Shown here one piece after another: positions 1-64,000 of a DNA stretch of 64,000 nt; the first letter of the stretch is position 1; the number at the start of each line of letters is the position of its first letter. Below the pieces are notes generated by a model that saw nothing but the letters and a program-made list of their open reading frames with translations, was not told the origin of the DNA and made no database searches. Origin of the DNA: a methanogenic archaeon mixed culture ISO4-G1 (lineage in GTDB: Archaea; Thermoplasmatota; Thermoplasmata; Methanomassiliicoccales; Methanomethylophilaceae); contig CP013703.1 in NCBI GenBank assembly GCA_001563305.1, forward strand, positions 62,001 through 126,000, given 5' to 3'. The position numbers and the translations under genes are program-made.

Positions 1-75
1 GACACCCAGAGGCAGAGGGAGGACGACGATTGGGATGTGTCCGAGTTCTACACCAAGGTGAACACGGGCGCATGA
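1..75 (+). CDS. C-terminal end of an unidentified protein (partial)
   Basis: Frame 1 is open from the left edge and ends with TGA at 73-75, encoding 24 residues that include an acidic run (EDDDWD) and end FYTKVNTGA. Codon choice (third-position C or G) matches the neighbouring real genes, so this is probably the tail of a gene that starts outside the window. Too little is visible to name a family. Confidence 0.5.
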   Translation, partial: DTQRQREDDDWDVSEFYTKVNTGA

Positions 76-187
76 TTAACACCGTTAGCATCGGCATCCC
101 CCACCGTCTGGCCAGGAGGCGTGCGCGGGCTCTAAGAATTTAGGTTTTAAAGTCAAATCATTTATACCTATATTCTGTCGGTATGCT

Positions 188-583
188 ATGAAGATACCGT
201 GCGAGGTCGTTGTCTGGTATGTACTACCGATCATCAGGAGGGAAGTCGCCAGCGAGCTTGTTAACGTGCACGGTATGACACAGGCGGAAGTGGCCAGGAA
301 ATTCGGTGTCACCGATGCCGCCATCTCCCAGTACATCAAGAAGAAGAGGGGGGGCAACACCGAACTGGAGCAGAGTCCGTCCTATCCCAAGCTCATGGAG
401 GCCGTCAGGGAGTCCGCCCAGAGCCTCGCGGACAGCAAGACGGAGATCGAGTACGAGCTATGCAAGCTCTGCAACACGGTCAGGACGATCGGCCTTCTCG
501 ACGAGATCTACAGGAGGCAGGTCGGTTCAGAGCCGGTCACCTGCGCGAACATCGGCGGATTCTACAAGGTCACTGAGGAATGA
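188..583 (+). CDS. Helix-turn-helix transcriptional regulator (COG2522-like)
   Basis: 131 residues. An HTH covers roughly residues 24-55, with the sequence MTQAEVARKFGVTDAAISQY followed by a basic KKKRGG stretch. A C-terminal helical segment (about 70-115) has a CKLCNTVR motif. The N-terminal IPCEVVVWYVLPIIRRE plus HTH arrangement resembles the archaeal predicted regulators of COG2522; target genes are unknown. A TATA-like box (ATTTATACC, near 160-168) lies about 25 nt before the ATG, so the mRNA is probably leaderless. The 3' end overlaps the convergent ogg gene by 14 bases. Confidence 0.75.
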   Translation: MKIPCEVVVWYVLPIIRREVASELVNVHGMTQAEVARKFGVTDAAISQYIKKKRGGNTELEQSPSYPKLMEAVRESAQSLADSKTEIEYELCKLCNTVRTIGLLDEIYRRQVGSEPVTCANIGGFYKVTEE

Positions 584-1376
584 AATCCGCGTGATAGAGG
601 AACTCCTGGGCGTATCCGGAGTACTGTCCGAACATCCTTCTTCCGAACTCCGACACCGTCTTGTAACTGCCGGTTACGCCGTACTTCTCCTCCATGACCC
701 TGGAGATGCGGGCGTCGATCGGGAAAGCCTCCATGTGCTCGAAGGCGAATAGTGCCACACAGTCGGCTACCTTCGGCCCGATCCCTTTGATCCCCTGGAG
801 TTCCGATACGCATTCCTCGTAATCCATTTCCGCGAACGCCTCCACGTCGATGTCGCCGGATTCCACTCTCTCGGCCAGTTCGAGGAACCTGCCTTCGCGG
901 AACCCGAGCCTGCATTCGCCGATGCATCCGCAGCCGTCGAGGATCTGTCCGGGGGTCGGGAACGCATGCCTTTTTCCGAGATCCTTCCCGAAATGGTCGC
1001 AGACCGATTCCACCATCTTCCCGATGCGTGCGACGTTGGCGTTGGTGGCCAGAAGATACGTCGCGAGGCATTCCCAGTGGTCCTGGCGCATTATGCGGAG
1101 CCCCGGGCAGTTCCTGGCGAGGCCGGCCACGTACGGATCGGCCTCCGATATCCTGGAGATGATCGTGTCGAGGTCGTCGTCTCCTCCGAGGAGGCGGGTC
1201 ACACCTTCGCGGTCGTCCGTCCCGGAGACCTCCACGGTGTACGGATCGATCTGCCTCATGACGACGACAGCGTTTCTCCAGACCCCTTCCCAGCTGCCGT
1301 CCTCCTGCTTGTGCCAGCGGTGTGCCTGTCCGCATCCGAGAGTGGGGTCGAGGGAGACCTCGAGATCGATCTTCAT
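570..1376 (-). CDS. ogg: 8-oxoguanine DNA glycosylase (OGG1-type, HhH-GPD)
   Basis: 268 residues. This enzyme removes 8-oxoguanine opposite cytosine and can cleave the abasic site. The helix-hairpin-helix reads LQGIKGIGPKVADCVALFAF; its Lys matches the catalytic Lys of OGG1 (GVGTKVADC), and the Asp in FPIDARI matches the catalytic Asp. An N-terminal beta domain (DPTLGCGQAHRW) is also OGG1-like. An in-frame ATG lies at 1400, but the TATA on this strand (about 1404-1412) predicts a transcript start near 1380, so the ATG at 1376 (MKIDLEV) is preferred. The gene is divergent from the endonuclease IV gene, making a two-gene base-excision repair cluster. Confidence 0.88.
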   Translation of the reverse strand: MKIDLEVSLDPTLGCGQAHRWHKQEDGSWEGVWRNAVVVMRQIDPYTVEVSGTDDREGVTRLLGGDDDLDTIISRISEADPYVAGLARNCPGLRIMRQDHWECLATYLLATNANVARIGKMVESVCDHFGKDLGKRHAFPTPGQILDGCGCIGECRLGFREGRFLELAERVESGDIDVEAFAEMDYEECVSELQGIKGIGPKVADCVALFAFEHMEAFPIDARISRVMEEKYGVTGSYKTVSEFGRRMFGQYSGYAQEFLYHADFIPQ

Positions 1377-1403
1377 GGCCTCCGCATCGTCTTCCTGCAT
1401 AAT

Positions 1404-1412
1404 GATTTATCC
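1404..1412. promoter_or_regulatory. Bidirectional TATA box between ogg and nfo
   Basis: GATTTATCC on the plus strand reads GGATAAATC on the minus strand. It lies about 25-30 nt upstream of the nfo ATG (1434) and of the ogg ATG (1376), so one element could position both transcripts with almost no leader. Confidence 0.5.
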
Positions 1413-1433
1413 CCCCAACAGCATCACGGTCGC

Positions 1434-2246
1434 ATGATGAGATTCGGACCCGCAGGATACCCCTCGGCCGGGAAGACCCCGGAGGGATCGCTGGAGTACA
1501 CCAAGGGCCTGGGCCTGGACGCCCTGGAAGTCGAATTCGTCCGCGGTGCTCGCATCAGCGAGGAGAGGGCGAAGGTCATCGGCGAGAAGGCGAGGTCCCT
1601 GGACATCAGGCTCAGCTGCCACGCCCCGTATTTCATCAGTTTCAACTCCGACAGCCAGGAGACGCGCGAGAAGAGCATCGGGTGGGTCATGGACACCGCC
1701 CGCGCCGCTCACAACCTCGGAGCATATCTGATCGTGATCCACGCGGCGTCCTACGGGAAGACCCCGGAGACCGCGCTCCCGTCCGTCATAGACGGGCTCA
1801 GGAAGTGCAAGGACATGCTCGACGACGAGGGCATCAAGGACGTCGTCCTGGGAGTTGAGACCATGGGCAAGCTCGGCCAGTTCGGGACCCTCTCGGAGAT
1901 CGGGAAGGTCATGGAGCAGGTGGATGGCGTGCACCCCGTCCTGGACGTCGCACACGTCCACGCCAGGGGCCACGGGTATCTTAAGACGGAGGCGGACATG
2001 AAGGGCCTCATAGACGAGTTCTTCCCGCTTTGCGGCGACATAGCGCACTTCCACATCAGCTGCATAAAGTACGGCGACAAGGGGGAGATATCCCATCTGC
2101 CGCTGGAGTCCAAGGATCCGGACCTGCAGCTGTTGGCCAACGTCCTGGCGGACACGAAGCAGGAGTGCAACTTCATCTGCGAGTCGCCTCTGATCGAGAA
2201 GGACGCCGTCGTGTTCAGGGACATGTTCCCCGAGTACCGCCGGTGA
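1434..2246 (+). CDS. nfo: Endonuclease IV-type AP endonuclease (TIM barrel)
   Basis: 270 residues, typical of archaeal endonuclease IV. The family hydrolyses the phosphodiester 5' of abasic sites using three metals. Matching motifs are the start MMRFGPAGYP, DALEVEFVRG (barrel strand with metal Glu), LSCHAPYFISFNS (metal His), IVIHAASYG (metal His), GVETMGK (metal Glu), PVLDVAHVHARG (metal Asp and His) and IAHFHIS. The reading frame is open upstream of 1434, but conservation starts at this ATG and the TATA spacing supports it; ATG 1437 is an alternative. It would process the abasic product of the divergently encoded Ogg. Confidence 0.85.
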   Translation: MMRFGPAGYPSAGKTPEGSLEYTKGLGLDALEVEFVRGARISEERAKVIGEKARSLDIRLSCHAPYFISFNSDSQETREKSIGWVMDTARAAHNLGAYLIVIHAASYGKTPETALPSVIDGLRKCKDMLDDEGIKDVVLGVETMGKLGQFGTLSEIGKVMEQVDGVHPVLDVAHVHARGHGYLKTEADMKGLIDEFFPLCGDIAHFHISCIKYGDKGEISHLPLESKDPDLQLLANVLADTKQECNFICESPLIEKDAVVFRDMFPEYRR

Positions 2247-2261
2247 ATCTCTGTCCGAGCC

Positions 2262-2270
2262 TATTTTATA
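2262..2270 (+). promoter_or_regulatory. TATA box of tRNA-Thr
   Basis: TATTTTATA, 26-34 nt upstream of the tRNA 5' end, is the expected archaeal promoter spacing. Confidence 0.5.
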
Positions 2271-2295
2271 GAGTGAAAATATCACTAGTTCCGAG

Positions 2296-2370
2296 GCCGC
2301 TGTGGCTTAGTGGTATAGCATCTGATTCGTAATCAGAAGGCCGAGGGTTCAAATCCCTTCAGCGGCTCCA
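2296..2370 (+). tRNA. tRNA-Thr (anticodon CGT), CCA encoded
   Basis: Acceptor GCCGCTG pairs with CAGCGGC (2360-2366). The anticodon arm CTGAT-TCGTAAT-CAG places CGT in the loop, and the T arm contains GGTTCAAATCC. The CCA end is genome-encoded (2368-2370). No intron is seen. The convergent thiC gene ends 22 bases downstream. Confidence 0.93.
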
Positions 2371-2392
2371 CTTCTCCTCACCAATAAATGTG

Positions 2393-5724
<3,332 letters not shown>

Positions 5725-5728
5725 TACC

Positions 5729-8188
5729 ATGGACGAGGAACACCACAAGAGGATCATCAACCAGACCGTCGAGCAGGAGATGCAGCGCTCCTACATCGAC
5801 TATTCCATGAGCGTCATAGTCGGACGTGCCCTGCCGGACGTCCGCGACGGACTGAAACCGGTGCACAGGAGGATCCTGTACGCCATGGATCAGCTCAACC
5901 TCACGTACAACAGGCCCCACAAGAAGTCCGCGACCGTGGTCGGAGAGGTCCTGGGTAAGTACCACCCCCACGGAGAGTCCGCAGTGTACGAGGCGATGGT
6001 GAGGCTGGCACAGCCATTCTCGCTGAGGTACACGCTGGTGGACGGACAGGGTAACTTCGGTTCGGTGGACGGGGATTCCGCTGCGGCGATGCGTTACACC
6101 GAGGCCAGGATGACCAAGATGGCCAGCGACCTGATGGTGGACCTGGACAAGGACACCGTGGACATGGTGGACAACTACGACGGTTCCCTCAAGGAGCCCT
6201 CGGTGCTGCCTTCCAAGTTCCCCAACCTCCTGGTCAACGGTTCGGACGGTATCGCCGTCGGAATGGCCACCAAGATGCCCCCGCACAACCTCACCGAGGT
6301 CTGCGATGCGATATCATACACGATAGACAACCCCGAGGCCACCGTGGCCGACCTTATGCAGTTCGTCAAGGGGCCAGACTTCCCCACAGGGGGAACGATC
6401 TACGGCCTTTCCGGTATCAGGTCCGCATACGAGACCGGTAAGGGAAGGCTCAGGGTCAGGTCCAAGGTCCACTTCGAGGAGATGAGCAACGGCAAGACCA
6501 GGATCATCGTCGACGAGATTCCCTACCAGGTCAACAAGGCCATGCTGATCATCCAGATCGCCGACCGCGTGAAGGACAAGGAGATCGAGGGCATCACCGA
6601 CCTGAGGGATGAGTCGGACAGGCACGGTATGCGCATAGTCATCGAGCTCCACAAGGACGCCATACCCAACGTGGTCCTGGAGAACCTCTGGAGGAAGACC
6701 AACATGGAGATCACCTACGGTGTCATCAACATCGCCCTGGTGGACAACAAGCCCTCCATCCTGAGCCTCAAGGAGCTCATAGTCCAGTACATCAAGCACA
6801 GGAAGAACGTCGTGACCCGCAGGACCCAGTACGAACTGGACCAGGCGGCGAAGAGGTTCCACATCCTGGAGGGTCTGATGAAGGCCATCAACATGCTGGA
6901 CGAGACCATCGCCCTGATCCGCGAATCCGCGGACGGGGAGGCGGCTAACCTCGGGCTCCAGAACCTCCTGGGCATCGACCAGGAGCAGGCGAAGGCCATC
7001 CTGGACATGAGGCTCCAGAAGCTGACCGGCCTGGAGTTGGATTCCATCAAGCAGGAGTACGAGCAGCTGAAGGTCCTGATGGACGACCTGAAGGACATCC
7101 TGGCACATGAGCAGAGGGTCCTGAACATCATCAAGGACGAGCTCCACGAGATGTCCCAGACGTACGGCGACGAGCGCCGCACGGAGATCGATCCCAACGA
7201 GATCGACGCGGACGAGGAGGACCTCATCCCCAACGAGAAGGTTGTGGTGACGGTCTCCAACGACAACTACATCAAGAGGATCCCGCTGAACGCCTACAGG
7301 CAGCAGTCCCGCGGAGGCGTCGGTCTCACCGCGATGCAGACCAAGGAGGAGGACCACGTGGCATCAATGTTCGTCATGATGTCCCACGATTACATCCTGT
7401 TCATAACCAACAAGGGCCGCATGCAGTGGCTGAAGGGATACAGGATCCCGGAGGGCAGCAGGCAGTCCAAGGGCAAGCCGCTGGTCAACCTGATCCCGGA
7501 CCTGGAGGAGGACGAGAAGATCATCAACTCCATCACCACCCACGACTTCCCGGAGGACAGGTACCTGGTGTTCTGCACCAAGAAGGGACTGTTCAAGAAG
7601 ACCGTGATGTCCGCCTACGGAAACGTCAGGTCCAAGGGAATCAAGGCCATTAAGCTGGACGAGGGCGACGAGCTCATCGCCATGGGAATCACCGACGGAC
7701 AGGACCAGATCATCATCGCATCCGCCAACGGACAGGCCGTCAGGTTCGACGAGACGGACGCCCGTCCGCTGGGAAGGGACACCATGGGAGTCAAGGGAAT
7801 GACCCTGGACGGCGACGACAACGTCGTGTCCATGGCAGTGGTCAAGCCGGGCGACAGGCTGCTGACCGTCTCCGAGTTCGGATACGGTAAGATCTCCGAC
7901 GTGGACGACTACCGCAAGACCAAGCGCGGAGGGAAGGGTGTCATCACCATCAAGACCGACGAGCGCAACGGAAAGGTCGTCAGCGTCAGGAAGGTGTGCA
8001 ACGGCGACGAGCTGATGCTCCAGTCCAAGAGCGGAAAGATTATCCGCATGCAGACCGACTCGATCCGCGAGACCGGGCGCAACGCCAAGGGCGTCAGGGT
8101 CATGGACCTCCGTGACGGCGACACCATCACCGCCGTTGAGCCCGTGATGGCCCAGGACGACTCCGCCGAGGAGACGCTGGAACAGTGA
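5729..8188 (+). CDS. gyrA: DNA gyrase subunit A
   Basis: 819 residues from ATG 5729; an in-frame ATG at 5717 would overlap gyrB by 8 bases. This is the breakage-reunion subunit. The catalytic Tyr lies in [10 protein letters not shown], near residue 119. Other landmarks are [33 protein letters not shown] and [14 protein letters not shown]. The C-terminal pinwheel has repeated blades; the GyrA-box candidate is QQSRGGVG near residue 530, matching the canonical QRRGGKG only loosely. The gene is co-transcribed with gyrB, 4 bases apart. Confidence 0.96.
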
Positions 8189-8194
8189 ACCCGA

Positions 8195-8215
8195 GGGGGC
8201 TCTGGCCCCCGTTTT
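8195..8215 (+). terminator. Hairpin terminator after gyrBA
   Basis: GGGGGC (8195-8200) pairs with GCCCCC (8205-8210) around a TCTG loop, followed by GTTTT. It lies 7 bases after the gyrA stop. Confidence 0.55.
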
Positions 8216-8228
8216 GGGCTCAAAAAGT

Positions 8229-8237
8229 CTTATAAAC
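8229..8237 (+). promoter_or_regulatory. TATA box of tRNA-Phe
   Basis: CTTATAAAC, 24-32 nt upstream of the tRNA 5' end. Confidence 0.55.
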
Positions 8238-8260
8238 AGGATGTCCATAGGGGGAATTGC

Positions 8261-8336
8261 GCCGTGGTAACTCAGTTGGGAGAGTGCGTGACTGAAGATC
8301 ACGAAGTCGCTGGTTCGAGCCCGGCTCACGGCACCA
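8261..8336 (+). tRNA. tRNA-Phe (anticodon GAA), CCA encoded
   Basis: Acceptor GCCGTGG pairs with TCACGGC (8326-8332, one G-U). The anticodon arm GTGACTGAAGATCAC carries GAA. T arm CTGGTTCGAGCCCGG; discriminator A; genomic CCA at 8334-8336. The next small gene begins 30 bases downstream and may share the transcript. Confidence 0.94.
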
Positions 8337-8366
8337 TCTCTTCTCGTTCTCTTTGAAGGTCATCAC

Positions 8367-8525
8367 ATGGAACCGGACCGCATCTTCATAGACTTCCACA
8401 AGGAGAAACTGACGATGGTCCAGGTCATAGAGGCGGTGAACCGCCTCCAGAAGGAGTATCCCGAGTACGAGATCTTCATGGACGGCGACGCTTACGCCAT
8501 AGTTGGAAGAAGGAGGCAGCCCTGA
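8367..8525 (+). CDS. Small conserved-looking protein, function unknown
   Basis: 52 residues beginning MEPDRIFIDFHKEKLTMVQV and ending with basic GRRRQP. An AAGGT Shine-Dalgarno lies 8 nt before the ATG. The stop TGA shares a base with the next ATG (8525), so translation is coupled to the DUF531 gene. The short alpha/beta-looking sequence has no motif I recognise. It directly follows tRNA-Phe and may be cotranscribed with it. Confidence 0.65.
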   Translation: MEPDRIFIDFHKEKLTMVQVIEAVNRLQKEYPEYEIFMDGDAYAIVGRRRQP

Positions 8526-9064
8526 TGGGAAGGGGAAGGATAACGATCGGACTGTACAACTCGTACGACCAGAACTTCAGGGAGCCCCACAGGCGCATCA
8601 TAGCCCGCGCAGGGGACCTCGCGATGGCCTTCGACATGAATCTGGCACTGTTCGGTTTCCCCATCCCCGAGGAGACCCGCACGCCGGTCGAGGTGGCCAA
8701 TTGGATAGCCGGTACCACCAGCATCGGCCATCACGGCGATTATTTCGTCGACCTGGCGGAGAAGGGCAGGTTCCAGAAGTTCCCGTACCCGTCGAAGGGA
8801 TTCCCGCCGCAGCTGGGGGAGCCGATCCTGACCACATGCCGCGCGGAGGAGTCCAAGAAGGTCACCGTGGGTTCATTGGTCGACATGATCGAGAACGGCC
8901 AGAGCATCCTACTGGTGTTCGGCATCGGCCCCCATGGGGTGCCCAAGGACATCATGAGGATCCCGAGGTACAACCTTGACATCACCCAGGGCGGTTTCTC
9001 CCTCGAGACCTGTGCCGCATTGGGTTCCGTGGTCGGTGCGCTGTACGCCAAACTGAACTACTGA
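8525..9064 (+). CDS. DUF531 family protein
   Basis: 179 residues. The start (TIGLYNSYD), HRRIIARAGDLAMAFDMNLA and LFGFPIPEE resemble the archaeal DUF531 family. Later segments LLVFGIGPHGVPKDIMR and NLDITQGGFSLETCAALG look like an alpha/beta knot or SPOUT-like methyltransferase fold (inference). A strong AAGGAGG lies 7 nt before the ATG, inside the preceding small gene, indicating translational coupling. The biological role is unknown. Confidence 0.75.
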   Translation: MGRGRITIGLYNSYDQNFREPHRRIIARAGDLAMAFDMNLALFGFPIPEETRTPVEVANWIAGTTSIGHHGDYFVDLAEKGRFQKFPYPSKGFPPQLGEPILTTCRAEESKKVTVGSLVDMIENGQSILLVFGIGPHGVPKDIMRIPRYNLDITQGGFSLETCAALGSVVGALYAKLNY

Positions 9065-9086
9065 GGGGTCCCGCGCGGGTATCCCT

Positions 9087-9095
9087 ATTTTATAA
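9087..9095 (+). promoter_or_regulatory. TATA box of the prenyl synthase gene
   Basis: ATTTTATAA preceded by a C-rich BRE-like ATCCC. It lies 21-29 nt before ATG 9116, implying a leaderless mRNA. Confidence 0.5.
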
Positions 9096-9115
9096 TACCG
9101 AATTAATGCCACCGC

Positions 9116-10075
9116 ATGGCGGAGGAAACTCGCAGTTGGCAGGATATCATCTCCTCGGAGCTCAGCACCGTAGAGGAGATAATGCACGAGGCCACGCGCG
9201 AGTCCGATCCCGAGGTCCAGGAGGTTATGGATTATGCACTGGACACCCACGGGAAGATGATCCGTCCCTCGATGCTCATCCTCGCGTGCAAGGCATGCGG
9301 CAAGGAGAGCACAAGGACCGTCCTCCAGTATGCTGCCGCGGCAGAGCTCGTCCACATGGCCACCCTCATCCAGGATGACATCAACGACGAGAGCGACAGC
9401 CGCCGCGGGAAGACCGCCGCCCACAAGAAGTACGGCGTCCGCAAGGCCCTCTCCATCTCCGACATGATGCTGGTCAAGGCGATCTCGCTCTTCGACTACA
9501 ATACCGATGTCATGAAGAGCATCACCGCGATGGGTTCTTCGCTGGCAGACAGCGAGTTCCTCCAGTACAACCACAAGTTCGACCTGGACATCATGGAGCA
9601 GGAGTACTACCAGGTCATCGACGGAAAGACAGCGGCTTTTCTGTCCCAGTGTGCCAAGATCGGTGCGATCTCCGCGGAACAGCCCGAGGAGACTGTCGAG
9701 GAGCTGGCACGTTTCGGTCAGCTCTACGGAATGGCATTCCAGATTGCGGATGACCTGATCGATCTGATAGGTTCCGAGAAGGTCTCCGGAAAGACGGCCA
9801 TGAGGGACCTCAGCGAGGGCATCATAACGCTCCCGACCATCCTGTCCATACGCGACGTCAAGGTCGGCAACAAGATCCGCGGAATGATCAAGAAAGGGGC
9901 CTCTCTGGACGATGTCCGCGAACTCATCATGCAGACCGAGGCCATCGACGACTGCAAACTGATTATCCAGGATTATGTGGAGGAGGCGATCGATGCCCTC
10001 TCCATCCTGCCGGACAGCGAATACAAGCAGTCCCTCATCGACCTCACAAGGCTCAACCTGACAAGGCTGAGCTGA
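9116..10075 (+). CDS. idsA: Geranylgeranyl/farnesyl diphosphate synthase (trans-prenyltransferase)
   Basis: 319 residues. The enzyme condenses IPP with allylic diphosphates to make the C15/C20 precursors of archaeal ether lipids. The first Asp-rich motif is QDDINDESDSRRGK (DDxxD), with HMATLIQ just before it; the second is QIADDLIDLIG. KMIRPSMLILACKA is the N-terminal substrate region and VIDGKTAAF matches the conserved GKT block. Product length cannot be told from this alone. The stop abuts the convergent purM stop. Confidence 0.92.
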   Translation: MAEETRSWQDIISSELSTVEEIMHEATRESDPEVQEVMDYALDTHGKMIRPSMLILACKACGKESTRTVLQYAAAAELVHMATLIQDDINDESDSRRGKTAAHKKYGVRKALSISDMMLVKAISLFDYNTDVMKSITAMGSSLADSEFLQYNHKFDLDIMEQEYYQVIDGKTAAFLSQCAKIGAISAEQPEETVEELARFGQLYGMAFQIADDLIDLIGSEKVSGKTAMRDLSEGIITLPTILSIRDVKVGNKIRGMIKKGASLDDVRELIMQTEAIDDCKLIIQDYVEEAIDALSILPDSEYKQSLIDLTRLNLTRLS

Positions 10076-11092
10076 TCAGTAGTGGTCGTACAGTATGTTA
10101 CCGGGTTCCAGCAGGACACCGTTCCCTTTCTGGACGCGTCCCACGACCTCGGCGTTCTGATACTTCTTCGCGATCTCCTCGGCATCCTCCGCGGGCGCGA
10201 TGATGGTGAATCCCATGCTCATGTTGAGGGTCTGATAGATCTCCTTGTCCTCGACCTCTCCCATCTCCTGCAGGACCTTGAAGATCGGTGCGGGCTTGAC
10301 GGGGTCGCTGATGACGTACTGGAGACCCTTCTTCATACGGAGGATGTTCCTGAGTCCTCCTCCGGTGATATCCACGAGTCCGTGGACGTTGAACTTGGAT
10401 GTGATCTCGAGGACCTGCTTGACGTAGATCTCTGTGGGTGTCAGAAGCTCCTCCCCGATGCTCTTGGAGAGACCGGCGACCTTGTCGGTCCATTTGTAGT
10501 TGTTGGCCTCGACAATCTTCCTGGCCAGCGTGAGTCCGTTGGAGTGGATACCGGAGGACCTGAGCGATACGATCAGGTCGCCCTCCTCGCAGGTCTCCCC
10601 CGTGATGATCCTGTCCTTGGCCACGTATCCCAGGCATGTTCCGGAGAGATCGATTCCGTTGACGATCTCTGGAAGGACCGCGATCTCCCCTCCGACGATC
10701 TCCATGTTGGACAGCTCGGCTCCCTTCTGGAGTCCGACACCGATCTCCCTGGTGATGTCCTCGTTGGGCTTGTCGATGGCGATGTAGTCCACGAATGAGG
10801 TGGGTTCGGAGTTGACGCAGATGGTGTCGTTGACGTTCATGGCGATGCAGTCGATACCGACCGTGTCCCACTTGTTCAGGGCCTCCGCGATCATCAGCTT
10901 GGTACCGACACCGTCGGTGGCCATGGTGATGTACCTGTCCCCGAAGTCGATCAGGCTCGCGAAGAGTCCGGGCAGGCGGACGTTCTGTCCTATGCCGTCC
11001 CTCTTGTACTCCAGCTTGTCAACAAGTGCCTTGATCGCATTGGATTTCTGGTCGATGCTAACGCCCGATTTCTCGTAGGTCCATCCGCTCAT
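10076..11092 (-). CDS. purM: Phosphoribosylformylglycinamidine cyclo-ligase (AIR synthetase)
   Basis: 338 residues. It converts FGAM and ATP to AIR in the fifth step of purine synthesis. The family start YEKSGVSIDQKSNAI, the ATP-site block ATDGVGTKLMIA, CIAMNVNDTICVNSEP, and GCLGYV-like and SLRSSGIHSNGLTLAR blocks are all present, ending with VDITGGGLRNILRM. It is monocistronic on the minus strand, with a TATA-like CATAATAAC near 11124-11132. Its product AIR is also the substrate of ThiC (2.4-3.7 kb). Confidence 0.95.
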   Translation of the reverse strand: MSGWTYEKSGVSIDQKSNAIKALVDKLEYKRDGIGQNVRLPGLFASLIDFGDRYITMATDGVGTKLMIAEALNKWDTVGIDCIAMNVNDTICVNSEPTSFVDYIAIDKPNEDITREIGVGLQKGAELSNMEIVGGEIAVLPEIVNGIDLSGTCLGYVAKDRIITGETCEEGDLIVSLRSSGIHSNGLTLARKIVEANNYKWTDKVAGLSKSIGEELLTPTEIYVKQVLEITSKFNVHGLVDITGGGLRNILRMKKGLQYVISDPVKPAPIFKVLQEMGEVEDKEIYQTLNMSMGFTIIAPAEDAEEIAKKYQNAEVVGRVQKGNGVLLEPGNILYDHY

Positions 11093-11140
11093 CGTGATCC
11101 TCAGGATTCGATATGCCGCACCAGTTATTATGGCTTATTA

Positions 11141-11650
11141 TCAGTGGCCGATAGAAGCGCCCAGGTCGTGGGCTTCCTGGACCCTTCCGGAACCCAGGAC
11201 CTCTCCGAGATTGTTCCATCCCATGTTGTCGGCGAACTTGCGGTACCAGTCCAGCGGCTCGTCGAATTCGGGATCGTCGGATGTCATGAGCAGGGCGCAG
11301 TCCCTCTGGCATGCTTCGTAACCGTACTTGGAGAAGACGGCGAACAGACGGTCCACCGTGGTCTTGAGGGGTCCCGCCACGCCGTAGAAGTACACCGGGG
11401 AGGACATGACCACGGTGTCGCAATCCTTGAAGGCTTCGTATATCTGGGTCATCTCATCCTTTTGGGCGCAGGGCTCCGCGTTGCGGGTGCAGCCCATGCA
11501 TGCGAGGCATCCGCGGATCGTCATGGTCTGGAGGTAGAACTCCTTCACCGTGTTCCCGGATTCCTTCGCACCTTTCATGAAGGCCTCCACCAGGGCGGCG
11601 GTGTTCCCGTTCTTCCTGGCGGCTGCGTTGAGTATGATTATATTCGCCAT
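11141..11650 (-). CDS. Iron-sulfur flavoprotein / NADPH-dependent FMN reductase-family protein
   Basis: 169 residues from ATG 11650 (MANIIILNAAARKNGNT), a flavodoxin-like fold with the FMN phosphate loop AARKNGNT. A compact Cys motif RGCLACMGCTRNAEPC (C-x2-C-x2-C-x6-C) matches the 4Fe-4S motif of methanogen iron-sulfur flavoproteins. SSPVYFYGVAGPLKTTVDR is the second FMN-contact region. A TATA-like GATATATCC lies near 11680-11688. An upstream extension in the same frame is not conserved-looking. Likely a cytosolic electron-transfer or oxidant-detoxifying flavoprotein; partner unknown. Confidence 0.8.
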   Translation of the reverse strand: MANIIILNAAARKNGNTAALVEAFMKGAKESGNTVKEFYLQTMTIRGCLACMGCTRNAEPCAQKDEMTQIYEAFKDCDTVVMSSPVYFYGVAGPLKTTVDRLFAVFSKYGYEACQRDCALLMTSDDPEFDEPLDWYRKFADNMGWNNLGEVLGSGRVQEAHDLGASIGH

Positions 11651-11737
11651 GATGTCACTGACGGTCGACGTATGTACGAGGATATATCGATTGGCAGCCT
11701 CGGATATCATTAATAGGGGTATCTCCTAGCCTTCTTC

Positions 11738-12421
11738 ATGGCCGACCTACACGACCGCTGGGTTGCGGAGAGGAGGAACGAGCACTACTACAAGCTCGCG
11801 AAGAAGCTCAACTATCGTTCCAGGGCATCCTTCAAACTCATCCAGATCGACGAGAGGTTCGGCATCTTCAAGGAGGGCGACTCGGTCGTGGACCTGGGAG
11901 CCTGTCCCGGCGGATGGTGCCAGGTCGCGAAGGAGAGGACCTGGCCGAACGGCCATGTTATCGGTGTAGACCTGAGGTACATCAAACCCATGGACGGCGT
12001 CGAATTCATCATCGGAGACATAACCGAGGATTCCACGATGAGGGAGCTCCTGGAGAGGTTCAACGGAAAGGCGGATGTCGTGCTGTCGGACATGGCACCG
12101 AACATCGCCGGTCATTATTCAACGGATCATGCCAGGTCCATCAACCTGTGCATGTTCGCGGTCGACGTCTGCGACCGCATCCTGAAGAAGGAGGGGAAGC
12201 TCGTGATGAAGGTCTTCATGGGGGACATGTTCGATTCCCTCAAGAGCGAGCTGGAGAAGCGCTTCCAGTCGGTCAAGGTCCATTCGCCTGACGCGTCCAG
12301 GCCGACTTCGTCGGAGGTCTACGTGATCTGCCAGGGGTTCTACGGGAAGTCCGTGGAGCTCAAGGACGTCACCGAGAAGGAGAAGAAACCCGAGTTCACG
12401 GTGAAGGGCGGATTCATATGA
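11738..12421 (+). CDS. rlmE: rRNA 2'-O-methyltransferase RlmE/FtsJ
   Basis: 227 residues. A SAM-dependent ribose methyltransferase, probably acting on 23S rRNA U2552 (E. coli numbering). The KDKE tetrad is visible: Lys in YRSRASFKL, Asp in LSDMAPNIAG, Lys in LVMKVFMG and Glu in SSEVYVICQGF. SAM motif I is VVDLGACPGGWCQVA. The tail after residue 205 is charged and probably disordered. CATTAATAGG near 11707-11716 is a plausible TATA for a leaderless start. The stop overlaps the next start (ATGA). Confidence 0.93.
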   Translation: MADLHDRWVAERRNEHYYKLAKKLNYRSRASFKLIQIDERFGIFKEGDSVVDLGACPGGWCQVAKERTWPNGHVIGVDLRYIKPMDGVEFIIGDITEDSTMRELLERFNGKADVVLSDMAPNIAGHYSTDHARSINLCMFAVDVCDRILKKEGKLVMKVFMGDMFDSLKSELEKRFQSVKVHSPDASRPTSSEVYVICQGFYGKSVELKDVTEKEKKPEFTVKGGFI

Positions 12422-13044
12422 GGCCGACCAAGATCGTCTGCATCGGATGGAACTACCGTTCCCACGTCAAGGAGCTGGAGTCGAAGCTCCCAGAAGTCCC
12501 CACGATATTCTTCAAACCTGTCAGTTGCCTCATCGGCAACGGGGACGACATCGTCATCCCGAAAGGGGTCACGAACGTGCAGCACGAGGTGGAGCTGGCA
12601 CTTGTATACGGAAAGGATTGCAAAGGCGTCTCCGAGCGGGATGCCTTGAGTTACATATCCCAAGTCGCCGTCTTCAACGACGTCTCCGCGAGGGACATGC
12701 AGAAGAAGGCCCGCGAGGAGGGGAACACATGGGACCTCAGCAAGGGCATGGACACCTTCGGACCGATGTCCGAGCCGATCCCGGTGAGGGACGCAGGGAA
12801 CCTTCAGGATCTCGATCTGGAGCTCAGGGTCAACGGGGAGGTCAGGCAGAAGGGCAACACCCGCGACATGATCTTCACGATCCCATGGCTGATATCCTAC
12901 GTGTCCAGATACATCACCATGAACGAGGGCGATGTGCTGATAACCGGGACCCCCGAGGGCGTATCGGAGATCAGGCCCGGGGACAAGGTCGAGGCTTGGA
13001 TCCAGAACGTCGGGACCCTGACCAACGGCGTCAGGTCGGAATGA
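12418..13044 (+). CDS. Fumarylacetoacetate hydrolase-family protein
   Basis: 208 residues. FAH fold with KIVCIGWNYRSHVKE, FFKPVSCLIGNGD, HEVELALVYGKDC, NDVSARDMQ, FDTFGPM-like DTFGPMSEP, MIFTIPWLISYVSRY and DVLITGTPEGV; the metal ligands Glu-x-Glu (HEVELA) are present. Family members are hydrolases, decarboxylases or isomerases of 2-oxo acids (for example acylpyruvase or oxaloacetate tautomerase), so the substrate is open. Translationally coupled to rlmE by a 4-base overlap. Confidence 0.85.
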   Translation: MRPTKIVCIGWNYRSHVKELESKLPEVPTIFFKPVSCLIGNGDDIVIPKGVTNVQHEVELALVYGKDCKGVSERDALSYISQVAVFNDVSARDMQKKAREEGNTWDLSKGMDTFGPMSEPIPVRDAGNLQDLDLELRVNGEVRQKGNTRDMIFTIPWLISYVSRYITMNEGDVLITGTPEGVSEIRPGDKVEAWIQNVGTLTNGVRSE

Positions 13045-13045
13045 T

Positions 13046-13390
13046 TCATTCGGATGTTATTTTGTTGTCCGTCTGAAGGTTCAGTCCCAGTACGCCGCCG
13101 AAGACCAGGGCCAGGAACATGTAACCCAGTATGTCGAGGCCGTTGGAGAACACCAGAATGTCGGCGATCGCGGCTCCGCCCACGCCGACACCTACCCAGA
13201 CAGCATAACTGGCACCCATCTGGAGGCCCCTCTTCAGACCTCCGTTCAGGAGGACCGTGCCCACGATGCTGAATCCCAGTCCCAATGCCGTGTAGACGAG
13301 ATCGGTCATGCCTTCCGCAAGGCCCATGAATGTTGTGTATATCGCTTCGACGATACCGCCGAGGATCACCCAGTACCAACCGCTGTTCAT
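13046..13390 (-). CDS. SMR-family small multidrug/guanidinium exporter subunit (second of pair)
   Basis: 114 residues and four predicted TM helices (about 5-22, 33-52, 58-80 and 85-105). The membrane-embedded Glu of the family is in WVILGGIVEAIYTT, and the conserved SYAVWVGVGVGG lies in TM3. It ends in a short polar tail. It lies 4 bases after its paralogue in one operon, so the two probably form an antiparallel heterodimer, as in YkkCD-type pairs. Substrate cannot be read from sequence. Confidence 0.82.
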   Translation of the reverse strand: MNSGWYWVILGGIVEAIYTTFMGLAEGMTDLVYTALGLGFSIVGTVLLNGGLKRGLQMGASYAVWVGVGVGGAAIADILVFSNGLDILGYMFLALVFGGVLGLNLQTDNKITSE

Positions 13391-13394
13391 CCCA

Positions 13395-13724
13395 TCACCC
13401 CGTCACAAGGTCCAGTCCGACGACTCCTGTCAGGATCATCAGCAGGAACAGTATCGTCTTCCTGTCGATCGGGTCCTTGTAGTATAGCCACCCCACCAGC
13501 GTGGTCATGGCCGTACCGATGCTCACCCATACCGAATATGCTACGCTGACCGGCATCGAGCCCTCAGTGGCCATGGACAGGCATGCGGGTCCGATGAACA
13601 TGAATGCCAGAACGACTCCGCCCCAAAGGATGTTCTTGGAGTCGTTGTACTTCTTGAGCGAGACCATCCAGATCGGTTCCATCAATCCGGCGGCGATCAC
13701 CCACAGAATGGCAAGGTCGGTCAT
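13395..13724 (-). CDS. SMR-family small multidrug/guanidinium exporter subunit (first of pair)
   Basis: 109 residues and four TM helices. The essential proton/substrate Glu is in VIAAGLMEPIWMVSLKKY, and TM3 has SVAYSVWVSIGTA. The WMVSLKK segment resembles the Gdx (guanidinium exporter) subtype more than EmrE, but this is an inference. First gene of a two-gene operon. The 62 bases upstream hold a short inverted repeat (TACCT...AGGTA, 13766-13786) and no recognisable guanidine riboswitch. Confidence 0.82.
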   Translation of the reverse strand: MTDLAILWVIAAGLMEPIWMVSLKKYNDSKNILWGGVVLAFMFIGPACLSMATEGSMPVSVAYSVWVSIGTAMTTLVGWLYYKDPIDRKTILFLLMILTGVVGLDLVTG

Positions 13725-13786
13725 GAGAGGTCACGGGAATATCTCGGATATAATGGTAATCTTCTACCTATGTTTTTAGTAGGTAA

Positions 13787-16528
13787 TCAATCCCAGAACC
13801 TCTTGTTCTTGGCGAACAGGATCTCGGCGTTCATGATGTCCCTGAGGAATTCGTCCTCGTCGGTGTGGAGCGTGCGCAGGATCCTCGCCGCGGTGTCGGG
13901 CCCGATGCCTCTCCCTGCAAGGACGAGTACCGCACGGCTGCCCTGTTCGAACACCAGGTTCGCGTTGCGCCCCATCTTCTGAAGGTCCGCCTTTTCCTGC
14001 TTTGACAATGCTGGCTCTTTGAGGAGTTTGACTGTGTCCCTCTCGTAGCCCTTGAGTACGGCGATCATGACGCCCCCGCACTGGGGACACTTGAACTTCT
14101 TCGGTGCGTCACCCACCCTGAACCTGCTCTGGGAGCCGCAGTGCATGCAGGATGCGAACAGGACCTCGTCCTCGAGCCTCTTCTTCAGGGCCATCAGGAT
14201 GGAGTGGTCGGCGCGGACCGGCTGCATGAGCTCCTTCGATCTGGTGATACCCTCGAGGCCTATGGCGGAGATCCTCTCCTGGACGAGCTCGATCTCGCCG
14301 GAGGCCATCATGGACACGACCTTCTCGGTGTTGGGGATATCCAAGTCCTCCCAGAGGACCTTGTCGATCGCCTCGGTGTACGCAGGCGTGTCCCTGTGGA
14401 GCTCGAAGAGCCTGCTGAAGTTCATGAAACGGTGGTCGGCCTCCTTCTCGATGATCCCGAACTTCTTCGCGACGTAGACGAACCTCCACCTCAGGAACGA
14501 TGAGTTCATGATGGTCATCCTGGTTAGTGCCTCGACCGTTCCCGGCTTCACGGACCTGATGGTGTTCATCATCGTCTCCTTGTCCACGTGCCTAGGTAGC
14601 TCCAGGATGATGCGGTACGGGTCGGTGGTGACCCCTATGGATTCGCCCAGGCGGGCGGTTAGAAGCGCTGAGTAGATCTTGCCGAGGGTCTCGTTCACCC
14701 TGCTCCCGAAACAGCAGTTGATGATCGCCATGCGCTCGGCGATCTCGACGGTGACCGTCTTGTCCGTGGGCATTGTGGACTTCTCGTCCTGGGATGCGAA
14801 GTACTCCTTGAGCACCCTGACGCATCCGTCGTCCCCAGGATAGTCGGAGAACCTTCTGGTCCTCCTCATCTTGCCGACCTCCATCGCGACCTCGAAGGGA
14901 ACGGGGATGTCCGATCCGACCCAGTTCGGGACGGAACCCACGTCCTTGGCCTCCTCGACGAGGATCTCATCCTCCCTCATCTCGACAATGCGCCAGGTCC
15001 TTCCCTTGGCGATGAACATGGCAAATTCCTCGGCGAAGGACGCGACGAAGCTCTCGTCCAGCGTACCTATGATCGCCCTTGTCCCGATGTCGCGGATCAT
15101 GTATGTGCGCTCGTCGGGGATCATCGAGATGTTGTCGTAGAAGTAGTTCATACCCTTCTTGGAGCGCTTGAAGGTGTTCCCGTCGTCGAAGACCATCTTG
15201 ATGCTCTTCAATTGTTCCAAAACATCGAGCATCTGGCTCATCTGCAGGTTCCTGAACGGGTACGCGTTCCTCATGACCTTGTACGCAAGCTCCTTGTCCA
15301 TCGCGCCGGTCATGGTCATGGCTATCAGCTGGTTGGCGACGACGGTCAGGGGGCATTCCCTGCCCTCGAAGTACTCTAGTTCCTTGGAGTCGCACCTGCG
15401 GGCGACCACCATGGCCTCGGCCACCTCGTCCGGTGCCGTGGCCAGTATCTTGGCGCGGATGGTCTCCCCGATCCTGTGGCCGGCGCGTCCGGCACGCTGG
15501 ATCATGCGCGAAACCTGTCTGGGTGAGTTGTACTGGATCACCATATCGGTGCTGCCCACGTCGATACCGAGCTCCAGGGAGGATGTACATATCAGGCACT
15601 TCACCTCCCCCTTCTTGAAACGGTCCTCCATGTCCATCCTGTTCTCCTTGGACAGGGAACCGTGGTGGACCTCGACTGATATGTCCTCGTCCCACAGGTG
15701 ATAACGTGCGGCGAGCCATTCCGCGGTCTCCCTCGTGTTGACGAAGAACAGCGTCGAATTACCGCTGTCGATGACCTCTCTGGCTCTTTTCATCACGGCA
15801 AGGATGTCAGGGTCGCTCTGGAGCCTGTCGCGGAGCACAGGGTCGTTTTCGGGGACCGGGCTTTCCACGGAGATCTCGAAGTCCCTGTGGGTGTCATGTT
15901 TCCTTATGACGACCTCCCTGTTGTTCCCTGCCAGGAACCGTGCGACGTGGTCGACGTTGCCGACGGTGGCGGAAAGCCCTATCCTCTGATAGTTCCCGGC
16001 CAGAAGGACCAGCCTCTCGAGGGCGACGCTCATCTGGGCACCCCTCTCCGTGTTGGAAAGCTCATGGATCTCGTCCACGATGACCCATTCCACGTTCTTC
16101 ATGTGCTGGACCAGTCTCTTGCCGGTGAACATGACCTGCAGGGTCTCGGGCGTCGTGATCAGTATCTCCGGAGGGTGCTCCGACTGGCGGTTCCTCTCGG
16201 CCTGGGGGGTGTCCCCGTGCCTCACGCCGACCGTGATGCCGAGCTCCCTCCCGTAATCCTCCATTCTCTTCAGCATGTCCCTGTTCAGGGCCCTGAGGGG
16301 TGTGATGTAGATGCACCTGATCCCGGGCTTCCCCTTGCTCCTGAGGATCATCTCCAGGACGGGCAGCATGGCCGCCTCTGTCTTCCCGATGCCGGTCGGT
16401 GCGACGATGAGGAGGTTCTCCCCCCTGATTATCCTCGGGATCGAATCCGCCTGGGGCGGTGTGGGTTCCTCGATCCCCTTGCCCTTCAGGACGCGTAGGA
16501 TGTCCGGGCAGAGTTCGGGGAATGTCAT
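13787..16528 (-). CDS. Lhr-type DEAD/DEAH-box superfamily 2 helicase
   Basis: 913 residues from ATG 16528 (MTFPELCPDIL). Motifs in order: Q-like EEPTPPQADSIP, Walker A LIVAPTGIGKTEA, TPLRALNRDM, DEVH-type WVIVDEIHELSN, LSATVG, then in RecA2 FVNTRETAEW, TSSLELGIDVG and QRAGRAGHR. A winged-helix and large C-terminal domain follow, with a zinc ribbon CMHCG...CPQCG near residues 790-815 and an Asp/Arg-rich tail. Size and order match archaeal Lhr-core proteins, implicated in DNA repair and replication-coupled unwinding. The open frame upstream of 16528 is antisense shadow of hdrD. Confidence 0.85.
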   Translation of the reverse strand: MTFPELCPDILRVLKGKGIEEPTPPQADSIPRIIRGENLLIVAPTGIGKTEAAMLPVLEMILRSKGKPGIRCIYITPLRALNRDMLKRMEDYGRELGITVGVRHGDTPQAERNRQSEHPPEILITTPETLQVMFTGKRLVQHMKNVEWVIVDEIHELSNTERGAQMSVALERLVLLAGNYQRIGLSATVGNVDHVARFLAGNNREVVIRKHDTHRDFEISVESPVPENDPVLRDRLQSDPDILAVMKRAREVIDSGNSTLFFVNTRETAEWLAARYHLWDEDISVEVHHGSLSKENRMDMEDRFKKGEVKCLICTSSLELGIDVGSTDMVIQYNSPRQVSRMIQRAGRAGHRIGETIRAKILATAPDEVAEAMVVARRCDSKELEYFEGRECPLTVVANQLIAMTMTGAMDKELAYKVMRNAYPFRNLQMSQMLDVLEQLKSIKMVFDDGNTFKRSKKGMNYFYDNISMIPDERTYMIRDIGTRAIIGTLDESFVASFAEEFAMFIAKGRTWRIVEMREDEILVEEAKDVGSVPNWVGSDIPVPFEVAMEVGKMRRTRRFSDYPGDDGCVRVLKEYFASQDEKSTMPTDKTVTVEIAERMAIINCCFGSRVNETLGKIYSALLTARLGESIGVTTDPYRIILELPRHVDKETMMNTIRSVKPGTVEALTRMTIMNSSFLRWRFVYVAKKFGIIEKEADHRFMNFSRLFELHRDTPAYTEAIDKVLWEDLDIPNTEKVVSMMASGEIELVQERISAIGLEGITRSKELMQPVRADHSILMALKKRLEDEVLFASCMHCGSQSRFRVGDAPKKFKCPQCGGVMIAVLKGYERDTVKLLKEPALSKQEKADLQKMGRNANLVFEQGSRAVLVLAGRGIGPDTAARILRTLHTDEDEFLRDIMNAEILFAKNKRFWD

Positions 16529-16542
16529 AAAAGTGTGGAAGT

Positions 16543-16558
16543 GGGGGCGTATGCCCCC
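16543..16558 (-). terminator. Hairpin between hdrD and the Lhr gene
   Basis: GGGGGC (16543-16548) and GCCCCC (16553-16558) form a 6-bp stem around a 4-nt loop, 14 bases downstream of the hdrD stop on the minus strand. There is no clean T tract, so termination is inferred. Confidence 0.4.
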
Positions 16559-16572
16559 GTTATCTGTGGTTT

Positions 16573-17799
16573 TCAGGCCTTTGCGGGCTCTGCGGCAGCT
16601 GCCTCGGGTTTGGGAGCTGTGACCTCGAGGAGGACCTGGGAAAGATCCATGACCTTGATGTTGGAGCCGACCTTCTTGGCCGCCTGGGTCAGGTTCAGCA
16701 CGCAGAAGGGACAGCAGGTGACCAGCACATCGGCGCCGGTCGCCTCTGCATCGCGGATCCTTGCGACTCCGATGTTGAGGGCAAAGTCGGGGTAGGTACT
16801 CTTGTATCCTCCTCCGGCACCGCAGCACCTGGAGTTCTCCCTGGACCTCTCCATCTCGACGAACTCGACACCCTTGATCTTCTTGATGACGTTCCTGGGA
16901 GCGTCGAAGACTCCGGAGTGCCTTCCGAGGTGGCAGGGGTCGTGGTATGTGACCTTGTGGTTGAACTCGTTGTTGAGGGGCAGCTTCCTGTCGTTGATGA
17001 GCTGCTCGACGTACTGTGAGAAGTGGTAGACGTTCTGTCCGGCCTTGGCGTAGAACCTTCCGAAGTCGCAGGAGACGGTCTTGTAGCATCCGGAGCAGGT
17101 CATGACCATGTCCTTGGCTCCCATTCCGTCGGCCTTCTCGACGTTGTGCTGCGCACAGTCGGTGGACTCCCTCTCGTTTCCGGTCCTTATGAGGGGAGAG
17201 GAACAGCACCACTCGTCGGGTCCGAGACAGTTCATCTGGACGCCTGCGCGGTCGAGGACCCTGACACCGGCCTGTGCGATGTGCTGCATCCTGTAGGATC
17301 CGGTACATCCCGCGAAGAAGATGACGTTGGCGGGGATGTGCCTCTCGACGTCCTCGGGCCACCATGCATCCCTCTTGGAGTCGGGCTCGTTGTAGGGGTT
17401 GTGGTTCTTGTGGATGCTCTTACCCATCGCGACTGCCGCGGGCATCGGTCCGATTCCGATCTCGACCATCCATTTCCTCATGGTCTCCCAAAGGTCGACC
17501 AGGCGGATCTTGGCATGGCAGACGATCTCACAGTTTCCGCAGCCTGTGCACTTGTACATGGCGTCGACGAACTCGGGGCTGAGGGCGACGGGCCTTCCGA
17601 GGACCTTGTCCATCGCACCGGTTCCCTTCAGGTCGATCTGCTTCAGGTAGTAGATCTTTCCCCTGGGTGTGACGGAGTCCCAAGGTGTCTGGGCGTGGGC
17701 CTCGCAGACATCGATACAGTATCCGCACTGGACGCACTGTGTGAGTTCCTGCGCGATCTGCGGCATGTTGTTGATCGTGATGTTGAGTAGTTTCGGCAT
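16573..17799 (-). CDS. hdrD: Heterodisulfide reductase subunit D (HdrD-type)
   Basis: 408 residues. HdrD carries the catalytic site reducing the CoM-S-S-CoB heterodisulfide. Two N-terminal 4Fe-4S sites are CVQCGYCIDVCEA and CTGCGNCEIVCHA. Two CCG-type cysteine domains follow: CLGPDEWCCSSP with TCSGC, and SRCCGAGGG with TCCPFC, the non-cubane cluster motifs. A KPEAAAAEPAKA-like tail ends the protein. No hdrE (cytochrome b subunit) is adjacent. In Methanomassiliicoccales HdrD has been proposed to work with an Fpo-like complex (established proposal; the link here is inference). GAGG precedes the ATG. Confidence 0.9.
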   Translation of the reverse strand: MPKLLNITINNMPQIAQELTQCVQCGYCIDVCEAHAQTPWDSVTPRGKIYYLKQIDLKGTGAMDKVLGRPVALSPEFVDAMYKCTGCGNCEIVCHAKIRLVDLWETMRKWMVEIGIGPMPAAVAMGKSIHKNHNPYNEPDSKRDAWWPEDVERHIPANVIFFAGCTGSYRMQHIAQAGVRVLDRAGVQMNCLGPDEWCCSSPLIRTGNERESTDCAQHNVEKADGMGAKDMVMTCSGCYKTVSCDFGRFYAKAGQNVYHFSQYVEQLINDRKLPLNNEFNHKVTYHDPCHLGRHSGVFDAPRNVIKKIKGVEFVEMERSRENSRCCGAGGGYKSTYPDFALNIGVARIRDAEATGADVLVTCCPFCVLNLTQAAKKVGSNIKVMDLSQVLLEVTAPKPEAAAAEPAKA

Positions 17800-17953
17800 C
17801 TGTATTCCTCTTTACCGGTAGGACCGGGTTAATGGACGTGCGACATTTTCCCTTTATTTAACCCTTATAGGAAACATGATACCGTAATCCGTTGCTGGCG
17901 TCATTAGGAATGAGAATAAATGAGATTTATATCCCCAAGTCGATACGCATATC

Positions 17954-19126
17954 GTGAAGAGCGTCTACGACGATTGGACAGGCAATGTCGTGCAGGAAGC
18001 GGACATCAGGAGCTTCGACCCCGAAGCGGTGCGTGCGGTCAGGGCGACCTACGTCTCCGAGCATCCCGACGATGCGGATGCCGTGTCGGGGATGGACGAT
18101 CAGGCGTTCCTCTCGCACATCGGCGTGCTGAAGAGGGGCAAGGTGACCGTGGCCTCCATGATCCTGATGGGGAAGGCCTCGGAGAAGGTCCTGCCGTCGA
18201 CGCTCTGCATCAGATGGAGGCTCCTGGATGTGGACGGCACGGTCTCGGACACCCGCTCGGTGAACGGATCGATGGTGCTGGCGGTCAGGAAGGTCGCGTC
18301 CATCATCAGCAACTCCACGGTCAAGATCCCGGACGGCGACGGGCAGTCCTTCGTCAGCACCTACCGGATAGCATCGCTGACGGAGGCGATGTTCAACGCG
18401 ATCCAGCATCAGGACTACACGATGGGCGGGACGGTCGATGTCATCGAGAGGGAGAACGAGTCCGTCACCGTCTTCAGCAGGGGGTCGTTCCCCGACGTCC
18501 AGCCCGAATCCTTCGTGAAGGGGCAGAACCAGACGATGACCCAGCGTAACAGTTTCCTCATCAGGTGCATGACGGGCATCGGGCTGGTCTCCAACAGCGG
18601 CGCGGGCATTAGGAACTTCTACCTCTCGCAGATCCACAAGCATTTCCCTCTTCCAAGGTTCAGCATCACCGAGGATACGGTGGCGGTCACCTTCCCGGGG
18701 CGCAGGGAGGGCTCGCTGGTGAGGGCGTTGGACATACATCCGAACATGGAGGTCCAGGACATCATGGACCTCGACCGTCTGGATTCCGGCAGGTTCCTTT
18801 CCGACAAGAGGATGGAATCCCTGATCTCCAGGGGGCTTGTGACGGTATATGACGGGGTCCCATGCATCAACCCGTCCTACGAGGACCCGTCATCCAGGTT
18901 CAGCAAGGGTTCCGACTATGATGCTGTCATGCAGCTCCTGAAGGAGAACGGTTCGGTGACCCGCTCGGATGTGGTGGACGTGCTGCGGTTCCGCGACAGG
19001 AAAGGCCTCTCAGATGAGCAGCTCTCAGTGAAGGCGACGAACATCCTCCAGAACATGAGGAAGGACGGCCGCGTTGCCAAATCTGAAGGGAGCACCCGTT
19101 CTGCCCGTTACGAGCTCGTCGGCTGA
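17954..19126 (+). CDS. RecG-like ATP-binding protein lacking an AlbA_2 domain
   Basis: 390 residues from GTG 17954. The middle resembles the HATPase_c_4 part of COG2865-type proteins: SLTEAMFNAIQHQDY is the N-box-like segment and ISNSTVKI precedes it. The N-terminal part matches the linker normally placed after an AlbA_2 domain (EAVRAVRATY, HIGVLKRGKVTVASMILMGK). The usual AlbA_2 domain of about 100 residues is missing and nothing like it is found upstream. A C-terminal wHTH (NGSVTRSDVVDVL) is present. TTTATAT near 17925-17931 makes a leaderless GTG start plausible, so the short form may be expressed. The 3' end overlaps the next convergent gene by 19 bases. Confidence 0.7.
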   Translation: MKSVYDDWTGNVVQEADIRSFDPEAVRAVRATYVSEHPDDADAVSGMDDQAFLSHIGVLKRGKVTVASMILMGKASEKVLPSTLCIRWRLLDVDGTVSDTRSVNGSMVLAVRKVASIISNSTVKIPDGDGQSFVSTYRIASLTEAMFNAIQHQDYTMGGTVDVIERENESVTVFSRGSFPDVQPESFVKGQNQTMTQRNSFLIRCMTGIGLVSNSGAGIRNFYLSQIHKHFPLPRFSITEDTVAVTFPGRREGSLVRALDIHPNMEVQDIMDLDRLDSGRFLSDKRMESLISRGLVTVYDGVPCINPSYEDPSSRFSKGSDYDAVMQLLKENGSVTRSDVVDVLRFRDRKGLSDEQLSVKATNILQNMRKDGRVAKSEGSTRSARYELVG

Positions 19127-19986
19127 TCCTCTGCCCTGCGGTTGAGGAGCACCAGCGAGAAGAAGATCATCACTATTCCGACGATGTTCATTATGCTGAA
19201 GGGGTCCCCGATGCAGATGCTCAGGACGGTAGCGACCATGGGCTCAACGAAGGCGATGATCGAAGCCTTCCCCGCATCCATGCCCTTGAGTCCGACGGTG
19301 TAGAAATAATACGGCATTATGGTGCACAGGATGCCAAGTGCCAGTATGTTGAATATGACGGTCTGTTCGGCACACGCACCGGCGAACTGTGGAAGGTCGC
19401 AGAACGGCAGGAGGCAGATCGATGCCACCAGGAACGTGTAGAACAGGATTGTCAGCAGCTTGTATTTCACCAGAGCGTACTTGCTGAAAATAGAGTACAG
19501 TGCGTATCCGAAACCTGCCATGATCCCGTAGAGCACGCCTATATTCAGATCGTTCATCCCTATCCCGGTGGCGAACACGCAGCCGGCGAAAGCCAGGGCG
19601 AGGGCCAGGACCTTGTTCCTTGTCAGTTTCTCCTTGAACAGTATCGCGGACATGATGACGACGAAACAGGGCGCCGTGTACAGAAGGACCGAGGCCGTGG
19701 ACAGCGATACCAGCTGTTGGGTGGTGAAGTACGAGACCGTGAAGAACACTATGCTGAACAGTCCCGTACCGATGAACATCCAGATGTCCCTGGGAGAGAT
19801 CCTCAGGAGCTTCCTGTCCAGGACCAATATGGCGGCCAGCAGTATGATGACGGTCACCAGGCATCTGGCGAAGGCCATCTGCAGGGGCGAGATGAACGGT
19901 GCGAGCGAACGCGTGAAGAGACCTATCGTACCCCAGAGCGAAGCGCCGATAACGACGTACATCACAGGAATAAGATCGGATCTCAC
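19108..19986 (-). CDS. EamA/DMT-family transporter (10 TM)
   Basis: 292 residues with about ten hydrophobic helices in two EamA repeats. Family-like features are VIGASLWGTIGLFTRSLAP near the N-terminus, AVLLYTAPCFVVIMSAILFKE at the end of the first repeat, and AFVEPMVATVLSICIGDP in the second. Such proteins export amino acids or other metabolites; the substrate is unknown. The gene is divergent from a small winged-helix regulator with palindromes between them, so it may be that regulator's target. Confidence 0.85.
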   Translation of the reverse strand: MRSDLIPVMYVVIGASLWGTIGLFTRSLAPFISPLQMAFARCLVTVIILLAAILVLDRKLLRISPRDIWMFIGTGLFSIVFFTVSYFTTQQLVSLSTASVLLYTAPCFVVIMSAILFKEKLTRNKVLALALAFAGCVFATGIGMNDLNIGVLYGIMAGFGYALYSIFSKYALVKYKLLTILFYTFLVASICLLPFCDLPQFAGACAEQTVIFNILALGILCTIMPYYFYTVGLKGMDAGKASIIAFVEPMVATVLSICIGDPFSIMNIVGIVMIFFSLVLLNRRAEDQPTSS

Positions 19987-20066
19987 GGGTGTCCATCCAG
20001 ATGCCCCTACAAAAACCAGCGGATGGAAATGGTAAAGTACTTATGACCAAAATAGTCAATATGATA

Positions 20067-20108
20067 TGACTTAAAGTCAAGTAGTTGATTTTGAGTTCGC
20101 AAACTACT
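20067..20108. promoter_or_regulatory. Palindromic operator candidates between EamA and wHTH genes
   Basis: TGACTTAAAGTCA (20067-20079) is a perfect 6-1-6 palindrome. AGTAGTT (20080-20086) pairs with AACTACT (20102-20108). Both lie in the 149-base divergent gap, 28-69 nt before the regulator's ATG. Confidence 0.5.
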
Positions 20109-20135
20109 ATTTGAGGAGACCAAGTCCATGATACT

Positions 20136-20489
20136 ATGGTAAGGAGATCGTACCCTTCTTATGATTACATTTCCTGCATGATGTTGCAGCGTATCATGGA
20201 GCAGGGGGAGGCAAGGGCTTCCGAGCTATCCGATATCGCATGTTGGCGTGCGGTAGAGGGCCGTCTTACCGTTCTGACGAAGGCAAATATCCTGAAGTCC
20301 CGTGTCACGACGAAAGGGAGGAAGGCAACTGTGTACCGCCTGACCGATCGGGGTCTTGCGTACACTAAGCTCTTCATGATGTGCCAGAATATCTACAACG
20401 GCGGAGAGAACATCGACGAGGAATCCTTCGTCGTGAAGCTCGACGAACTCGTAGAAATGACGTCCGTCAGGCACCACGTGAAGCAGTGA
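20136..20489 (+). CDS. Small winged-helix transcriptional regulator
   Basis: 117 residues. A wHTH covers about residues 14-75: LQRIMEQGEARASELSDIA is the first helical part, followed by RLTVLTKANILKSRVTTKGR (recognition helix and wing) and YRLTDRGLAYTKLF. A C-terminal helix may dimerise. Probably an autoregulator using the upstream palindromes; the divergent transporter and the downstream surface protein are possible targets (inference). Confidence 0.75.
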   Translation: MVRRSYPSYDYISCMMLQRIMEQGEARASELSDIACWRAVEGRLTVLTKANILKSRVTTKGRKATVYRLTDRGLAYTKLFMMCQNIYNGGENIDEESFVVKLDELVEMTSVRHHVKQ

Positions 20490-20589
20490 AGCCCCGCGGC
20501 CAGTGCCATTTCTTTTCAAAGCGTCCGAACTATGTTCGGTTAATTTTATAATAAATTAACAACGCTTCACTCCCAAGGAGGAATTACTA

Positions 20590-23500
20590 GTGAATTCTAA
20601 GACGAAATTACTGGCCGCATTCGCTGTGGCCCTTGCAATGCTCGTCCCCTTGTCCATGACGGATTCCGCACAGGAATCCGACGCTGGACTGCAAGATACC
20701 ATGGACGGCCTGACAGGCCTCTTCGAGGGCATCGGGGATGCCAGCACACTTCCCGAGAACATCGATAAAGACCTGACGGTCACCGACGACACAGCCGTTG
20801 TCGGGGACGTCAAGATGGCAGCCGGAGTCACGGTCACCGTGGAGTCCGGAGCATCGCTCATCATGGAAATGAACAGCTCGTTCTCTCTCACTGCAGGAGA
20901 GGGATGCAAGTTCGTGTTCGAGGAGGGTTCAGTCCTCTCATACTTCGGCTCGAACTACGAGTTCAAAGAGACTACCGCTGTCAAGGTTTCCGGAAAGGCC
21001 TCCTACACCATCGTGAACACGGAGCCGCCTAAGGACAAGATCAGCATCAACAGCAAAGTGACGATCGCTGTCGACAAGGGCACCGTCGTCGAGGTCTCAG
21101 ACGTCATCGTCAAGTTCGAGGGCGCTGTGGAAGCGACCGGGGACCTCACCGTCAATGTCAACGGCAGCATCACAGACATCATCGCCTACATCCAGAACAA
21201 GGAGTACAACAAGATCGACGCGAGCGCGGACCTGAAGGTCGATTTCAACATCGGCAAGATCACGGTCACCACAAAGGACGACAAATTCGCCGTCGAGAGC
21301 GGAAAGGCCTCCCTCTCCGTCAAGGCATCGACACCTCTGGCCAACAAGACCGAGGACTTCAGGGGCAACATCGTCGCCGAGTCCAAGATCGAGTGCAGCG
21401 TCGATGATCAGAAGTTCACCGAGGAACTCAACGGAAGCCTGGATCTGAAGTTCAACGGAATCGAGAAAGTCGATATCCTCGATCCCTCCACATACAAGAA
21501 CATCTCGATCGACGCGAGCGGAAGCTTCAAGTCGACCATGACCGCAGACATCGTCACCGACGATTTCACCCTGAAGGGACTGAAGGATACGGCAGAGCTC
21601 AGCTTCAGCGAGGATTCCGCGACCGGAAGTTCCGAATTCTCCATCAAGGAGCTCAGGATCAAGCAGGCCGTCGAAGGCGTCGAGACTAATGTGGTCATCA
21701 ACAATCTGTCCGCCAAGGGCTCATTCTCCATCGACCTCAAGGAGGCCGAGGAGAAGGCAAAGGACATCGACCTGCCGCAGGTCGACGTGGATAGCCTGAA
21801 ATCGAAGATCAAGAACCTCCTGTCACAGCTCGACAGCTCCAACATCAACTTCGACGACCTCACCGCGAAGGTCAAGGACATCGCGAACAAGGTCAGGAAC
21901 ACGGACTTCTCCAAGATCGACGCGAAGGACATCGAGGAGATCCTCGATAACATGGAGTCCCTCATCGCCAAGATCACCGGGGACGATTCGTTCTCATTCG
22001 ACGACATCGATATGGAGTCCATCATCAACAGCGACTTCGTCCAGCAGATGAAGGATGCTGCGGAGTCCGTCGACATCGAAGCCTCCATGGAGATCTCCGT
22101 AGGGGACCTCGAGGTCGAGACCAAGGGCGACGTGTACAACCTGATAACCGTCAACGGATTCAAGGTGGATGCCAAGGTCACCGCCGACAGCAGCCTTAAG
22201 GTGCAGGCCAACGCGAAACTTGACAAGGCAGAGTTCACCGCTAACGCCCCCGGCGCGTTCCAGATGGCAACGATCAACGGCCTCGAGGCCAGTGTTACCT
22301 ATGACGGTCAGGTCGAGGCCAAGATCACCCTCAAGGACGCGATGACCAAGGACATCAAGAACGGGGCCGGCAGTGCCGTATCCGCGAGCGGAATCGAGAT
22401 TGCCATCTCCTCGGAGGACGAGGTCCTGTCCTTGTCAGTGAAGGGCAGCATGAACAACAAGTCATACGCCAATGGGACGATTTCCAGTGAAACTGGCTTG
22501 ACCGACCTCTCGGTGAAGATCTCATTGGATCTGAGCGATATCGACATCATAGGGATTATCAGCGGAGAGGTCAGTCCCATGGTGATACTCCAGAACATCA
22601 CTGTCGAAGAGATCACCGGGAAGATGAGCCAGACGTCGCAGGGAATTACCATGGACTGGGGCAGTGTGAAGTTCGACATGGAGAACATGATCATGTCCTC
22701 CGAGAAGATCACCTTGTCCGGAACGTACACGGTTCACGACTCGTCAATTTCAAAGATCGAAGGATCGATCATTAACTACCACCAGCCGGTTATGTCCTTT
22801 GGGAACTACGGATTCGACAGTGCGGAAGTCACGTACACGATGAAGGACGGATCCAAGGTCATAGATAAGATGGAGGTTGCGGACAGCAAGCTCATCGAGA
22901 AGATCACCGTCTCTGGCGACGTAAACTATGGAGAGATCCAGTCAGCCGTCGGAATATTCGCCGCTATCGGTTATTACCTGAGCGAGAAGGAGCTGACGGT
23001 CGACGGTGACGGACGTCTTATCATGTCCAGTTTCGGATTCGATTATGACTTGAATGGAACCGTATATGTCACCGAATTCATCCAGATCGATGGGGAGAAC
23101 TATTCGCTCAACTTCAACGGAGCGTATCTGGCCATCGCAGACGGAGACGCATCCAAGATGACCGTCCAGGCTGCCAAGGGATACACGCTCGATCCCGAAT
23201 CCTACGAAGGATTCGAAATACAGGACGGATACGTGGTCATCACCGACAATTATCTTACCGCAGTGTCGGTCGGTGAGAAGTTCAAACTGACCATCGACGG
23301 TAAGGAGCAGGAGGCGACATACGGACAGTATGTTGACGCAGATGTAGCAGATGACGTGATCTGGCTCAAGGATTCCAGCGGAACTGTGTATGGAGATGTC
23401 AGTGACGGATCCTGGTCCTACGAGTACCTCTACTATGGAGACCTCACGCTTACTTCCGTCACCGGAACGGAGGCCAAGGTGAAGTCCGGCGAGACCGTAT

Positions 23501-23958
23501 CCGCGGAGAGTAACGATTTCTACTTCGCAGTCCCCATGGAAGCTGATGTCTTCACCGTATCCGCGCCTTCGGGATTGATCTTTACCGTGGACACCGAATA
23601 CGCATACTCTGAATCGTTCTGCGTCAGCAACGCTAAGACGACCTACAACGGAAGCGAGGCGTACGACATCACCGCTACCGGTCCGATGTCCGTCAAGTTC
23701 CCCGTGAAGGATGAGAACACCGTCCTGTACCACATCATCAACGGAGTCCCCGTCGAGATGGCAGGAACCTATGAGGTCGATGAAAACGGTCAGATGTACC
23801 TCTGTGCCACCCTGACATCCTACTCCACCTATGTGCTGGATTCAGGAACTGCCGGCGGATTGGTATTGGACATGACCATGCTCGTCATCATCTTCGCGGT
23901 GTTCGTCGTGGTCATCGTCGCTGCAGTGATCGTAGTGAAGAAGAAGAGGGCCGCCTGA
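20590..23958 (+). CDS. Large secreted, C-terminally anchored surface protein (adhesin-like)
   Basis: 1122 residues from a GTG start with a strong AAGGAGG 8 nt upstream. A signal peptide (MNSKTKLLAAFAVALAMLVP, then a polar segment) is followed by a long beta-rich region with repeated short SxKxxxSxxx-type strands. An acidic helical segment lies around residues 385-500 and more beta repeats follow. A single TM helix (MLVIIFAVFVVVIVAAVIVV, near 1097-1116) ends in KKKRAA, placing the bulk outside the cell. No enzymatic motif is seen. This layout is typical of adhesin-like proteins of gut methanogens. A GNRA-loop terminator follows. Confidence 0.75.
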   Translation: MNSKTKLLAAFAVALAMLVPLSMTDSAQESDAGLQDTMDGLTGLFEGIGDASTLPENIDKDLTVTDDTAVVGDVKMAAGVTVTVESGASLIMEMNSSFSLTAGEGCKFVFEEGSVLSYFGSNYEFKETTAVKVSGKASYTIVNTEPPKDKISINSKVTIAVDKGTVVEVSDVIVKFEGAVEATGDLTVNVNGSITDIIAYIQNKEYNKIDASADLKVDFNIGKITVTTKDDKFAVESGKASLSVKASTPLANKTEDFRGNIVAESKIECSVDDQKFTEELNGSLDLKFNGIEKVDILDPSTYKNISIDASGSFKSTMTADIVTDDFTLKGLKDTAELSFSEDSATGSSEFSIKELRIKQAVEGVETNVVINNLSAKGSFSIDLKEAEEKAKDIDLPQVDVDSLKSKIKNLLSQLDSSNINFDDLTAKVKDIANKVRNTDFSKIDAKDIEEILDNMESLIAKITGDDSFSFDDIDMESIINSDFVQQMKDAAESVDIEASMEISVGDLEVETKGDVYNLITVNGFKVDAKVTADSSLKVQANAKLDKAEFTANAPGAFQMATINGLEASVTYDGQVEAKITLKDAMTKDIKNGAGSAVSASGIEIAISSEDEVLSLSVKGSMNNKSYANGTISSETGLTDLSVKISLDLSDIDIIGIISGEVSPMVILQNITVEEITGKMSQTSQGITMDWGSVKFDMENMIMSSEKITLSGTYTVHDSSISKIEGSIINYHQPVMSFGNYGFDSAEVTYTMKDGSKVIDKMEVADSKLIEKITVSGDVNYGEIQSAVGIFAAIGYYLSEKELTVDGDGRLIMSSFGFDYDLNGTVYVTEFIQIDGENYSLNFNGAYLAIADGDASKMTVQAAKGYTLDPESYEGFEIQDGYVVITDNYLTAVSVGEKFKLTIDGKEQEATYGQYVDADVADDVIWLKDSSGTVYGDVSDGSWSYEYLYYGDLTLTSVTGTEAKVKSGETVSAESNDFYFAVPMEADVFTVSAPSGLIFTVDTEYAYSESFCVSNAKTTYNGSEAYDITATGPMSVKFPVKDENTVLYHIINGVPVEMAGTYEVDENGQMYLCATLTSYSTYVLDSGTAGGLVLDMTMLVIIFAVFVVVIVAAVIVVKKKRAA

Positions 23959-23979
23959 AGATTCCATTAAAACCACTTA

Positions 23980-24008
23980 CTGCCGGGGTGACCCGGCAGA
24001 CATCTTTT
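23980..24008 (+). terminator. Intrinsic-type terminator after the surface protein
   Basis: CTGCCGGG (23980-23987) pairs perfectly with CCCGGCAG (23992-23999) around a GTGA (GNRA) tetraloop, followed by a T-rich ACATCTTTTTC. Confidence 0.65.
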
Positions 24009-24036
24009 TCTGCAAACAGGAACCATCAGTGATAGT

Positions 24037-25206
24037 ATGAATAGCAAGACCATAGTTGTCATAGCAGCGGCTGTCGTCATCATAATGGTGGCTGCTTTCA
24101 TTGCATCGAAAGGGGGCAATCCCCAGGAACCCTCCGTAACGGGCGAATGGGAAGAGGTTCAGGAATGCAGCGGTACATGGAATGACGGCATTCCCCTGTA
24201 CGGCGAGGGGGCCGGTTCTGGCGGAAAGGTGAAGATCACCCATCACGAGGGCGATTTCTACCTGTTCGATGACGGCAGCCAGAAGCTGTACTGCTCCTGG
24301 GACGGCAACAAGATGCTGACCGCAGGTTTACAGGGCAGCACCGGTGCGGTGTTCATCGCGACACTCCCGGACAACATGAACTTCATGACGGTATCGTACT
24401 TCTCGGGACAGGAGGCGGTCATCGATGTGTACAAGCGTGCTGGATACGTGGGAGAGTTCCCGGGACTGGGCATTCAGGCCGACATACCTGAAACCGGCTC
24501 GGTGATAGAATCGTACAAGGTCAGGGAATACACCGAAGAGGGCCCGAAGGATGTCGCTGTCAACACGATGACGATCAAATCGGTGTCCGGATCGATTATG
24601 TTCTTCGATGTGGTCGGTACCGACGGATACATGGCCGAAAACACCGCGGTCTATCTGGACGGCGGAATGTTCATGTCCTTGGCTACATTCGGGGAGCTAT
24701 CCGCATTCGAGATGATCCAGTACAGGGACGGGGTGTTCTACTCCTCTACGGTGACACAGGGCGCCGGGGACATCTGGATGGTGGAATACGGCGACGAGTC
24801 GTCGGCCTCATATCCCGACAAGAACCTCGAAGAGACGACATACACCGGGACCGAGGATGCGGTGATCTACAAGGACGGAAAGATCGTCGAGAGGATCAAC
24901 GGCAACGGCATAACTCTGGGAATCCTCATGCAGGACGACTCGTGCCTGGGGATACTGACCGTCGACGATGACGGGAACGAAATCGCAGTATGGACCGCGA
25001 TGTTCTACGATCTGAAGTCGACCAACAGCTACGGCATATCCGTCCAGTCCTCCATAACGTACAAGGACGTGACGTACAGAGGATGCTATTTCGGCGAGTT
25101 CGATTCCAAGAACTGCAGGACGCTGAACATACACGGTGTGCTTCTCAGCGAGAGCGGTCAATCCATCGTCATATCGCAGAAGTATACGATGGACAACACC
25201 CAATGA
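24037..25206 (+). CDS. Membrane-anchored extracellular protein, function unknown
   Basis: 389 residues. An N-terminal hydrophobic segment (IVVIAAAVVIIMVAAFIA, about 6-23) acts as signal anchor; the rest is a beta-rich ectodomain with many aromatic and acidic residues (ECSGTWNDGIPLYGEGAG, FFDVVGTDGYMAEN). The first five residues MNSKT equal those of the upstream surface protein. No lipobox Cys or catalytic motif is seen. Its position and similar export signal suggest a shared cell-surface role with the upstream gene. Confidence 0.7.
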   Translation: MNSKTIVVIAAAVVIIMVAAFIASKGGNPQEPSVTGEWEEVQECSGTWNDGIPLYGEGAGSGGKVKITHHEGDFYLFDDGSQKLYCSWDGNKMLTAGLQGSTGAVFIATLPDNMNFMTVSYFSGQEAVIDVYKRAGYVGEFPGLGIQADIPETGSVIESYKVREYTEEGPKDVAVNTMTIKSVSGSIMFFDVVGTDGYMAENTAVYLDGGMFMSLATFGELSAFEMIQYRDGVFYSSTVTQGAGDIWMVEYGDESSASYPDKNLEETTYTGTEDAVIYKDGKIVERINGNGITLGILMQDDSCLGILTVDDDGNEIAVWTAMFYDLKSTNSYGISVQSSITYKDVTYRGCYFGEFDSKNCRTLNIHGVLLSESGQSIVISQKYTMDNTQ

Positions 25207-25230
25207 ACCCTTTCCGAAACTTTCAGGGTC

Positions 25231-25259
25231 GGGGCAACAGCCCCCTCCCCATTTTTTTT
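25231..25259 (+). terminator. Hairpin plus T8 terminator
   Basis: GGGGC (25231-25235) pairs with GCCCC (25240-25244), followed by CTCCCCA and eight T (25252-25259). Confidence 0.55.
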
Positions 25260-25297
25260 GCAGTACAATACACAAAAGAACGACGTGGGAGAACAGG

Positions 25298-25374
25298 TGG
25301 TGGGCCCTACCGGGTTCGAACCGGTGGCCGCTCGGTTATGAGCCGAGCGCTCTACCTGACTAAGCTAAGAGCCC
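25298..25374 (-). tRNA. Elongator tRNA-Met (anticodon CAT), CCA encoded
   Basis: On the minus strand acceptor GGGCTCT pairs with AGGGCCC, and the anticodon arm CTCGG-CTCATAA-CCGAG carries CAT. The D arm reads TAGCTTAGTCAGGTAGAGC and the T arm CACCGGTTCGAACCCGGT. CCA is encoded. The G1-C72 acceptor and body resemble archaeal elongator tRNA-Met. A tRNA-Ile2 (modified C34) cannot be fully excluded. Confidence 0.88.
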
Positions 25375-25465
25375 AACAGGCGTCGTTAGACGAATTACAC
25401 ATAATAAAGTATCGAAACCGCCGGACGGGTATCCACCCTTTATACGGCCATCCTATTGTAGCCTC

Positions 25466-26632
25466 ATGGAAGACACGATCGGCGAAAACCCCAACCGCAT
25501 ACCGAGAGGCACGCTCTGGCTGTACTCGTTCCTGTTCACGGCTGCCATGATACTGGTGGTCTTCGACATCTATACGCACAGGATCAACCAGCTGGTTCTC
25601 TCCGTACCGATCGCGGCGATGCTCCTGGGAGCGATAATGTCCGACCGTGAGGTCTCACACATCCCCCCGGTCCTGATCATCGCGATGGTGATAACGCTGA
25701 TGTTCGCGGTCGTGTCCGACTTCATCGATTTCCATGAGTTCTTCTCGATACTGTCCAGCGTGTTCACGGGGGTCTGCCTGATGATGCTCGGACTGGTCTT
25801 CGTGTACACCCTGGTGCGTTCCACTCCGCAGCAGTACAGGAAGGACCGCATATTCCTGTATATGGGCGCGTTCTGCGTGGCGATGACGATCCTGCTGATC
25901 ATGTTCATCACCCAGATCGCCTACTACCACTTCGTGTCCTACCTTGGTTTTGACGTATGGGTGGCGACCCAGTACGTGTTCTACGCGATGATCGGGGCGT
26001 TCGTCACGACCATCCTCAGCGAGATGGGCCTGGACAGGATCCTCATCGACAGCAGGGTCAACAGGAGGATGGAGTACGCCGAGAGCGATTATTCGAACGA
26101 GTATGCCAGGGATGAGGCGCTGAGGATCATCGCCTCCGGCGAATCGGAGAAGCTCGAGTTCAAGTCCACCATCACCACGAACATAACCACGGGAGAGAAC
26201 GACAAGAGGATGGAGAAGGCCATACTGAAGACCATCGTGGCATTCCTGAACACGTCCGGGGGCATCCTGATGATCGGCGTCTCCGATGACGGTTCGATCT
26301 ACGGCGTGGACGAGGACGAGTTCCCCAGCAGGGACAAGATGAACCTGCACCTCACCAACATGATCTCCTCGAAGATCGGTGACGAGTTCTTCCCGTACAT
26401 CTCCTTCAGGCTCATAGACATGGATGACGACAAGGCGATCATCCGCGTGGACTGTGCCAGATGCAAGAAACCGGTGTTCCTGAAGGACGGTAAGGAAGAG
26501 GAATTCTATGTCCGTTCCGGACCCTCGAGCGTCGTGCTCAAAGGGTCCAACCTGATCAACTACGTCAACAACAAGTCGGAGAAGAACAAGCAGGATATCC
26601 TGCTCGGAATGATGCGCGACAATGACGATTGA
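25466..26632 (+). CDS. Membrane-anchored AlbA_2 (Schlafen-type) protein
   Basis: 388 residues. Six predicted TM helices span about residues 17-36, 42-58, 65-85, 93-116, 128-153 and 164-186. A linker rich in charge follows, then a cytoplasmic AlbA_2 domain (about 225-350) with the hallmark ESEKLEFKST and IVAFLNTSGGILMIGVSDDG. The end of the domain has EFYVRSGPSSVVL. AlbA_2 domains bind nucleic acid, and related Schlafen folds can be nucleases. Tethering to the membrane is unusual. The gene stands alone between two minus-strand tRNAs. Function unknown; sensing or RNA-targeting at the membrane is inference. Confidence 0.75.
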   Translation: MEDTIGENPNRIPRGTLWLYSFLFTAAMILVVFDIYTHRINQLVLSVPIAAMLLGAIMSDREVSHIPPVLIIAMVITLMFAVVSDFIDFHEFFSILSSVFTGVCLMMLGLVFVYTLVRSTPQQYRKDRIFLYMGAFCVAMTILLIMFITQIAYYHFVSYLGFDVWVATQYVFYAMIGAFVTTILSEMGLDRILIDSRVNRRMEYAESDYSNEYARDEALRIIASGESEKLEFKSTITTNITTGENDKRMEKAILKTIVAFLNTSGGILMIGVSDDGSIYGVDEDEFPSRDKMNLHLTNMISSKIGDEFFPYISFRLIDMDDDKAIIRVDCARCKKPVFLKDGKEEEFYVRSGPSSVVLKGSNLINYVNNKSEKNKQDILLGMMRDNDD

Positions 26633-26660
26633 ACCAACGATCGTTGTTGAGAAGAAGTAA

Positions 26661-26736
26661 TGGCGCCGCCGCACGGATTTGAACCGAGGACCTTGTGATT
26701 AACAGTCACACGCTCTACCTACTGAGCTACAGCGGC
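26661..26736 (-). tRNA. tRNA-Asn (anticodon GTT), CCA encoded
   Basis: Minus-strand acceptor GCCGCTG pairs with CGGCGGC. Anticodon arm TGTGA-CTGTTAA-TCACA carries GTT; the T arm contains CGGTTCAAATCCG. CCA is encoded at the 3' end. The D arm TAGCTCAGTAGGTAGAGC is standard. Confidence 0.94.
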
Positions 26737-26789
26737 TTGGTAGTATTGCTTGCAATGAAAGACTCGTATTAATAGTATTCGCCAGGGTA

Positions 26790-27095
26790 TCAGATCTGCG
26801 AGAGCAGTTCCTCGACCTTGGTGTAGAGTCCCTTGACGTACTCCGAGATGTTCTTCAGGAAGTCGTCGTACCTGTCGGTCACCACCGCACCTTCCGGCGT
26901 GGCCCTGATGATCCCCTCCTGCTCCAGGAGCTTCAGTGAGTATCTGACCTTGTGCTTGGGGATCCCGGTGATCTCCGAGAGCCTGATGAGCCCGATCGGC
27001 TGGTTGGTCTTCACCGTCTTGAGGATGAGAATGTGCCTCTCAAGGAGTGCGAACTCCTCCGAAATGGAGCCGATTGGTTCCTTGTCATCCGGCAT
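26790..27095 (-). CDS. Winged-helix transcriptional regulator
   Basis: 101 residues. A wHTH spans about residues 18-70: LLERHILILKTVKTNQPIG, LIRLSEITGIPKHKVRYSLK (HTH with recognition helix) and LLEQEGIIRATPEGAVVTD (wing). A C-terminal helical tail (ISEYVKGLYTKVEELLSQI) looks like a coiled coil for dimerisation. Common archaeal domain architecture; the targets are not evident. A TATA-like element may lie in TTCTTATACATTCC near 27117-27130. Confidence 0.75.
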   Translation of the reverse strand: MPDDKEPIGSISEEFALLERHILILKTVKTNQPIGLIRLSEITGIPKHKVRYSLKLLEQEGIIRATPEGAVVTDRYDDFLKNISEYVKGLYTKVEELLSQI

Positions 27096-27166
27096 GGTAT
27101 TGTCCTAATAACAACTGGAATGTATAAGAAATTGGGGTTTGGATAAGGATCAGGACAGGTCCGGAA

Positions 27167-27334
27167 TCATCTTCCGTACCAGTTCTGCTTGCCCCACTTG
27201 CCGTAGTTGGTCCACCATCCCTGGATGAGCGACCCACAGCAATCGAGAGCCTGCTGCTCTCCCTCAGCACCCTTGTACACCTTGTAGCAGTTGAGGCACT
27301 GCCACCTGAGTTCGGGTTCCTTGGTCTGTTTCAT
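27167..27334 (-). CDS. Small Cys- and Trp-rich protein
   Basis: 55 residues from ATG 27334 (MKQTKEPELRWQCLNCYKVY). It has one CxxC knuckle, a second Cys pair (LDCCGSL) giving a possible four-Cys metal site, and an aromatic/glycine tail (GWWTNYGKWGKQNWYGR). The start is supported by CTTATTAAG on this strand at 27353-27361, about 25 nt upstream. A longer in-frame start at 27421 lacks such support. Zinc or iron binding is inferred; no known role. Confidence 0.6.
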   Translation of the reverse strand: MKQTKEPELRWQCLNCYKVYKGAEGEQQALDCCGSLIQGWWTNYGKWGKQNWYGR

Positions 27335-27449
27335 GCTGTGTGGATTAGGGAATCGCTTAATAAGGGTTTGGTATGGATGGCTGGATGTTCCCATCCCGAA
27401 AAGTACGGCAATCGTCGTCATGTAACTACTGGAATCATGCCATTTTCGT

Positions 27450-27470
27450 ACCGAAATGTGTACTTTCGGT
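27450..27470. promoter_or_regulatory. Perfect inverted repeat upstream of the 27520 regulator
   Basis: ACCGAAA (27450-27456) and TTTCGGT (27464-27470) are exact complements with a 7-nt spacer. The repeat ends 20 nt before the TATA TTATAAA (27491-27497). Confidence 0.5.
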
Positions 27471-27490
27471 CAAAATTTGACATATTCTAT

Positions 27491-27528
27491 TTATAAACAT
27501 AACGGTATTAAGTCTGTTTATGAACAGA
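27491..27528 (+). promoter_or_regulatory. Core promoter with start-site inverted repeat
   Basis: TATA TTATAAA lies at 27491-27497. TCTGTT (27513-27518) and AACAGA (27523-27528) form a perfect 6-4-6 repeat that straddles the ATG at 27520. With a leaderless start, a bound protein would block initiation. Confidence 0.5.
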
Positions 27529-28020
27529 ATAAAGGTCATCAACGAACCGTCCGAGCTGGTCCCCATGCTCAGATCCGTTGATACACCCGTCAAAAGAGAG
27601 GTGTTGAAAGAGGTGACCTTGGAGTGGAGAACAGCCGACGAGATTGAGGCGAAATTCGGTCGCGAAGGCAGGGACGCCATCATCTTTTTCGAGAAGATGA
27701 AGCTCGTGGAGATGCGTTGGCTGTCCAAGGACGGGAACTATCCCGAGAAATCCTACCACACATACTACACCTCATTCAATATCAACGCCCAATGGCCGGT
27801 CTATGAGATCAGCGATGTCCTCACGGCCGCCATGATGAGCGAAGAGGAGTACTCCGAGATAGAGTCCAAGATCCTCGCCGAGGTCGGCAAGGAGGGTAAG
27901 TTCTCGGGAGATGTCGCAGAAACCCTGGGTCTGTCCTCGACCATGCTGAAGAGCCTTGTCCGCAGATCCGTGAAGATGGATTACCGCGGGCACAGGATTG
28001 AGCTCATCAAAGAAGAGTGA
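27520..28020 (+). CDS. Two-domain winged-helix regulator (ArsR-like)
   Basis: 166 residues. An N-terminal wHTH covers about 18-75: DTPVKREVLKEVTLEWRTAD, EIEAKFGREGRDAIIFFEKM, and a wing with YHTYYTSFNINA. A C-terminal helical region (about 105-150) has KFSGDVAETLGLSSTMLKSL, which looks like a second HTH. The gene is 1 base from trm56 and ends TGA, so it heads an operon with trm56 and the HD gene. Two inverted repeats at its promoter suggest autoregulation. Confidence 0.75.
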   Translation: MNRIKVINEPSELVPMLRSVDTPVKREVLKEVTLEWRTADEIEAKFGREGRDAIIFFEKMKLVEMRWLSKDGNYPEKSYHTYYTSFNINAQWPVYEISDVLTAAMMSEEEYSEIESKILAEVGKEGKFSGDVAETLGLSSTMLKSLVRRSVKMDYRGHRIELIKEE

Positions 28021-28021
28021 G

Positions 28022-28957
28022 ATGTCCGACATTTGGATAATGAGGATAGGCCACCGTCCCGACAGGGACAAGAGGGTGACCACCCATGTCGCACTCTCCT
28101 CAAGGGCATTGGGTGCCAAGGGCATATACGTCGACACGTACGACCCGGTGCTGGAGGAGAACATCCGCAGCGTGGTCGACAGGTTCGGCGGGGATTACAG
28201 CATCAAGACAGGCGTGAGCTGGAAGGAGGCCATGAAGGACTTCAAAGGCAAGGTGGTCCACCTCACGATGTACGGCCAGCAGGTAGTGGATGCCATCCCG
28301 AAGATACCCAAGGACGAGGACATAATGATAATAGTCGGTGCATCGAAGGTGCCCTTCGAGGTGTACGAGCGTGCGGATTTCAACGTATCCGTCGGGAACC
28401 AGCCCCATTCGGAGATCGCCGCGCTGGCGATCTTCCTGGACCGTTTCACCGAGGGCAAGGCGCTGTACGAGGACCGTCACGGAAAGATGACCGTGATACC
28501 CAACGAAAGGGGGAAGACCGTTGTCAATTCCGACCGACCGCGAGTGCATAGAGTACCTTGTGTCCGCCGGATGCAAGAAGAGGGTCATAATCCACTGCTG
28601 CACTGTGCGTGCTGTGGCGGACGAGATCGTCTCCCACATCGCTTCGGCCGACAAGGACCTGGTGGTCGCGGGAGCGCTGCTCCACGACATCGGCCGTGCG
28701 AAGGACCACACCATCATGCACGCCTACATCGGATCCACGATGGTGGAGGAATTCGGACTGTGCCAGGAGCTCGTGGACATAGTGAGGAAGCACACCGGTG
28801 CGGGGCTCGATGCGGAGGATGTCAAGGAGCTCGGGCTACCCCCGGGAGACTACATCCCGAGGACCATCGAGGAGAAGATCGTCGCCCACGCGGACAACCT
28901 TGTGAGCGACAACAAGGTCGTGGACCACAACCATTCGGTCTCCAAGCTGGTCAATAA
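28022..28957 (+). CDS. trm56: tRNA (cytidine-56-2'-O)-methyltransferase Trm56, frame lacks its normal stop
   Basis: The recognisable protein is about 170 residues (28022 to about 28530): MRIGHRPDRDKRVTTHVAL, ALGAKGIY, VHLTMYGQQV, IIVGASKVPFEVYERADFNV, GNQPHSEIAALAIFLDRF and VIPNERGKTVV. This SPOUT methyltransferase modifies C56 of tRNA in archaea. Relatives end just after the GK-x-V segment, but here no stop follows. The frame stays open for another 140 residues, overlapping the HD gene in a different frame, and first stops at 28955-28957. That extension looks like out-of-frame shadow (Arg, Gly, His rich). Either a stop was lost, or an indel exists in the G run at 28509-28513. Confidence 0.75.
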   Translation: MSDIWIMRIGHRPDRDKRVTTHVALSSRALGAKGIYVDTYDPVLEENIRSVVDRFGGDYSIKTGVSWKEAMKDFKGKVVHLTMYGQQVVDAIPKIPKDEDIMIIVGASKVPFEVYERADFNVSVGNQPHSEIAALAIFLDRFTEGKALYEDRHGKMTVIPNERGKTVVNSDRPRVHRVPCVRRMQEEGHNPLLHCACCGGRDRLPHRFGRQGPGGRGSAAPRHRPCEGPHHHARLHRIHDGGGIRTVPGARGHSEEAHRCGARCGGCQGARATPGRLHPEDHRGEDRRPRGQPCERQQGRGPQPFGLQAGQ

Positions 28958-29099
28958 GGGCGCGTTCCGCGGAGCGGACAGGGTTGAATTGCTCCACATG
29001 GAGCTCTCGGACCTGTACGGCGAGGACCTCGATTGCATACCCAGGAAGATAGGCGAGTACCCCAAGCTCAAGACCGTCGACGAGTTCGACCTGGAGTGA
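28521..29099 (+). CDS. HD-domain phosphohydrolase-like protein (TIGR00295-like)
   Basis: 192 residues from a TTG start, with GGGGG about 7 nt upstream. HD motifs are IIHCCTVRAVADEI, VAGALLHDIGRAKDHTIMHA (the HD pair), and a distal EKIVAHADNLV Asp. This matches the archaeal HDIG proteins grouped as TIGR00295; the substrate is unknown. The 5' end lies inside the trm56 frame. Codon choice and the intact HD motif show this is the true frame from about 28535 onward. Confidence 0.82.
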   Translation: MSIPTDRECIEYLVSAGCKKRVIIHCCTVRAVADEIVSHIASADKDLVVAGALLHDIGRAKDHTIMHAYIGSTMVEEFGLCQELVDIVRKHTGAGLDAEDVKELGLPPGDYIPRTIEEKIVAHADNLVSDNKVVDHNHSVSKLVNKGAFRGADRVELLHMELSDLYGEDLDCIPRKIGEYPKLKTVDEFDLE

Positions 29100-29148
29100 G
29101 GGTGTCGCCTTTTTAACCGTTGACTGGTATAATCCGAAGGTGAACAAC

Positions 29149-29460
29149 ATGGTGACCGAACTCAATGAGTCAAACTTCGATCAATTCGTAGAGAGCAACG
29201 CTATCGTCGTGGTCGACTGCTGGGCCCCCTGGTGCGGACCCTGCAGAAGGATGGGCCCCATCATCGACGAGATCGCAGAGGAACTGGCCGGAAAGGTCGC
29301 TGTCGCGAAGCTCAACACCGATGAGAACCAGGGAATATCAGCTAGGTTCAACATCAACGCGATCCCCACGCTGCTGTTCTTCAAGGACAAGCTCCTGGTG
29401 AAGACCTCCGTCGGACTGAAACCGAAAGAGATGATCCTCGAGGACATCAACAGCCTCTGA
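29149..29460 (+). CDS. trxA: Thioredoxin
   Basis: 103 residues from ATG 29149 with AAGGTGA 5-6 nt upstream; GTG 29140 is an alternative. Thioredoxin fold with the active site WAPWCGPCRRM (WCGPC) and the cis-Pro in INAIPTLLFF. It is followed 2 bases later by a thioredoxin reductase-like gene, so the two form a disulfide-reducing pair. TATA-like TTTTTAA lies near 29109-29115. Confidence 0.93.
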   Translation: MVTELNESNFDQFVESNAIVVVDCWAPWCGPCRRMGPIIDEIAEELAGKVAVAKLNTDENQGISARFNINAIPTLLFFKDKLLVKTSVGLKPKEMILEDINSL

Positions 29461-29462
29461 AC

Positions 29463-30344
29463 ATGGAGACTGACGTTCTTATAATCGGATGCGGGCCTGC
29501 CGGACTGCAGGCCGCCATCCATTCTTCCCGTAACAAGGTCAGGACGCTCGTCGTCGGGAAGATGTCATCCAGCTCGCTCCACGGTACCGAGATAGAGAAC
29601 TACATGGGAGTGGTCGGCGAAGGGGACATGATCCTGAGCGAGGCCAGAGGCCAGGCTGCATCGTTTGGCGCCGAGTTCATCGAGCAGAACGTGATATCCT
29701 CCGGGCGCGAAGGCGACCGTTTCAAGCTGGTCGTGGACGACGGCACGGAGATCCTGGCGAAGGCCGTGGTCATCGCCACAGGCATCTCGAGGAAGAAGCT
29801 GGGCGTCCCGGGCGAGAAGGAGCTCTACGGCAAAGGAGTCAGCTACTGCGCCATGTGCGACTGCAACTTCTACAAGGGGCGCAGGGTCGTGCTCGTAGGC
29901 AACGAATCCGAGGCCGCGGTATCGTCCAGGCTCATGACATCCTACGCATCGGAGACATCCTGGGTCGCATGGGACCTGACCGCTAACGAAGCTGTCGTGA
30001 ATGCCGCATTGGATGCTGGCGTCAGGATGTACACCTCGAAACCCAGGTCCATAGACGGGACCGACAAGGTCGAGTCCATAACGCTCCAGGACGGGACGTC
30101 GATCCCCACGGACGGCGTGTTCATCGAGCTCGGCGCCAAATCGGCCGCCGACATAGCCATGGACCTCGACGTGATGCCCGAGATGGACGACACGATAAAG
30201 GTCGATCCCGATTGCAGGACCGAAGTGCCAGGCGTGTTCGCCTGCGGTGACGTTACCGGCAAGCCGTGGCAGGTCGCCAAGGCCGTGGGCCAGGGCTGCG
30301 TGGCCGGTATCAGGGCTTCCGAGTACGTCAAGGGACTGCGATGA
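29463..30344 (+). CDS. Thioredoxin reductase-like flavoprotein with altered NADPH site
   Basis: 293 residues. The FAD motif IIGCGPAGLQAAIHSSR, the redox-active CAMCDC (CxxCD) in SYCAMCDCNFYKG and the FAD tail GVFACGDVTGKPWQVAKAVG are intact. The NADPH-domain motif normally reading GGGxSA is VGNESEAAV, and the HRRxxxR block is replaced by WVAWDLTAN. It therefore probably does not use NADPH. Deazaflavin (F420)- or ferredoxin-dependent TrxR relatives are known in methanogens (established). Adjacent thioredoxin is the likely partner. The stop overlaps the next start by ATGA. Confidence 0.85.
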   Translation: METDVLIIGCGPAGLQAAIHSSRNKVRTLVVGKMSSSSLHGTEIENYMGVVGEGDMILSEARGQAASFGAEFIEQNVISSGREGDRFKLVVDDGTEILAKAVVIATGISRKKLGVPGEKELYGKGVSYCAMCDCNFYKGRRVVLVGNESEAAVSSRLMTSYASETSWVAWDLTANEAVVNAALDAGVRMYTSKPRSIDGTDKVESITLQDGTSIPTDGVFIELGAKSAADIAMDLDVMPEMDDTIKVDPDCRTEVPGVFACGDVTGKPWQVAKAVGQGCVAGIRASEYVKGLR

Positions 30345-30853
30345 CCGTAGACGACCTCGTGACGGGGATGCTCAGGGAGGAGGGCGGATTCCAGATCGCC
30401 CTCAAATATATCCTCGAGGAGGAGATCCATCTCACCCTGAACGAGTTCTGCCAGATGTCGGGCATACCGACGAGCACGCTGTACAAGGTCATGGAGGGCG
30501 AGCGCGAGCCGAACCTCAGGACGGTCCGTCAGGTCATCAAGGCGCTAAGGATCATCAACGTCCCGGAGGATTCCCGTTTCATCGCCATCATAGTCGCATC
30601 CACCGCGCTCGAGAACGTCCCGGAGAAGATATCGATCAACGGCATGAACATCAGGGTCCGTGAGTATCCGGTTCAGACCCTCGAGGATGCGATCATCGCC
30701 GCGGTGCGTGCGGAGAGGGATGGCGCTTTGGGATTGGTGTGCGCTCCGATCGTCGCCCCGACGGTGGAGAAGATCCTCTCGATCCCCGTGTCCAGGGTGA
30801 TCCCGACCGAAAGCATCCCGAAGGCCATCGAAAAACTGACTGAAACCCTCTGA
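30341..30853 (+). CDS. HTH regulator with C-terminal ligand-type domain (COG1709-like)
   Basis: 170 residues. An XRE-like HTH at about 30-65 reads LTLNEFCQMSGIPTSTLYKV and GEREPNLRTVRQVIKALRI. The C-terminal half (VREYPVQTLEDAIIAAVRAE, GLVCAPIVAPTVEKILSIPV) looks like a small alpha/beta sensor domain. Domain order fits the archaeal predicted regulators of COG1709. It is translationally coupled to the thioredoxin reductase-like gene, suggesting redox-linked regulation (inference). Confidence 0.75.
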   Translation: MTVDDLVTGMLREEGGFQIALKYILEEEIHLTLNEFCQMSGIPTSTLYKVMEGEREPNLRTVRQVIKALRIINVPEDSRFIAIIVASTALENVPEKISINGMNIRVREYPVQTLEDAIIAAVRAERDGALGLVCAPIVAPTVEKILSIPVSRVIPTESIPKAIEKLTETL

Positions 30854-30872
30854 AAACAGCGGTTTCACAGTG

Positions 30873-30945
30873 TTAAGGTAACGGCCGATTTTACATAGAT
30901 TTAACGTCCGACCTTAATCATTAAAAAGATAAAGAACCTTTATCT
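30873..30945 (+). promoter_or_regulatory. Operator-like inverted repeats and promoter of the 30959 regulator
   Basis: AGATAAA (30927-30933) and TTTATCT (30939-30945) form a perfect 7-5-7 repeat between the A-rich TATA candidate (30921-30928) and the ATG at 30959. Farther out, TTAAGGT (30873-30879) pairs with ACCTTAA (30911-30917). Confidence 0.5.
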
Positions 30946-30958
30946 GTCTTGGTATCAG

Positions 30959-31408
30959 ATGTTTGAATTACAGGTGGTTAGTAACACCCCAATGAGCGGC
31001 GTCTCAGACGTCAACGTCGTCGCAGAGACACTGCTCGTCCAGATCGGTTATCTCCCAAAGGGCTACGATCCGAAGACGGGAGCAGTTACTATCCGCGAGA
31101 GCGTCCCTTACCGTCTTTTCATGGATTACCTAATGGCATATCCGTCTAAGGCCTGGACCGTGGAGGAGCTCGCCGTGCTCTTGGACACGACGAAACCCAC
31201 GATATACAGGCACATCAACAAACTGAAGTCCATGGACCTCCTGGAGGCCATGGATGTGGAGTTCAACGGCCAGGTCCGCAAGGGTTACCGCATCAGGTTC
31301 GGGGACCTCGTCAAGGCCTGGAGTTTCACCGAGGCCAATGTCAACATGGCCATGGAGAACTACAAGAAGACGGTCGCCCACTTCCAGGAACTCATGTCTC
31401 AGAAGTGA
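30959..31408 (+). CDS. Winged-helix transcriptional regulator
   Basis: 149 residues. After an N-terminal segment of about 45 residues, a wHTH spans roughly 50-110: YRLFMDYLMAYPSKAWTVEE, LAVLLDTTKPTIYRHINKLK (HTH) and MDVEFNGQVRKGYRIRFGD (wing). A C-terminal helix follows. Its promoter carries two inverted repeats, suggesting autoregulation. It is 6 bases before the small gene that precedes elp3, so it may control that operon. ATG 30992 (MSGVSDV) is an alternative start. Confidence 0.75.
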   Translation: MFELQVVSNTPMSGVSDVNVVAETLLVQIGYLPKGYDPKTGAVTIRESVPYRLFMDYLMAYPSKAWTVEELAVLLDTTKPTIYRHINKLKSMDLLEAMDVEFNGQVRKGYRIRFGDLVKAWSFTEANVNMAMENYKKTVAHFQELMSQK

Positions 31409-31414
31409 TGGCCC

Positions 31415-31657
31415 GTGGATGATCTGGTCATCACTATCGGATCGAAGTATCGCGTGGAGCACGGCGACGAGGAGCCGACCGTGGGTGTTTTCAAAGGTTA
31501 TTCGGCGATCGGTCCGGACACCGGCATGGTGTTCCAGCTGGACAACGGCACGCTGAGGTACATACTCCTGGCCCAGATCGTCTATCTGGACCTTGTCGAG
31601 AGCGCGCCCAAGAAGGCCTCCAAGAAGAAGGAATCCGGCAGCGTGTACTATGGATGA
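31415..31657 (+). CDS. Small beta-rich protein preceding Elp3
   Basis: 80 residues from GTG 31415. The sequence alternates short strands (LVITIGSKYRVEH, GVFKGYSAIG, TGMVFQLDNGTLRYILLAQI), suggesting a small SH3- or Sm-like barrel, and ends in a lysine-rich KKASKKKESG tail that could contact RNA. The stop overlaps the elp3 start (ATGGATGA), so the two are coupled. A role in tRNA modification alongside Elp3 is inference only. Confidence 0.65.
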   Translation: MDDLVITIGSKYRVEHGDEEPTVGVFKGYSAIGPDTGMVFQLDNGTLRYILLAQIVYLDLVESAPKKASKKKESGSVYYG

Positions 31658-33191
31658 GCGTATTGCGTCTCTATCCGAAGAGATCATCGATGCGGTGAAG
31701 TGCCAGCGTGTCAAAGACCGTGCCGAATTGCAGAATCTCAAGATCAAGCTCTGTCGCAAGTACGGGCTTCAGCGTGTGCCCATGAACTCGGAGATCCTGG
31801 CGAATGTCCTCCCCGAGGACCGCAAGCTCCTGACCCCGTTCCTTATCAAGAAGCCGATGCGCACGATGAGCGGGGTGGCCGTCGTCGCTGTGATGACATC
31901 GCCGTTCGACTGCCCCCACGGCAAGTGCGCCTACTGTCCAGGAGGGGTGGCAAACAACTCCCCCCAGTCATACACCGGGAAGGAGCCCGCCGCGAGACGC
32001 GCGGACCGCAACGATTTCGATCCGTACAGGCAGGTCATGGACCGCATCACGCAGCTCACCGAGATAGGCCACGAGACGGACAAGATAGATTTGATCATAA
32101 TGGGCGGCACGTTCACGTGCAGGGACCCGGAGTACCAGGAATGGTTCGTCCGCAGGTGCTTCGACGCCATGAACGGCATCGACTCCGGTACGCTGGGAGA
32201 GGCGCAGGCCCTCAACGAGGTCTCCGAGCACAGATGCATCGGGCTCACCGTGGAGACGCGTCCGGACGTCTTCGACAACAAACAGATCGAGAGGGCGCTG
32301 AGGCTCGGGGCCACTAGGGTCGAGCTGGGTGTCCAGATCATCGACGACGACATACTGGCATCGGTCGAACGCGGCCACGGCACCGCCGAGGTCAGGGACT
32401 GCACCAAACGTTGCAAGGATCACGGGCTGAAGGTGTGCTACCATCTCATGCCCGGGCTTCCGGGTTCATCCCCGGAGCACGATCTGGAGTGCTTCAGGAA
32501 GGTCTTCGACGACCTGGACTATCGCCCGGACATGCTGAAGTTCTATCCTACTCTGGTGGTCGAGGGGACGAAGGTCCTCGACTGGTGGAAGGAGGGTAGG
32601 TACAAACCCCTCGACACCGATGAGGCCGTGGACCTCCTGTGCCGCATGAAGGAATATGTGCCAGAGTACGTCAGGATACAGCGCATCCAAAGGGACATTC
32701 CCGTTCCGCAGATCACCGCCGGCATCATGAAGAGCAACATCCGTCAGCTCGTCGGCGACGAGATGGCGAAGCGCGGCAAGGCCTGCAGATGCATACGCTG
32801 CAGGGAGGTCGGCCACAGGGGCATCAGGCTCGACGACCCGGACAAGGTGCAACTCAAGATTACCGAGTACGAGGCCAGCGGCGGGAAGGAGTACTTCGTA
32901 GCTCTGGAGTACGAGGATTCGATAGTAGGGTACGTGCGCGTGAGGATCGACGGCAACCCGGTGGCCACGATAAGGGAGCTGAAGGTCTTCGGTAAGATCG
33001 TCTGCATCGGAGAGGAGGGCGAGGACTGGCAGCATAGGGGATACGGCAAGAGGCTGGTCTCCGAGGCCGAGCGCATCGCCCGTGAGAACTCCAGGGGAGG
33101 GATCCGTGTCACCAGCGGGGTAGGCGTCAGGGGATACTACGAATCTCTGGGATTCTACAAGGCCCTGCCTTACATGCAGAAGGACCTGTGA
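31650..33191 (+). CDS. elp3: Elp3-type tRNA uridine(34) acetyltransferase
   Basis: 513 residues. Archaeal Elp3 makes the carboxymethyl-uridine precursor at tRNA wobble U34. The radical SAM motif is CPHGKCAYC (C-x4-C-x2-C, near residue 89), with VETRPDVFD and HVMPG-like HLMPGLPGSSP blocks. The C-terminal GNAT domain has GYVRVRI, RGYGKRLVSEAERIA and YYESLGF. A Cys cluster (CRCIRCREVGH) links the domains. A longer upstream frame exists, but the family N-terminus starts at ATG 31650. The stop abuts the convergent cdc48 stop. Confidence 0.94.
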   Translation: MDERIASLSEEIIDAVKCQRVKDRAELQNLKIKLCRKYGLQRVPMNSEILANVLPEDRKLLTPFLIKKPMRTMSGVAVVAVMTSPFDCPHGKCAYCPGGVANNSPQSYTGKEPAARRADRNDFDPYRQVMDRITQLTEIGHETDKIDLIIMGGTFTCRDPEYQEWFVRRCFDAMNGIDSGTLGEAQALNEVSEHRCIGLTVETRPDVFDNKQIERALRLGATRVELGVQIIDDDILASVERGHGTAEVRDCTKRCKDHGLKVCYHLMPGLPGSSPEHDLECFRKVFDDLDYRPDMLKFYPTLVVEGTKVLDWWKEGRYKPLDTDEAVDLLCRMKEYVPEYVRIQRIQRDIPVPQITAGIMKSNIRQLVGDEMAKRGKACRCIRCREVGHRGIRLDDPDKVQLKITEYEASGGKEYFVALEYEDSIVGYVRVRIDGNPVATIRELKVFGKIVCIGEEGEDWQHRGYGKRLVSEAERIARENSRGGIRVTSGVGVRGYYESLGFYKALPYMQKDL

Positions 33192-35390
33192 TCAGCCGTA
33201 GAAGGGCACGTTGTCGTAACTGGAACGGCGCTTCTTGATGTCCTTGCCGATCTTCTCGTAGTTCTCGAACATGTTACGGTCCACCGAGGGCAGCACATGC
33301 TTCAGCGCCTCCTCGAAGTCGTCCATGGTCACGAACTCGGACGACCTGTCCCTGCGGTAGGCCGTCAGTCCGGCCTCCCTGCACAGCGCTGCCAGATCGG
33401 CTCCGACGTAGCCGTCGGTCTTGGACGCTATGTAATCCAGGTCCACGTCCTTCAGGGGCATCTTTCTCGTGTGGACCTCTAAAACCTGCCTGCGGGCATC
33501 CTTCTCTGGTTTGCCGACGAGCACGAGCTTGTCGAACCTCCCGGGCCTCAGGAGCGCCGGGTCGATCATGTCCGGCCTGTTGGTTGCAGCCATCACCATG
33601 ACGTTGTTGAGGCTCTCCACGCCGTCCATGGATGTCAGCATCTGGGCGACGACCCTCTCCCATGCGCTACCGTCTCCGCTTCCGCGGATGGGCGCTATGG
33701 AATCCAGTTCGTCGAAGAATATTATGCACGGAGCCATCTGCTTGGCCCTCTTGAATATCTGGCGGATGGCCCTCTCGCTCTCCCCGAGCCACTTGCTGGC
33801 CATCTCCGGTCCGTTGACCGTTATGAAGTTCGCACCGGCCTCGTTGGCGATGGCCTTTGCGATGAGCGTCTTACCTGTGCCAGGCGGTCCGTACAGGAGC
33901 ACGCCTTTGGCCGGTTCGATTCCCAGTTTCCTGTAGGAAGGATTGCCCTCCTCGGGGATGAACGCCTCCTCGATCTGGGAGCGGACGCTCTCCAGTCCGC
34001 CGACGTCCTTCCAGGTGACCTTGGGGATCTCGACGAGGACCTCCCTCATACCGCTGGGCTCCACGTCGGCCAGCGCATCCCTGAAGTCCGCCATGGACAC
34101 CTTCATCTCCTCGAGTATCGAATTGGGTATGGGCTTGTCCAGGTCCAGGTCCTTCATGTGGGACCTGACGCATTTCATTGCGGCCTCCCTGCAGAGCGCG
34201 GCGAGGTCGGCGCCCACGAATCCCTGCGTCATACCCGCCAGCGCATCCACGGAGACATCTTCTGTCAGAGGCATGTCCCTGAGATGCACGTTCAGGATCT
34301 CTATGCGCGACTTCCTTCCGGGGATGCCTATCTCGATCTCCCTGTCGAACCTCCCGGGCCTCCTGAGGGCGGGGTCTATGGAATCCTCCCTGTTGGTCGC
34401 TCCGACCACGATCACGTTCCCGCGGTCCCCGAGGCCGTCCATGAGTGTGAGCAGCTGGGCGACCACGCGCCTCTCCACCTCCCCTGAGACGGAATCCCTG
34501 TTGGGGGCGATGGAGTCTATCTCATCCAGGAATATGATGCTGGGGGTGTTCTCGGAGGCCTCCTTGAAGATCTCCCTGAGCCTCTCCTCGCTCTGTCCGT
34601 AGTACTGTCCGATGATCTCGGGTCCGCGTACTGAGAAGAGTGTCGCGCCCGATTCGTTCGCGACCGCCTCGGCGATGAGCGTCTTACCTGTGCCAGGAGG
34701 TCCGTACAGGAGCACACCTTTCGGTGCCCCTATGCCGAGCCTCTCGAAGAGCTCGGGGTGCTTCAGCGGGAGTTCCACCATCTCCCTGATCCTCTTCAGC
34801 TCGTCGTCGAGACCGCCCACGTCGTCGTAGGTGATCTGTTTCCCCGCGGAGGTCTTCACGACCTGCTTCTGGGCGCTGTCCTTGACCGTGATCTCGGTCG
34901 CCTTAGTGACGATCACCGGGCCCTTGGGCACCGTCGATATGACATTGAAAGTGGACCTGTTCCCCATAAGTGCCACATTGGGAACTATGATGTCCGTTCC
35001 GGCGATGAGCGGCCTTCCGAGGAGGCCGTTCGAGAAGACCTCCTCTATCCCCTTCCCGAAGCGGATCTTCTTCCCTTCGGGAATGTTCGGCGCGAGCGTG
35101 ACCTTCTGCGCCTCCGACGGGACGCACTTCCTCACGGTGACGTTCTCGTCTATGCTGACGCCGGCGTTGGTCCTGGTGAGACCGTCTATGCCTATGAGGC
35201 CGTGTCCCTCCTCGTCGATGGAGCTGGGGAACACCTTGGCGACGACGGTCCTCTTCCCGACTATCTCTATGGTGTCCCCGAGTTCGAGCCCCAGTTCGTG
35301 GCGGGATGCGGTGTCCATCCTGGCACGGCCGTAACCTGATTCGGTCTGACGCTGCGGCATCGCGACTTTGAGGACCAGAGAATCTGTCAT
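33192..35390 (-). CDS. cdc48: CDC48/VCP-type AAA+ ATPase
   Basis: 732 residues from ATG 35390; ATG 35402 is also in frame but a TATA (CCTTTATGT near 35415-35423) favours a leaderless 35390 start. The N domain (residues 1-185) includes YGRARMD and LGDTIEIVGKR. Two AAA domains each have GPPGTGKTLIA and DEID/DELD Walker B (IIFLDEIDSIAP and IIFFDELDSIAP), plus paired Arg fingers in RRPGRFDREIEIG and LRPGRFDKLVLVG. This unfoldase likely feeds substrates to the proteasome. The C-terminal NVPFYG resembles the hydrophobic-Tyr-x type tail of proteasome activators. Confidence 0.95.
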   Translation of the reverse strand: MTDSLVLKVAMPQRQTESGYGRARMDTASRHELGLELGDTIEIVGKRTVVAKVFPSSIDEEGHGLIGIDGLTRTNAGVSIDENVTVRKCVPSEAQKVTLAPNIPEGKKIRFGKGIEEVFSNGLLGRPLIAGTDIIVPNVALMGNRSTFNVISTVPKGPVIVTKATEITVKDSAQKQVVKTSAGKQITYDDVGGLDDELKRIREMVELPLKHPELFERLGIGAPKGVLLYGPPGTGKTLIAEAVANESGATLFSVRGPEIIGQYYGQSEERLREIFKEASENTPSIIFLDEIDSIAPNRDSVSGEVERRVVAQLLTLMDGLGDRGNVIVVGATNREDSIDPALRRPGRFDREIEIGIPGRKSRIEILNVHLRDMPLTEDVSVDALAGMTQGFVGADLAALCREAAMKCVRSHMKDLDLDKPIPNSILEEMKVSMADFRDALADVEPSGMREVLVEIPKVTWKDVGGLESVRSQIEEAFIPEEGNPSYRKLGIEPAKGVLLYGPPGTGKTLIAKAIANEAGANFITVNGPEMASKWLGESERAIRQIFKRAKQMAPCIIFFDELDSIAPIRGSGDGSAWERVVAQMLTSMDGVESLNNVMVMAATNRPDMIDPALLRPGRFDKLVLVGKPEKDARRQVLEVHTRKMPLKDVDLDYIASKTDGYVGADLAALCREAGLTAYRRDRSSEFVTMDDFEEALKHVLPSVDRNMFENYEKIGKDIKKRRSSYDNVPFYG

Positions 35391-35483
35391 CGTAAGGAGC
35401 ATGGATTACAGCGACATAAAGGATGCCATCGCACGTGATGCTGTCCCCCAACGTCTATATGCACGCACGCGATAGGGACTGGT

Positions 35484-35723
35484 ATGGCTGTAATCGAAAT
35501 CAGAATCGAGTTCAAAAAAGGCGTCGCCGACCCTGAGGGGAGCAACACCAAGAAGACACTGGAATCGCTCGGTTTCAAGGGCTTGGGACAGGTAAGATTC
35601 GTCAAGCTCTTCGAGGTCGAGATGGACCTTCCCCCCGAGGAGGCCAAGAAGGCCGGCGAGGAGATGTGCAGGAAGCTTCTGGCGAACCCCGTCATTCAGA
35701 ATTACAAGGTAACGGTGAGATGA
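35484..35723 (+). CDS. purS: Phosphoribosylformylglycinamidine synthase subunit PurS
   Basis: 79 residues, the usual PurS length. MAVIEIRIEFKKGVADPEG and TLESLGFKGLGQVRFVKLFE are typical. PurS bridges PurL and PurQ in the FGAM synthetase complex. It is the first gene of purSLQ. TATATGC near 35455-35461 gives TATA spacing for a leaderless start. Confidence 0.93.
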   Translation: MAVIEIRIEFKKGVADPEGSNTKKTLESLGFKGLGQVRFVKLFEVEMDLPPEEAKKAGEEMCRKLLANPVIQNYKVTVR

Positions 35724-35727
35724 TCCC

Positions 35728-38055
35728 ATGAGCGGTCTGATGATCAAACGCGACGTACCCTTCCCGCTGTACGACGTGGCCATCCTGGATGCCACGGACG
35801 AGCAGCTGAAGGAGGTCTCCGCGGACATGGCACTGGGTCTGTCCGTCGACGAGATGAAGGTCGTCCGCGATTATTTCAAGAAGGAGGGCAGGAACCCCAC
35901 GGACGTGGAGCTTCAGTCACTCGGTCAGGCATGGAGCGAGCACTGCTGTTACAAGAGCAGCAAGCCCATCCTCAAGGAGTTCGTCTTCGGACTGGACAGG
36001 GAGGACATCCTGTCCAGGGGGGACGCCGGGGTCATGGTCTTCGACGACGACTACGGATACTGCCTGAGGATCGAGAGCCACAACCACCCCTCGGCCGTGG
36101 AGCCCTACGGAGGGGCCGCCACAGGTATCGGCGGTATCCTGAGGGACGTCGTCTGCATGGGTGCACAGCCCATCGGACTCGCGGACCCGCTCTGCTTCGG
36201 ACCCATCGACTTCAAGGGAGAGATCCCTCCGGGGACAAAGCACCCCAGGTACCTAGTCAACGGTGTCGTGTCAGGCATCAGGGACTACGGTAACCGCTGC
36301 GGTATCCCCACCATCACAGGCGGGTTCTTCTTCGACGAGAAGTACACCGGCAACTGCCTCGTCAACGTGGCATGCCTCGGAATCGTCAAGAGGAAGGACC
36401 TGGCCAACAACTTCGCCGGCGGACCCGGCGAGGTCATGATACTCATAGGAGGACGTACCGGCCGTGACGGGATTCACGGAGTCAACTTCGCATCCGCGGA
36501 CCTTACAGCCACCTCGGATGAGGACTCCAGGGGAGCCGTCCAGCTGGGAGACCCGATCACGAAGGAACCTGTCATGCACGCATGCTTCGAGGTCAACGCC
36601 AAGCACCTGATCACCGGAATGAAGGATCTGGGAGGGGGCGGACTCAGCTGCGTCGTCGGAGAGATGGCGCTGGAGGCCGGCTGCGGAGCCGACGTGGACC
36701 TGGAGAAGGTCCCGCTCAAGGAGGCCGGACTCGCACCCTGGGAGATCTGGGTGTCCGAGTCGCAGGAGCGTATGATGTGCACCTGCAAGCCCGAGAACGT
36801 CGACAAGGTCCTGGAGATCTTCGACATGTGGGACGTGCTGGCGACACCCGTCGCCAGGACTACCGACAAGAGGCGCACCAGGCTGTTCTGGAACGGAGAG
36901 CTCATCTTCGACATGGATCTGGAGTTCCTCACCGGCGGACCGGTGTACAACAGGCCCTACACCCTGCCCAAGGTCTCCACCAAGGCGGCGGAGAAATTCC
37001 CTAAGCTCCCTTCGGACAAGGAGGTCATCCTCTCGCTGCTGTCGGATTTCAACGTGGCATCCAAGGAATGGGCCATCAGGCAGTACGACCACGAGGTCCG
37101 TGCGGGCACCGCCATCCACCCGATGGTCGGAAAGCTCAACGAGACCGGTCCCGGGGACGCTTCCGTGCTCCTGCCGGTGCCCGGAAGCAGAAGGGGACTG
37201 GCGGCCGCGATCGGATGCAACCCGTGGTTCACCGAGGCCGACCCGTACAAGGGCGGTATGGCCGCCATCGACGAGACCTGCAGGAACATCGTCGCCGTCG
37301 GCGCGATGCCCAATGCGTTCACCGACTGTCTCAACTTCGGAAACCCCGAGATCCCGGAGAGGCTGGGAGTCTTCAGGGAGGCCGTCAGGGGACTTGGCGA
37401 GATCGCCAGGGAGCTCAACATCCCGATCCCGTCAGGGAACGTCAGTCTGTACAACGAGGCGCCCGGAGGGAAGCACATCCTGCCCACCCCGATGCTCCTA
37501 GGATGCGGTATCATCGACGACGTCACCAAGGCGGTCACGGCCGATTTCAAGAGGGCCGGGAGCTGCATCTTCGTCGTCGGAAAGACCAAGGACGAGATGG
37601 GAGCATCGCTGCTCTTCCGTAAGTTCGGAGGAGAACAGGGAGATGTGCCAGGAGTGGACATCCCCGCACTCAAGAGGAACATGGCGAACCTCCTCAAGGC
37701 AATGGACAAGAGGCTCGTGCTGAGTTGCCACGACTGCTCCGACGGAGGATTGGCGGTCGCGGTCGCGGAGATGTGTATCTCTGGTCAGATCGGTGCCGAG
37801 CTGGACCTGTCCGCGATGGACGGTGCGCTCCCGGTGAAACTGTATTCCGAGAGCAACAGCCGCTGGATCGTGGAGGTCGACGGTAAGGACGTATCAGCGT
37901 TCACCGAGATCATGGGCGAGGATGCCCAGATAATCGGAATCACGAAGGGAGATTCGCTCGTCATCAAGGACAACGGCACCTCGATCCCCGTGGAGGAGAT
38001 GAGGAAGGCCTGGAACGATCCCATCTGGAACATCATGGGAGGTGCTTCGGAATGA
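35728..38055 (+). CDS. purL: Phosphoribosylformylglycinamidine synthase subunit PurL
   Basis: 775 residues, small-type PurL. It uses ATP and ammonia from PurQ to convert FGAR to FGAM. SLGQAWSEHCCYKSSKP, RIESHNHPSAVEPYGGAATG, GGRTGRDGIHG, MKDLGGGGLSC and the second-half SCHDCSDGGLAVAVAEM are family blocks. The gene follows purS by 4 bases and overlaps purQ by 4 (ATGA), so the complex is translated as one coupled unit. Confidence 0.96.
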   Translation: MSGLMIKRDVPFPLYDVAILDATDEQLKEVSADMALGLSVDEMKVVRDYFKKEGRNPTDVELQSLGQAWSEHCCYKSSKPILKEFVFGLDREDILSRGDAGVMVFDDDYGYCLRIESHNHPSAVEPYGGAATGIGGILRDVVCMGAQPIGLADPLCFGPIDFKGEIPPGTKHPRYLVNGVVSGIRDYGNRCGIPTITGGFFFDEKYTGNCLVNVACLGIVKRKDLANNFAGGPGEVMILIGGRTGRDGIHGVNFASADLTATSDEDSRGAVQLGDPITKEPVMHACFEVNAKHLITGMKDLGGGGLSCVVGEMALEAGCGADVDLEKVPLKEAGLAPWEIWVSESQERMMCTCKPENVDKVLEIFDMWDVLATPVARTTDKRRTRLFWNGELIFDMDLEFLTGGPVYNRPYTLPKVSTKAAEKFPKLPSDKEVILSLLSDFNVASKEWAIRQYDHEVRAGTAIHPMVGKLNETGPGDASVLLPVPGSRRGLAAAIGCNPWFTEADPYKGGMAAIDETCRNIVAVGAMPNAFTDCLNFGNPEIPERLGVFREAVRGLGEIARELNIPIPSGNVSLYNEAPGGKHILPTPMLLGCGIIDDVTKAVTADFKRAGSCIFVVGKTKDEMGASLLFRKFGGEQGDVPGVDIPALKRNMANLLKAMDKRLVLSCHDCSDGGLAVAVAEMCISGQIGAELDLSAMDGALPVKLYSESNSRWIVEVDGKDVSAFTEIMGEDAQIIGITKGDSLVIKDNGTSIPVEEMRKAWNDPIWNIMGGASE

Positions 38056-38870
38056 AGGCAGAGGATGTCAAGGTCTGTGTCATACGCATCGAGGGAACGA
38101 ACTGTGAGGATGAGATGGCCAACGCCTTCAGCATGGTCGGCGCCCAGGCGGAGAAGGTCCACCTGAAGCAGCTGATCGGGCAGGCACCGGCCGACATGAG
38201 GCGCAGCCTCGAGGATTACGACGTGCTCGCATTCCCCGGAGGGTTCTCCGCAGGGGACTACGTCCGTGCTGGAGCCATCTTCGCAGCGAGGATCAAGGCC
38301 GGCATCGGCAGCGACGTCAAGAGGTTCGTCGAATCCGGAAAGCCCGTCCTGGGAGTGTGCAACGGATTCCAGATCCTTGTGGAGCTGGGACTGCTCCCGG
38401 CGTTCGACAGTGTCATGTCAGACGAGCCCCAGGCCGCCCTGTACAACAACGTGTCGGGAAGGTTCGAGTGCCGTCCGACCGTCCTCAGGAACGACAACAG
38501 GGGCAAGTGCCTGTTCACCGGATGCATCCCGGCGAAGAAGACGCTGATGATCCCGTCGGCCCACGGGGAGGGCAACCTGCTCAGCATGGACCCCGATTTC
38601 GTCCAGAAGCTGGAGGACAACGACCAGATCGTGTTCAGGTACGTACGTCCCGACGGCTCCGACGCCGACTACCCCTGGAACCCCAACGGTTCCCAGTCGG
38701 ACATCGCGGGTATATGCAACCCCGCAGGGAACGTCCTGGGTATGATGCCCCATCCGGAGCGTGTGATGACAAGGTTCACGCACCCTGACTGGACGAGGGG
38801 ATACACCACGGAGGAAGGGGACGGAAGGTGCCTCTTCGAATCCGTGATGAACTATCTGAAGAAACTCTGA
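38052..38870 (+). CDS. purQ: Phosphoribosylformylglycinamidine synthase glutaminase PurQ
   Basis: 272 residues. The class I glutaminase triad is Cys in VLGVCNGFQILVE and His/Glu in GMMPHPERVM; FPGGFSAGDYVRAG is the oxyanion-side block. It supplies ammonia to PurL. Last gene of purSLQ, followed by a 7-bp hairpin shared with the convergent riboflavin kinase gene. Confidence 0.95.
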   Translation: MKAEDVKVCVIRIEGTNCEDEMANAFSMVGAQAEKVHLKQLIGQAPADMRRSLEDYDVLAFPGGFSAGDYVRAGAIFAARIKAGIGSDVKRFVESGKPVLGVCNGFQILVELGLLPAFDSVMSDEPQAALYNNVSGRFECRPTVLRNDNRGKCLFTGCIPAKKTLMIPSAHGEGNLLSMDPDFVQKLEDNDQIVFRYVRPDGSDADYPWNPNGSQSDIAGICNPAGNVLGMMPHPERVMTRFTHPDWTRGYTTEEGDGRCLFESVMNYLKKL

Positions 38871-38871
38871 G

Positions 38872-38888
38872 GAGGGGGAGACCCCTTC
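38872..38888. terminator. Shared hairpin between purQ and the riboflavin kinase gene
   Basis: GAGGGGG-type arm 38872-38878 pairs with 38882-38888 (7 bp with one G-T) around a 3-nt loop. It fills the whole 18-base gap between the two convergent stops. Confidence 0.45.
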
Positions 38889-39545
38889 TCACAAACTCAC
38901 TTTTACATCGATCCTGTCGCCGTCGCTGAGGCTCAGTGTCCTCCTCATGCTGCACGGCGCGATTATCTCCAGGATGTCCACGTAATGGGACCTCTCCGGT
39001 ACCACGATGGCGCATTCGATGTTATGGATCTTCGCCTTGTATGCGATGACGTTGCCGAAGCTCCTTCCCTTGTCCGTGAATCCCTCGATGAGGACGCCGG
39101 AGGTGCTCCTGATGATGTCCAGCTTCCCGATCTCCTCGGGATAGATGCGGACGTTGAAGGTTCCCTGGAAGGGCTCGAAACCGAGCTTCTGCTTGAACTG
39201 CTTGACGTAGCCGTCCTGACAGATGTAGTATCCGCCCTCGCCCATCCCGGATGCGACCTCTCCCCTGATGTTCAGGTGGTCGGTGCGCTCGAATATGCGG
39301 CGGTACTCGGCATATTCCTTCTTCATCTCCTCGACACCCTTGGTGGTGATCTTGATGCGCTGCCTCCTGGTGCCGAGGTCCCTGATGATGAAGCCGCAGT
39401 CGATGAGTTCCAGGATCCTCTTGGAAGCGGACTGTTGGCTCATCTCCAATGCTTCGCCCAGCTCCCTTGACGAGATGGAAACGTAGTCGTCGAGGGCGCC
39501 CATTAAGGCGAGTTTGCGAAGTGCGAATGCGTACTTCTCATCCAT
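38889..39545 (-). CDS. ribK: CTP-dependent riboflavin kinase with N-terminal HTH (RbkR-type)
   Basis: 218 residues from ATG 39545. An N-terminal wHTH (ISSRELGEALEMSQQSASKR, about 27-60) is fused to the archaeal riboflavin kinase domain: RGEVASGMGEGGYYI, FQGTFNVRIYP and IECAIVVPERSHY are its signature blocks. The kinase makes FMN using CTP. Proteins with this fusion (RbkR) are known to be both enzyme and regulator of riboflavin genes in archaea; regulation here is inferred from architecture. The region upstream has a TATA-like CTTTTTATT near 39568-39576. Confidence 0.9.
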   Translation of the reverse strand: MDEKYAFALRKLALMGALDDYVSISSRELGEALEMSQQSASKRILELIDCGFIIRDLGTRRQRIKITTKGVEEMKKEYAEYRRIFERTDHLNIRGEVASGMGEGGYYICQDGYVKQFKQKLGFEPFQGTFNVRIYPEEIGKLDIIRSTSGVLIEGFTDKGRSFGNVIAYKAKIHNIECAIVVPERSHYVDILEIIAPCSMRRTLSLSDGDRIDVKVSL

Positions 39546-39642
39546 GCGCGAGAATATTCTTACTACCAATAAAAAGGTTGATACTTACGTTCTAACAATT
39601 TAATATGTAAGTAATGGGGCCCTTCCGGGCCCTTGAATGGTT

Positions 39643-40011
39643 TCAGATGACCCTGTTGGTCTCGACGAAGTCCTTCGTGGAGGGGAGGTTTCCGCACATA
39701 AGGCAGACGACTCCGAGGATCACGAGGAACACGCAGATGACGGGCATCATCGCGGAGAAGATCCCGGCGAGGAGGGCCATTGCGATGGCCACTGCGGACA
39801 GCGCCACGATGGTCGAGGCCTTGACGGGGCTGTATGTCGAGAAGCAGCCTGCTACGGCGAAGAACATCATAGCGGATGCCATGTTGATGCCGACGAGGGG
39901 TGCGCATTCGACTGTCCCGTCCCAGGCGAATGCCATGGAGGCGAAAGCGACGATAGCGCCGAGGAAGGCGATGGCCATTCCGAGTTTCATTGTGCTGGGC
40001 ATTGCGCTCAT
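39643..40011 (-). CDS. Small four-TM membrane protein
   Basis: 122 residues with four hydrophobic helices (about 10-29, 45-61, 66-83 and 90-107): LGMAIAFLGAIVAFASMAFA, ASAMMFFAVAGCF, STIVALSAVAIAMALLAGIF and MMPVICVFLVILGVVCLMCG. The N- and C-termini are short and polar. No family assignment. It is 32 bases downstream of another membrane protein gene on the same strand, so they probably form an operon. Confidence 0.7.
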   Translation of the reverse strand: MSAMPSTMKLGMAIAFLGAIVAFASMAFAWDGTVECAPLVGINMASAMMFFAVAGCFSTYSPVKASTIVALSAVAIAMALLAGIFSAMMPVICVFLVILGVVCLMCGNLPSTKDFVETNRVI

Positions 40012-40043
40012 TTTGTTACCGTCCTGTTATCCCGTTGTCTATT

Positions 40044-40613
40044 TTAATCCTTGCTGAATGCCAGAGAGGCACCCTCTGCAATGAGCCAGATCAGTCCCGA
40101 GATTATGGAGACGACCTCGAATCCGGCGAATGCGAGTCCGAAGAAGGTCGCGACGCTGAGCGTGACGGCGATCGCGCCGACCGATGCGGTGATCTGCCTT
40201 TCGTGGCTCCAGTCGCTGACGGTTCCGATGAACGCACCGATCAAGAGGGTCAATCCGCCCATGATGGCGATCGAGACGTGGAGGGAGTATGAGTCCTTCG
40301 TGATGATACCGACGGCCATGAACAGGACTCCGGTGGCAGCCAGGAAGAGACCGCTCGCGGCATCCTTTCCATCCTTGATGAGGAACTTTCCGAAACCGAA
40401 GACGGCCACGAGCACGCCTCCGATCATACAGCTGTAGTTGAATATGTCTGCAGCCACCTGACTGCTGGAGATCCCGAGGTCCGAGAGCGTGTTGACGTTG
40501 AACGTCCAGGTCCCGTCAGCGGCGATCGCGACAGCGAACGCCAAGGGGAGCATAGCTCCGACGAAGATTCCAAGCAGCGCAAGGGGTGTAGCGCATGCTT
40601 TCTTAGTAACCAT
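40044..40613 (-). CDS. DUF998-like six-TM membrane protein
   Basis: 189 residues with about six TM helices. The first helix (PLALLGIFVGAMLPLAFAVA) is followed by FNVNTLSDLGISSS, the N-T-L-S-D-L-G signature typical of DUF998 proteins, and by IFNYSCMIGGVLVAVFGFG. Function unknown. It is one of only two TAA-terminated genes here. The promoter TATA at 40634-40644 appears shared with the divergent GPN-loop gene. Confidence 0.8.
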   Translation of the reverse strand: MVTKKACATPLALLGIFVGAMLPLAFAVAIAADGTWTFNVNTLSDLGISSSQVAADIFNYSCMIGGVLVAVFGFGKFLIKDGKDAASGLFLAATGVLFMAVGIITKDSYSLHVSIAIMGGLTLLIGAFIGTVSDWSHERQITASVGAIAVTLSVATFFGLAFAGFEVVSIISGLIWLIAEGASLAFSKD

Positions 40614-40633
40614 GCGCGTGTGATTGCGTATTA

Positions 40634-40644
40634 CTTTTATATTG
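40634..40644. promoter_or_regulatory. Divergent TATA box for GPN-loop GTPase and DUF998 genes
   Basis: CTTTTATATTG on the plus strand reads CAATATAAAAG on the minus strand. It lies about 20-30 nt before the minus-strand ATG and about 40 nt before the plus-strand start. Confidence 0.45.
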
Positions 40645-40682
40645 ATTTCCCGTGTTCAGCATCGATTTGAAGGTGATTGACC

Positions 40683-41447
40683 TTGAAGTTCTTGTTTTTC
40701 ATCGGGACCGCTGGGAGCGGTAAGAGTACGCTTGTCGGTGCATTCAAGCAGTGGTGTGACGACGCAGGTGTGGATGCCGTCATCGTGAACATGGATCCCG
40801 GAGCGGACGCCCTGCCGTACTCGGCCGACGTGGACATCAGGGAGTGGATATCCCTCGACGAGGTCATGAAGGAGTACAATCTCGGACCCAACGGTGCGCA
40901 GATAGTCGCCGCGGACCTGATGGCGGTCAACATCAACAAGATGATGGACGTCATATCCGGTTATGACACTGACTATGTCCTCGTGGACACCCCCGGACAG
41001 CTGGAGCTCTTCGCATTCAGGGAGTCGTCGAACGTCCTCGTGGACGCCTTCGGAAGGGAGGATTCCATGCTCATCTACCTCTCGGATCCCTCGTTGTGCA
41101 AATCCCCCAACGGATTCGTCACAGCGATGGTATTGGGTGCGCTGGCACAGTTCAGGTTGCAGCTCCCGATGATCAACCTCCTGTCCAAGGCCGATACCCT
41201 CTCCGAGGATGACGAGCAGAGGATGCTCGACTGGTATTCGGTGCCCGATGCGCTATACGGGGACCTCCTGGATGCCGATATGAACCCGGAGACCGTGGTC
41301 GGCATGGAGCTCTTCAAGGCGATGGAGAACACTGGAGTGTTCGGCGAGATCCGTTCGGTGTCCGCGGAGACGCAGGTGGGCCTCGAGGAGATCTACGCCG
41401 CGGCACAGCTGTCCTTCTTCGGCGGAGAGGACACTGAGAAATCCTGA
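40683..41447 (+). CDS. GPN-loop GTPase
   Basis: 254 residues from TTG 40683, with AAGGTGA 6-7 nt upstream (TTG 40677 is also possible but overlaps the ribosome site). Walker A is IGTAGSGKSTLV; the family-defining GPN loop is in YNLGPNGAQIV; G3-like VDTPGQLELF and G4-like LSKADTL follow. GPN GTPases dimerise and in eukaryotes help assemble RNA polymerase. The archaeal role is unclear. Shares a terminator hairpin with convergent pan. Confidence 0.88.
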   Translation: MKFLFFIGTAGSGKSTLVGAFKQWCDDAGVDAVIVNMDPGADALPYSADVDIREWISLDEVMKEYNLGPNGAQIVAADLMAVNINKMMDVISGYDTDYVLVDTPGQLELFAFRESSNVLVDAFGREDSMLIYLSDPSLCKSPNGFVTAMVLGALAQFRLQLPMINLLSKADTLSEDDEQRMLDWYSVPDALYGDLLDADMNPETVVGMELFKAMENTGVFGEIRSVSAETQVGLEEIYAAAQLSFFGGEDTEKS

Positions 41448-41463
41448 TTGAAAAGAATAAAAA

Positions 41464-41486
41464 GGGGCCTTCGGCCCCATTGTTTT
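41464..41486. terminator. Shared hairpin terminator between GPN GTPase and pan
   Basis: GGGGCC (41464-41469) pairs with GGCCCC (41473-41478). On the plus strand ATTGTTTT follows; on the minus strand the other side is TTTTTATTCTTTT, so both convergent transcripts could use it. Confidence 0.6.
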
Positions 41487-41489
41487 ACT

Positions 41490-42734
41490 TCACTGGAACA
41501 TGTAAGCGGGAGCGGGGTTGACCTTGTTCCTGCCTGCTTCCATGACCTTCTCCTTGGCCGCGATGAAATCGGCCTCGGTGGCCTTGTCGCGCCCGTCCCT
41601 TATGGCGAGCATTCCCGCCTCGGTGCACAGGTTCTTGATCTCGGCTCCGGACAGTCCGTCGGTCATCTCGGCAAGGGCCTTGATGCTGACTTTCTTGTCG
41701 ACGTTCATGTGACCGATGTGGATGCTGAAGATCTGGTTCCTGGCCTCGATGTCGGGCAGTCCGACATCGATGATACGGTCGAACCTTCCGGGCCTGAGCA
41801 GGGCGTCGTCCAGGATGTCTGGCCTGTTGGTGGCTCCGATGATCTTGACGTTGTTGATAGCGGTGAATCCGTCCAGCTCGGACAGGAGCTGCATGAGGGT
41901 CCTCTGGACCTCCCTGTCCCCTGACGTCGCGACGTCCAGCCTCTTGGCTCCGACGGAGTCCAGTTCGTCGATGAATATGATGCTGGGGGCCTTCTGCTTC
42001 GCGAGCTCGAACAGGTCGCGCACGAGCCTCGCACCCTCTCCGATGTACTTCTGGACCAGTTCCGATCCGACGAGCCTGATGAACGTGGCGTTGGTTGCGT
42101 TTGCGACCGCCTTTGCCATGAGGGTCTTTCCGGTTCCCGGAGGTCCTACGAGCAGAACTCCCTTGGGAGGCTCGATTCCGATCTTGCTGTAGAGTTCGGG
42201 CCTGAGCAGCGGGTCCTCGACGGCCTCGCGGAGCTCCAGCATCTGCTTCTTGAGTCCTCCGATGTCGTCGTACGTGATGTTGGGCTTCTCCACGACCTCC
42301 GCGCCGGAGACGATCGGGTCCACCGACGATGGGATGACCTCCATGACGGCCAGGGTCTGCTTGTTCATGGTGACCCTGGATCCAGGGATCAGGTCCTCGG
42401 GGTTGATGTAATCCGAGACTGTAACGACGAAATCGGGTCCGGTGGAGCTTTTGACGACCACACGGTTGTTGGACAGAACGTCCCTGAGCGAGCCGACGAT
42501 GAGCGGGGGCGTCTTCAGTCTCTCCATCTCCCCTCTGATCCTCGCAAGGTCCTTCTGGAGCCTGAACAGCTCGCCTTCCGCGTAACGCTTTTCGTTCTCG
42601 GCGTTGCGGAGATCCTCCACCAGTCTGACGTTCCTGTCCTCCAGTGTCACGATCTTGGCCTTGAGCTCGGATACTTCGTCCGTAAGTCCGGTATCGATAT
42701 CCTGCCTGTCCATGATGGTCTCGTCGTTGCTCAT
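41490..42734 (-). CDS. pan: Proteasome-activating nucleotidase PAN
   Basis: 414 residues. AAA+ unfoldase that opens the 20S proteasome. An N-terminal coiled coil (about residues 15-80) is followed by an OB domain. The AAA domain has LVGPPGTGKTLMAKAVAN, IIFIDELDSVGAKR and LLRPGRFDRIIDVG. The C-terminus ends AYMFQ; canonical PAN ends with a hydrophobic-Tyr-x motif, so here Phe appears in the Tyr position. It is convergent with the GPN-loop gene, with a shared hairpin. Confidence 0.94.
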   Translation of the reverse strand: MSNDETIMDRQDIDTGLTDEVSELKAKIVTLEDRNVRLVEDLRNAENEKRYAEGELFRLQKDLARIRGEMERLKTPPLIVGSLRDVLSNNRVVVKSSTGPDFVVTVSDYINPEDLIPGSRVTMNKQTLAVMEVIPSSVDPIVSGAEVVEKPNITYDDIGGLKKQMLELREAVEDPLLRPELYSKIGIEPPKGVLLVGPPGTGKTLMAKAVANATNATFIRLVGSELVQKYIGEGARLVRDLFELAKQKAPSIIFIDELDSVGAKRLDVATSGDREVQRTLMQLLSELDGFTAINNVKIIGATNRPDILDDALLRPGRFDRIIDVGLPDIEARNQIFSIHIGHMNVDKKVSIKALAEMTDGLSGAEIKNLCTEAGMLAIRDGRDKATEADFIAAKEKVMEAGRNKVNPAPAYMFQ

Positions 42735-42800
42735 TGACCCTCCTAATGTGGGGGCTGATTATATATTATGCTATGAAAGGGCCGAAAAGGCTGGACATAG

Positions 42801-42810
42801 CCTTATTAAG
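42801..42810 (+). promoter_or_regulatory. TATA box of mbf1
   Basis: CCTTATTAAG, 22-31 nt before ATG 42832. It decides against the in-frame ATG at 42811, which would lie upstream of the transcript start. Confidence 0.5.
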
Positions 42811-42831
42811 ATGCGGGTTGTTGGACCGAAT

Positions 42832-43320
42832 ATGATCTGCGAGATGTGCGGAAAGAATGTCCCCCAGACCAAGACGGTCATAGTGGAGGGAAGCAGGTTG
42901 AACGTCTGTCCCAACTGCGCCAGGTTCGGCGAGGATTACAGGGGCGGACAGGGCGGCGCACCGATGTCGTCATCCGTTATCGACCAGAGGCTCGAGAAGC
43001 GCGAGAGGAGGATGAAGACCAAGGATATCTATGCTGGCACTTCCTCCACCGAGCTCATCGACGACTACGGCGGGGCCATCAGGGAGGCCCGTGAGGCCAA
43101 GGGAATGGACCTGGAGGCGTTCGCGGCATCCATCTTCGAGAAGAAGGGCACCCTGTCCAAGATCGAGGCGAACGCGCTGATCCCCGACGACAAGCTCATC
43201 AAGAAGATCGAGAAGGCCCTCGGGATCAAGCTCACCGAGACCGTCCAGTCGGGAGTCACCGTGGGCGGGGGCAACAACTCCAACAAGATGACCCTCAGCA
43301 ACTTCATCAAGAAGGAATGA
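42832..43320 (+). CDS. mbf1: Multiprotein bridging factor 1 (MBF1)
   Basis: 162 residues. A zinc ribbon at the N-terminus (MICEMCGKNV...LNVCPNCARFG, two CxxC) is followed by a basic linker (LEKRERRMKTK) and a Cro-type HTH (AIREAREAKGMDLEAFAASI, KKGTLSKIEANALIPDDKLI). This is the archaeal aMBF1 architecture, which bridges or binds ribosomes and transcription factors. The start is set by the TATA position and by homologous N-termini of the form M-x-C-E-x-C-G. Confidence 0.92.
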   Translation: MICEMCGKNVPQTKTVIVEGSRLNVCPNCARFGEDYRGGQGGAPMSSSVIDQRLEKRERRMKTKDIYAGTSSTELIDDYGGAIREAREAKGMDLEAFAASIFEKKGTLSKIEANALIPDDKLIKKIEKALGIKLTETVQSGVTVGGGNNSNKMTLSNFIKKE

Positions 43321-43331
43321 TTCTTCAGAGG

Positions 43332-43832
43332 TCACATCGAGCGGATGCCGTCGTAGACGGGCTCGATGTGACCCTCTATGTCCACGCCGCTGTCCCTGAG
43401 GACGATAAGCGCGGCGACGGATATGTCGACGTCCAGCTTCTTCTGGATCTTGGAGCAGGCAGGCACGAAGTCCTTGGCCTGTATACCGTTCTTCAGAGCG
43501 ACGTCCATGAGGATGTGGAACATGTCCGGGGCGGCCTCGGGCTTGGACTGCACCAGCGGACCCCTTCCGTGGACCGCGTCCACCAGGTCCTGTGACGGTT
43601 TATAGGCCAGGGGGAGGTCCAGACCGCTCAGGTCACCGCTGGGGCGTATGAAATCGCCCTTACGGGCCAATACGCCCTTCGTAAGGAGCATCTTGAGAAG
43701 CAGCTTGGAGTCCGACGGGGACATCCACTTCAGTTCGAGCGAGGTGACCATCACGAACTCGTCGGATGTGGTGACGTCCTTTCCGATGGTGCGGAAGAAA
43801 GCTGCTGCGCAGACGGTCATCTCGTCGGTCAT
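43332..43832 (-). CDS. DUF2240-like archaeal protein
   Basis: 166 residues. Alpha-helical with a possible N-terminal wHTH (DEFVMVTSLELKWMSPSDSK and LLLKMLLTKGVLARKGDFIR). The C-terminal part has FVPACSKIQKKLDVDISVAA and LIVLRDSGVDIEGHIEPVYD, resembling archaeal DUF2240 proteins (uncertain). Function unknown. It is convergent with mbf1 (11-base gap) and divergent from rpoK. Confidence 0.7.
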   Translation of the reverse strand: MTDEMTVCAAAFFRTIGKDVTTSDEFVMVTSLELKWMSPSDSKLLLKMLLTKGVLARKGDFIRPSGDLSGLDLPLAYKPSQDLVDAVHGRGPLVQSKPEAAPDMFHILMDVALKNGIQAKDFVPACSKIQKKLDVDISVAALIVLRDSGVDIEGHIEPVYDGIRSM

Positions 43833-43911
43833 GACACTTCATCCGCGAGCGGATAATAAGGTTTTTTGATGATGAGGCGATGACCCGGATGGTCTCCTTA
43901 AAGACGGTTCT

Positions 43912-43973
43912 CGCGCGCGCGTTTTTTGATTATATACTAACAGATAAAATAAGGGCCGACCAAAGGTTTATAA
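43912..43973 (+). promoter_or_regulatory. rpoK-rps2 promoter region
   Basis: An alternating CGCGCGCGCGT run (43912-43922) is followed by T-rich sequence and TATA GGTTTATAATC (43964-43974), about 30 nt before the rpoK ATG. The 171-base gap also holds the promoter of the divergent DUF2240-like gene. Confidence 0.45.
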
Positions 43974-44003
43974 TCGGGACCACTTTACACGGCTCTATCC
44001 TGT

Positions 44004-44198
44004 ATGGTGACTTATATGGAGACACACAGTAAGTACACAAGATTCGAGAAAGCAAGGATCATCGGAGCGAGGGCACTGCAGATCTCATACGGGGCGCCCG
44101 TACTCACGGACTATCCGGAGGATATGCTTGACCCTATCGATATCGCCATGCTGGAGTTCGACAAGGATCTCATTCCGATCTCTGTCGTCAAGAACTGA
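44004..44198 (+). CDS. rpoK: RNA polymerase subunit K (Rpb6/omega homologue)
   Basis: 64 residues. [20 protein letters not shown] is the family core (bacterial omega and eukaryotic Rpb6 share it), and the tail [20 protein letters not shown] matches archaeal RpoK. It stabilises polymerase assembly. ATG 44016 is an alternative start. It is upstream of rps2 by 15 bases, an arrangement typical of archaeal ribosomal-protein operons. Confidence 0.95.
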
Positions 44199-44213
44199 TA
44201 AAGAGGTTTCATT

Positions 44214-44843
44214 ATGAGCGAAGAGGAAACATATGTAGCACCGGGAACAGAGCTCCTGGTGGAGGAGGACATCTACCTTACGTCCGGAGTCCACATCGGA
44301 ACACAGCAGAAATCCGCGGACATGAAGGATTTCATCTACAAGGTCAGGCAGGACGGACTGTACGTCCTCGATGTCAAGAAGACGGACGACAGGCTCAGGG
44401 ATGCAGCGGCATTCCTCGCAAGGTTCGACTCCAAGAGGATCCTCGTCGTCTCTGCAAGGCAGTACGGACAGAAGCCCGCAAGGGAGTTCTCCAAGGCAAT
44501 CGGAGCACCCGCGTTCGCAGGCCGTTTCGTCCCCGGAACACTCACCAACCCCCTGAATCCCGCCTTCATCGAGCCCGAGGTCCTGGTCGTCACCGACCCC
44601 GCAGCCGACAAGCAGGCACTCAACGAGGCACTCAACCTCGGAATCCCCATCGTCGCACTCTGCGATGCCAACAACGAGACCAGGAACGTCGACCTCGTCA
44701 TCCCCACCAACAACAAGGGAAGGCGCGCACTCGCATGCGTCTACTGGATCCTCGCAAGGGAAGTCCTCACGAAGCGTGGAGACCTCAAGGACCCCAACGA
44801 CTTCCAGATGTCTATCGACGACTTCGAAGCGAAGCTCGTCTGA
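44214..44843 (+). CDS. rps2: 30S ribosomal protein S2 (uS2)
   Basis: 209 residues. [60 protein letters not shown] and [20 protein letters not shown] are archaeal/eukaryotic S2 signatures. AGAGGTTT precedes the ATG. A very strong terminator closes the operon. The codon set is highly biased, as expected of a highly expressed gene. Confidence 0.97.
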
Positions 44844-44859
44844 TATTGAAATCCATTAT

Positions 44860-44889
44860 CCCCCTTCGGGGGGTTTCTTTTTTTTTTTA
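44860..44889. terminator. Intrinsic-type terminator with TTCG loop
   Basis: CCCCC (44860-44864) pairs with GGGGG (44869-44873) around a TTCG loop, the ultrastable C(UUCG)G type, followed by TTTC and 11 or more T. It ends rps2; the convergent acyl-CoA ligase stops 10 bases beyond the T tract. Confidence 0.75.
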
Positions 44890-44898
44890 CAAAACAGC

Positions 44899-46596
44899 TC
44901 ACTTGTAGCGGTAGTTCCTGTACTTCTCTTCCAGGGTCTTGTTGTCGTTCTTCCCCATGCCGGTCAGTGGGATCGAGTCCACGATGACGACGTCCACAGG
45001 CCTTCCGCGGTCTTCCACATCCTTCTCGCAGATCTCCAGGAGTTCCCTGCGGACGGATTCTCTGTCGCTGCCGGGCCTCAGCTCCACGAGAGCCAGAGGC
45101 ATATGGCCCACCTCGTGGTCCAGGTCCTTCACGCCGATGACCACGCAGTTGGCGACGCTCTCATGACGGGCAAGCCGTCCCTCCAATGTGATAGGGAACA
45201 CCTTGTGTCCGTCGAAGCGCGTTATCATCCTCTTGATGCGCCCGAGGACGTACACGTATCCCTTCTCGTCCATGTATCCCTGGTCACCCGAATGGATCCA
45301 GACCATGCCATCGTCGTGCTTCCGCATGACCTTGGCGGTCTCCTCCGGTTTCTTCCAGTATCCCTTCATCAGGATCGGTCCCGCCATGCAGATCTCGCCA
45401 GGCTCGTTGTAGCCCAGCTCCTTGCCCGTTTCGGGATCGAATATCCCTACGACGGAGAGCGGACATGGGATGCCCACAGTGCCAGGCTTGTAGATGTCTA
45501 GCATCGAGTTCGTGGCTGCGGAGGACACTTCCGACATCCCGTATCCCTGTGCGAGTGGGTAGCGTATGCCGTGGGACTTCATCTCCTTGGACATCCATTC
45601 TTCCAGTCCTTCGCTGATGTTGTCCCCTCCGGACCCGATGGTGTAGATGAAAGACAGGTCCTTGCCCTGAACCTCCTTGCTCTTCAGCATCATGGCGATG
45701 TATGCGGGTGTGCAGAACATGTGGTTCGGTTTGTATTTCATCACGAGCTTTCCGAAATCCTCCGGAACGAACCTTGGTATGATGATGAACCTCCCGCCCT
45801 TCGAAAGTGGCATGTGAAGGCCGGTGACCAGACCGTACGAGGTGAACATCGGGATTATCCCCAGGAAGGACTGGCCGTCCTTGAACATCGGGGTGCTGAT
45901 CTTGAAGTTCTCCGCGACGGCGTTCATGGAATCGTTGGTGAGCATGACTCCCTTTGGTATCCCGGTGGTCCCTCCGGTGTATGTGATGGCGGCGATGCGG
46001 TCGCCGACATACGGTGCCTCGGGCGCCTGGCGGCCCTTTCCCAGGGCCATGAAATCCTTCCATCTGACGACGTTGGGACCGAATGTGACCTTCGGAAGCT
46101 TGAAGCTTGCTATCATGCGCTTCAGCGCCCCCACGCTCCCGGTGGAGGGGATGACATATACGGTGTATCCGTTGCTGGTGAGGACGTCGCCCGCCCTGTC
46201 GAACACCGCATCCAGGACGAAGGCCTTCTTGATCCCGGAGGACTCCGCGCGTTCCAGTATGCTCTCGCGGTCCATGCGGGGATCTATGGTGTTGGCGGCC
46301 GCACCGACCCTGTTGAGGGCGTAGAACAGCGCCATCGACTCGGGGACGGCGACGGTCACGAGGGTGATAACGTCATCCTCGCCGATACCGACGGCGTCCA
46401 GGGATGCGGCGATGTCCTCGATCATCTGCCAGAACTCCCTGTATGTGATGGTGGATCCGAAGAACTCCATCGCCACCTCGTCCTTCCTGTGCTCGTTGGA
46501 GGCTAGGAAGTATCTGTAGAGGGTCGTTTTCGGCATTGAAGGGATGTCCGAGGAGTACATGGACATCCACACGCGTTCTTCTGATGGTGTTGGCAT
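44899..46596 (-). CDS. Acyl-CoA synthetase (AMP-dependent ligase)
   Basis: 565 residues. ANL superfamily motifs: AITYTGGTTGIPKGVMLTN (A3), QGYGMSEVSS (A5), SGDQGYMDEKGYVYVLGRIK (A7/A8), MITRFDGHKVFP and the catalytic Lys in TGMGKNDNKTL (A10). It activates a carboxylate to acyl-AMP and then acyl-CoA; chain length is not determinable. It starts 1 base after the SGNH hydrolase gene ends, so a lipase/esterase and an acyl activator are co-expressed. Such fatty-acid chemistry is not expected of ether-lipid archaea, so host- or diet-derived substrates are possible (inference). Confidence 0.88.
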   Translation of the reverse strand: MPTPSEERVWMSMYSSDIPSMPKTTLYRYFLASNEHRKDEVAMEFFGSTITYREFWQMIEDIAASLDAVGIGEDDVITLVTVAVPESMALFYALNRVGAAANTIDPRMDRESILERAESSGIKKAFVLDAVFDRAGDVLTSNGYTVYVIPSTGSVGALKRMIASFKLPKVTFGPNVVRWKDFMALGKGRQAPEAPYVGDRIAAITYTGGTTGIPKGVMLTNDSMNAVAENFKISTPMFKDGQSFLGIIPMFTSYGLVTGLHMPLSKGGRFIIIPRFVPEDFGKLVMKYKPNHMFCTPAYIAMMLKSKEVQGKDLSFIYTIGSGGDNISEGLEEWMSKEMKSHGIRYPLAQGYGMSEVSSAATNSMLDIYKPGTVGIPCPLSVVGIFDPETGKELGYNEPGEICMAGPILMKGYWKKPEETAKVMRKHDDGMVWIHSGDQGYMDEKGYVYVLGRIKRMITRFDGHKVFPITLEGRLARHESVANCVVIGVKDLDHEVGHMPLALVELRPGSDRESVRRELLEICEKDVEDRGRPVDVVIVDSIPLTGMGKNDNKTLEEKYRNYRYK

Positions 46597-46597
46597 T

Positions 46598-48226
46598 TCA
46601 TTCCTCTTTGCTCTTCCCAGGGAAGAGGTTGCGGTACAGGGCCAGTGACCCTATCGCCGCGATTATGACTATTATCGTGATGAACAGAGGGCTGATGTGC
46701 CTGGGGGGCCCGTTCAGCATCTCCTGCTGTTCCATGGCAGAGATTATCGATGAGGCGATTTGCTCGTGTCCGGCCGGCGAGAAGTGGATCAAGGCTGCGG
46801 CCAGCATGCTGTTGGCGATGTAGATCATGAACATCTCGTTGTAGTCGAAATGGATGCTGTCGGTGCCGTTGGACACCGTACAGCTCCCGTCCTCGTGAAG
46901 GACGATGTCGCAGTCGTAGTCATGGAACATGTCCAGATTGTTTACCAGCTTCATCTTGGCCTTCTCGGCCGAGCCTGTTACCCCGTCCTTTCCGAGCATC
47001 GCGACCAGGTCGCCCCTGTTGGATGCCAGGGCGTACTTCATGAACTCGGTCAGATCGTAGTCGTCCCCGTCAAAGTAGTCGTACACTCTGTAGGATTCTG
47101 TCGGGATGTGCCCGCTGTACTTCTTCTCTACGTAGGTGCGCAGCTCCTCCGGGACTATCTCGACGTTTTCCTTCAGAAGGGCCATCGTTACATCGTTCCT
47201 CGGACCGATGGTGATCCTGGGATCCGAGAGGTCCACGTTCGTTATCTCGTTCAGGAGTAACTCCGGGCGACTGTCCAGATCGACATGGTATGCGCAGCCG
47301 GCGTACGGCGACAGGTATTTGGTGTAGAAGTTGCCGAAGTTCCCCATCATGCCGTAGAGTTCGCCAATGGGTATGTTCAGCGGACCCACGTCGACATTCA
47401 TCTCCCTGATGGGGTCCGTCGTGTCCACGACTATGATGGTCGCATCCGGGTTGAGCTCCATTATCCTGGACATGTTGTAGTCGAAATCGCGGCAGTACAT
47501 CGTCAGGCAGAACGAGATGCCCTTGGCGAAGGATTCGATGAGCTTGGTGATCTTATCCGTGCCCAAGGTGGCCCCGAAGGCCCTGTCCATCGCCGAAGCC
47601 GTCAGGCCCATCGAGTCCAGTATCGATTTGGATAGGATGTACAGAAGGGGGTCCACCGTCGCGAACGGCTCATGCAGGATCGGATTACCCATGTTCAGGA
47701 TCACATCCTGCATGGTCTTGGAGAAGTCGTAGTGGAACTGGTATGTGATCAGGTCCGCCGCCGAGATCTTGTCCTTGTAGTAGTTCTTGAAACCGTCCAT
47801 GTCCGGCGTGTATCCATCCGGAAGGAGCTTGGCGCTGTTGACCATGTACTGTGCGTAGACCTGCGATTGGGTGATGTCGTCGCCACCGAATTCGTCGTAG
47901 ATGAGGGAGCGCAGGTCCAGCGTGCGCGTCGAGCTGACGGCCAGCTGGTTGTATTCCACATCGTATCCCTTGGATTCGAGGTACTTCGCGACCCTCGTCG
48001 GATAGATGACATCGCTCTTCACTTCGAAACCGTAGCTGTTGTATTCATCGTTCGCATAATATTCCGGCATCCCGTAGCCGTTGACCATCGAGTCACCCAG
48101 GGATACGTATCTGATCAAGGGTCTTCCTTCCTCCGCATCTGTCTCTGAGAGGGGGAACAAAGCGGGCACGGTCATTAAGGATATTGCCAGAAAGGTCGTA
48201 ATCACCTTACCGATATCGTACCCCAT
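46598..48226 (-). CDS. Secreted, membrane-anchored SGNH/GDSL-type hydrolase
   Basis: 542 residues. A signal peptide (VITTFLAISLMTVPALFPLS) is followed by RYVSLGDSMVNGYG, which holds the block I Ser (GDS). Near the C-terminus IHFSPAGHEQIAS supplies the block V His. A TM helix (LFITIIVIIAAIGSLALYRN) and a basic tail anchor it facing outward. The long middle with ITYQFHYDF-like segments is an insertion relative to small GDSL esterases. It is likely an esterase or lipase on the cell surface. First gene of an operon with the acyl-CoA ligase. Confidence 0.8.
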   Translation of the reverse strand: MGYDIGKVITTFLAISLMTVPALFPLSETDAEEGRPLIRYVSLGDSMVNGYGMPEYYANDEYNSYGFEVKSDVIYPTRVAKYLESKGYDVEYNQLAVSSTRTLDLRSLIYDEFGGDDITQSQVYAQYMVNSAKLLPDGYTPDMDGFKNYYKDKISAADLITYQFHYDFSKTMQDVILNMGNPILHEPFATVDPLLYILSKSILDSMGLTASAMDRAFGATLGTDKITKLIESFAKGISFCLTMYCRDFDYNMSRIMELNPDATIIVVDTTDPIREMNVDVGPLNIPIGELYGMMGNFGNFYTKYLSPYAGCAYHVDLDSRPELLLNEITNVDLSDPRITIGPRNDVTMALLKENVEIVPEELRTYVEKKYSGHIPTESYRVYDYFDGDDYDLTEFMKYALASNRGDLVAMLGKDGVTGSAEKAKMKLVNNLDMFHDYDCDIVLHEDGSCTVSNGTDSIHFDYNEMFMIYIANSMLAAALIHFSPAGHEQIASSIISAMEQQEMLNGPPRHISPLFITIIVIIAAIGSLALYRNLFPGKSKEE

Positions 48227-48315
48227 CTCGATGCCTCGGTCATCAGGCCATGTGCCTGGCCCGATCAGGTTTCTTTTAGCGTTAATTGGTATAATAAGGT
48301 TACATCTGACCAGTA

Positions 48316-48334
48316 GAGGGGTGTGTAACCCCTC
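48316..48334 (-). terminator. Hairpin after the RPA operon
   Basis: GAGGGGT (48316-48322) pairs with ACCCCTC (48328-48334) around a 5-nt loop. Flanking GACCAG/CTGGTT arms extend the stem. It lies 6 bases past the stop of the minus-strand RPA operon. Confidence 0.5.
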
Positions 48335-48339
48335 CTGGT

Positions 48340-49242
48340 TCAGATGCGTTTGAGGTACCTGAGGTTGGGTTCGTAGACGAGGCCCTTGTCCATGAGCGTG
48401 TTGGAGACCTCCTCGAGCTCGATGCTGCTGATGCCTTCCGCTTCAGCTCTCCTCTCGAGCTCCTCCCTGGGTGCTCCCTTCCCGTCGGTGTCCAGCTCCT
48501 CCAGCAGATTGAGGATGATGTCCTCGAGCTGGGCGGCGTTGCTTCCGTTCTGGTTCTCCGGGAGTTCGATCTCGTCGGGCTCGTTGGAGAGGTCCTCTGG
48601 GAATCCGAGGTCCACGTTCCTCTCGGGGAGGAGCATTCTGAGGGCCGCTTGGATGGTCCTGAGGTACAGTGCGGAATCGGGCATCTGGCCGTAGTTGTCC
48701 AGGGCGTATGTGATGCCGAAGGCCTCGACCGGGCTCATGCCGGCCTGCACCAGGTCCTTCTCGGTGGCGTCGCCCATACCCAGGACCTTCTTGGTGTCCT
48801 TGAGTCTCTTCCAGGTGGATTTCGCGGTCTCGAGGATCCACTCGTTGCGGACCTCCTCGGAGATCTGGACGATGTGCTCGGGCCTGACCGATATGAATGT
48901 CCTCTGATCGTCGGTGGTGTATGCTCTGACCCTTCCTACCGCCGCGACGAAGCACGGCACCTCCAGGTCGGCCATCGCCGCGGATGCCTCGGGTTGGTAC
49001 CTTCCAACGTTGATGTAGAAGCTGCCGGAAACGTCCTGGATCCTGGCCTTCCACATGGGCTCCTCCTCGCTGCCGATGTTCTCCTTCTCGGTCATGACAC
49101 CGGCCACGAGGACCCTGTTGATCTTCGCACCCAGCGGGGTGACGACATACGACGGGGACTTCTCCTCGGTGGCCTTGATCTCCAGGGTGGTGGAGTTCAG
49201 CTCGGTGGCGAACACCCTCCATGCGGTCTCCCTCGGGCTCAT
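48340..49242 (-). CDS. RPA-associated OB-fold protein (COG3390/Rpa3-like)
   Basis: 300 residues from ATG 49242, which overlaps the end of rpa (ATGA). An OB domain near the N-terminus (INRVLVAGVMTEKENIG, MWKARIQDVSGSFYINVGRY) is followed by a helical linker and an acidic region. The C-terminal wHTH (LEDIILNLLEELDTDGKGAP, LERRAEAEGISSIELEEVSN) matches COG3390 proteins that accompany RPA in archaea. It probably forms a complex with the upstream RPA subunit in ssDNA binding. Confidence 0.85.
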   Translation of the reverse strand: MSPRETAWRVFATELNSTTLEIKATEEKSPSYVVTPLGAKINRVLVAGVMTEKENIGSEEEPMWKARIQDVSGSFYINVGRYQPEASAAMADLEVPCFVAAVGRVRAYTTDDQRTFISVRPEHIVQISEEVRNEWILETAKSTWKRLKDTKKVLGMGDATEKDLVQAGMSPVEAFGITYALDNYGQMPDSALYLRTIQAALRMLLPERNVDLGFPEDLSNEPDEIELPENQNGSNAAQLEDIILNLLEELDTDGKGAPREELERRAEAEGISSIELEEVSNTLMDKGLVYEPNLRYLKRI

Positions 49243-50561
49243 ATCGCCGCCTCCACTTCGTCGAGGAGCTTGGTTGCCTCCTCCTCGAGGTCGATCGACA
49301 ATGTGCCAGCTGATTTCACGATGATGCTCGGGCCGTAGTCGTCGCTCATGACGTTGCCGGTCACGGTGACCCTCTTCATGAGGATCTTGCTCGCGATCTC
49401 CCTGCCGACGAACGCCTCGCCCTTCACCGACGCGAGGCCCTGTGCGGCCTGCATGGTGACGCCGGTGAGCTTCTCCGTGTCGGCGCGGTTGATGATGGCG
49501 CCGATCGCCCCTGTCCCGTCGTCGATGACGACCTTCAGCCTCAGGTCCATGATGCCTTCGACCATACCGTGGGTGTTGCAGACTCCGTTGAGCATGGAGC
49601 GGTTGCACTGGGGGCACCTCCTGATGATTCCGCTTCCCTGGCGGACGTCCACGACGAGTCCCTCCAGGGTTATGTCCAGACCGCCGCCGATCCTTGAGAT
49701 CTCGTCCACGGTCTTCTTGTTGGTCGTTGTGTCGACGACGTTGGTCACCGCATCCACGCGGCTGACCTCGCACCTGTCCCCCATGTTGAGTTGGGGGATG
49801 CCCTTCCACGACCTGATGTAGGCGTTCTTGATGCAGAGCGATTCGCCCTCCTTGATTCCGAAATCGTTCCATGCCGAGAACTGGATCTTGCCCGTGTCGT
49901 CGGCTATCATTCCGGAGTACACGGTCTTCTGCTCTCCCCTGGCGGTGATCTGCCTGGTCTCGACCGAGATGACCTTGCCTGTGACGGTCACGTTACCCAT
50001 GCCGTCCTTGATGGAACCGATCTTGATCTCCGCGGCTGCCGCGGTGATCTGTCTGTCCGGAAGGTCGATCTTGATGCCTTCGGCGGCCTCCACGCGTCCG
50101 CGGCTTCCCACGTTGACCTGGACCTTGTCGTTCCAGGTCTTGCAGTAGCAGTTCCTGAATATGTAGACGGAGCCTTTGGCCAGAACGAGCGCGCCGGGCT
50201 CCCAGACTGTGAATGATGCAGAACCGGTCTCGTCGGCCATGATTCCCGAGAGTATGTTCTTCGGGATGCCCTTGGCGGTGATCTCCTTGGTGTCCACGAA
50301 GACCACCTTGGCCGTGATGTCCACGTTCTGTTCCGATCCCGTGAGTTCCGAGATCTTCTTGATGAGCGAGTTGCCGGTGACGAAGGTCTGGGCGTCCGTG
50401 CCCCCGTACTTCCTTATGATGCCCCTCTTCGCGGCATCGATGTTCACGTGGTACTCGTTCAGGTATCTGTTCAGCTCCTCACAGAGCTGTTCTTCGTCTA
50501 TCTTGTCTCCGAGCACCCTTTGCAGTTCTTCGATATGGGGTGTTAGTTCTTCCTTTTCCAT
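49239..50561 (-). CDS. rpa: Replication protein A (single-stranded DNA-binding protein)
   Basis: 440 residues with at least three OB folds. The first two are visibly duplicated: ITAKGIPKNILSGIMADETG versus ITARGEQKTVYSGMIADDTG. A zinc finger CPQCNRSMLNGVCNTHG (C-x2-C-x8-C-x2-H) sits near residue 315 inside the last OB region. It coats ssDNA in replication and repair. GGAGG lies 9 nt before the ATG. It heads the operon with the COG3390 gene. Confidence 0.92.
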   Translation of the reverse strand: MEKEELTPHIEELQRVLGDKIDEEQLCEELNRYLNEYHVNIDAAKRGIIRKYGGTDAQTFVTGNSLIKKISELTGSEQNVDITAKVVFVDTKEITAKGIPKNILSGIMADETGSASFTVWEPGALVLAKGSVYIFRNCYCKTWNDKVQVNVGSRGRVEAAEGIKIDLPDRQITAAAAEIKIGSIKDGMGNVTVTGKVISVETRQITARGEQKTVYSGMIADDTGKIQFSAWNDFGIKEGESLCIKNAYIRSWKGIPQLNMGDRCEVSRVDAVTNVVDTTTNKKTVDEISRIGGGLDITLEGLVVDVRQGSGIIRRCPQCNRSMLNGVCNTHGMVEGIMDLRLKVVIDDGTGAIGAIINRADTEKLTGVTMQAAQGLASVKGEAFVGREIASKILMKRVTVTGNVMSDDYGPSIIVKSAGTLSIDLEEEATKLLDEVEAAI

Positions 50562-50701
50562 GATATCGCCTCCTCCTAGAGGGGTGACAAAAGAGCATCA
50601 TCTTCTCCCTATTAAAGGAGAGTATCGGGGTCCCCGAAAGTGGCGAAAGTGGACGTTCAGCACTTTAAAAAACTGTTCCAGACGCTTATCTGGTGCACAT
50701 T

Positions 50702-50710
50702 AGGTTTAAA
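50702..50710 (+). promoter_or_regulatory. TATA box of purP
   Basis: AGGTTTAAA, 24-32 nt upstream of ATG 50734, suggesting a leaderless mRNA. Confidence 0.4.
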
Positions 50711-50733
50711 TCGCACATCAACATTGATGATTA

Positions 50734-51807
50734 ATGGTACCCAAACGCAGGATAGATGAGATACTTGACGGCTACGACCCCAAGGACATCACGATCGCGA
50801 CGCTCTGCTCCCATTCCTCGCTGCAGATTTTCCATGGTGCGAGGAAGTTCGGATTCAAGACACTGGGTCTTACCATTTCGCACAGTACGAAGTACTACGA
50901 TGCGTTCCCCCTCGGAAAGCCCGACGAGATCATCAAGTACAAGGATTTCGAGGACATGGAGTCCCGTGTCGACGAGCTCTACGAGAGGAATGTGATCATC
51001 ATCCCCCACGGCTCCTTCGTCGAGTACATGGGTTCCGAGAGGTTCGCGGACTATCCAGTTCCGTCATACGGGAACCGCGAGGTCCTCAACTGGGAGTCCA
51101 GCAGGGAGAAGCAGAGGGAATGGATCACCAGCGCGGGGGTCTCCATGCCGGAGATCATCACCGATCCCAAGAAGATAGACAGGCCTGTCATGGTCAAGTA
51201 CAACGGCGCGAAGGGCGGAAAGGGATACTTCATCGCCATGGACTACAACGGATTCAAGATGGCGATCGACCCCGAGGAGTCCTACAACATCCAGGAATAC
51301 TGTCTCGGTACCAGGTACTACATGCACTTCTTCTACGACCCCCTCAAGCACGACGGATACAAGTGCCAGCAGGGAGGTTCTCTGGAACTGATGTCCATGG
51401 ACCGTAGGGATGAGTCCAACATCGATGAGCTGTACAAGCTCGGTAACATCGACGACCTGAAGAAGGTCGGGATGTACCCCTCGTTCGTGGTCACCGGGAA
51501 CACCCCGGTGGTCCTGAGGGAGTCGCTCCTGCCGAAGGCGTTCGATATGGCCGAGAAGGTCGTCGACAAGTCCTATGACCTGTTCGGCGGCATGTGGGGA
51601 CCGTTCTGTCTGGAGACCGTCGTGAACGACAAGCTCCAGTTCAAGGCGTTCGAGATCTCCACCAGGATCGTCGCGGGAACCAACCCGTTCATCTCGGGAT
51701 CGCCTTACGCGGATCTCATCTATCCCGGAATGAGCACCGGGGCCAGGATGGCCATGCATATCAAAGAGGCCGCAGAGAAAGGGACCCTGAAGGAGATCGT
51801 TTCCTGA
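50734..51807 (+). CDS. purP: Formate-dependent FAICAR synthetase PurP
   Basis: 357 residues. PurP is the archaeal ATP-grasp enzyme that formylates AICAR to FAICAR using formate and ATP. TIATLCSHSSLQIFHGARKF, PHGSFVEYMG, RPVMVKYNGAKGGKGYFIA, GTRYYMHFFYDPL and FEISTRIVAGTNPFI are family blocks. Its product is converted to IMP by PurH, encoded at the right edge, which itself also carries a formyltransferase domain. The 3' end lies in the antisense frame of the next gene. Confidence 0.94.
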   Translation: MVPKRRIDEILDGYDPKDITIATLCSHSSLQIFHGARKFGFKTLGLTISHSTKYYDAFPLGKPDEIIKYKDFEDMESRVDELYERNVIIIPHGSFVEYMGSERFADYPVPSYGNREVLNWESSREKQREWITSAGVSMPEIITDPKKIDRPVMVKYNGAKGGKGYFIAMDYNGFKMAIDPEESYNIQEYCLGTRYYMHFFYDPLKHDGYKCQQGGSLELMSMDRRDESNIDELYKLGNIDDLKKVGMYPSFVVTGNTPVVLRESLLPKAFDMAEKVVDKSYDLFGGMWGPFCLETVVNDKLQFKAFEISTRIVAGTNPFISGSPYADLIYPGMSTGARMAMHIKEAAEKGTLKEIVS

Positions 51808-52074
51808 TCGTTCCAGACGAAGCTCGCCCTGCTCGATGATGGCCTCGTTCTCCAAAAGTTTGCGGCGGCCGCGATCCACATATACGGAGACGCGGAAGTT
51901 GCTGACTTCCTTACCAGTCAGTTCCAGTATGGCCTCCGATGCCTCCATCGGTGACAGTCCTTTGACGCGGACGAGCGAGTAGCTGAGAGCTTCCATGATG
52001 GACAATCCTTCGGAGGTTGTCAGGTCGAAGAAGACTTCGCTTATCTCCGTTTTGAGTTGATTCTTGTCGGTCAT
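51064..52074 (-). CDS. Small HTH-like gene whose frame lacks a stop and runs antisense through purP
   Basis: The convincing part is the first 85-95 residues from ATG 52074 (to about 51790): MTDKNQLKTEISEVFFDLTT, VKGLSPMEASEAILELTGKE and NFRVSVYVDRGRRKLLENEA. The last two look like a sigma-region-4/LuxR-type HTH with a Y-x-DRGRRKL recognition helix. A TATA on this strand lies at 52095-52103. No stop occurs at the end of this domain. The frame continues for about 245 residues antisense to purP and first stops at 51064-51066. The extension is probably not a real domain. Confidence 0.5.
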   Translation of the reverse strand: MTDKNQLKTEISEVFFDLTTSEGLSIMEALSYSLVRVKGLSPMEASEAILELTGKEVSNFRVSVYVDRGRRKLLENEAIIEQGELRLERSGNDLLQGPFLCGLFDMHGHPGPGAHSGIDEIRVRRSRDERVGSRDDPGGDLERLELELVVHDGLQTERSPHAAEQVIGLVDDLLGHIERLRQERLPQDHRGVPGDHERGVHPDLLQVVDVTELVQLIDVGLIPTVHGHQFQRTSLLALVSVVLEGVVEEVHVVPGTETVFLDVVGLLGVDRHLESVVVHGDEVSLSALRAVVLDHDRPVYLLGIGDDLRHGDPRAGDPFPLLLPAGLPVEDLAVPV

Positions 52075-52093
52075 TGACGGCTCACACTCGAAG

Positions 52094-52102
52094 TTATAAA
52101 CT
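52094..52102. promoter_or_regulatory. Bidirectional TATA box
   Basis: GTTATAAAC on the plus strand (GTTTATAAC on the minus). It lies about 20-30 nt before ATG 52074 on the minus strand and about 25 nt before the start of the structured plus-strand RNA candidate. Confidence 0.45.
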
Positions 52103-52122
52103 AGGCATATCCTAATAGCAAT

Positions 52123-52360
52123 CAAGAGATGACGGCCCCTGCAAGGGGCCGGGTCAGTTAGGCTGACCAGACCTGGTTGACATCCCTTACGGGATATCAA
52201 TAATGATCACGACCTCTTCGGTCGCGATCACTAAACGGAGACCTACTGGAGTTGGTCTCGTCAGGATGATGATCATCCAGCTTCACCTCCCGCCAATCGG
52301 TTCCGTGACGCCGAGTAGCGTGGCCCGGCGTCCCGGACTTACCGATATCGGCTATTTTTC
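52123..52360 (+). ncRNA. Candidate structured non-coding RNA, unidentified
   Basis: This 238-base stretch has no supported gene and is packed with hairpins. Perfect or near-perfect stems: 52133-52139/52145-52151; 52152-52157/52163-52168; 52179-52186/52191-52198 (one mismatch); 52204-52214/52220-52230 (one mismatch); 52238-52243/52254-52259; 52264-52269/52273-52278; 52307-52313/52326-52332; and palindrome CCGATATCGG at 52342-52351 followed by CTATTTTT. Plus orientation is favoured by the TATA at 52094-52102 and the T run near 52355. I could not match it to tRNA, RNase P RNA, SRP RNA or a known riboswitch. It might also act as a leader of the aminotransferase gene. Confidence 0.5.
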
Positions 52361-52441
52361 CCGTGGGTAACGGCATCAACCGAAGACTCGAAACAATTAT
52401 TATGGGAGTCTCGGATGCTCGGTAAAAGCAAGGTGCATAGG

Positions 52442-53596
52442 ATGGTATCCCAGAGACTGCAATCGATTCCCGCTTCGGGGACTATAGCGATATCGAACCT
52501 CGTCAGTCAGATGAAGGCGGAAGGCATAGACATTGTGTCATTCTCCATGGGAGAGCCGGATTTCACAACACCTTCGAACATCATCGAGGCGGCATGCGAC
52601 TCGCTGCACGCCGGCTTCACCCACTACACGCCGTCGACCGGTATCCCCGAGCTCAGGAAGGCGGTCGCGGAGTACACCAGGAAGAACGACAACGTCCCCT
52701 GCGATGCGTCGAACGTCCTGATTACGCCGGCCAAGCAGGCGATATTCCTGACCTGCCTCGCCTATATCGACCCCGGCGACGAGGTCATCCTCCCGGATCC
52801 GTCCTGGGTCTCGTACGAGGCATGCGTCCGTCTGGCAGGAGGCGTGCCGGTCTACATCCCGACGAAGTTCGAGGACGAGTTCGTCGTCAGCCCGGAGCTC
52901 ATCGAGGCCGCGGTCACCCCCAGGACCAAGATGATCATACTGAACACGCCCACCAACCCCACCGGATGTGTCATCCCCAGGAAGACCCTGGAGCAGATCG
53001 CGGACATCGCGATCAGGCACAACCTGAAAGTCATGTCCGACGAGATATACAGCGCGATCGTCTACGAGGGGGAGCACACCTCCATCGCCTCACTTCCGGG
53101 CATGTTCGACCACACCATCCTGATCTCGGGTCTGTCAAAGACCTTCGCCATGACCGGATGGAGGATGGGATGGGCCATAGCACCCGCGGAGGACATCAAG
53201 AACCTGAACAAGCTCCAGTCCCATTCGATCTCATGCGCGGTCTCGTTCGCGCAGCAGGCATCGGTCGAGGCGCTCACCGGCCCTCAGGATTCGAAGATGG
53301 AGATGATTGCGGCGTTCAAGAAAAGACGCGATCTGGCACTTGATCTCATCCGGGACATCCCGGGCATGGAGTGCAACACCCCGAAGGGTGCGTTCTACCT
53401 GTTCCCCAAGTACAACAAGGACATCCCCTCGGCAAAGCTCGCCGAGATCCTCCTCAAGGAGGGCCACGTGGCGGTCACCCCCGGAACGGCGTTCGGTCCC
53501 TGCGGAGAAGGGTTCTTCAGGATCTCCTATGCTACGTCCGAGGATCAGATCAGGGAAGGCATCTCGAGGATCAAGAAGACCCTGTCCACCCTCTGA
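52442..53596 (+). CDS. Aspartate-type aminotransferase (class I)
   Basis: 384 residues from ATG 52442 (MVSQRLQSIPASGTIAISNL), with AAGGTG 6-7 nt upstream; ATG 52415 would precede the predicted transcript start (TATA near 52395-52403). PLP fold type I: SFSMGEPDFTTP, PSTGIPELRKAV, NTPTNPTGCV, DEIYSAIVYEG and the PLP Lys in SGLSKTFAMTGWRMGWA; the carboxylate Arg is in FFRISYA. Transaminates aspartate or a related substrate; specificity is not fixed by these motifs. Confidence 0.9.
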   Translation: MVSQRLQSIPASGTIAISNLVSQMKAEGIDIVSFSMGEPDFTTPSNIIEAACDSLHAGFTHYTPSTGIPELRKAVAEYTRKNDNVPCDASNVLITPAKQAIFLTCLAYIDPGDEVILPDPSWVSYEACVRLAGGVPVYIPTKFEDEFVVSPELIEAAVTPRTKMIILNTPTNPTGCVIPRKTLEQIADIAIRHNLKVMSDEIYSAIVYEGEHTSIASLPGMFDHTILISGLSKTFAMTGWRMGWAIAPAEDIKNLNKLQSHSISCAVSFAQQASVEALTGPQDSKMEMIAAFKKRRDLALDLIRDIPGMECNTPKGAFYLFPKYNKDIPSAKLAEILLKEGHVAVTPGTAFGPCGEGFFRISYATSEDQIREGISRIKKTLSTL

Positions 53597-53600
53597 AACT

Positions 53601-53650
53601 GTGTCCGCGGACACATCCACGTGCGCGTACGTGCGACCCTATTTTATAGG
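53601..53650 (+). promoter_or_regulatory. Promoter region of the class V aminotransferase-serA operon
   Basis: GTGTCCGCGGACAC (53601-53614) is a perfect 14-bp palindrome. It is followed by an 18-base alternating tract ending GTACGTGCG (53618-53635) and TATA CTATTTTATAGG (53639-53650). The palindrome sits 25 nt before the TATA, a common position for activator sites. The palindrome is also 4 bases after the preceding stop and could act in its termination. Confidence 0.5.
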
Positions 53651-53698
53651 ATGTCCAAGTTACCAAACATTGTCGCTTAGACGATCGAGGGATCAATC

Positions 53699-54763
53699 TT
53701 GAGTAGGACTTTATTCACCGTCGGCCCGGTACATGTGGAGTCAGCGACTCTGCAGGCCATGACAAAACCAATGATCACACACCGCTGCAAGGAGTACAAG
53801 GAGCTCCACGCAGGCATCGTAGAGAAGATCCAGAAGGCTCTCGGAACGGACATGGACGTCTTCCTCGTCGGAGGATCGGCCACCGTCATGCTCGAGGCGG
53901 CCATCAGGAACGGTGTGAACAGCAACTCGCTCGGCATCACGAACGGTTCATTCGGTAACAGGTCCATCGAACTGGGCGAGCTCAACGGTAAGAACGTCAC
54001 CAAGGTGCAGGTCCCCTGGGGAAAGGCCATCAAGCCCGAGCACATCGCCGGCAAGGTCACGAAGGACATCGAGGCGGTCCACTGGGTCAGCAACGAGTCC
54101 TCCACAGGAGTGTTCAGCGACTCCCTCGCCATCGCGAAGGAGGTCAGGGCGCAGAACCCCGACGCGCTCACGATGATCGATGCGGTCACATCGGCATTCG
54201 CCATGGACCTGAAGATCAAGGAACTCGATCCCGACTCCGTCGTCTTCGGAACCCAGAAGGCGCTCGCACTGCCCCCCGGACTGGCCATCATGCTTTGCTC
54301 CGAGAGGCTGCTGGACAAGGCCAAGACCGTTCCCAACCGCGGGTTCTACGGAGACCTCCTCAAGATCAAGAAGCAGGCGGACGTCGACTACGCCCTCACG
54401 ACACCGCCGGTATCCCTCATGTACGCACTGGACTATCAGCTGGACAAGGCCCTCGCAGAGGGAATGCAGACAAGATACAGTAGGCACCAGGAGATGGCCG
54501 ACATGGTCAGGAACTGGGCAGACAAGAGGCTGAACGGAGTCTTCCCCGAGGAAGGCTACAGGTCCAACTCCATCGGCGTCCTGAACAAGGGCGACATGGA
54601 TTTCGATACATTCAATTCAAAGCTGAAGGCCAAGGGATTCGAGATCTCCAACGGCTACGGCGATGTGAAGGAGACCACATTCAGGATCGGGCACATGGGT
54701 GACACCACACCTGCCATGATCAAGGTTCTCCTGTCCGCTATGGACGAGATTTTGGAGGAATGA
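53699..54763 (+). CDS. Class V aminotransferase, probable phosphoserine aminotransferase
   Basis: 354 residues from a TTG start, with GAGGG about 8 nt upstream. TVGPVHVESATLQAM, ITHRCKEYKELH, FLVGGSATVMLEA and the PLP Lys in VFGTQKALALPPGLAI are class V features, related to alanine-glyoxylate and serine aminotransferases. Because serA follows 2 bases after its stop, it most likely transaminates phosphohydroxypyruvate in serine synthesis (established for archaea with this pairing, inference here). No serB is adjacent. Confidence 0.85.
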   Translation: MSRTLFTVGPVHVESATLQAMTKPMITHRCKEYKELHAGIVEKIQKALGTDMDVFLVGGSATVMLEAAIRNGVNSNSLGITNGSFGNRSIELGELNGKNVTKVQVPWGKAIKPEHIAGKVTKDIEAVHWVSNESSTGVFSDSLAIAKEVRAQNPDALTMIDAVTSAFAMDLKIKELDPDSVVFGTQKALALPPGLAIMLCSERLLDKAKTVPNRGFYGDLLKIKKQADVDYALTTPPVSLMYALDYQLDKALAEGMQTRYSRHQEMADMVRNWADKRLNGVFPEEGYRSNSIGVLNKGDMDFDTFNSKLKAKGFEISNGYGDVKETTFRIGHMGDTTPAMIKVLLSAMDEILEE

Positions 54764-54765
54764 AG

Positions 54766-56349
54766 ATGACAACAAAGATTCTTGTTTCGGACCCCCTGGA
54801 TGCAGAGGGACTCGAGATCCTCAAGAACTCTGGATTCCCCGTGGACGAGGTCTCCGGACTCACAGAGGACGAACTGTGCGCTAAGATCGGAGACTACGAC
54901 GCCCTCATCATTAGGTCGGGCACCAAGGTCACCAAGAAGGTCATCGATGCCGGGAAGAAGCTCCGCGTCATCGGACGTGCCGGAGTCGGCGTCGACAACA
55001 TCGACGTCCCCTACGCCACCGACAAGGGAATCCTCGTCATGAACACCCCCTCCGCGAACATCCTGTCCGCGGCGGAGCACTCATGCGCCATGCTCCTCGC
55101 CGTCGCGAGGAACATCCCCTTCGCCCACGAGTCCATGCACAAGGGCGAGTGGAAGAGGTCCAAATACACCGGCGTCGAGCTCAACGGAAAGATCCTGGGT
55201 ATCATCGGGGTCGGACGTGTCGGAGGAGAGGTCGCGAAGCGCATGAAGGCCTTCAACATGACCATGATCGGATACGATCCCTTCCTGCCCAAGGAGGTCG
55301 CCGACTCCCTTGGGGTCAGGCTCACCACGCTGGACGAGGTCATCAGCACCGCCGACTTCATGACGATCCACACACCGCTCCTCCCCGAGACGAGGAATAT
55401 GATCTCCATGCCCCAGTTCAAGATGATGAAGCCCACCGCGAGGATCGCGAACGTCGCCCGCGGAGGAATCGTCAACGAGGACGACCTTTACACGGCACTG
55501 AAGGAGAAGATCATCGCTGGAGCCGCGTTCGACGTATGGTGCAACGAGCCCTTGACCGACGACGAGAAGAAGCTCCTGGAGCTGGACAACCTCGTCACGA
55601 CGCCCCATCTCGGAGCATCCACCGTGGAGGCCCAGGAGAGGGTCGCCATCGAGGTCGCCGAGCACGCGGTCATGTACCTCAGGGACGGAATCGTCTCCAA
55701 CGCCATCAACGCACCCCGCGGAACGCTGGATGCCGAGACAGAGCCCTACATGCCCCTCGTGAAGAGCATGGGTTCGATCATCCAGCAGATCGTCGGGAAC
55801 AACCCCCTCAACAAGCTGGAGATCTCCTACTGCGGTAACCTCGCCAAGAAGCAGACGAAGCTCCTCACGGTGACATCCGTCATCGGATACCTGGAGGGAA
55901 TCATCGGGGCCGCCAACATGATCAACGCGCTCCCCGTCGCGAAGTCCAAGGGAGTCGAGATCTTCGAGTCCACCAAGGACGATGCGAAGGACTACTCCAG
56001 CCTCGTCGAGATGAAGTTCACCTACTCCGGAAAGACCCGCACCATCAAGGGAACGGTCGTCGGAGGATCACCCAAGATCATCTGCATCGACGAGTACGCC
56101 ACTGAGATCACAGTCTCCAACAGGATGATCATCCTCAGGTACAAGGATACCCCCGGTGTAATCGGTGCCGTCGGCAACGCCCTCGGAGAGGCCAAGGTCA
56201 ACATCGCCCACATGGCGGTCGGAAGGGCCAACGGCAAGGCCACGATGTTCCTCACCGTGGACCAGGATGTCCCCAAGGAGGTCATCGACGTCATCTCGTC
56301 GAAGGTCCCCGAGGTCGAGGAGATCGACTACATCAGGATCGAGCAGTGA
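54766..56349 (+). CDS. serA: D-3-phosphoglycerate dehydrogenase SerA
   Basis: 527 residues from ATG 54766; GGAGG ends 8 nt upstream, which favours it over ATG 54760. NAD-binding domain LGIIGVGRVGGEVAKRMKAF; catalytic Arg in ANVARGGIVNEDDLY, Glu in VWCNEPLTDDE and His in PHLGASTVEAQ. An ASB domain and a C-terminal ACT domain (LRYKDTPGVIGAVGNALGEA) give allosteric serine control, the long type-1 SerA. First step of serine synthesis. Confidence 0.95.
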   Translation: MTTKILVSDPLDAEGLEILKNSGFPVDEVSGLTEDELCAKIGDYDALIIRSGTKVTKKVIDAGKKLRVIGRAGVGVDNIDVPYATDKGILVMNTPSANILSAAEHSCAMLLAVARNIPFAHESMHKGEWKRSKYTGVELNGKILGIIGVGRVGGEVAKRMKAFNMTMIGYDPFLPKEVADSLGVRLTTLDEVISTADFMTIHTPLLPETRNMISMPQFKMMKPTARIANVARGGIVNEDDLYTALKEKIIAGAAFDVWCNEPLTDDEKKLLELDNLVTTPHLGASTVEAQERVAIEVAEHAVMYLRDGIVSNAINAPRGTLDAETEPYMPLVKSMGSIIQQIVGNNPLNKLEISYCGNLAKKQTKLLTVTSVIGYLEGIIGAANMINALPVAKSKGVEIFESTKDDAKDYSSLVEMKFTYSGKTRTIKGTVVGGSPKIICIDEYATEITVSNRMIILRYKDTPGVIGAVGNALGEAKVNIAHMAVGRANGKATMFLTVDQDVPKEVIDVISSKVPEVEEIDYIRIEQ

Positions 56350-56353
56350 TAGC

Positions 56354-56746
56354 ATGGCGATAGTGACCGTCGATGATCTGACACAGGCGATCAAGAACAG
56401 TATCGACGATTCCCATGACATGGTGGAGGAGCAGGCATACGAGCTCGCCCACCATGTGCTCAACTTCTTCGGTTACTCCGACAGGATCATCGACAACGTC
56501 CTGGAGCCCGAGGACCGTGACGCGTTCTACATGCTGGAGGACGCCGGCATCCTGACCACCGAGAGGGAGGAGACCACCCTCTATGACGGAAGGGAGTGGA
56601 GGATCCACTACTGGCTCTTCAAGCGCGACAAGATCGCGGACCTCATGGGCACGCCCAGGGCGAGGAAGGAGGACGATTCCGAGGAGGAATTCACCTACTC
56701 CGACCTTCCCGACGATGTCTGGCAGAGGGGCGGCGGGGCCGCATAA
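56354..56746 (+). CDS. Uncharacterised acidic protein (possibly DUF6015)
   Basis: 130 residues, helical and acidic. MAIVTVDDLTQAIKNSIDDS, AHHVLNFFGYSDRIIDNVLE, DAFYMLEDAGILTTEREETT and WRIHYWLFKRDKI suggest a wHTH-like fold. It sits 4 bases after serA and directly abuts the XPD gene (0-base gap, TAA then ATG), so it is in the same operon. Assignment to DUF6015 is from memory and uncertain. Possible partner of the helicase (inference). Confidence 0.75.
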   Translation: MAIVTVDDLTQAIKNSIDDSHDMVEEQAYELAHHVLNFFGYSDRIIDNVLEPEDRDAFYMLEDAGILTTEREETTLYDGREWRIHYWLFKRDKIADLMGTPRARKEDDSEEEFTYSDLPDDVWQRGGGAA

Positions 56747-58624
56747 ATGGATTATTTTCCCTACGGGTACCGTCCTGGTCAGAAGGAGCTCGTGAGCTTC
56801 ATCGACCGGACGGTACGCGACCGCAGGTGCGCGGTCATCGAGGCCGGTACCGGTACCGGCAAGACGATAACATCGCTGTGTGGAGCCTTGGATTACGCCA
56901 AGGAGCACGGCATGAAGGTCATCTACCTGACGAGGACGAAGTCCCAGCAGAAGCAGGTCGTACGCGAGTCCAAGGCCATCGGCAAGGATGTCATGTGCGT
57001 GGCCATGCAGGGCCGTTCGGCCGCTTCATGTCCCCTGATGCGCGAGGACCCGGATCTTGCCTCCGGAACGGCGGAGGAGATCTCCAAGCTATGCTCCGTG
57101 TACAAGAGGAAGAAGGACGGGGTCTGCCACTGCAAGCACTTCGCCAACATCGAGGGCGTGGATATCGAGGCATGGGCAGAGAGGGTCCGCAGCGAGCATC
57201 CCGAACCGGAGGAGTTCACCCGCATGTGCGAGGATGCCGAACTCTGTCCGTACGAGCTCAGCAAGCTGATGCTCCCGTTCGCGGACGTCATCGCGGTACC
57301 GTATCCGTTCGTCTTCATGCCCATGATACTGGACCGCTTCGTTGAGTGGACCGGCGTCCCGCTGTCCCAGATGGTGCTGATCGTTGACGAGGCCCATAAC
57401 CTCCCGGATTACCTGAGGGACGTCCAGACGTTCGAATACAGCGAGTACGCCATGGACCTGGCCGCCAAGGAGGCCAAGGACCACGGGGACTTCGACCTCT
57501 GCGAGGGCATATCCGTGACGGACCTGGTCGCGGTCCTCAAGGAGATACTGGCATCCGCCCAGAAGGAGTATCTGATCGATGATGACGGGATGCTCCCGCC
57601 GTACTATCTGGAGGACGAGCTCATGTCCCGTCTGGGGGTCAGTTCCGTGACCATCAGCAGGATGTGCAAGGCCATGGAGGAGATCGGCGACGGCATCATG
57701 GAGAAGAAGAAGGAGAGGCACAAGCTGCCCCGTTCCTACATCCATTCCATGGCGGGATTCATCCGCGCCTGGATAGACGGCGATGACGAGAACTACGTGA
57801 GGCTGATCGTCAAGGAGAACGGAAACCCGAAGTTCCAGGCATACTGCATGGACCCGTCGGGTGCGGCGGGGCCGCTGATAGACTGCTTCTCGTCGATACA
57901 CATGTCCGGGACCCTGCAGCCACTGGACGCCTATGTCACGGAGCTCGGTCTGGACAGGGTCAACACGCTCTGCCTGGACGGCATATTCCCCAAGGAGAAC
58001 CTGTTGACGCTGTACACCGACAGGGTCTCGATGAAGTACGAGGAGAGGGAGCTCCCCCAGAACTACGACACGCTGATGGAGATGGTGGTGGAATGCGTGA
58101 ACGCGGTCCGTGTGAACACGGCCGTGTTCTTCCCGTCCTATTCGTTCATGGACAAGATGGTCGACGACGGGCTCGTCCAGAGGCTGTCGCGCGATGTCGT
58201 CTACGAGCGCAAGGGGATGTCCCAGCCGGAGCTGATGTCCGTGTTCGAGAACTTCAGGATGTCCTCCGGAGGGGTGCTGTTCTGCGTCACCGGCGGAAGG
58301 ATCAGCGAGGGCCTGGACTTCCCGGACAAGGCCCTGGAGATGGTGATCCTCATAGGGATACCGTATCCCAAGCCCACAGCGAAGATGCGCGCGATGCGCA
58401 GGTACTACGACATCCGCTTCGGCGACGGCATGTGGTACACCAACATGATCCCCACGGTGAGGAAGATGAGGCAGTCCATCGGCAGGCTGATAAGGTCGGA
58501 GACCGACAGGGGCGTAGCGGTCATAATGGACCGCAGGATCGCCGGCCTGAAGGACATACAGGCGGAACTGTGCCAGGATATCCCTTCCAAGGAGAGGGAG
58601 TTCTTCCGTTATTCGAAATATTGA
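56747..58624 (+). CDS. xpd: XPD/Rad3-family DNA helicase with 4Fe-4S domain
   Basis: 625 residues. Walker A is VIEAGTGTGKTITSLCGALD; DEAH is LIVDEAHNLPDYL; motif VI-like QSIGRLIRSETDRGV ends the C-terminal RecA domain. Cys residues between motifs Ia and II (SCPLMRE, KLCSVYKRK, VCHCKHF and ELCPYE) supply the Fe-S cluster ligands, as in archaeal XPD. The arch domain follows. A 5'-3' helicase of nucleotide-excision repair type. Transcribed with serA and the acidic gene. Confidence 0.9.
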   Translation: MDYFPYGYRPGQKELVSFIDRTVRDRRCAVIEAGTGTGKTITSLCGALDYAKEHGMKVIYLTRTKSQQKQVVRESKAIGKDVMCVAMQGRSAASCPLMREDPDLASGTAEEISKLCSVYKRKKDGVCHCKHFANIEGVDIEAWAERVRSEHPEPEEFTRMCEDAELCPYELSKLMLPFADVIAVPYPFVFMPMILDRFVEWTGVPLSQMVLIVDEAHNLPDYLRDVQTFEYSEYAMDLAAKEAKDHGDFDLCEGISVTDLVAVLKEILASAQKEYLIDDDGMLPPYYLEDELMSRLGVSSVTISRMCKAMEEIGDGIMEKKKERHKLPRSYIHSMAGFIRAWIDGDDENYVRLIVKENGNPKFQAYCMDPSGAAGPLIDCFSSIHMSGTLQPLDAYVTELGLDRVNTLCLDGIFPKENLLTLYTDRVSMKYEERELPQNYDTLMEMVVECVNAVRVNTAVFFPSYSFMDKMVDDGLVQRLSRDVVYERKGMSQPELMSVFENFRMSSGGVLFCVTGGRISEGLDFPDKALEMVILIGIPYPKPTAKMRAMRRYYDIRFGDGMWYTNMIPTVRKMRQSIGRLIRSETDRGVAVIMDRRIAGLKDIQAELCQDIPSKEREFFRYSKY

Positions 58625-58686
58625 CGGAGTCCTATCGTGATCCCCGCCACGAACGCTTATCTACTGAATGGATGTTAGGGCCTATC

Positions 58687-58965
58687 ATGGAGATAACAGT
58701 CGAACCCGACGTTCAGAAGCTCATCATGGATGCAGGATGCGATTACCGCGTCTGTACCGCGTGCCTCGGTCCCGCACTCGTCCCTACGTCCGTCAAGGGC
58801 CCCAAGGACACCGATGTCAGGATCGAGATCGGCAAGCAGACCCTGTACATCTCCAGATACGTCGCGCGCTACATCTCGAGGGTCACCATGGACATGCTCT
58901 ACGATGACGACGAGATAGACGCATGCCCCGCGTTCCCCAACAGGTTCCACAGGGGTCAGTTCTGA
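58687..58965 (+). CDS. Small Cys-rich protein, function unknown
   Basis: 92 residues from ATG 58687. DAGCDYRVCTACLGPALVPT has a C-x4-C-x2-C Cys cluster; IEIGKQTLYISRYVARYISR is a beta-helix segment; and DEIDACPAFPNRFHRGQF ends the protein with another Cys. Together these could bind a metal or cluster. The 3' end overlaps the convergent ThiI-like gene by 10 bases. AACGCTTATC near 58651-58660 may be the promoter. No family recognised. Confidence 0.65.
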   Translation: MEITVEPDVQKLIMDAGCDYRVCTACLGPALVPTSVKGPKDTDVRIEIGKQTLYISRYVARYISRVTMDMLYDDDEIDACPAFPNRFHRGQF

Positions 58966-59585
58966 AGCACGGCGCTGTCGGCACACTTCTTCGCCAGGGC
59001 ATCGAGGTCTATGTCGGTGCTCATCCTGACGACCTTGTCCGGAGAGGCCTCGGTTATGGGTCTCGTCGGCACTATGGTGCACCCGTTGGTGGGCCTTATC
59101 GAGATCTCGAACGTTCCGATCTCCTTGGCGATGGCCTCGATCTCCAGCTTGTCCAGGCCGATGAGGGGTCTGGCGACCGGGAAGTTGAGTTCGATGTTCT
59201 CCGACCTGATGTTCTTCAGGGTCTGGGATGCGACCTGTCCGAGGGAATCTCCCATGATAATGCCGTCCGCACCCAGTTTCTTGGCCAGTTCCCTGGCCGT
59301 ACGCTGCATGACGCGCTTGCACATCACGCACTGATAGTGGTAATCGCACTTGTCGTGGATGGTCTGCTGGTTATCGCCGTGGGGTGCGACGTACAGCGGG
59401 AATTCCTTCCCGGTGACCTTTCTGAGCTGTGCGGCGATGTCCTTGACGATTTCCATGGAGCGGTCGTCCGTGAAGGGACGGTTGTCCATGTGCAGAAGGA
59501 TGACATCGGCACCGCGCTGGCTCATCAGATATGATGCGACCGGCGAATCGATGCCGTTGGACATCAGTGCTACGAGTCTCGTCAC
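58956..59585 (-). CDS. ThiI-like PP-loop ATPase lacking the THUMP domain
   Basis: 209 residues from GTG 59585, overlapping the csl4 stop by GTGA. The PP-loop reads LMSNGIDSPVASYL, where SNG replaces the usual SGG. LGADGIIMGDSLGQVASQTL and CVMCKRVMQR are the conserved ThiI-type blocks. Full ThiI has an N-terminal ferredoxin-like and THUMP RNA-binding region; it is absent here, so this is a stand-alone PP-loop domain. Probably adenylates a tRNA or thiazole precursor for sulfur transfer; substrate unknown. The longer open frame upstream is antisense or csl4 shadow. Confidence 0.8.
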   Translation of the reverse strand: MTRLVALMSNGIDSPVASYLMSQRGADVILLHMDNRPFTDDRSMEIVKDIAAQLRKVTGKEFPLYVAPHGDNQQTIHDKCDYHYQCVMCKRVMQRTARELAKKLGADGIIMGDSLGQVASQTLKNIRSENIELNFPVARPLIGLDKLEIEAIAKEIGTFEISIRPTNGCTIVPTRPITEASPDKVVRMSTDIDLDALAKKCADSAVLQN

Positions 59586-60148
59586 AGGTCCACGTCGCCG
59601 TAGTCGTCCGCGAGCTTCCTGGGCATCGCGTACTTGCATTCGGGGCAGAACAGTCCGTCGCCCTTCTTGCTCCTGATCATCTCGGTCTTGCACTTACTGC
59701 ACTGCGCCCTGATGACGCCCAGGTGCTCGTCCTTGGTGGTGAGCTGGAGCGCCGGCTTGATGGCCGTGACGCGGGCCCTGATGAAGTCTCCCTTCCTCAG
59801 TTCCTTGGCGACGTCGTCCGTGTAGTTGGGGGAGATCTTGGAGACATGGATCGTGGCGTACGTGTCGCCTCCGAGCCTCCTCTCGACACCCTCCTTGACA
59901 TACACGTCTGCTGTGGCCATGGTGCTCCTGATGTCGCCCACGACACCGTAGACGATGTCGCCGACCGCGAGCACGTTGGGAGGGTTGGGGGAGACGACCT
60001 TCGCGACGCACTCAGCGTCGTCCAGCACGAGCTCTCCTACCTGTGAAGCGTAAACGATTCCGTTCTCTGCGAAAGTCCCCTCTGCGGCCAGATACTCTTC
60101 TTCTGAGGCCACTTCCTCTCCGGGGAATACGAATTTGGATTCTGTCAT
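59582..60148 (-). CDS. csl4: Exosome subunit Csl4
   Basis: 188 residues. An N-terminal domain (FVFPGEEVASEEEYLAAEGT), an S1 RNA-binding domain (VGDIVYGVVGDIRSTMATAD, IHVSKISPNY), and a C-terminal zinc ribbon (AQCSKCKTEM...GLFCPECKYAM) match archaeal Csl4. It caps the exosome and recruits RNA. The gene lies between a methyltransferase gene (6 bases upstream) and the ThiI-like gene in one operon. Confidence 0.94.
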   Translation of the reverse strand: MTESKFVFPGEEVASEEEYLAAEGTFAENGIVYASQVGELVLDDAECVAKVVSPNPPNVLAVGDIVYGVVGDIRSTMATADVYVKEGVERRLGGDTYATIHVSKISPNYTDDVAKELRKGDFIRARVTAIKPALQLTTKDEHLGVIRAQCSKCKTEMIRSKKGDGLFCPECKYAMPRKLADDYGDVDL

Positions 60149-60154
60149 GTGAAA

Positions 60155-60748
60155 TCACCTTATGTTGACGACCGCGACGTCAACCGTCTTTCTCGTCTTG
60201 GTATGGAATGAAAATGTATGAGGGATTTCGTACTTATAGGTTTTATAATAAGGGACCTGGCGTCCCCTCTTCTCGCAGTACTCCCTGACGAAATCCAACG
60301 TGGCGGCCATGTGGATGGAGTAGACGCAGTCCGACAGCTCCATGGCCTTGTCCAGGAACGCGCGGTCCGCATTCCTGTTCTGGCATCCGAACGGCGGGTT
60401 CATGAATATCGTGTCTGCGCCCTCCGTGACGTCCAGTATGTCGCTCTTCGCAAAATCGATATCAGCACCGAAGGATGCCCTGTTCCTCTCCGCGACATCC
60501 AGAGCGGATTGGGAGATGTCGAAGCCCTTGACCTGAGAGGCCCCGAGCAGCCACGATCCTATGGAGAACATACCCGTGCCGCAGCCCAGGTCCACGACCT
60601 TGAGCCCCTGCACATCGCCCTTCGAATACGCATCGTAGAGTATGTCGGCGGCCATGGTCGCGGGCGTCATGTACTGTTCTAGCGACGCGTCGGGGGATTC
60701 GAAGTTGGCAACCTTCTGCAGCGAGATCTCGAGGTCCTTCTTCTTCAT
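60155..60748 (-). CDS. METTL5-type N6-adenine methyltransferase
   Basis: 197 residues. SAM motif I is VVDLGCGTGMFSIGSWLLGA; the catalytic motif is IFMNPPFGCQNRN (NPPF), the same as METTL5 and COG2263 archaeal proteins that methylate A in rRNA or tRNA. LEQYMTPATMAADILYDAY is the N-terminal block. The exact substrate is not shown. First gene of an RNA-metabolism operon with csl4 and the ThiI-like gene. Confidence 0.88.
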   Translation of the reverse strand: MKKKDLEISLQKVANFESPDASLEQYMTPATMAADILYDAYSKGDVQGLKVVDLGCGTGMFSIGSWLLGASQVKGFDISQSALDVAERNRASFGADIDFAKSDILDVTEGADTIFMNPPFGCQNRNADRAFLDKAMELSDCVYSIHMAATLDFVREYCEKRGRQVPYYKTYKYEIPHTFSFHTKTRKTVDVAVVNIR

Positions 60749-60853
60749 TTCCGCGTCCTCCGGATACGATTCTCTAATCCCGTCGCAGCATAAAAATACG
60801 AATCCCGTAAAGACCGATGATTGATCTCGGACACTCTTTTTTTCATTCTGTAG

Positions 60854-60884
60854 TGATTTTTACAAATCAAAAACCGAATTTTAT
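60854..60884 (+). promoter_or_regulatory. gdhA upstream inverted repeat and TATA candidate
   Basis: TGATTT (60854-60859) and AAATCA (60864-60869) form a perfect 6-4-6 repeat just upstream of the TATA candidate GAATTTTATG (60876-60885). A second T-rich candidate is at 60897-60906. No GGAA-N6-TTCC (NrpR-type) site was seen. Confidence 0.45.
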
Positions 60885-60965
60885 GTTAGAGTGATTTCTT
60901 TTTTATCGTATGACTTTCATCAGCTAAAACCAGAGATGGAAGTATCTAATTCTGTCACTAGGTGA

Positions 60966-62321
<1,356 letters not shown>

Positions 62322-62331
62322 AACCTTTCAA

Positions 62332-62360
62332 AGGTGCCTTCGGGCACCTATCCTTTCTTT
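62332..62360 (+). terminator. gdhA intrinsic-type terminator with TTCG loop
   Basis: AGGTGCC (62332-62338) pairs exactly with GGCACCT (62343-62349) around TTCG, followed by ATCCTTTCTTTT. It starts 11 bases after the gdhA stop. Confidence 0.7.
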
Positions 62361-62530
62361 TGATTCGGATATCAGCTATCGATATGTGCCATCAGTCATC
62401 CCGATCCCGGGAGACGTCCATATCCTTCGCGATATCTTTTCGCCGAATGATAGGGCTGCAGGGCGGTTTTTTCCTTCAATTAATTTAACCAACCTGGGAT
62501 AGCCTTATTATGTTGTTAGTGAATCCACAG

Positions 62531-62815
62531 AATGCTAGAAGACCCTGACACCAGGGTGCGGATGGAAATTGGATGGGATGTGGCAAAGCATTACAATCGG
62601 TTTGTACATTCGCTGGAATCTAAACCTTAACAGTTAAATACAATGGAAAACTAATGACCTTTCAAGGATGTGCCTACTGGGTTAAGATGTCGATAGTAGG
62701 TGTGTCTAACCCTAACAAACGATTTACCTGATCCGAGGAGGGATCCAAAGGTCGGGTACCCCTAATATCTATCCGGACCCCGGAGAAATCCGGAGTCCGG
62801 ATCCCCTAATTTTTC
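62531..62815 (+). ncRNA. Candidate structured non-coding RNA upstream of purH
   Basis: About 285 bases with no supported ORF. TATA CCTTATTAT (62503-62511) predicts a start near 62531-62536. Stems: ACCCTG/CAGGGT (62542-62547/62552-62557); TACAA/TTGTA (62592-62596/62602-62606); 62726-62734/62741-62752, GATCC/GGATC extended by ACCT/AGGT. The end is a long hairpin, 62771-62778/62795-62802, with inner CCGGA/TCCGG and GAAA tetraloop (62785-62788), then CCCCTAATTTTT (to 62814). Two further helices, 62673-62678/62695-62700 and 62679-62684/62707-62712, cross each other, forming a pseudoknot or alternatives. It is closed by its own terminator before the purH promoter, so a stand-alone RNA is more likely than a leader. 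Confidence 0.55.
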
Positions 62816-62862
62816 TCGGACTTGTGTTCTCTGGAGCGCTCACGTCTTGCGGTCTGTGTAAC

Positions 62863-62870
62863 CGTTATAT
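62863..62870 (+). promoter_or_regulatory. TATA box of purH
   Basis: CGTTATAT predicts a transcript start near 62892-62897, downstream of the terminator-like hairpin of the ncRNA candidate and 8-13 nt before ATG 62905. Confidence 0.45.
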
Positions 62871-62904
62871 GTCTCGAATCTATTCATCTGATGCATACAG
62901 AGTT

Positions 62905-64000
62905 ATGCATTTCCTCAACAGAGGGGGTGTGCATCTGGCTAAGATCAAGAGGGCAGTCATCAGTGTCTCCGACAAGAGCGGAATCGTCGATTTCGCCAAG
63001 GAGCTCGCCGCCACAGGAGTGGACATCATCTCCACCGGCGGAACGTATAAGTTGTTGAAAGAGAACGGAATCAAGGTCACCGAGGTCTCCGACGTCACGG
63101 GATTCCCCGAGATGCTGGACGGACGCGTCAAGACGCTCCATCCCAAGATCCATGCAGGCATCCTGGCCCGCAGGGACATCCCGGAGCACATGAGCGCCAT
63201 CAAGGAAAAGGGCATCTGCCCCATCGACATGGTGGTCATCAACCTCTATCCGTTCAAGCAGACGGTCCTGAAACCCGGCGTGGAGTTCGAGGACATCGTC
63301 GAGAACATCGACATCGGCGGACCCAGCATGATCCGTGCCGCAGCGAAGAACTATCAGTCCGTCGCGGTCGTCACAGACCCCAAGCAGTATCCCGAGATCC
63401 TCGAGCAGCTCAAGACCAAGGGAGAGCTCGATCTGGCACTTCACGAGAAGCTCATGGCCGAGGCATTCGTCGCCACCGCCAACTACGATGCGATGATCGC
63501 CTCCCAGATGAAGGAGAGGTTCATCGGCAAGTTCCCCGACTCGTTCCCGATCCCGCTGGAGAAGGTGCAGGACCTCAGGTATGGGGAGAACCCCAACCAG
63601 TCTGCCGCATTCTACAAGGACCCGTTCACACCCGGCCCCACCGTCGCGAAGGCGGAGTGCCTGCACGGAAAGGAGCTGTCCTACAACAACATCCTGGACC
63701 TGGACAAGGCACTGGACATATGCATGGACTTCGAGAAGCCCACCGCGGTGGTAATGAAGCACACCAACCCCTGCGGTCTGGCATCCGCCGACACGATCTT
63801 CGAGGCATTCGAGACCGCCTACAACGTGGATCCCCTGTCCGCATTCGGCTGCGTCATCTGCCTCAACAGGCCCTGCGACAAGAAGTGCGCGGAGATGATT
63901 TCCAAGTACTTCGTCGAGGCCGTCATCTGCCCGGACTACGAGGAGGGCACCCTCGAGATCATGGAGGTCAAGAAGAACATCCGTCTGCTCAGGACCAACA
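62905..64000 (+). CDS. purH: Bifunctional AICAR transformylase/IMP cyclohydrolase PurH (partial, 3' end off window)
   Basis: The visible 365 residues include the IMP cyclohydrolase domain (KIKRAVISVSDKSGIVDFAK, STGGTYKLL, LDGRVKTLHPKIHAGILARR, INLYPFKQTV, ENIDIGGPSMIRAAAKNY) and the start of the AICAR transformylase domain (QDLRYGENPNQSA, ELSYNNILDLDKAL, VMKHTNPCGLAS with the catalytic Lys-His). The frame runs off the right edge at 64000. The family N-terminus fits CTG at 62935 (LAKIKRA) with GAGGGGG 7 nt upstream; ATG 62905 and GTG 62929 are in frame and more conventional. I chose ATG 62905 because it follows the predicted transcript start. Catalyses the last two purine steps to IMP. Confidence 0.92.
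   Translation, partial: MHFLNRGGVHLAKIKRAVISVSDKSGIVDFAKELAATGVDIISTGGTYKLLKENGIKVTEVSDVTGFPEMLDGRVKTLHPKIHAGILARRDIPEHMSAIKEKGICPIDMVVINLYPFKQTVLKPGVEFEDIVENIDIGGPSMIRAAAKNYQSVAVVTDPKQYPEILEQLKTKGELDLALHEKLMAEAFVATANYDAMIASQMKERFIGKFPDSFPIPLEKVQDLRYGENPNQSAAFYKDPFTPGPTVAKAECLHGKELSYNNILDLDKALDICMDFEKPTAVVMKHTNPCGLASADTIFEAFETAYNVDPLSAFGCVICLNRPCDKKCAEMISKYFVEAVICPDYEEGTLEIMEVKKNIRLLRTN

Follow-up and report, generated by a model that had tools for sequence, protein, structure and literature searches.

The hairpin-rich stretch at positions 52123-52360 of the window (the whole DNA analysed, 64,000 nt from methanogenic archaeon mixed culture ISO4-G1, GCA_001563305.1, CP013703.1 positions 62,001-126,000, forward strand) is one copy of a family of structured RNA elements with a conserved microprotein ORF, and the chances are about even that its two strands operate together in the manner of a type I toxin-antitoxin locus, with a harmful peptide silenced by antisense RNA. 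According to the proposed mechanism, the - strand would be transcribed into an mRNA of some 230-240 nt for a beta-rich microprotein of 29 aa, and the complete mRNA would fold closed by pairing of its Shine-Dalgarno (SD) sequence with a 3' anti-SD, turning translation off. Once trimmed at its 3' end, the mRNA would open, and a promoter just past the 3' end would produce a fully complementary + strand antisense RNA that pairs with the opened mRNA and silences translation of the microprotein, which may be harmful when made. This toxicity is a guess from the anatomy of the element, its copy pattern and its viral carriage. As both toxicity and the antisense transcript are predictions, the element is filed as working like a type I module and as a putative member of that class.

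The hairpins are real and exceed chance on both strands. The + strand of 52123-52360 has a folding energy of -109.4 kcal/mol compared with -77.5 for shuffles (sd 5.2, z -6.2) and the - strand reaches -127.2 compared with -80.2 (sd 4.8, z -9.85), with no shuffle folding as well on either strand, which bears out the dense hairpins noted in these 238 bases in a preliminary description. That description had also failed to match the stretch to a known RNA, and a scan with Rfam release 15 agrees, giving no family at its gathering score. The sole sub-threshold match, Hammerhead_1 with 15.7 bits where the cut-off is 34, led to rejection of a hammerhead ribozyme. Archaeal RNase P RNA, SRP RNA, 5S and tRNA, which are stable structured RNAs of similar size, are separated from the element by Rfam, as none of them was matched at the locus, and scanning of 17 loci with other copies returned only genuine tRNA and 5S genes nearby.

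Homologues were found by DNA search in 10 of 150 relatives, mostly as partial matches, and ten of these copies were used to build a covariance model (R1). Scanning of the order Methanomassiliicoccales with R1 was positive for 51 of 147 genomes and 9 of 30 genera and yielded more than 70 diverged copies, with at most eight per genome and several tandem arrays; the window's own genome holds a second full copy at 594495-594671. In wider scans, covering 400 genomes from the class and 392 from the phylum, no match fell outside the order, under stricter filters that can lose weak matches. The two named records with copies are a termite-gut Methanomassiliicoccaceae MAG and Candidatus Methanoplasma glyptotermitis (order Methanomassiliicoccales). 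A second subfamily, mainly from termite-associated genera, has the 5' stem-loop P1, hairpins H5 and H6 and the closing helix in common with the window copy and folds differently in the centre. The order inhabits humans, ruminants and termites, and a third of its sequenced genomes carry this unannotated RNA and microprotein family.

In a structure-based alignment of ten diverse copies (A3), 89.6% of cells pair, two-sided changes occur at 21 pairs compared with 12.5 in shuffles (sd 2.1), and covariation is 0.363 compared with 0.211 for shuffles (sd 0.014) and at most 0.136 for slid versions, so that the covariation in relatives proposed earlier as a check on the RNA is present. The closing helix between the SD and the anti-SD is paired in 94% of cells. 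On the sense strand, G-U wobbles outnumber A-C mismatches by 145 to 46 cells across 28 copies (p 4e-13); the folded RNA is assigned to the - strand because of this asymmetry, and selection acts on the sense-strand (-) structure. The preliminary description had suggested a new ncRNA on the + strand. Its novelty stands, with an unlisted family that covaries in relatives, but its strand and nature do not, as the better-folded RNA lies on the - strand and is coding, and the + strand unit matches an antisense promoter. The parts of the element are listed in Table 1.

Table 1. Parts of the two-strand element as placed in the window copy
Feature	Positions	Strand	Support or remark
Whole sense element (microprotein mRNA)	52123-52352	-	Fold z -9.85; R1 match 145 bits; 10-sequence covariation
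5' stem-loop P1, GCCG..GGTAAGTCCGG....GGAACCG..GGC	52292-52352	-	Kept in nearly all copies
SD GGAGGTGA, 5' strand of closing helix	52283-52290	-	
Microprotein ORF, 29 aa, MIIILTRPTPVGLRLVIATEEVVIIIDIP*	52187-52276	-	Coding test, dN<dS
Hairpin H1, covers start codon	52264-52278	-	
Hairpin H2, within ORF	52238-52259	-	
Hairpin H3, within ORF	52201-52233	-	Richest in two-sided changes
Hairpin H4, stop codon in GUAA loop	52177-52200	-	
Hairpin H5, loop contains UAA	52152-52168	-	
Hairpin H6, GGCCCC..GGGGCC	52133-52151	-	
Anti-SD TCATCTCTTG, 3' strand of closing helix	52123-52132	-	
Antisense promoter BRE/TATA TCGAAGTTATAAAC	52088-52101	+	Family-wide position and orientation; start predicted near 52123-52127
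Predicted antisense RNA (the RNA of the preliminary description), ends at P1 and T5 run 52355-52359	52123-52360	+	

The earlier view that the stretch carries no convincing gene is wrong, as a tiny conserved ORF lies on its - strand. The coding claim rests on A3, an alignment made without coding information, in which the ORF frame has no stops in 250 codons and a mean BLOSUM score of +0.88 at differing codons, compared with 11 and 25 stops and means of -0.54 and -0.70 in the other two sense frames. The same frame is best among 54 copies aligned by peptide, a set chosen partly by peptide character, where variation at the three codon positions is 0.54, 0.35 and 0.64 and thus lowest at the second; dN is below dS in 59 of 63 close pairs. 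Judged from these codon patterns, the 29-aa ORF is coding and under purifying selection. The peptide follows, roughly, the pattern R-(I/L)-x-I-x-x-(G/T)-(D/E)-x-x-x-I-V-I-D-(I/W/L)-x-P-stop, which is constant between the subfamilies despite their different central folding, and some members are basic, e.g., MISVSRNRRGGRRIVIVIGKLTLILEWP. An AlphaFold2 model from an 18-row alignment gives a three-stranded sheet (pLDDT 95.6). No relative of the peptide was found among Pfam, NCBIfam and PADLOC profiles or in the PDB, and a fold search with the model gave no match at E 0.001, the best being generic beta sheets. N-termini resembling MLILTRKVGE had been noticed by eye, and a CsrA-like peptide was rejected on the lack of a Pfam match at E 1, a PDB match or fold support.

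An ATG, GTG or TTG start follows the SD in 38 of 63 ORFs and is absent in the remaining 25. AUC, AUA or ACG stands 6-8 nt past the SD in 18 of these 25 copies, compared with 17% of control codons; near-cognate initiation at these codons is a lead only, because hairpin H1 may itself preserve some GATC words. The 3'-end TCATCTCT (from 52132 downwards on the - strand) pairs with the SD, and the predicted mRNA fold would hide the SD through this closing helix. In the in silico fold of the window copy, the SD core is almost fully paired and is partly freed on removal of the 3' end. Across copies the predicted effect of 3' trimming is moderate, with the median unpaired fraction of the SD rising from 0.09 to 0.24 and a gain of at least 0.3 in 10 of 56. 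The sense loops of H5 and H4 recurrently carry UAA throughout the family (CUUAA, CCUAA, GUAA), and some of these loops are YUNR U-turn words, as in antisense kissing loops.

Around 59 copies, AT content peaks on both sides of the element, at about 0.8 upstream of P1 and more sharply downstream, 33-44 nt past the GTCA of the 3' end, where it is 0.90 at +36 to +38. By a generic archaeal BRE/TATA score, this downstream signal is oriented antisense, facing the element, in 47 copies, and faces away in 10 (p 8e-7). On the antisense strand, 45 of 62 copies have their best match at +32..44, where 5.6 are expected (p 2e-33; 20 on the sense strand), as do 27 of 37 when one copy is taken per genome. The recurrent position and orientation strongly support a conserved antisense-oriented promoter beyond the 3' end. 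In the window, the upstream TATA box of the preliminary description is real and is this antisense signal, sitting about 27 nt before 52123, where the RNA of that description starts; the + strand RNA is therefore best read as a putative antisense RNA across the same element. The T run at its end is also present and would make a clear antisense terminator in the window copy, one that is weak across the family, with A-runs of at least four beside P1 in 10 of 59 copies compared with 5 of 59 in a control stretch; a family-wide T run sought in both directions was not found. The sense promoter is weaker than the antisense one (orientation 35:21, p 0.08). The window copy has no clear sense TATA where expected, and its sense promoter may be ATAATAATT near 52396-52404, or expression may be poor. 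Two copies in another genome lie tail to tail (G020:C5:113032-113205 on the + strand and 113474-113650 on the - strand), with their predicted antisense promoters back to back between them.

One full copy is viral, at 2030-2240 of the tailed-virus IMG/VR contig L091 (IMGVR_UViG_3300028327_000116; 44.6 bits), and has the ORF MHPTECVRITVRLGTIEFVIEFGMF and the downstream antisense TATA in the usual position. The contig encodes a portal, a terminase, a minor head protein and an RNA-ligase-like gene and presumably belongs to a Methanomassiliicoccales virus; a search with its portal protein found no related virus. A 22-base pattern from P1 to the SD matched 18 viral contigs, of which R1 confirms only L091, and annotated phage and plasmid records gave no match to the element.

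Among known type I systems, Ldr/Rdl and Fst likewise combine short ORFs with antisense RNAs, and Ldr occurs in repeated copies, as does AapA/IsoA, which like the element here has several; Ldr/Rdl and Fst differ in peptide class and in organisms. Most type I toxins form a membrane helix, a pattern that is lacking in the peptide here. The AapA/IsoA system of Helicobacter pylori resembles the element in its small peptide, in an mRNA whose SD is hidden by end-to-end pairing and in an antisense RNA with its own promoter, which is predicted here (PMC8167048), but the element is archaeal, unrelated in sequence and encodes a beta-rich peptide rather than a membrane helix. The hok/Sok system of the R1 plasmid and E. 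coli shares a 3' fold-back on the translation start region, an antisense RNA, again predicted here, and carriage on mobile DNA (PMC8167048). It differs in that hok needs the overlapping mok ORF and in that the Sok antisense RNA covers only part of the leader, whereas the antisense RNA predicted here would span the whole mRNA. The AapA1 mRNA is held inactive by 5'-3' pairing over its SD and the hok mRNA by 3' fold-back (PMC8167048), and the two-lock logic proposed for the element would be the same. As asked of type I loci, the element has a short ORF (under about 60 aa; here 29 aa) with a ribosome-binding site (GGAGGTGA), a criterion of which toxicity is not part. Against a type I module stand the weaker sense promoter, the 25 of 63 copies without a usual start, the moderate trimming effect, a peptide unlike the usual membrane helix and the absence of a family-wide antisense terminator.

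Type I systems are known from Proteobacteria, Firmicutes and Tenericutes, with a Cyanobacterial candidate (PMC12390103), and open-licence papers yielded neither an archaeal case nor a description of this RNA. A module with this layout, present in gut methanogens and in one of their viruses, would extend the type I kind to Archaea with an unrelated peptide. We tentatively suggest, at somewhat less than even likelihood, that this is the first archaeal family of toxins or microproteins under antisense-RNA control, with a beta-sheet peptide of less than 30 aa, possibly near-cognate starts in many copies, a self-closing mRNA, tandem spread through the Methanomassiliicoccales and carriage by their viruses. 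Such a module would also bring to the bench a clearly delimited RNA fold, an ORF and an antisense promoter for testing.

The main rival keeps the structured, self-regulated mRNA and its antisense control and makes the peptide a harmless and useful small beta-sheet protein, e.g., one binding its own or another RNA. Though unlikely, it deserves serious weight, as it is favored by the purifying selection on the peptide, the confidently predicted three-stranded sheet (pLDDT 95.6), the basic character of some members and the missing membrane-helix pattern. Copy numbers of 0-8 with tandem, decayed and viral copies speak more for a selfish or conflict module than for a housekeeping protein, and neither fold nor sequence searches gave a relative supporting RNA binding. 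A reading in which the element functions as a structured RNA, from either strand, and has a relic or incidental ORF and an idle peptide would account for the covarying hairpins and for the 25 of 63 copies without a usual start codon. It is nevertheless improbable given the zero stops and conservative codon changes in the ORF frame only, an amino-acid pattern that is unchanged between subfamilies with different central folding, a perfect SD sequence, and AUC, AUA or ACG at the right spacing in 18 of the 25 start-less copies over a background of 17%.

The dispersed and tandem copies, the single viral one and the patchy distribution would also suit a non-autonomous mobile repeat that spreads with the help of its hairpins and promoters, a reading that is very improbable in view of the high divergence of the copies, the selection on the peptide, the retention of the aminotransferase-adjacent site in several species, and the absence of both a linked transposase and a neighbor gene common to the other copies. 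The last of these points also bears on a riboswitch and on the regulatory leader of the aminotransferase gene suggested in the preliminary description, both of which would lie on the wrong strand. The element does lie just upstream of that gene on the + strand, yet the folded coding RNA runs the opposite way, pointing away from it, other copies are not beside aminotransferases, and the gene has its own TATA-like stretch around 52396-52404, which together leave this role hardly any likelihood. For the antisense-silenced toxic peptide, the even chance given above is retained.

Several copies (L061, L067, L078 and L019) adjoin an iron-siderophore-type (FecCD-type) ABC permease/ATPase, in both orientations. 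Decayed copies occur at the window's locus in two relatives (L008:1457-1564 and L065:1555-1662), where the ORF centre comprising H1-H3 is gone. The neighboring gene MTDKNQLKTEISEVFFDLTTSEGLSIMEALS... at 51800-52074 of the window, on the - strand, gave no match in a Pfam search and was detected in 6 of 31 genomes from its genus. Its frame in the window stays open for 378 aa in total, antisense to a purP-like gene, and the frames of relatives are mostly far shorter.
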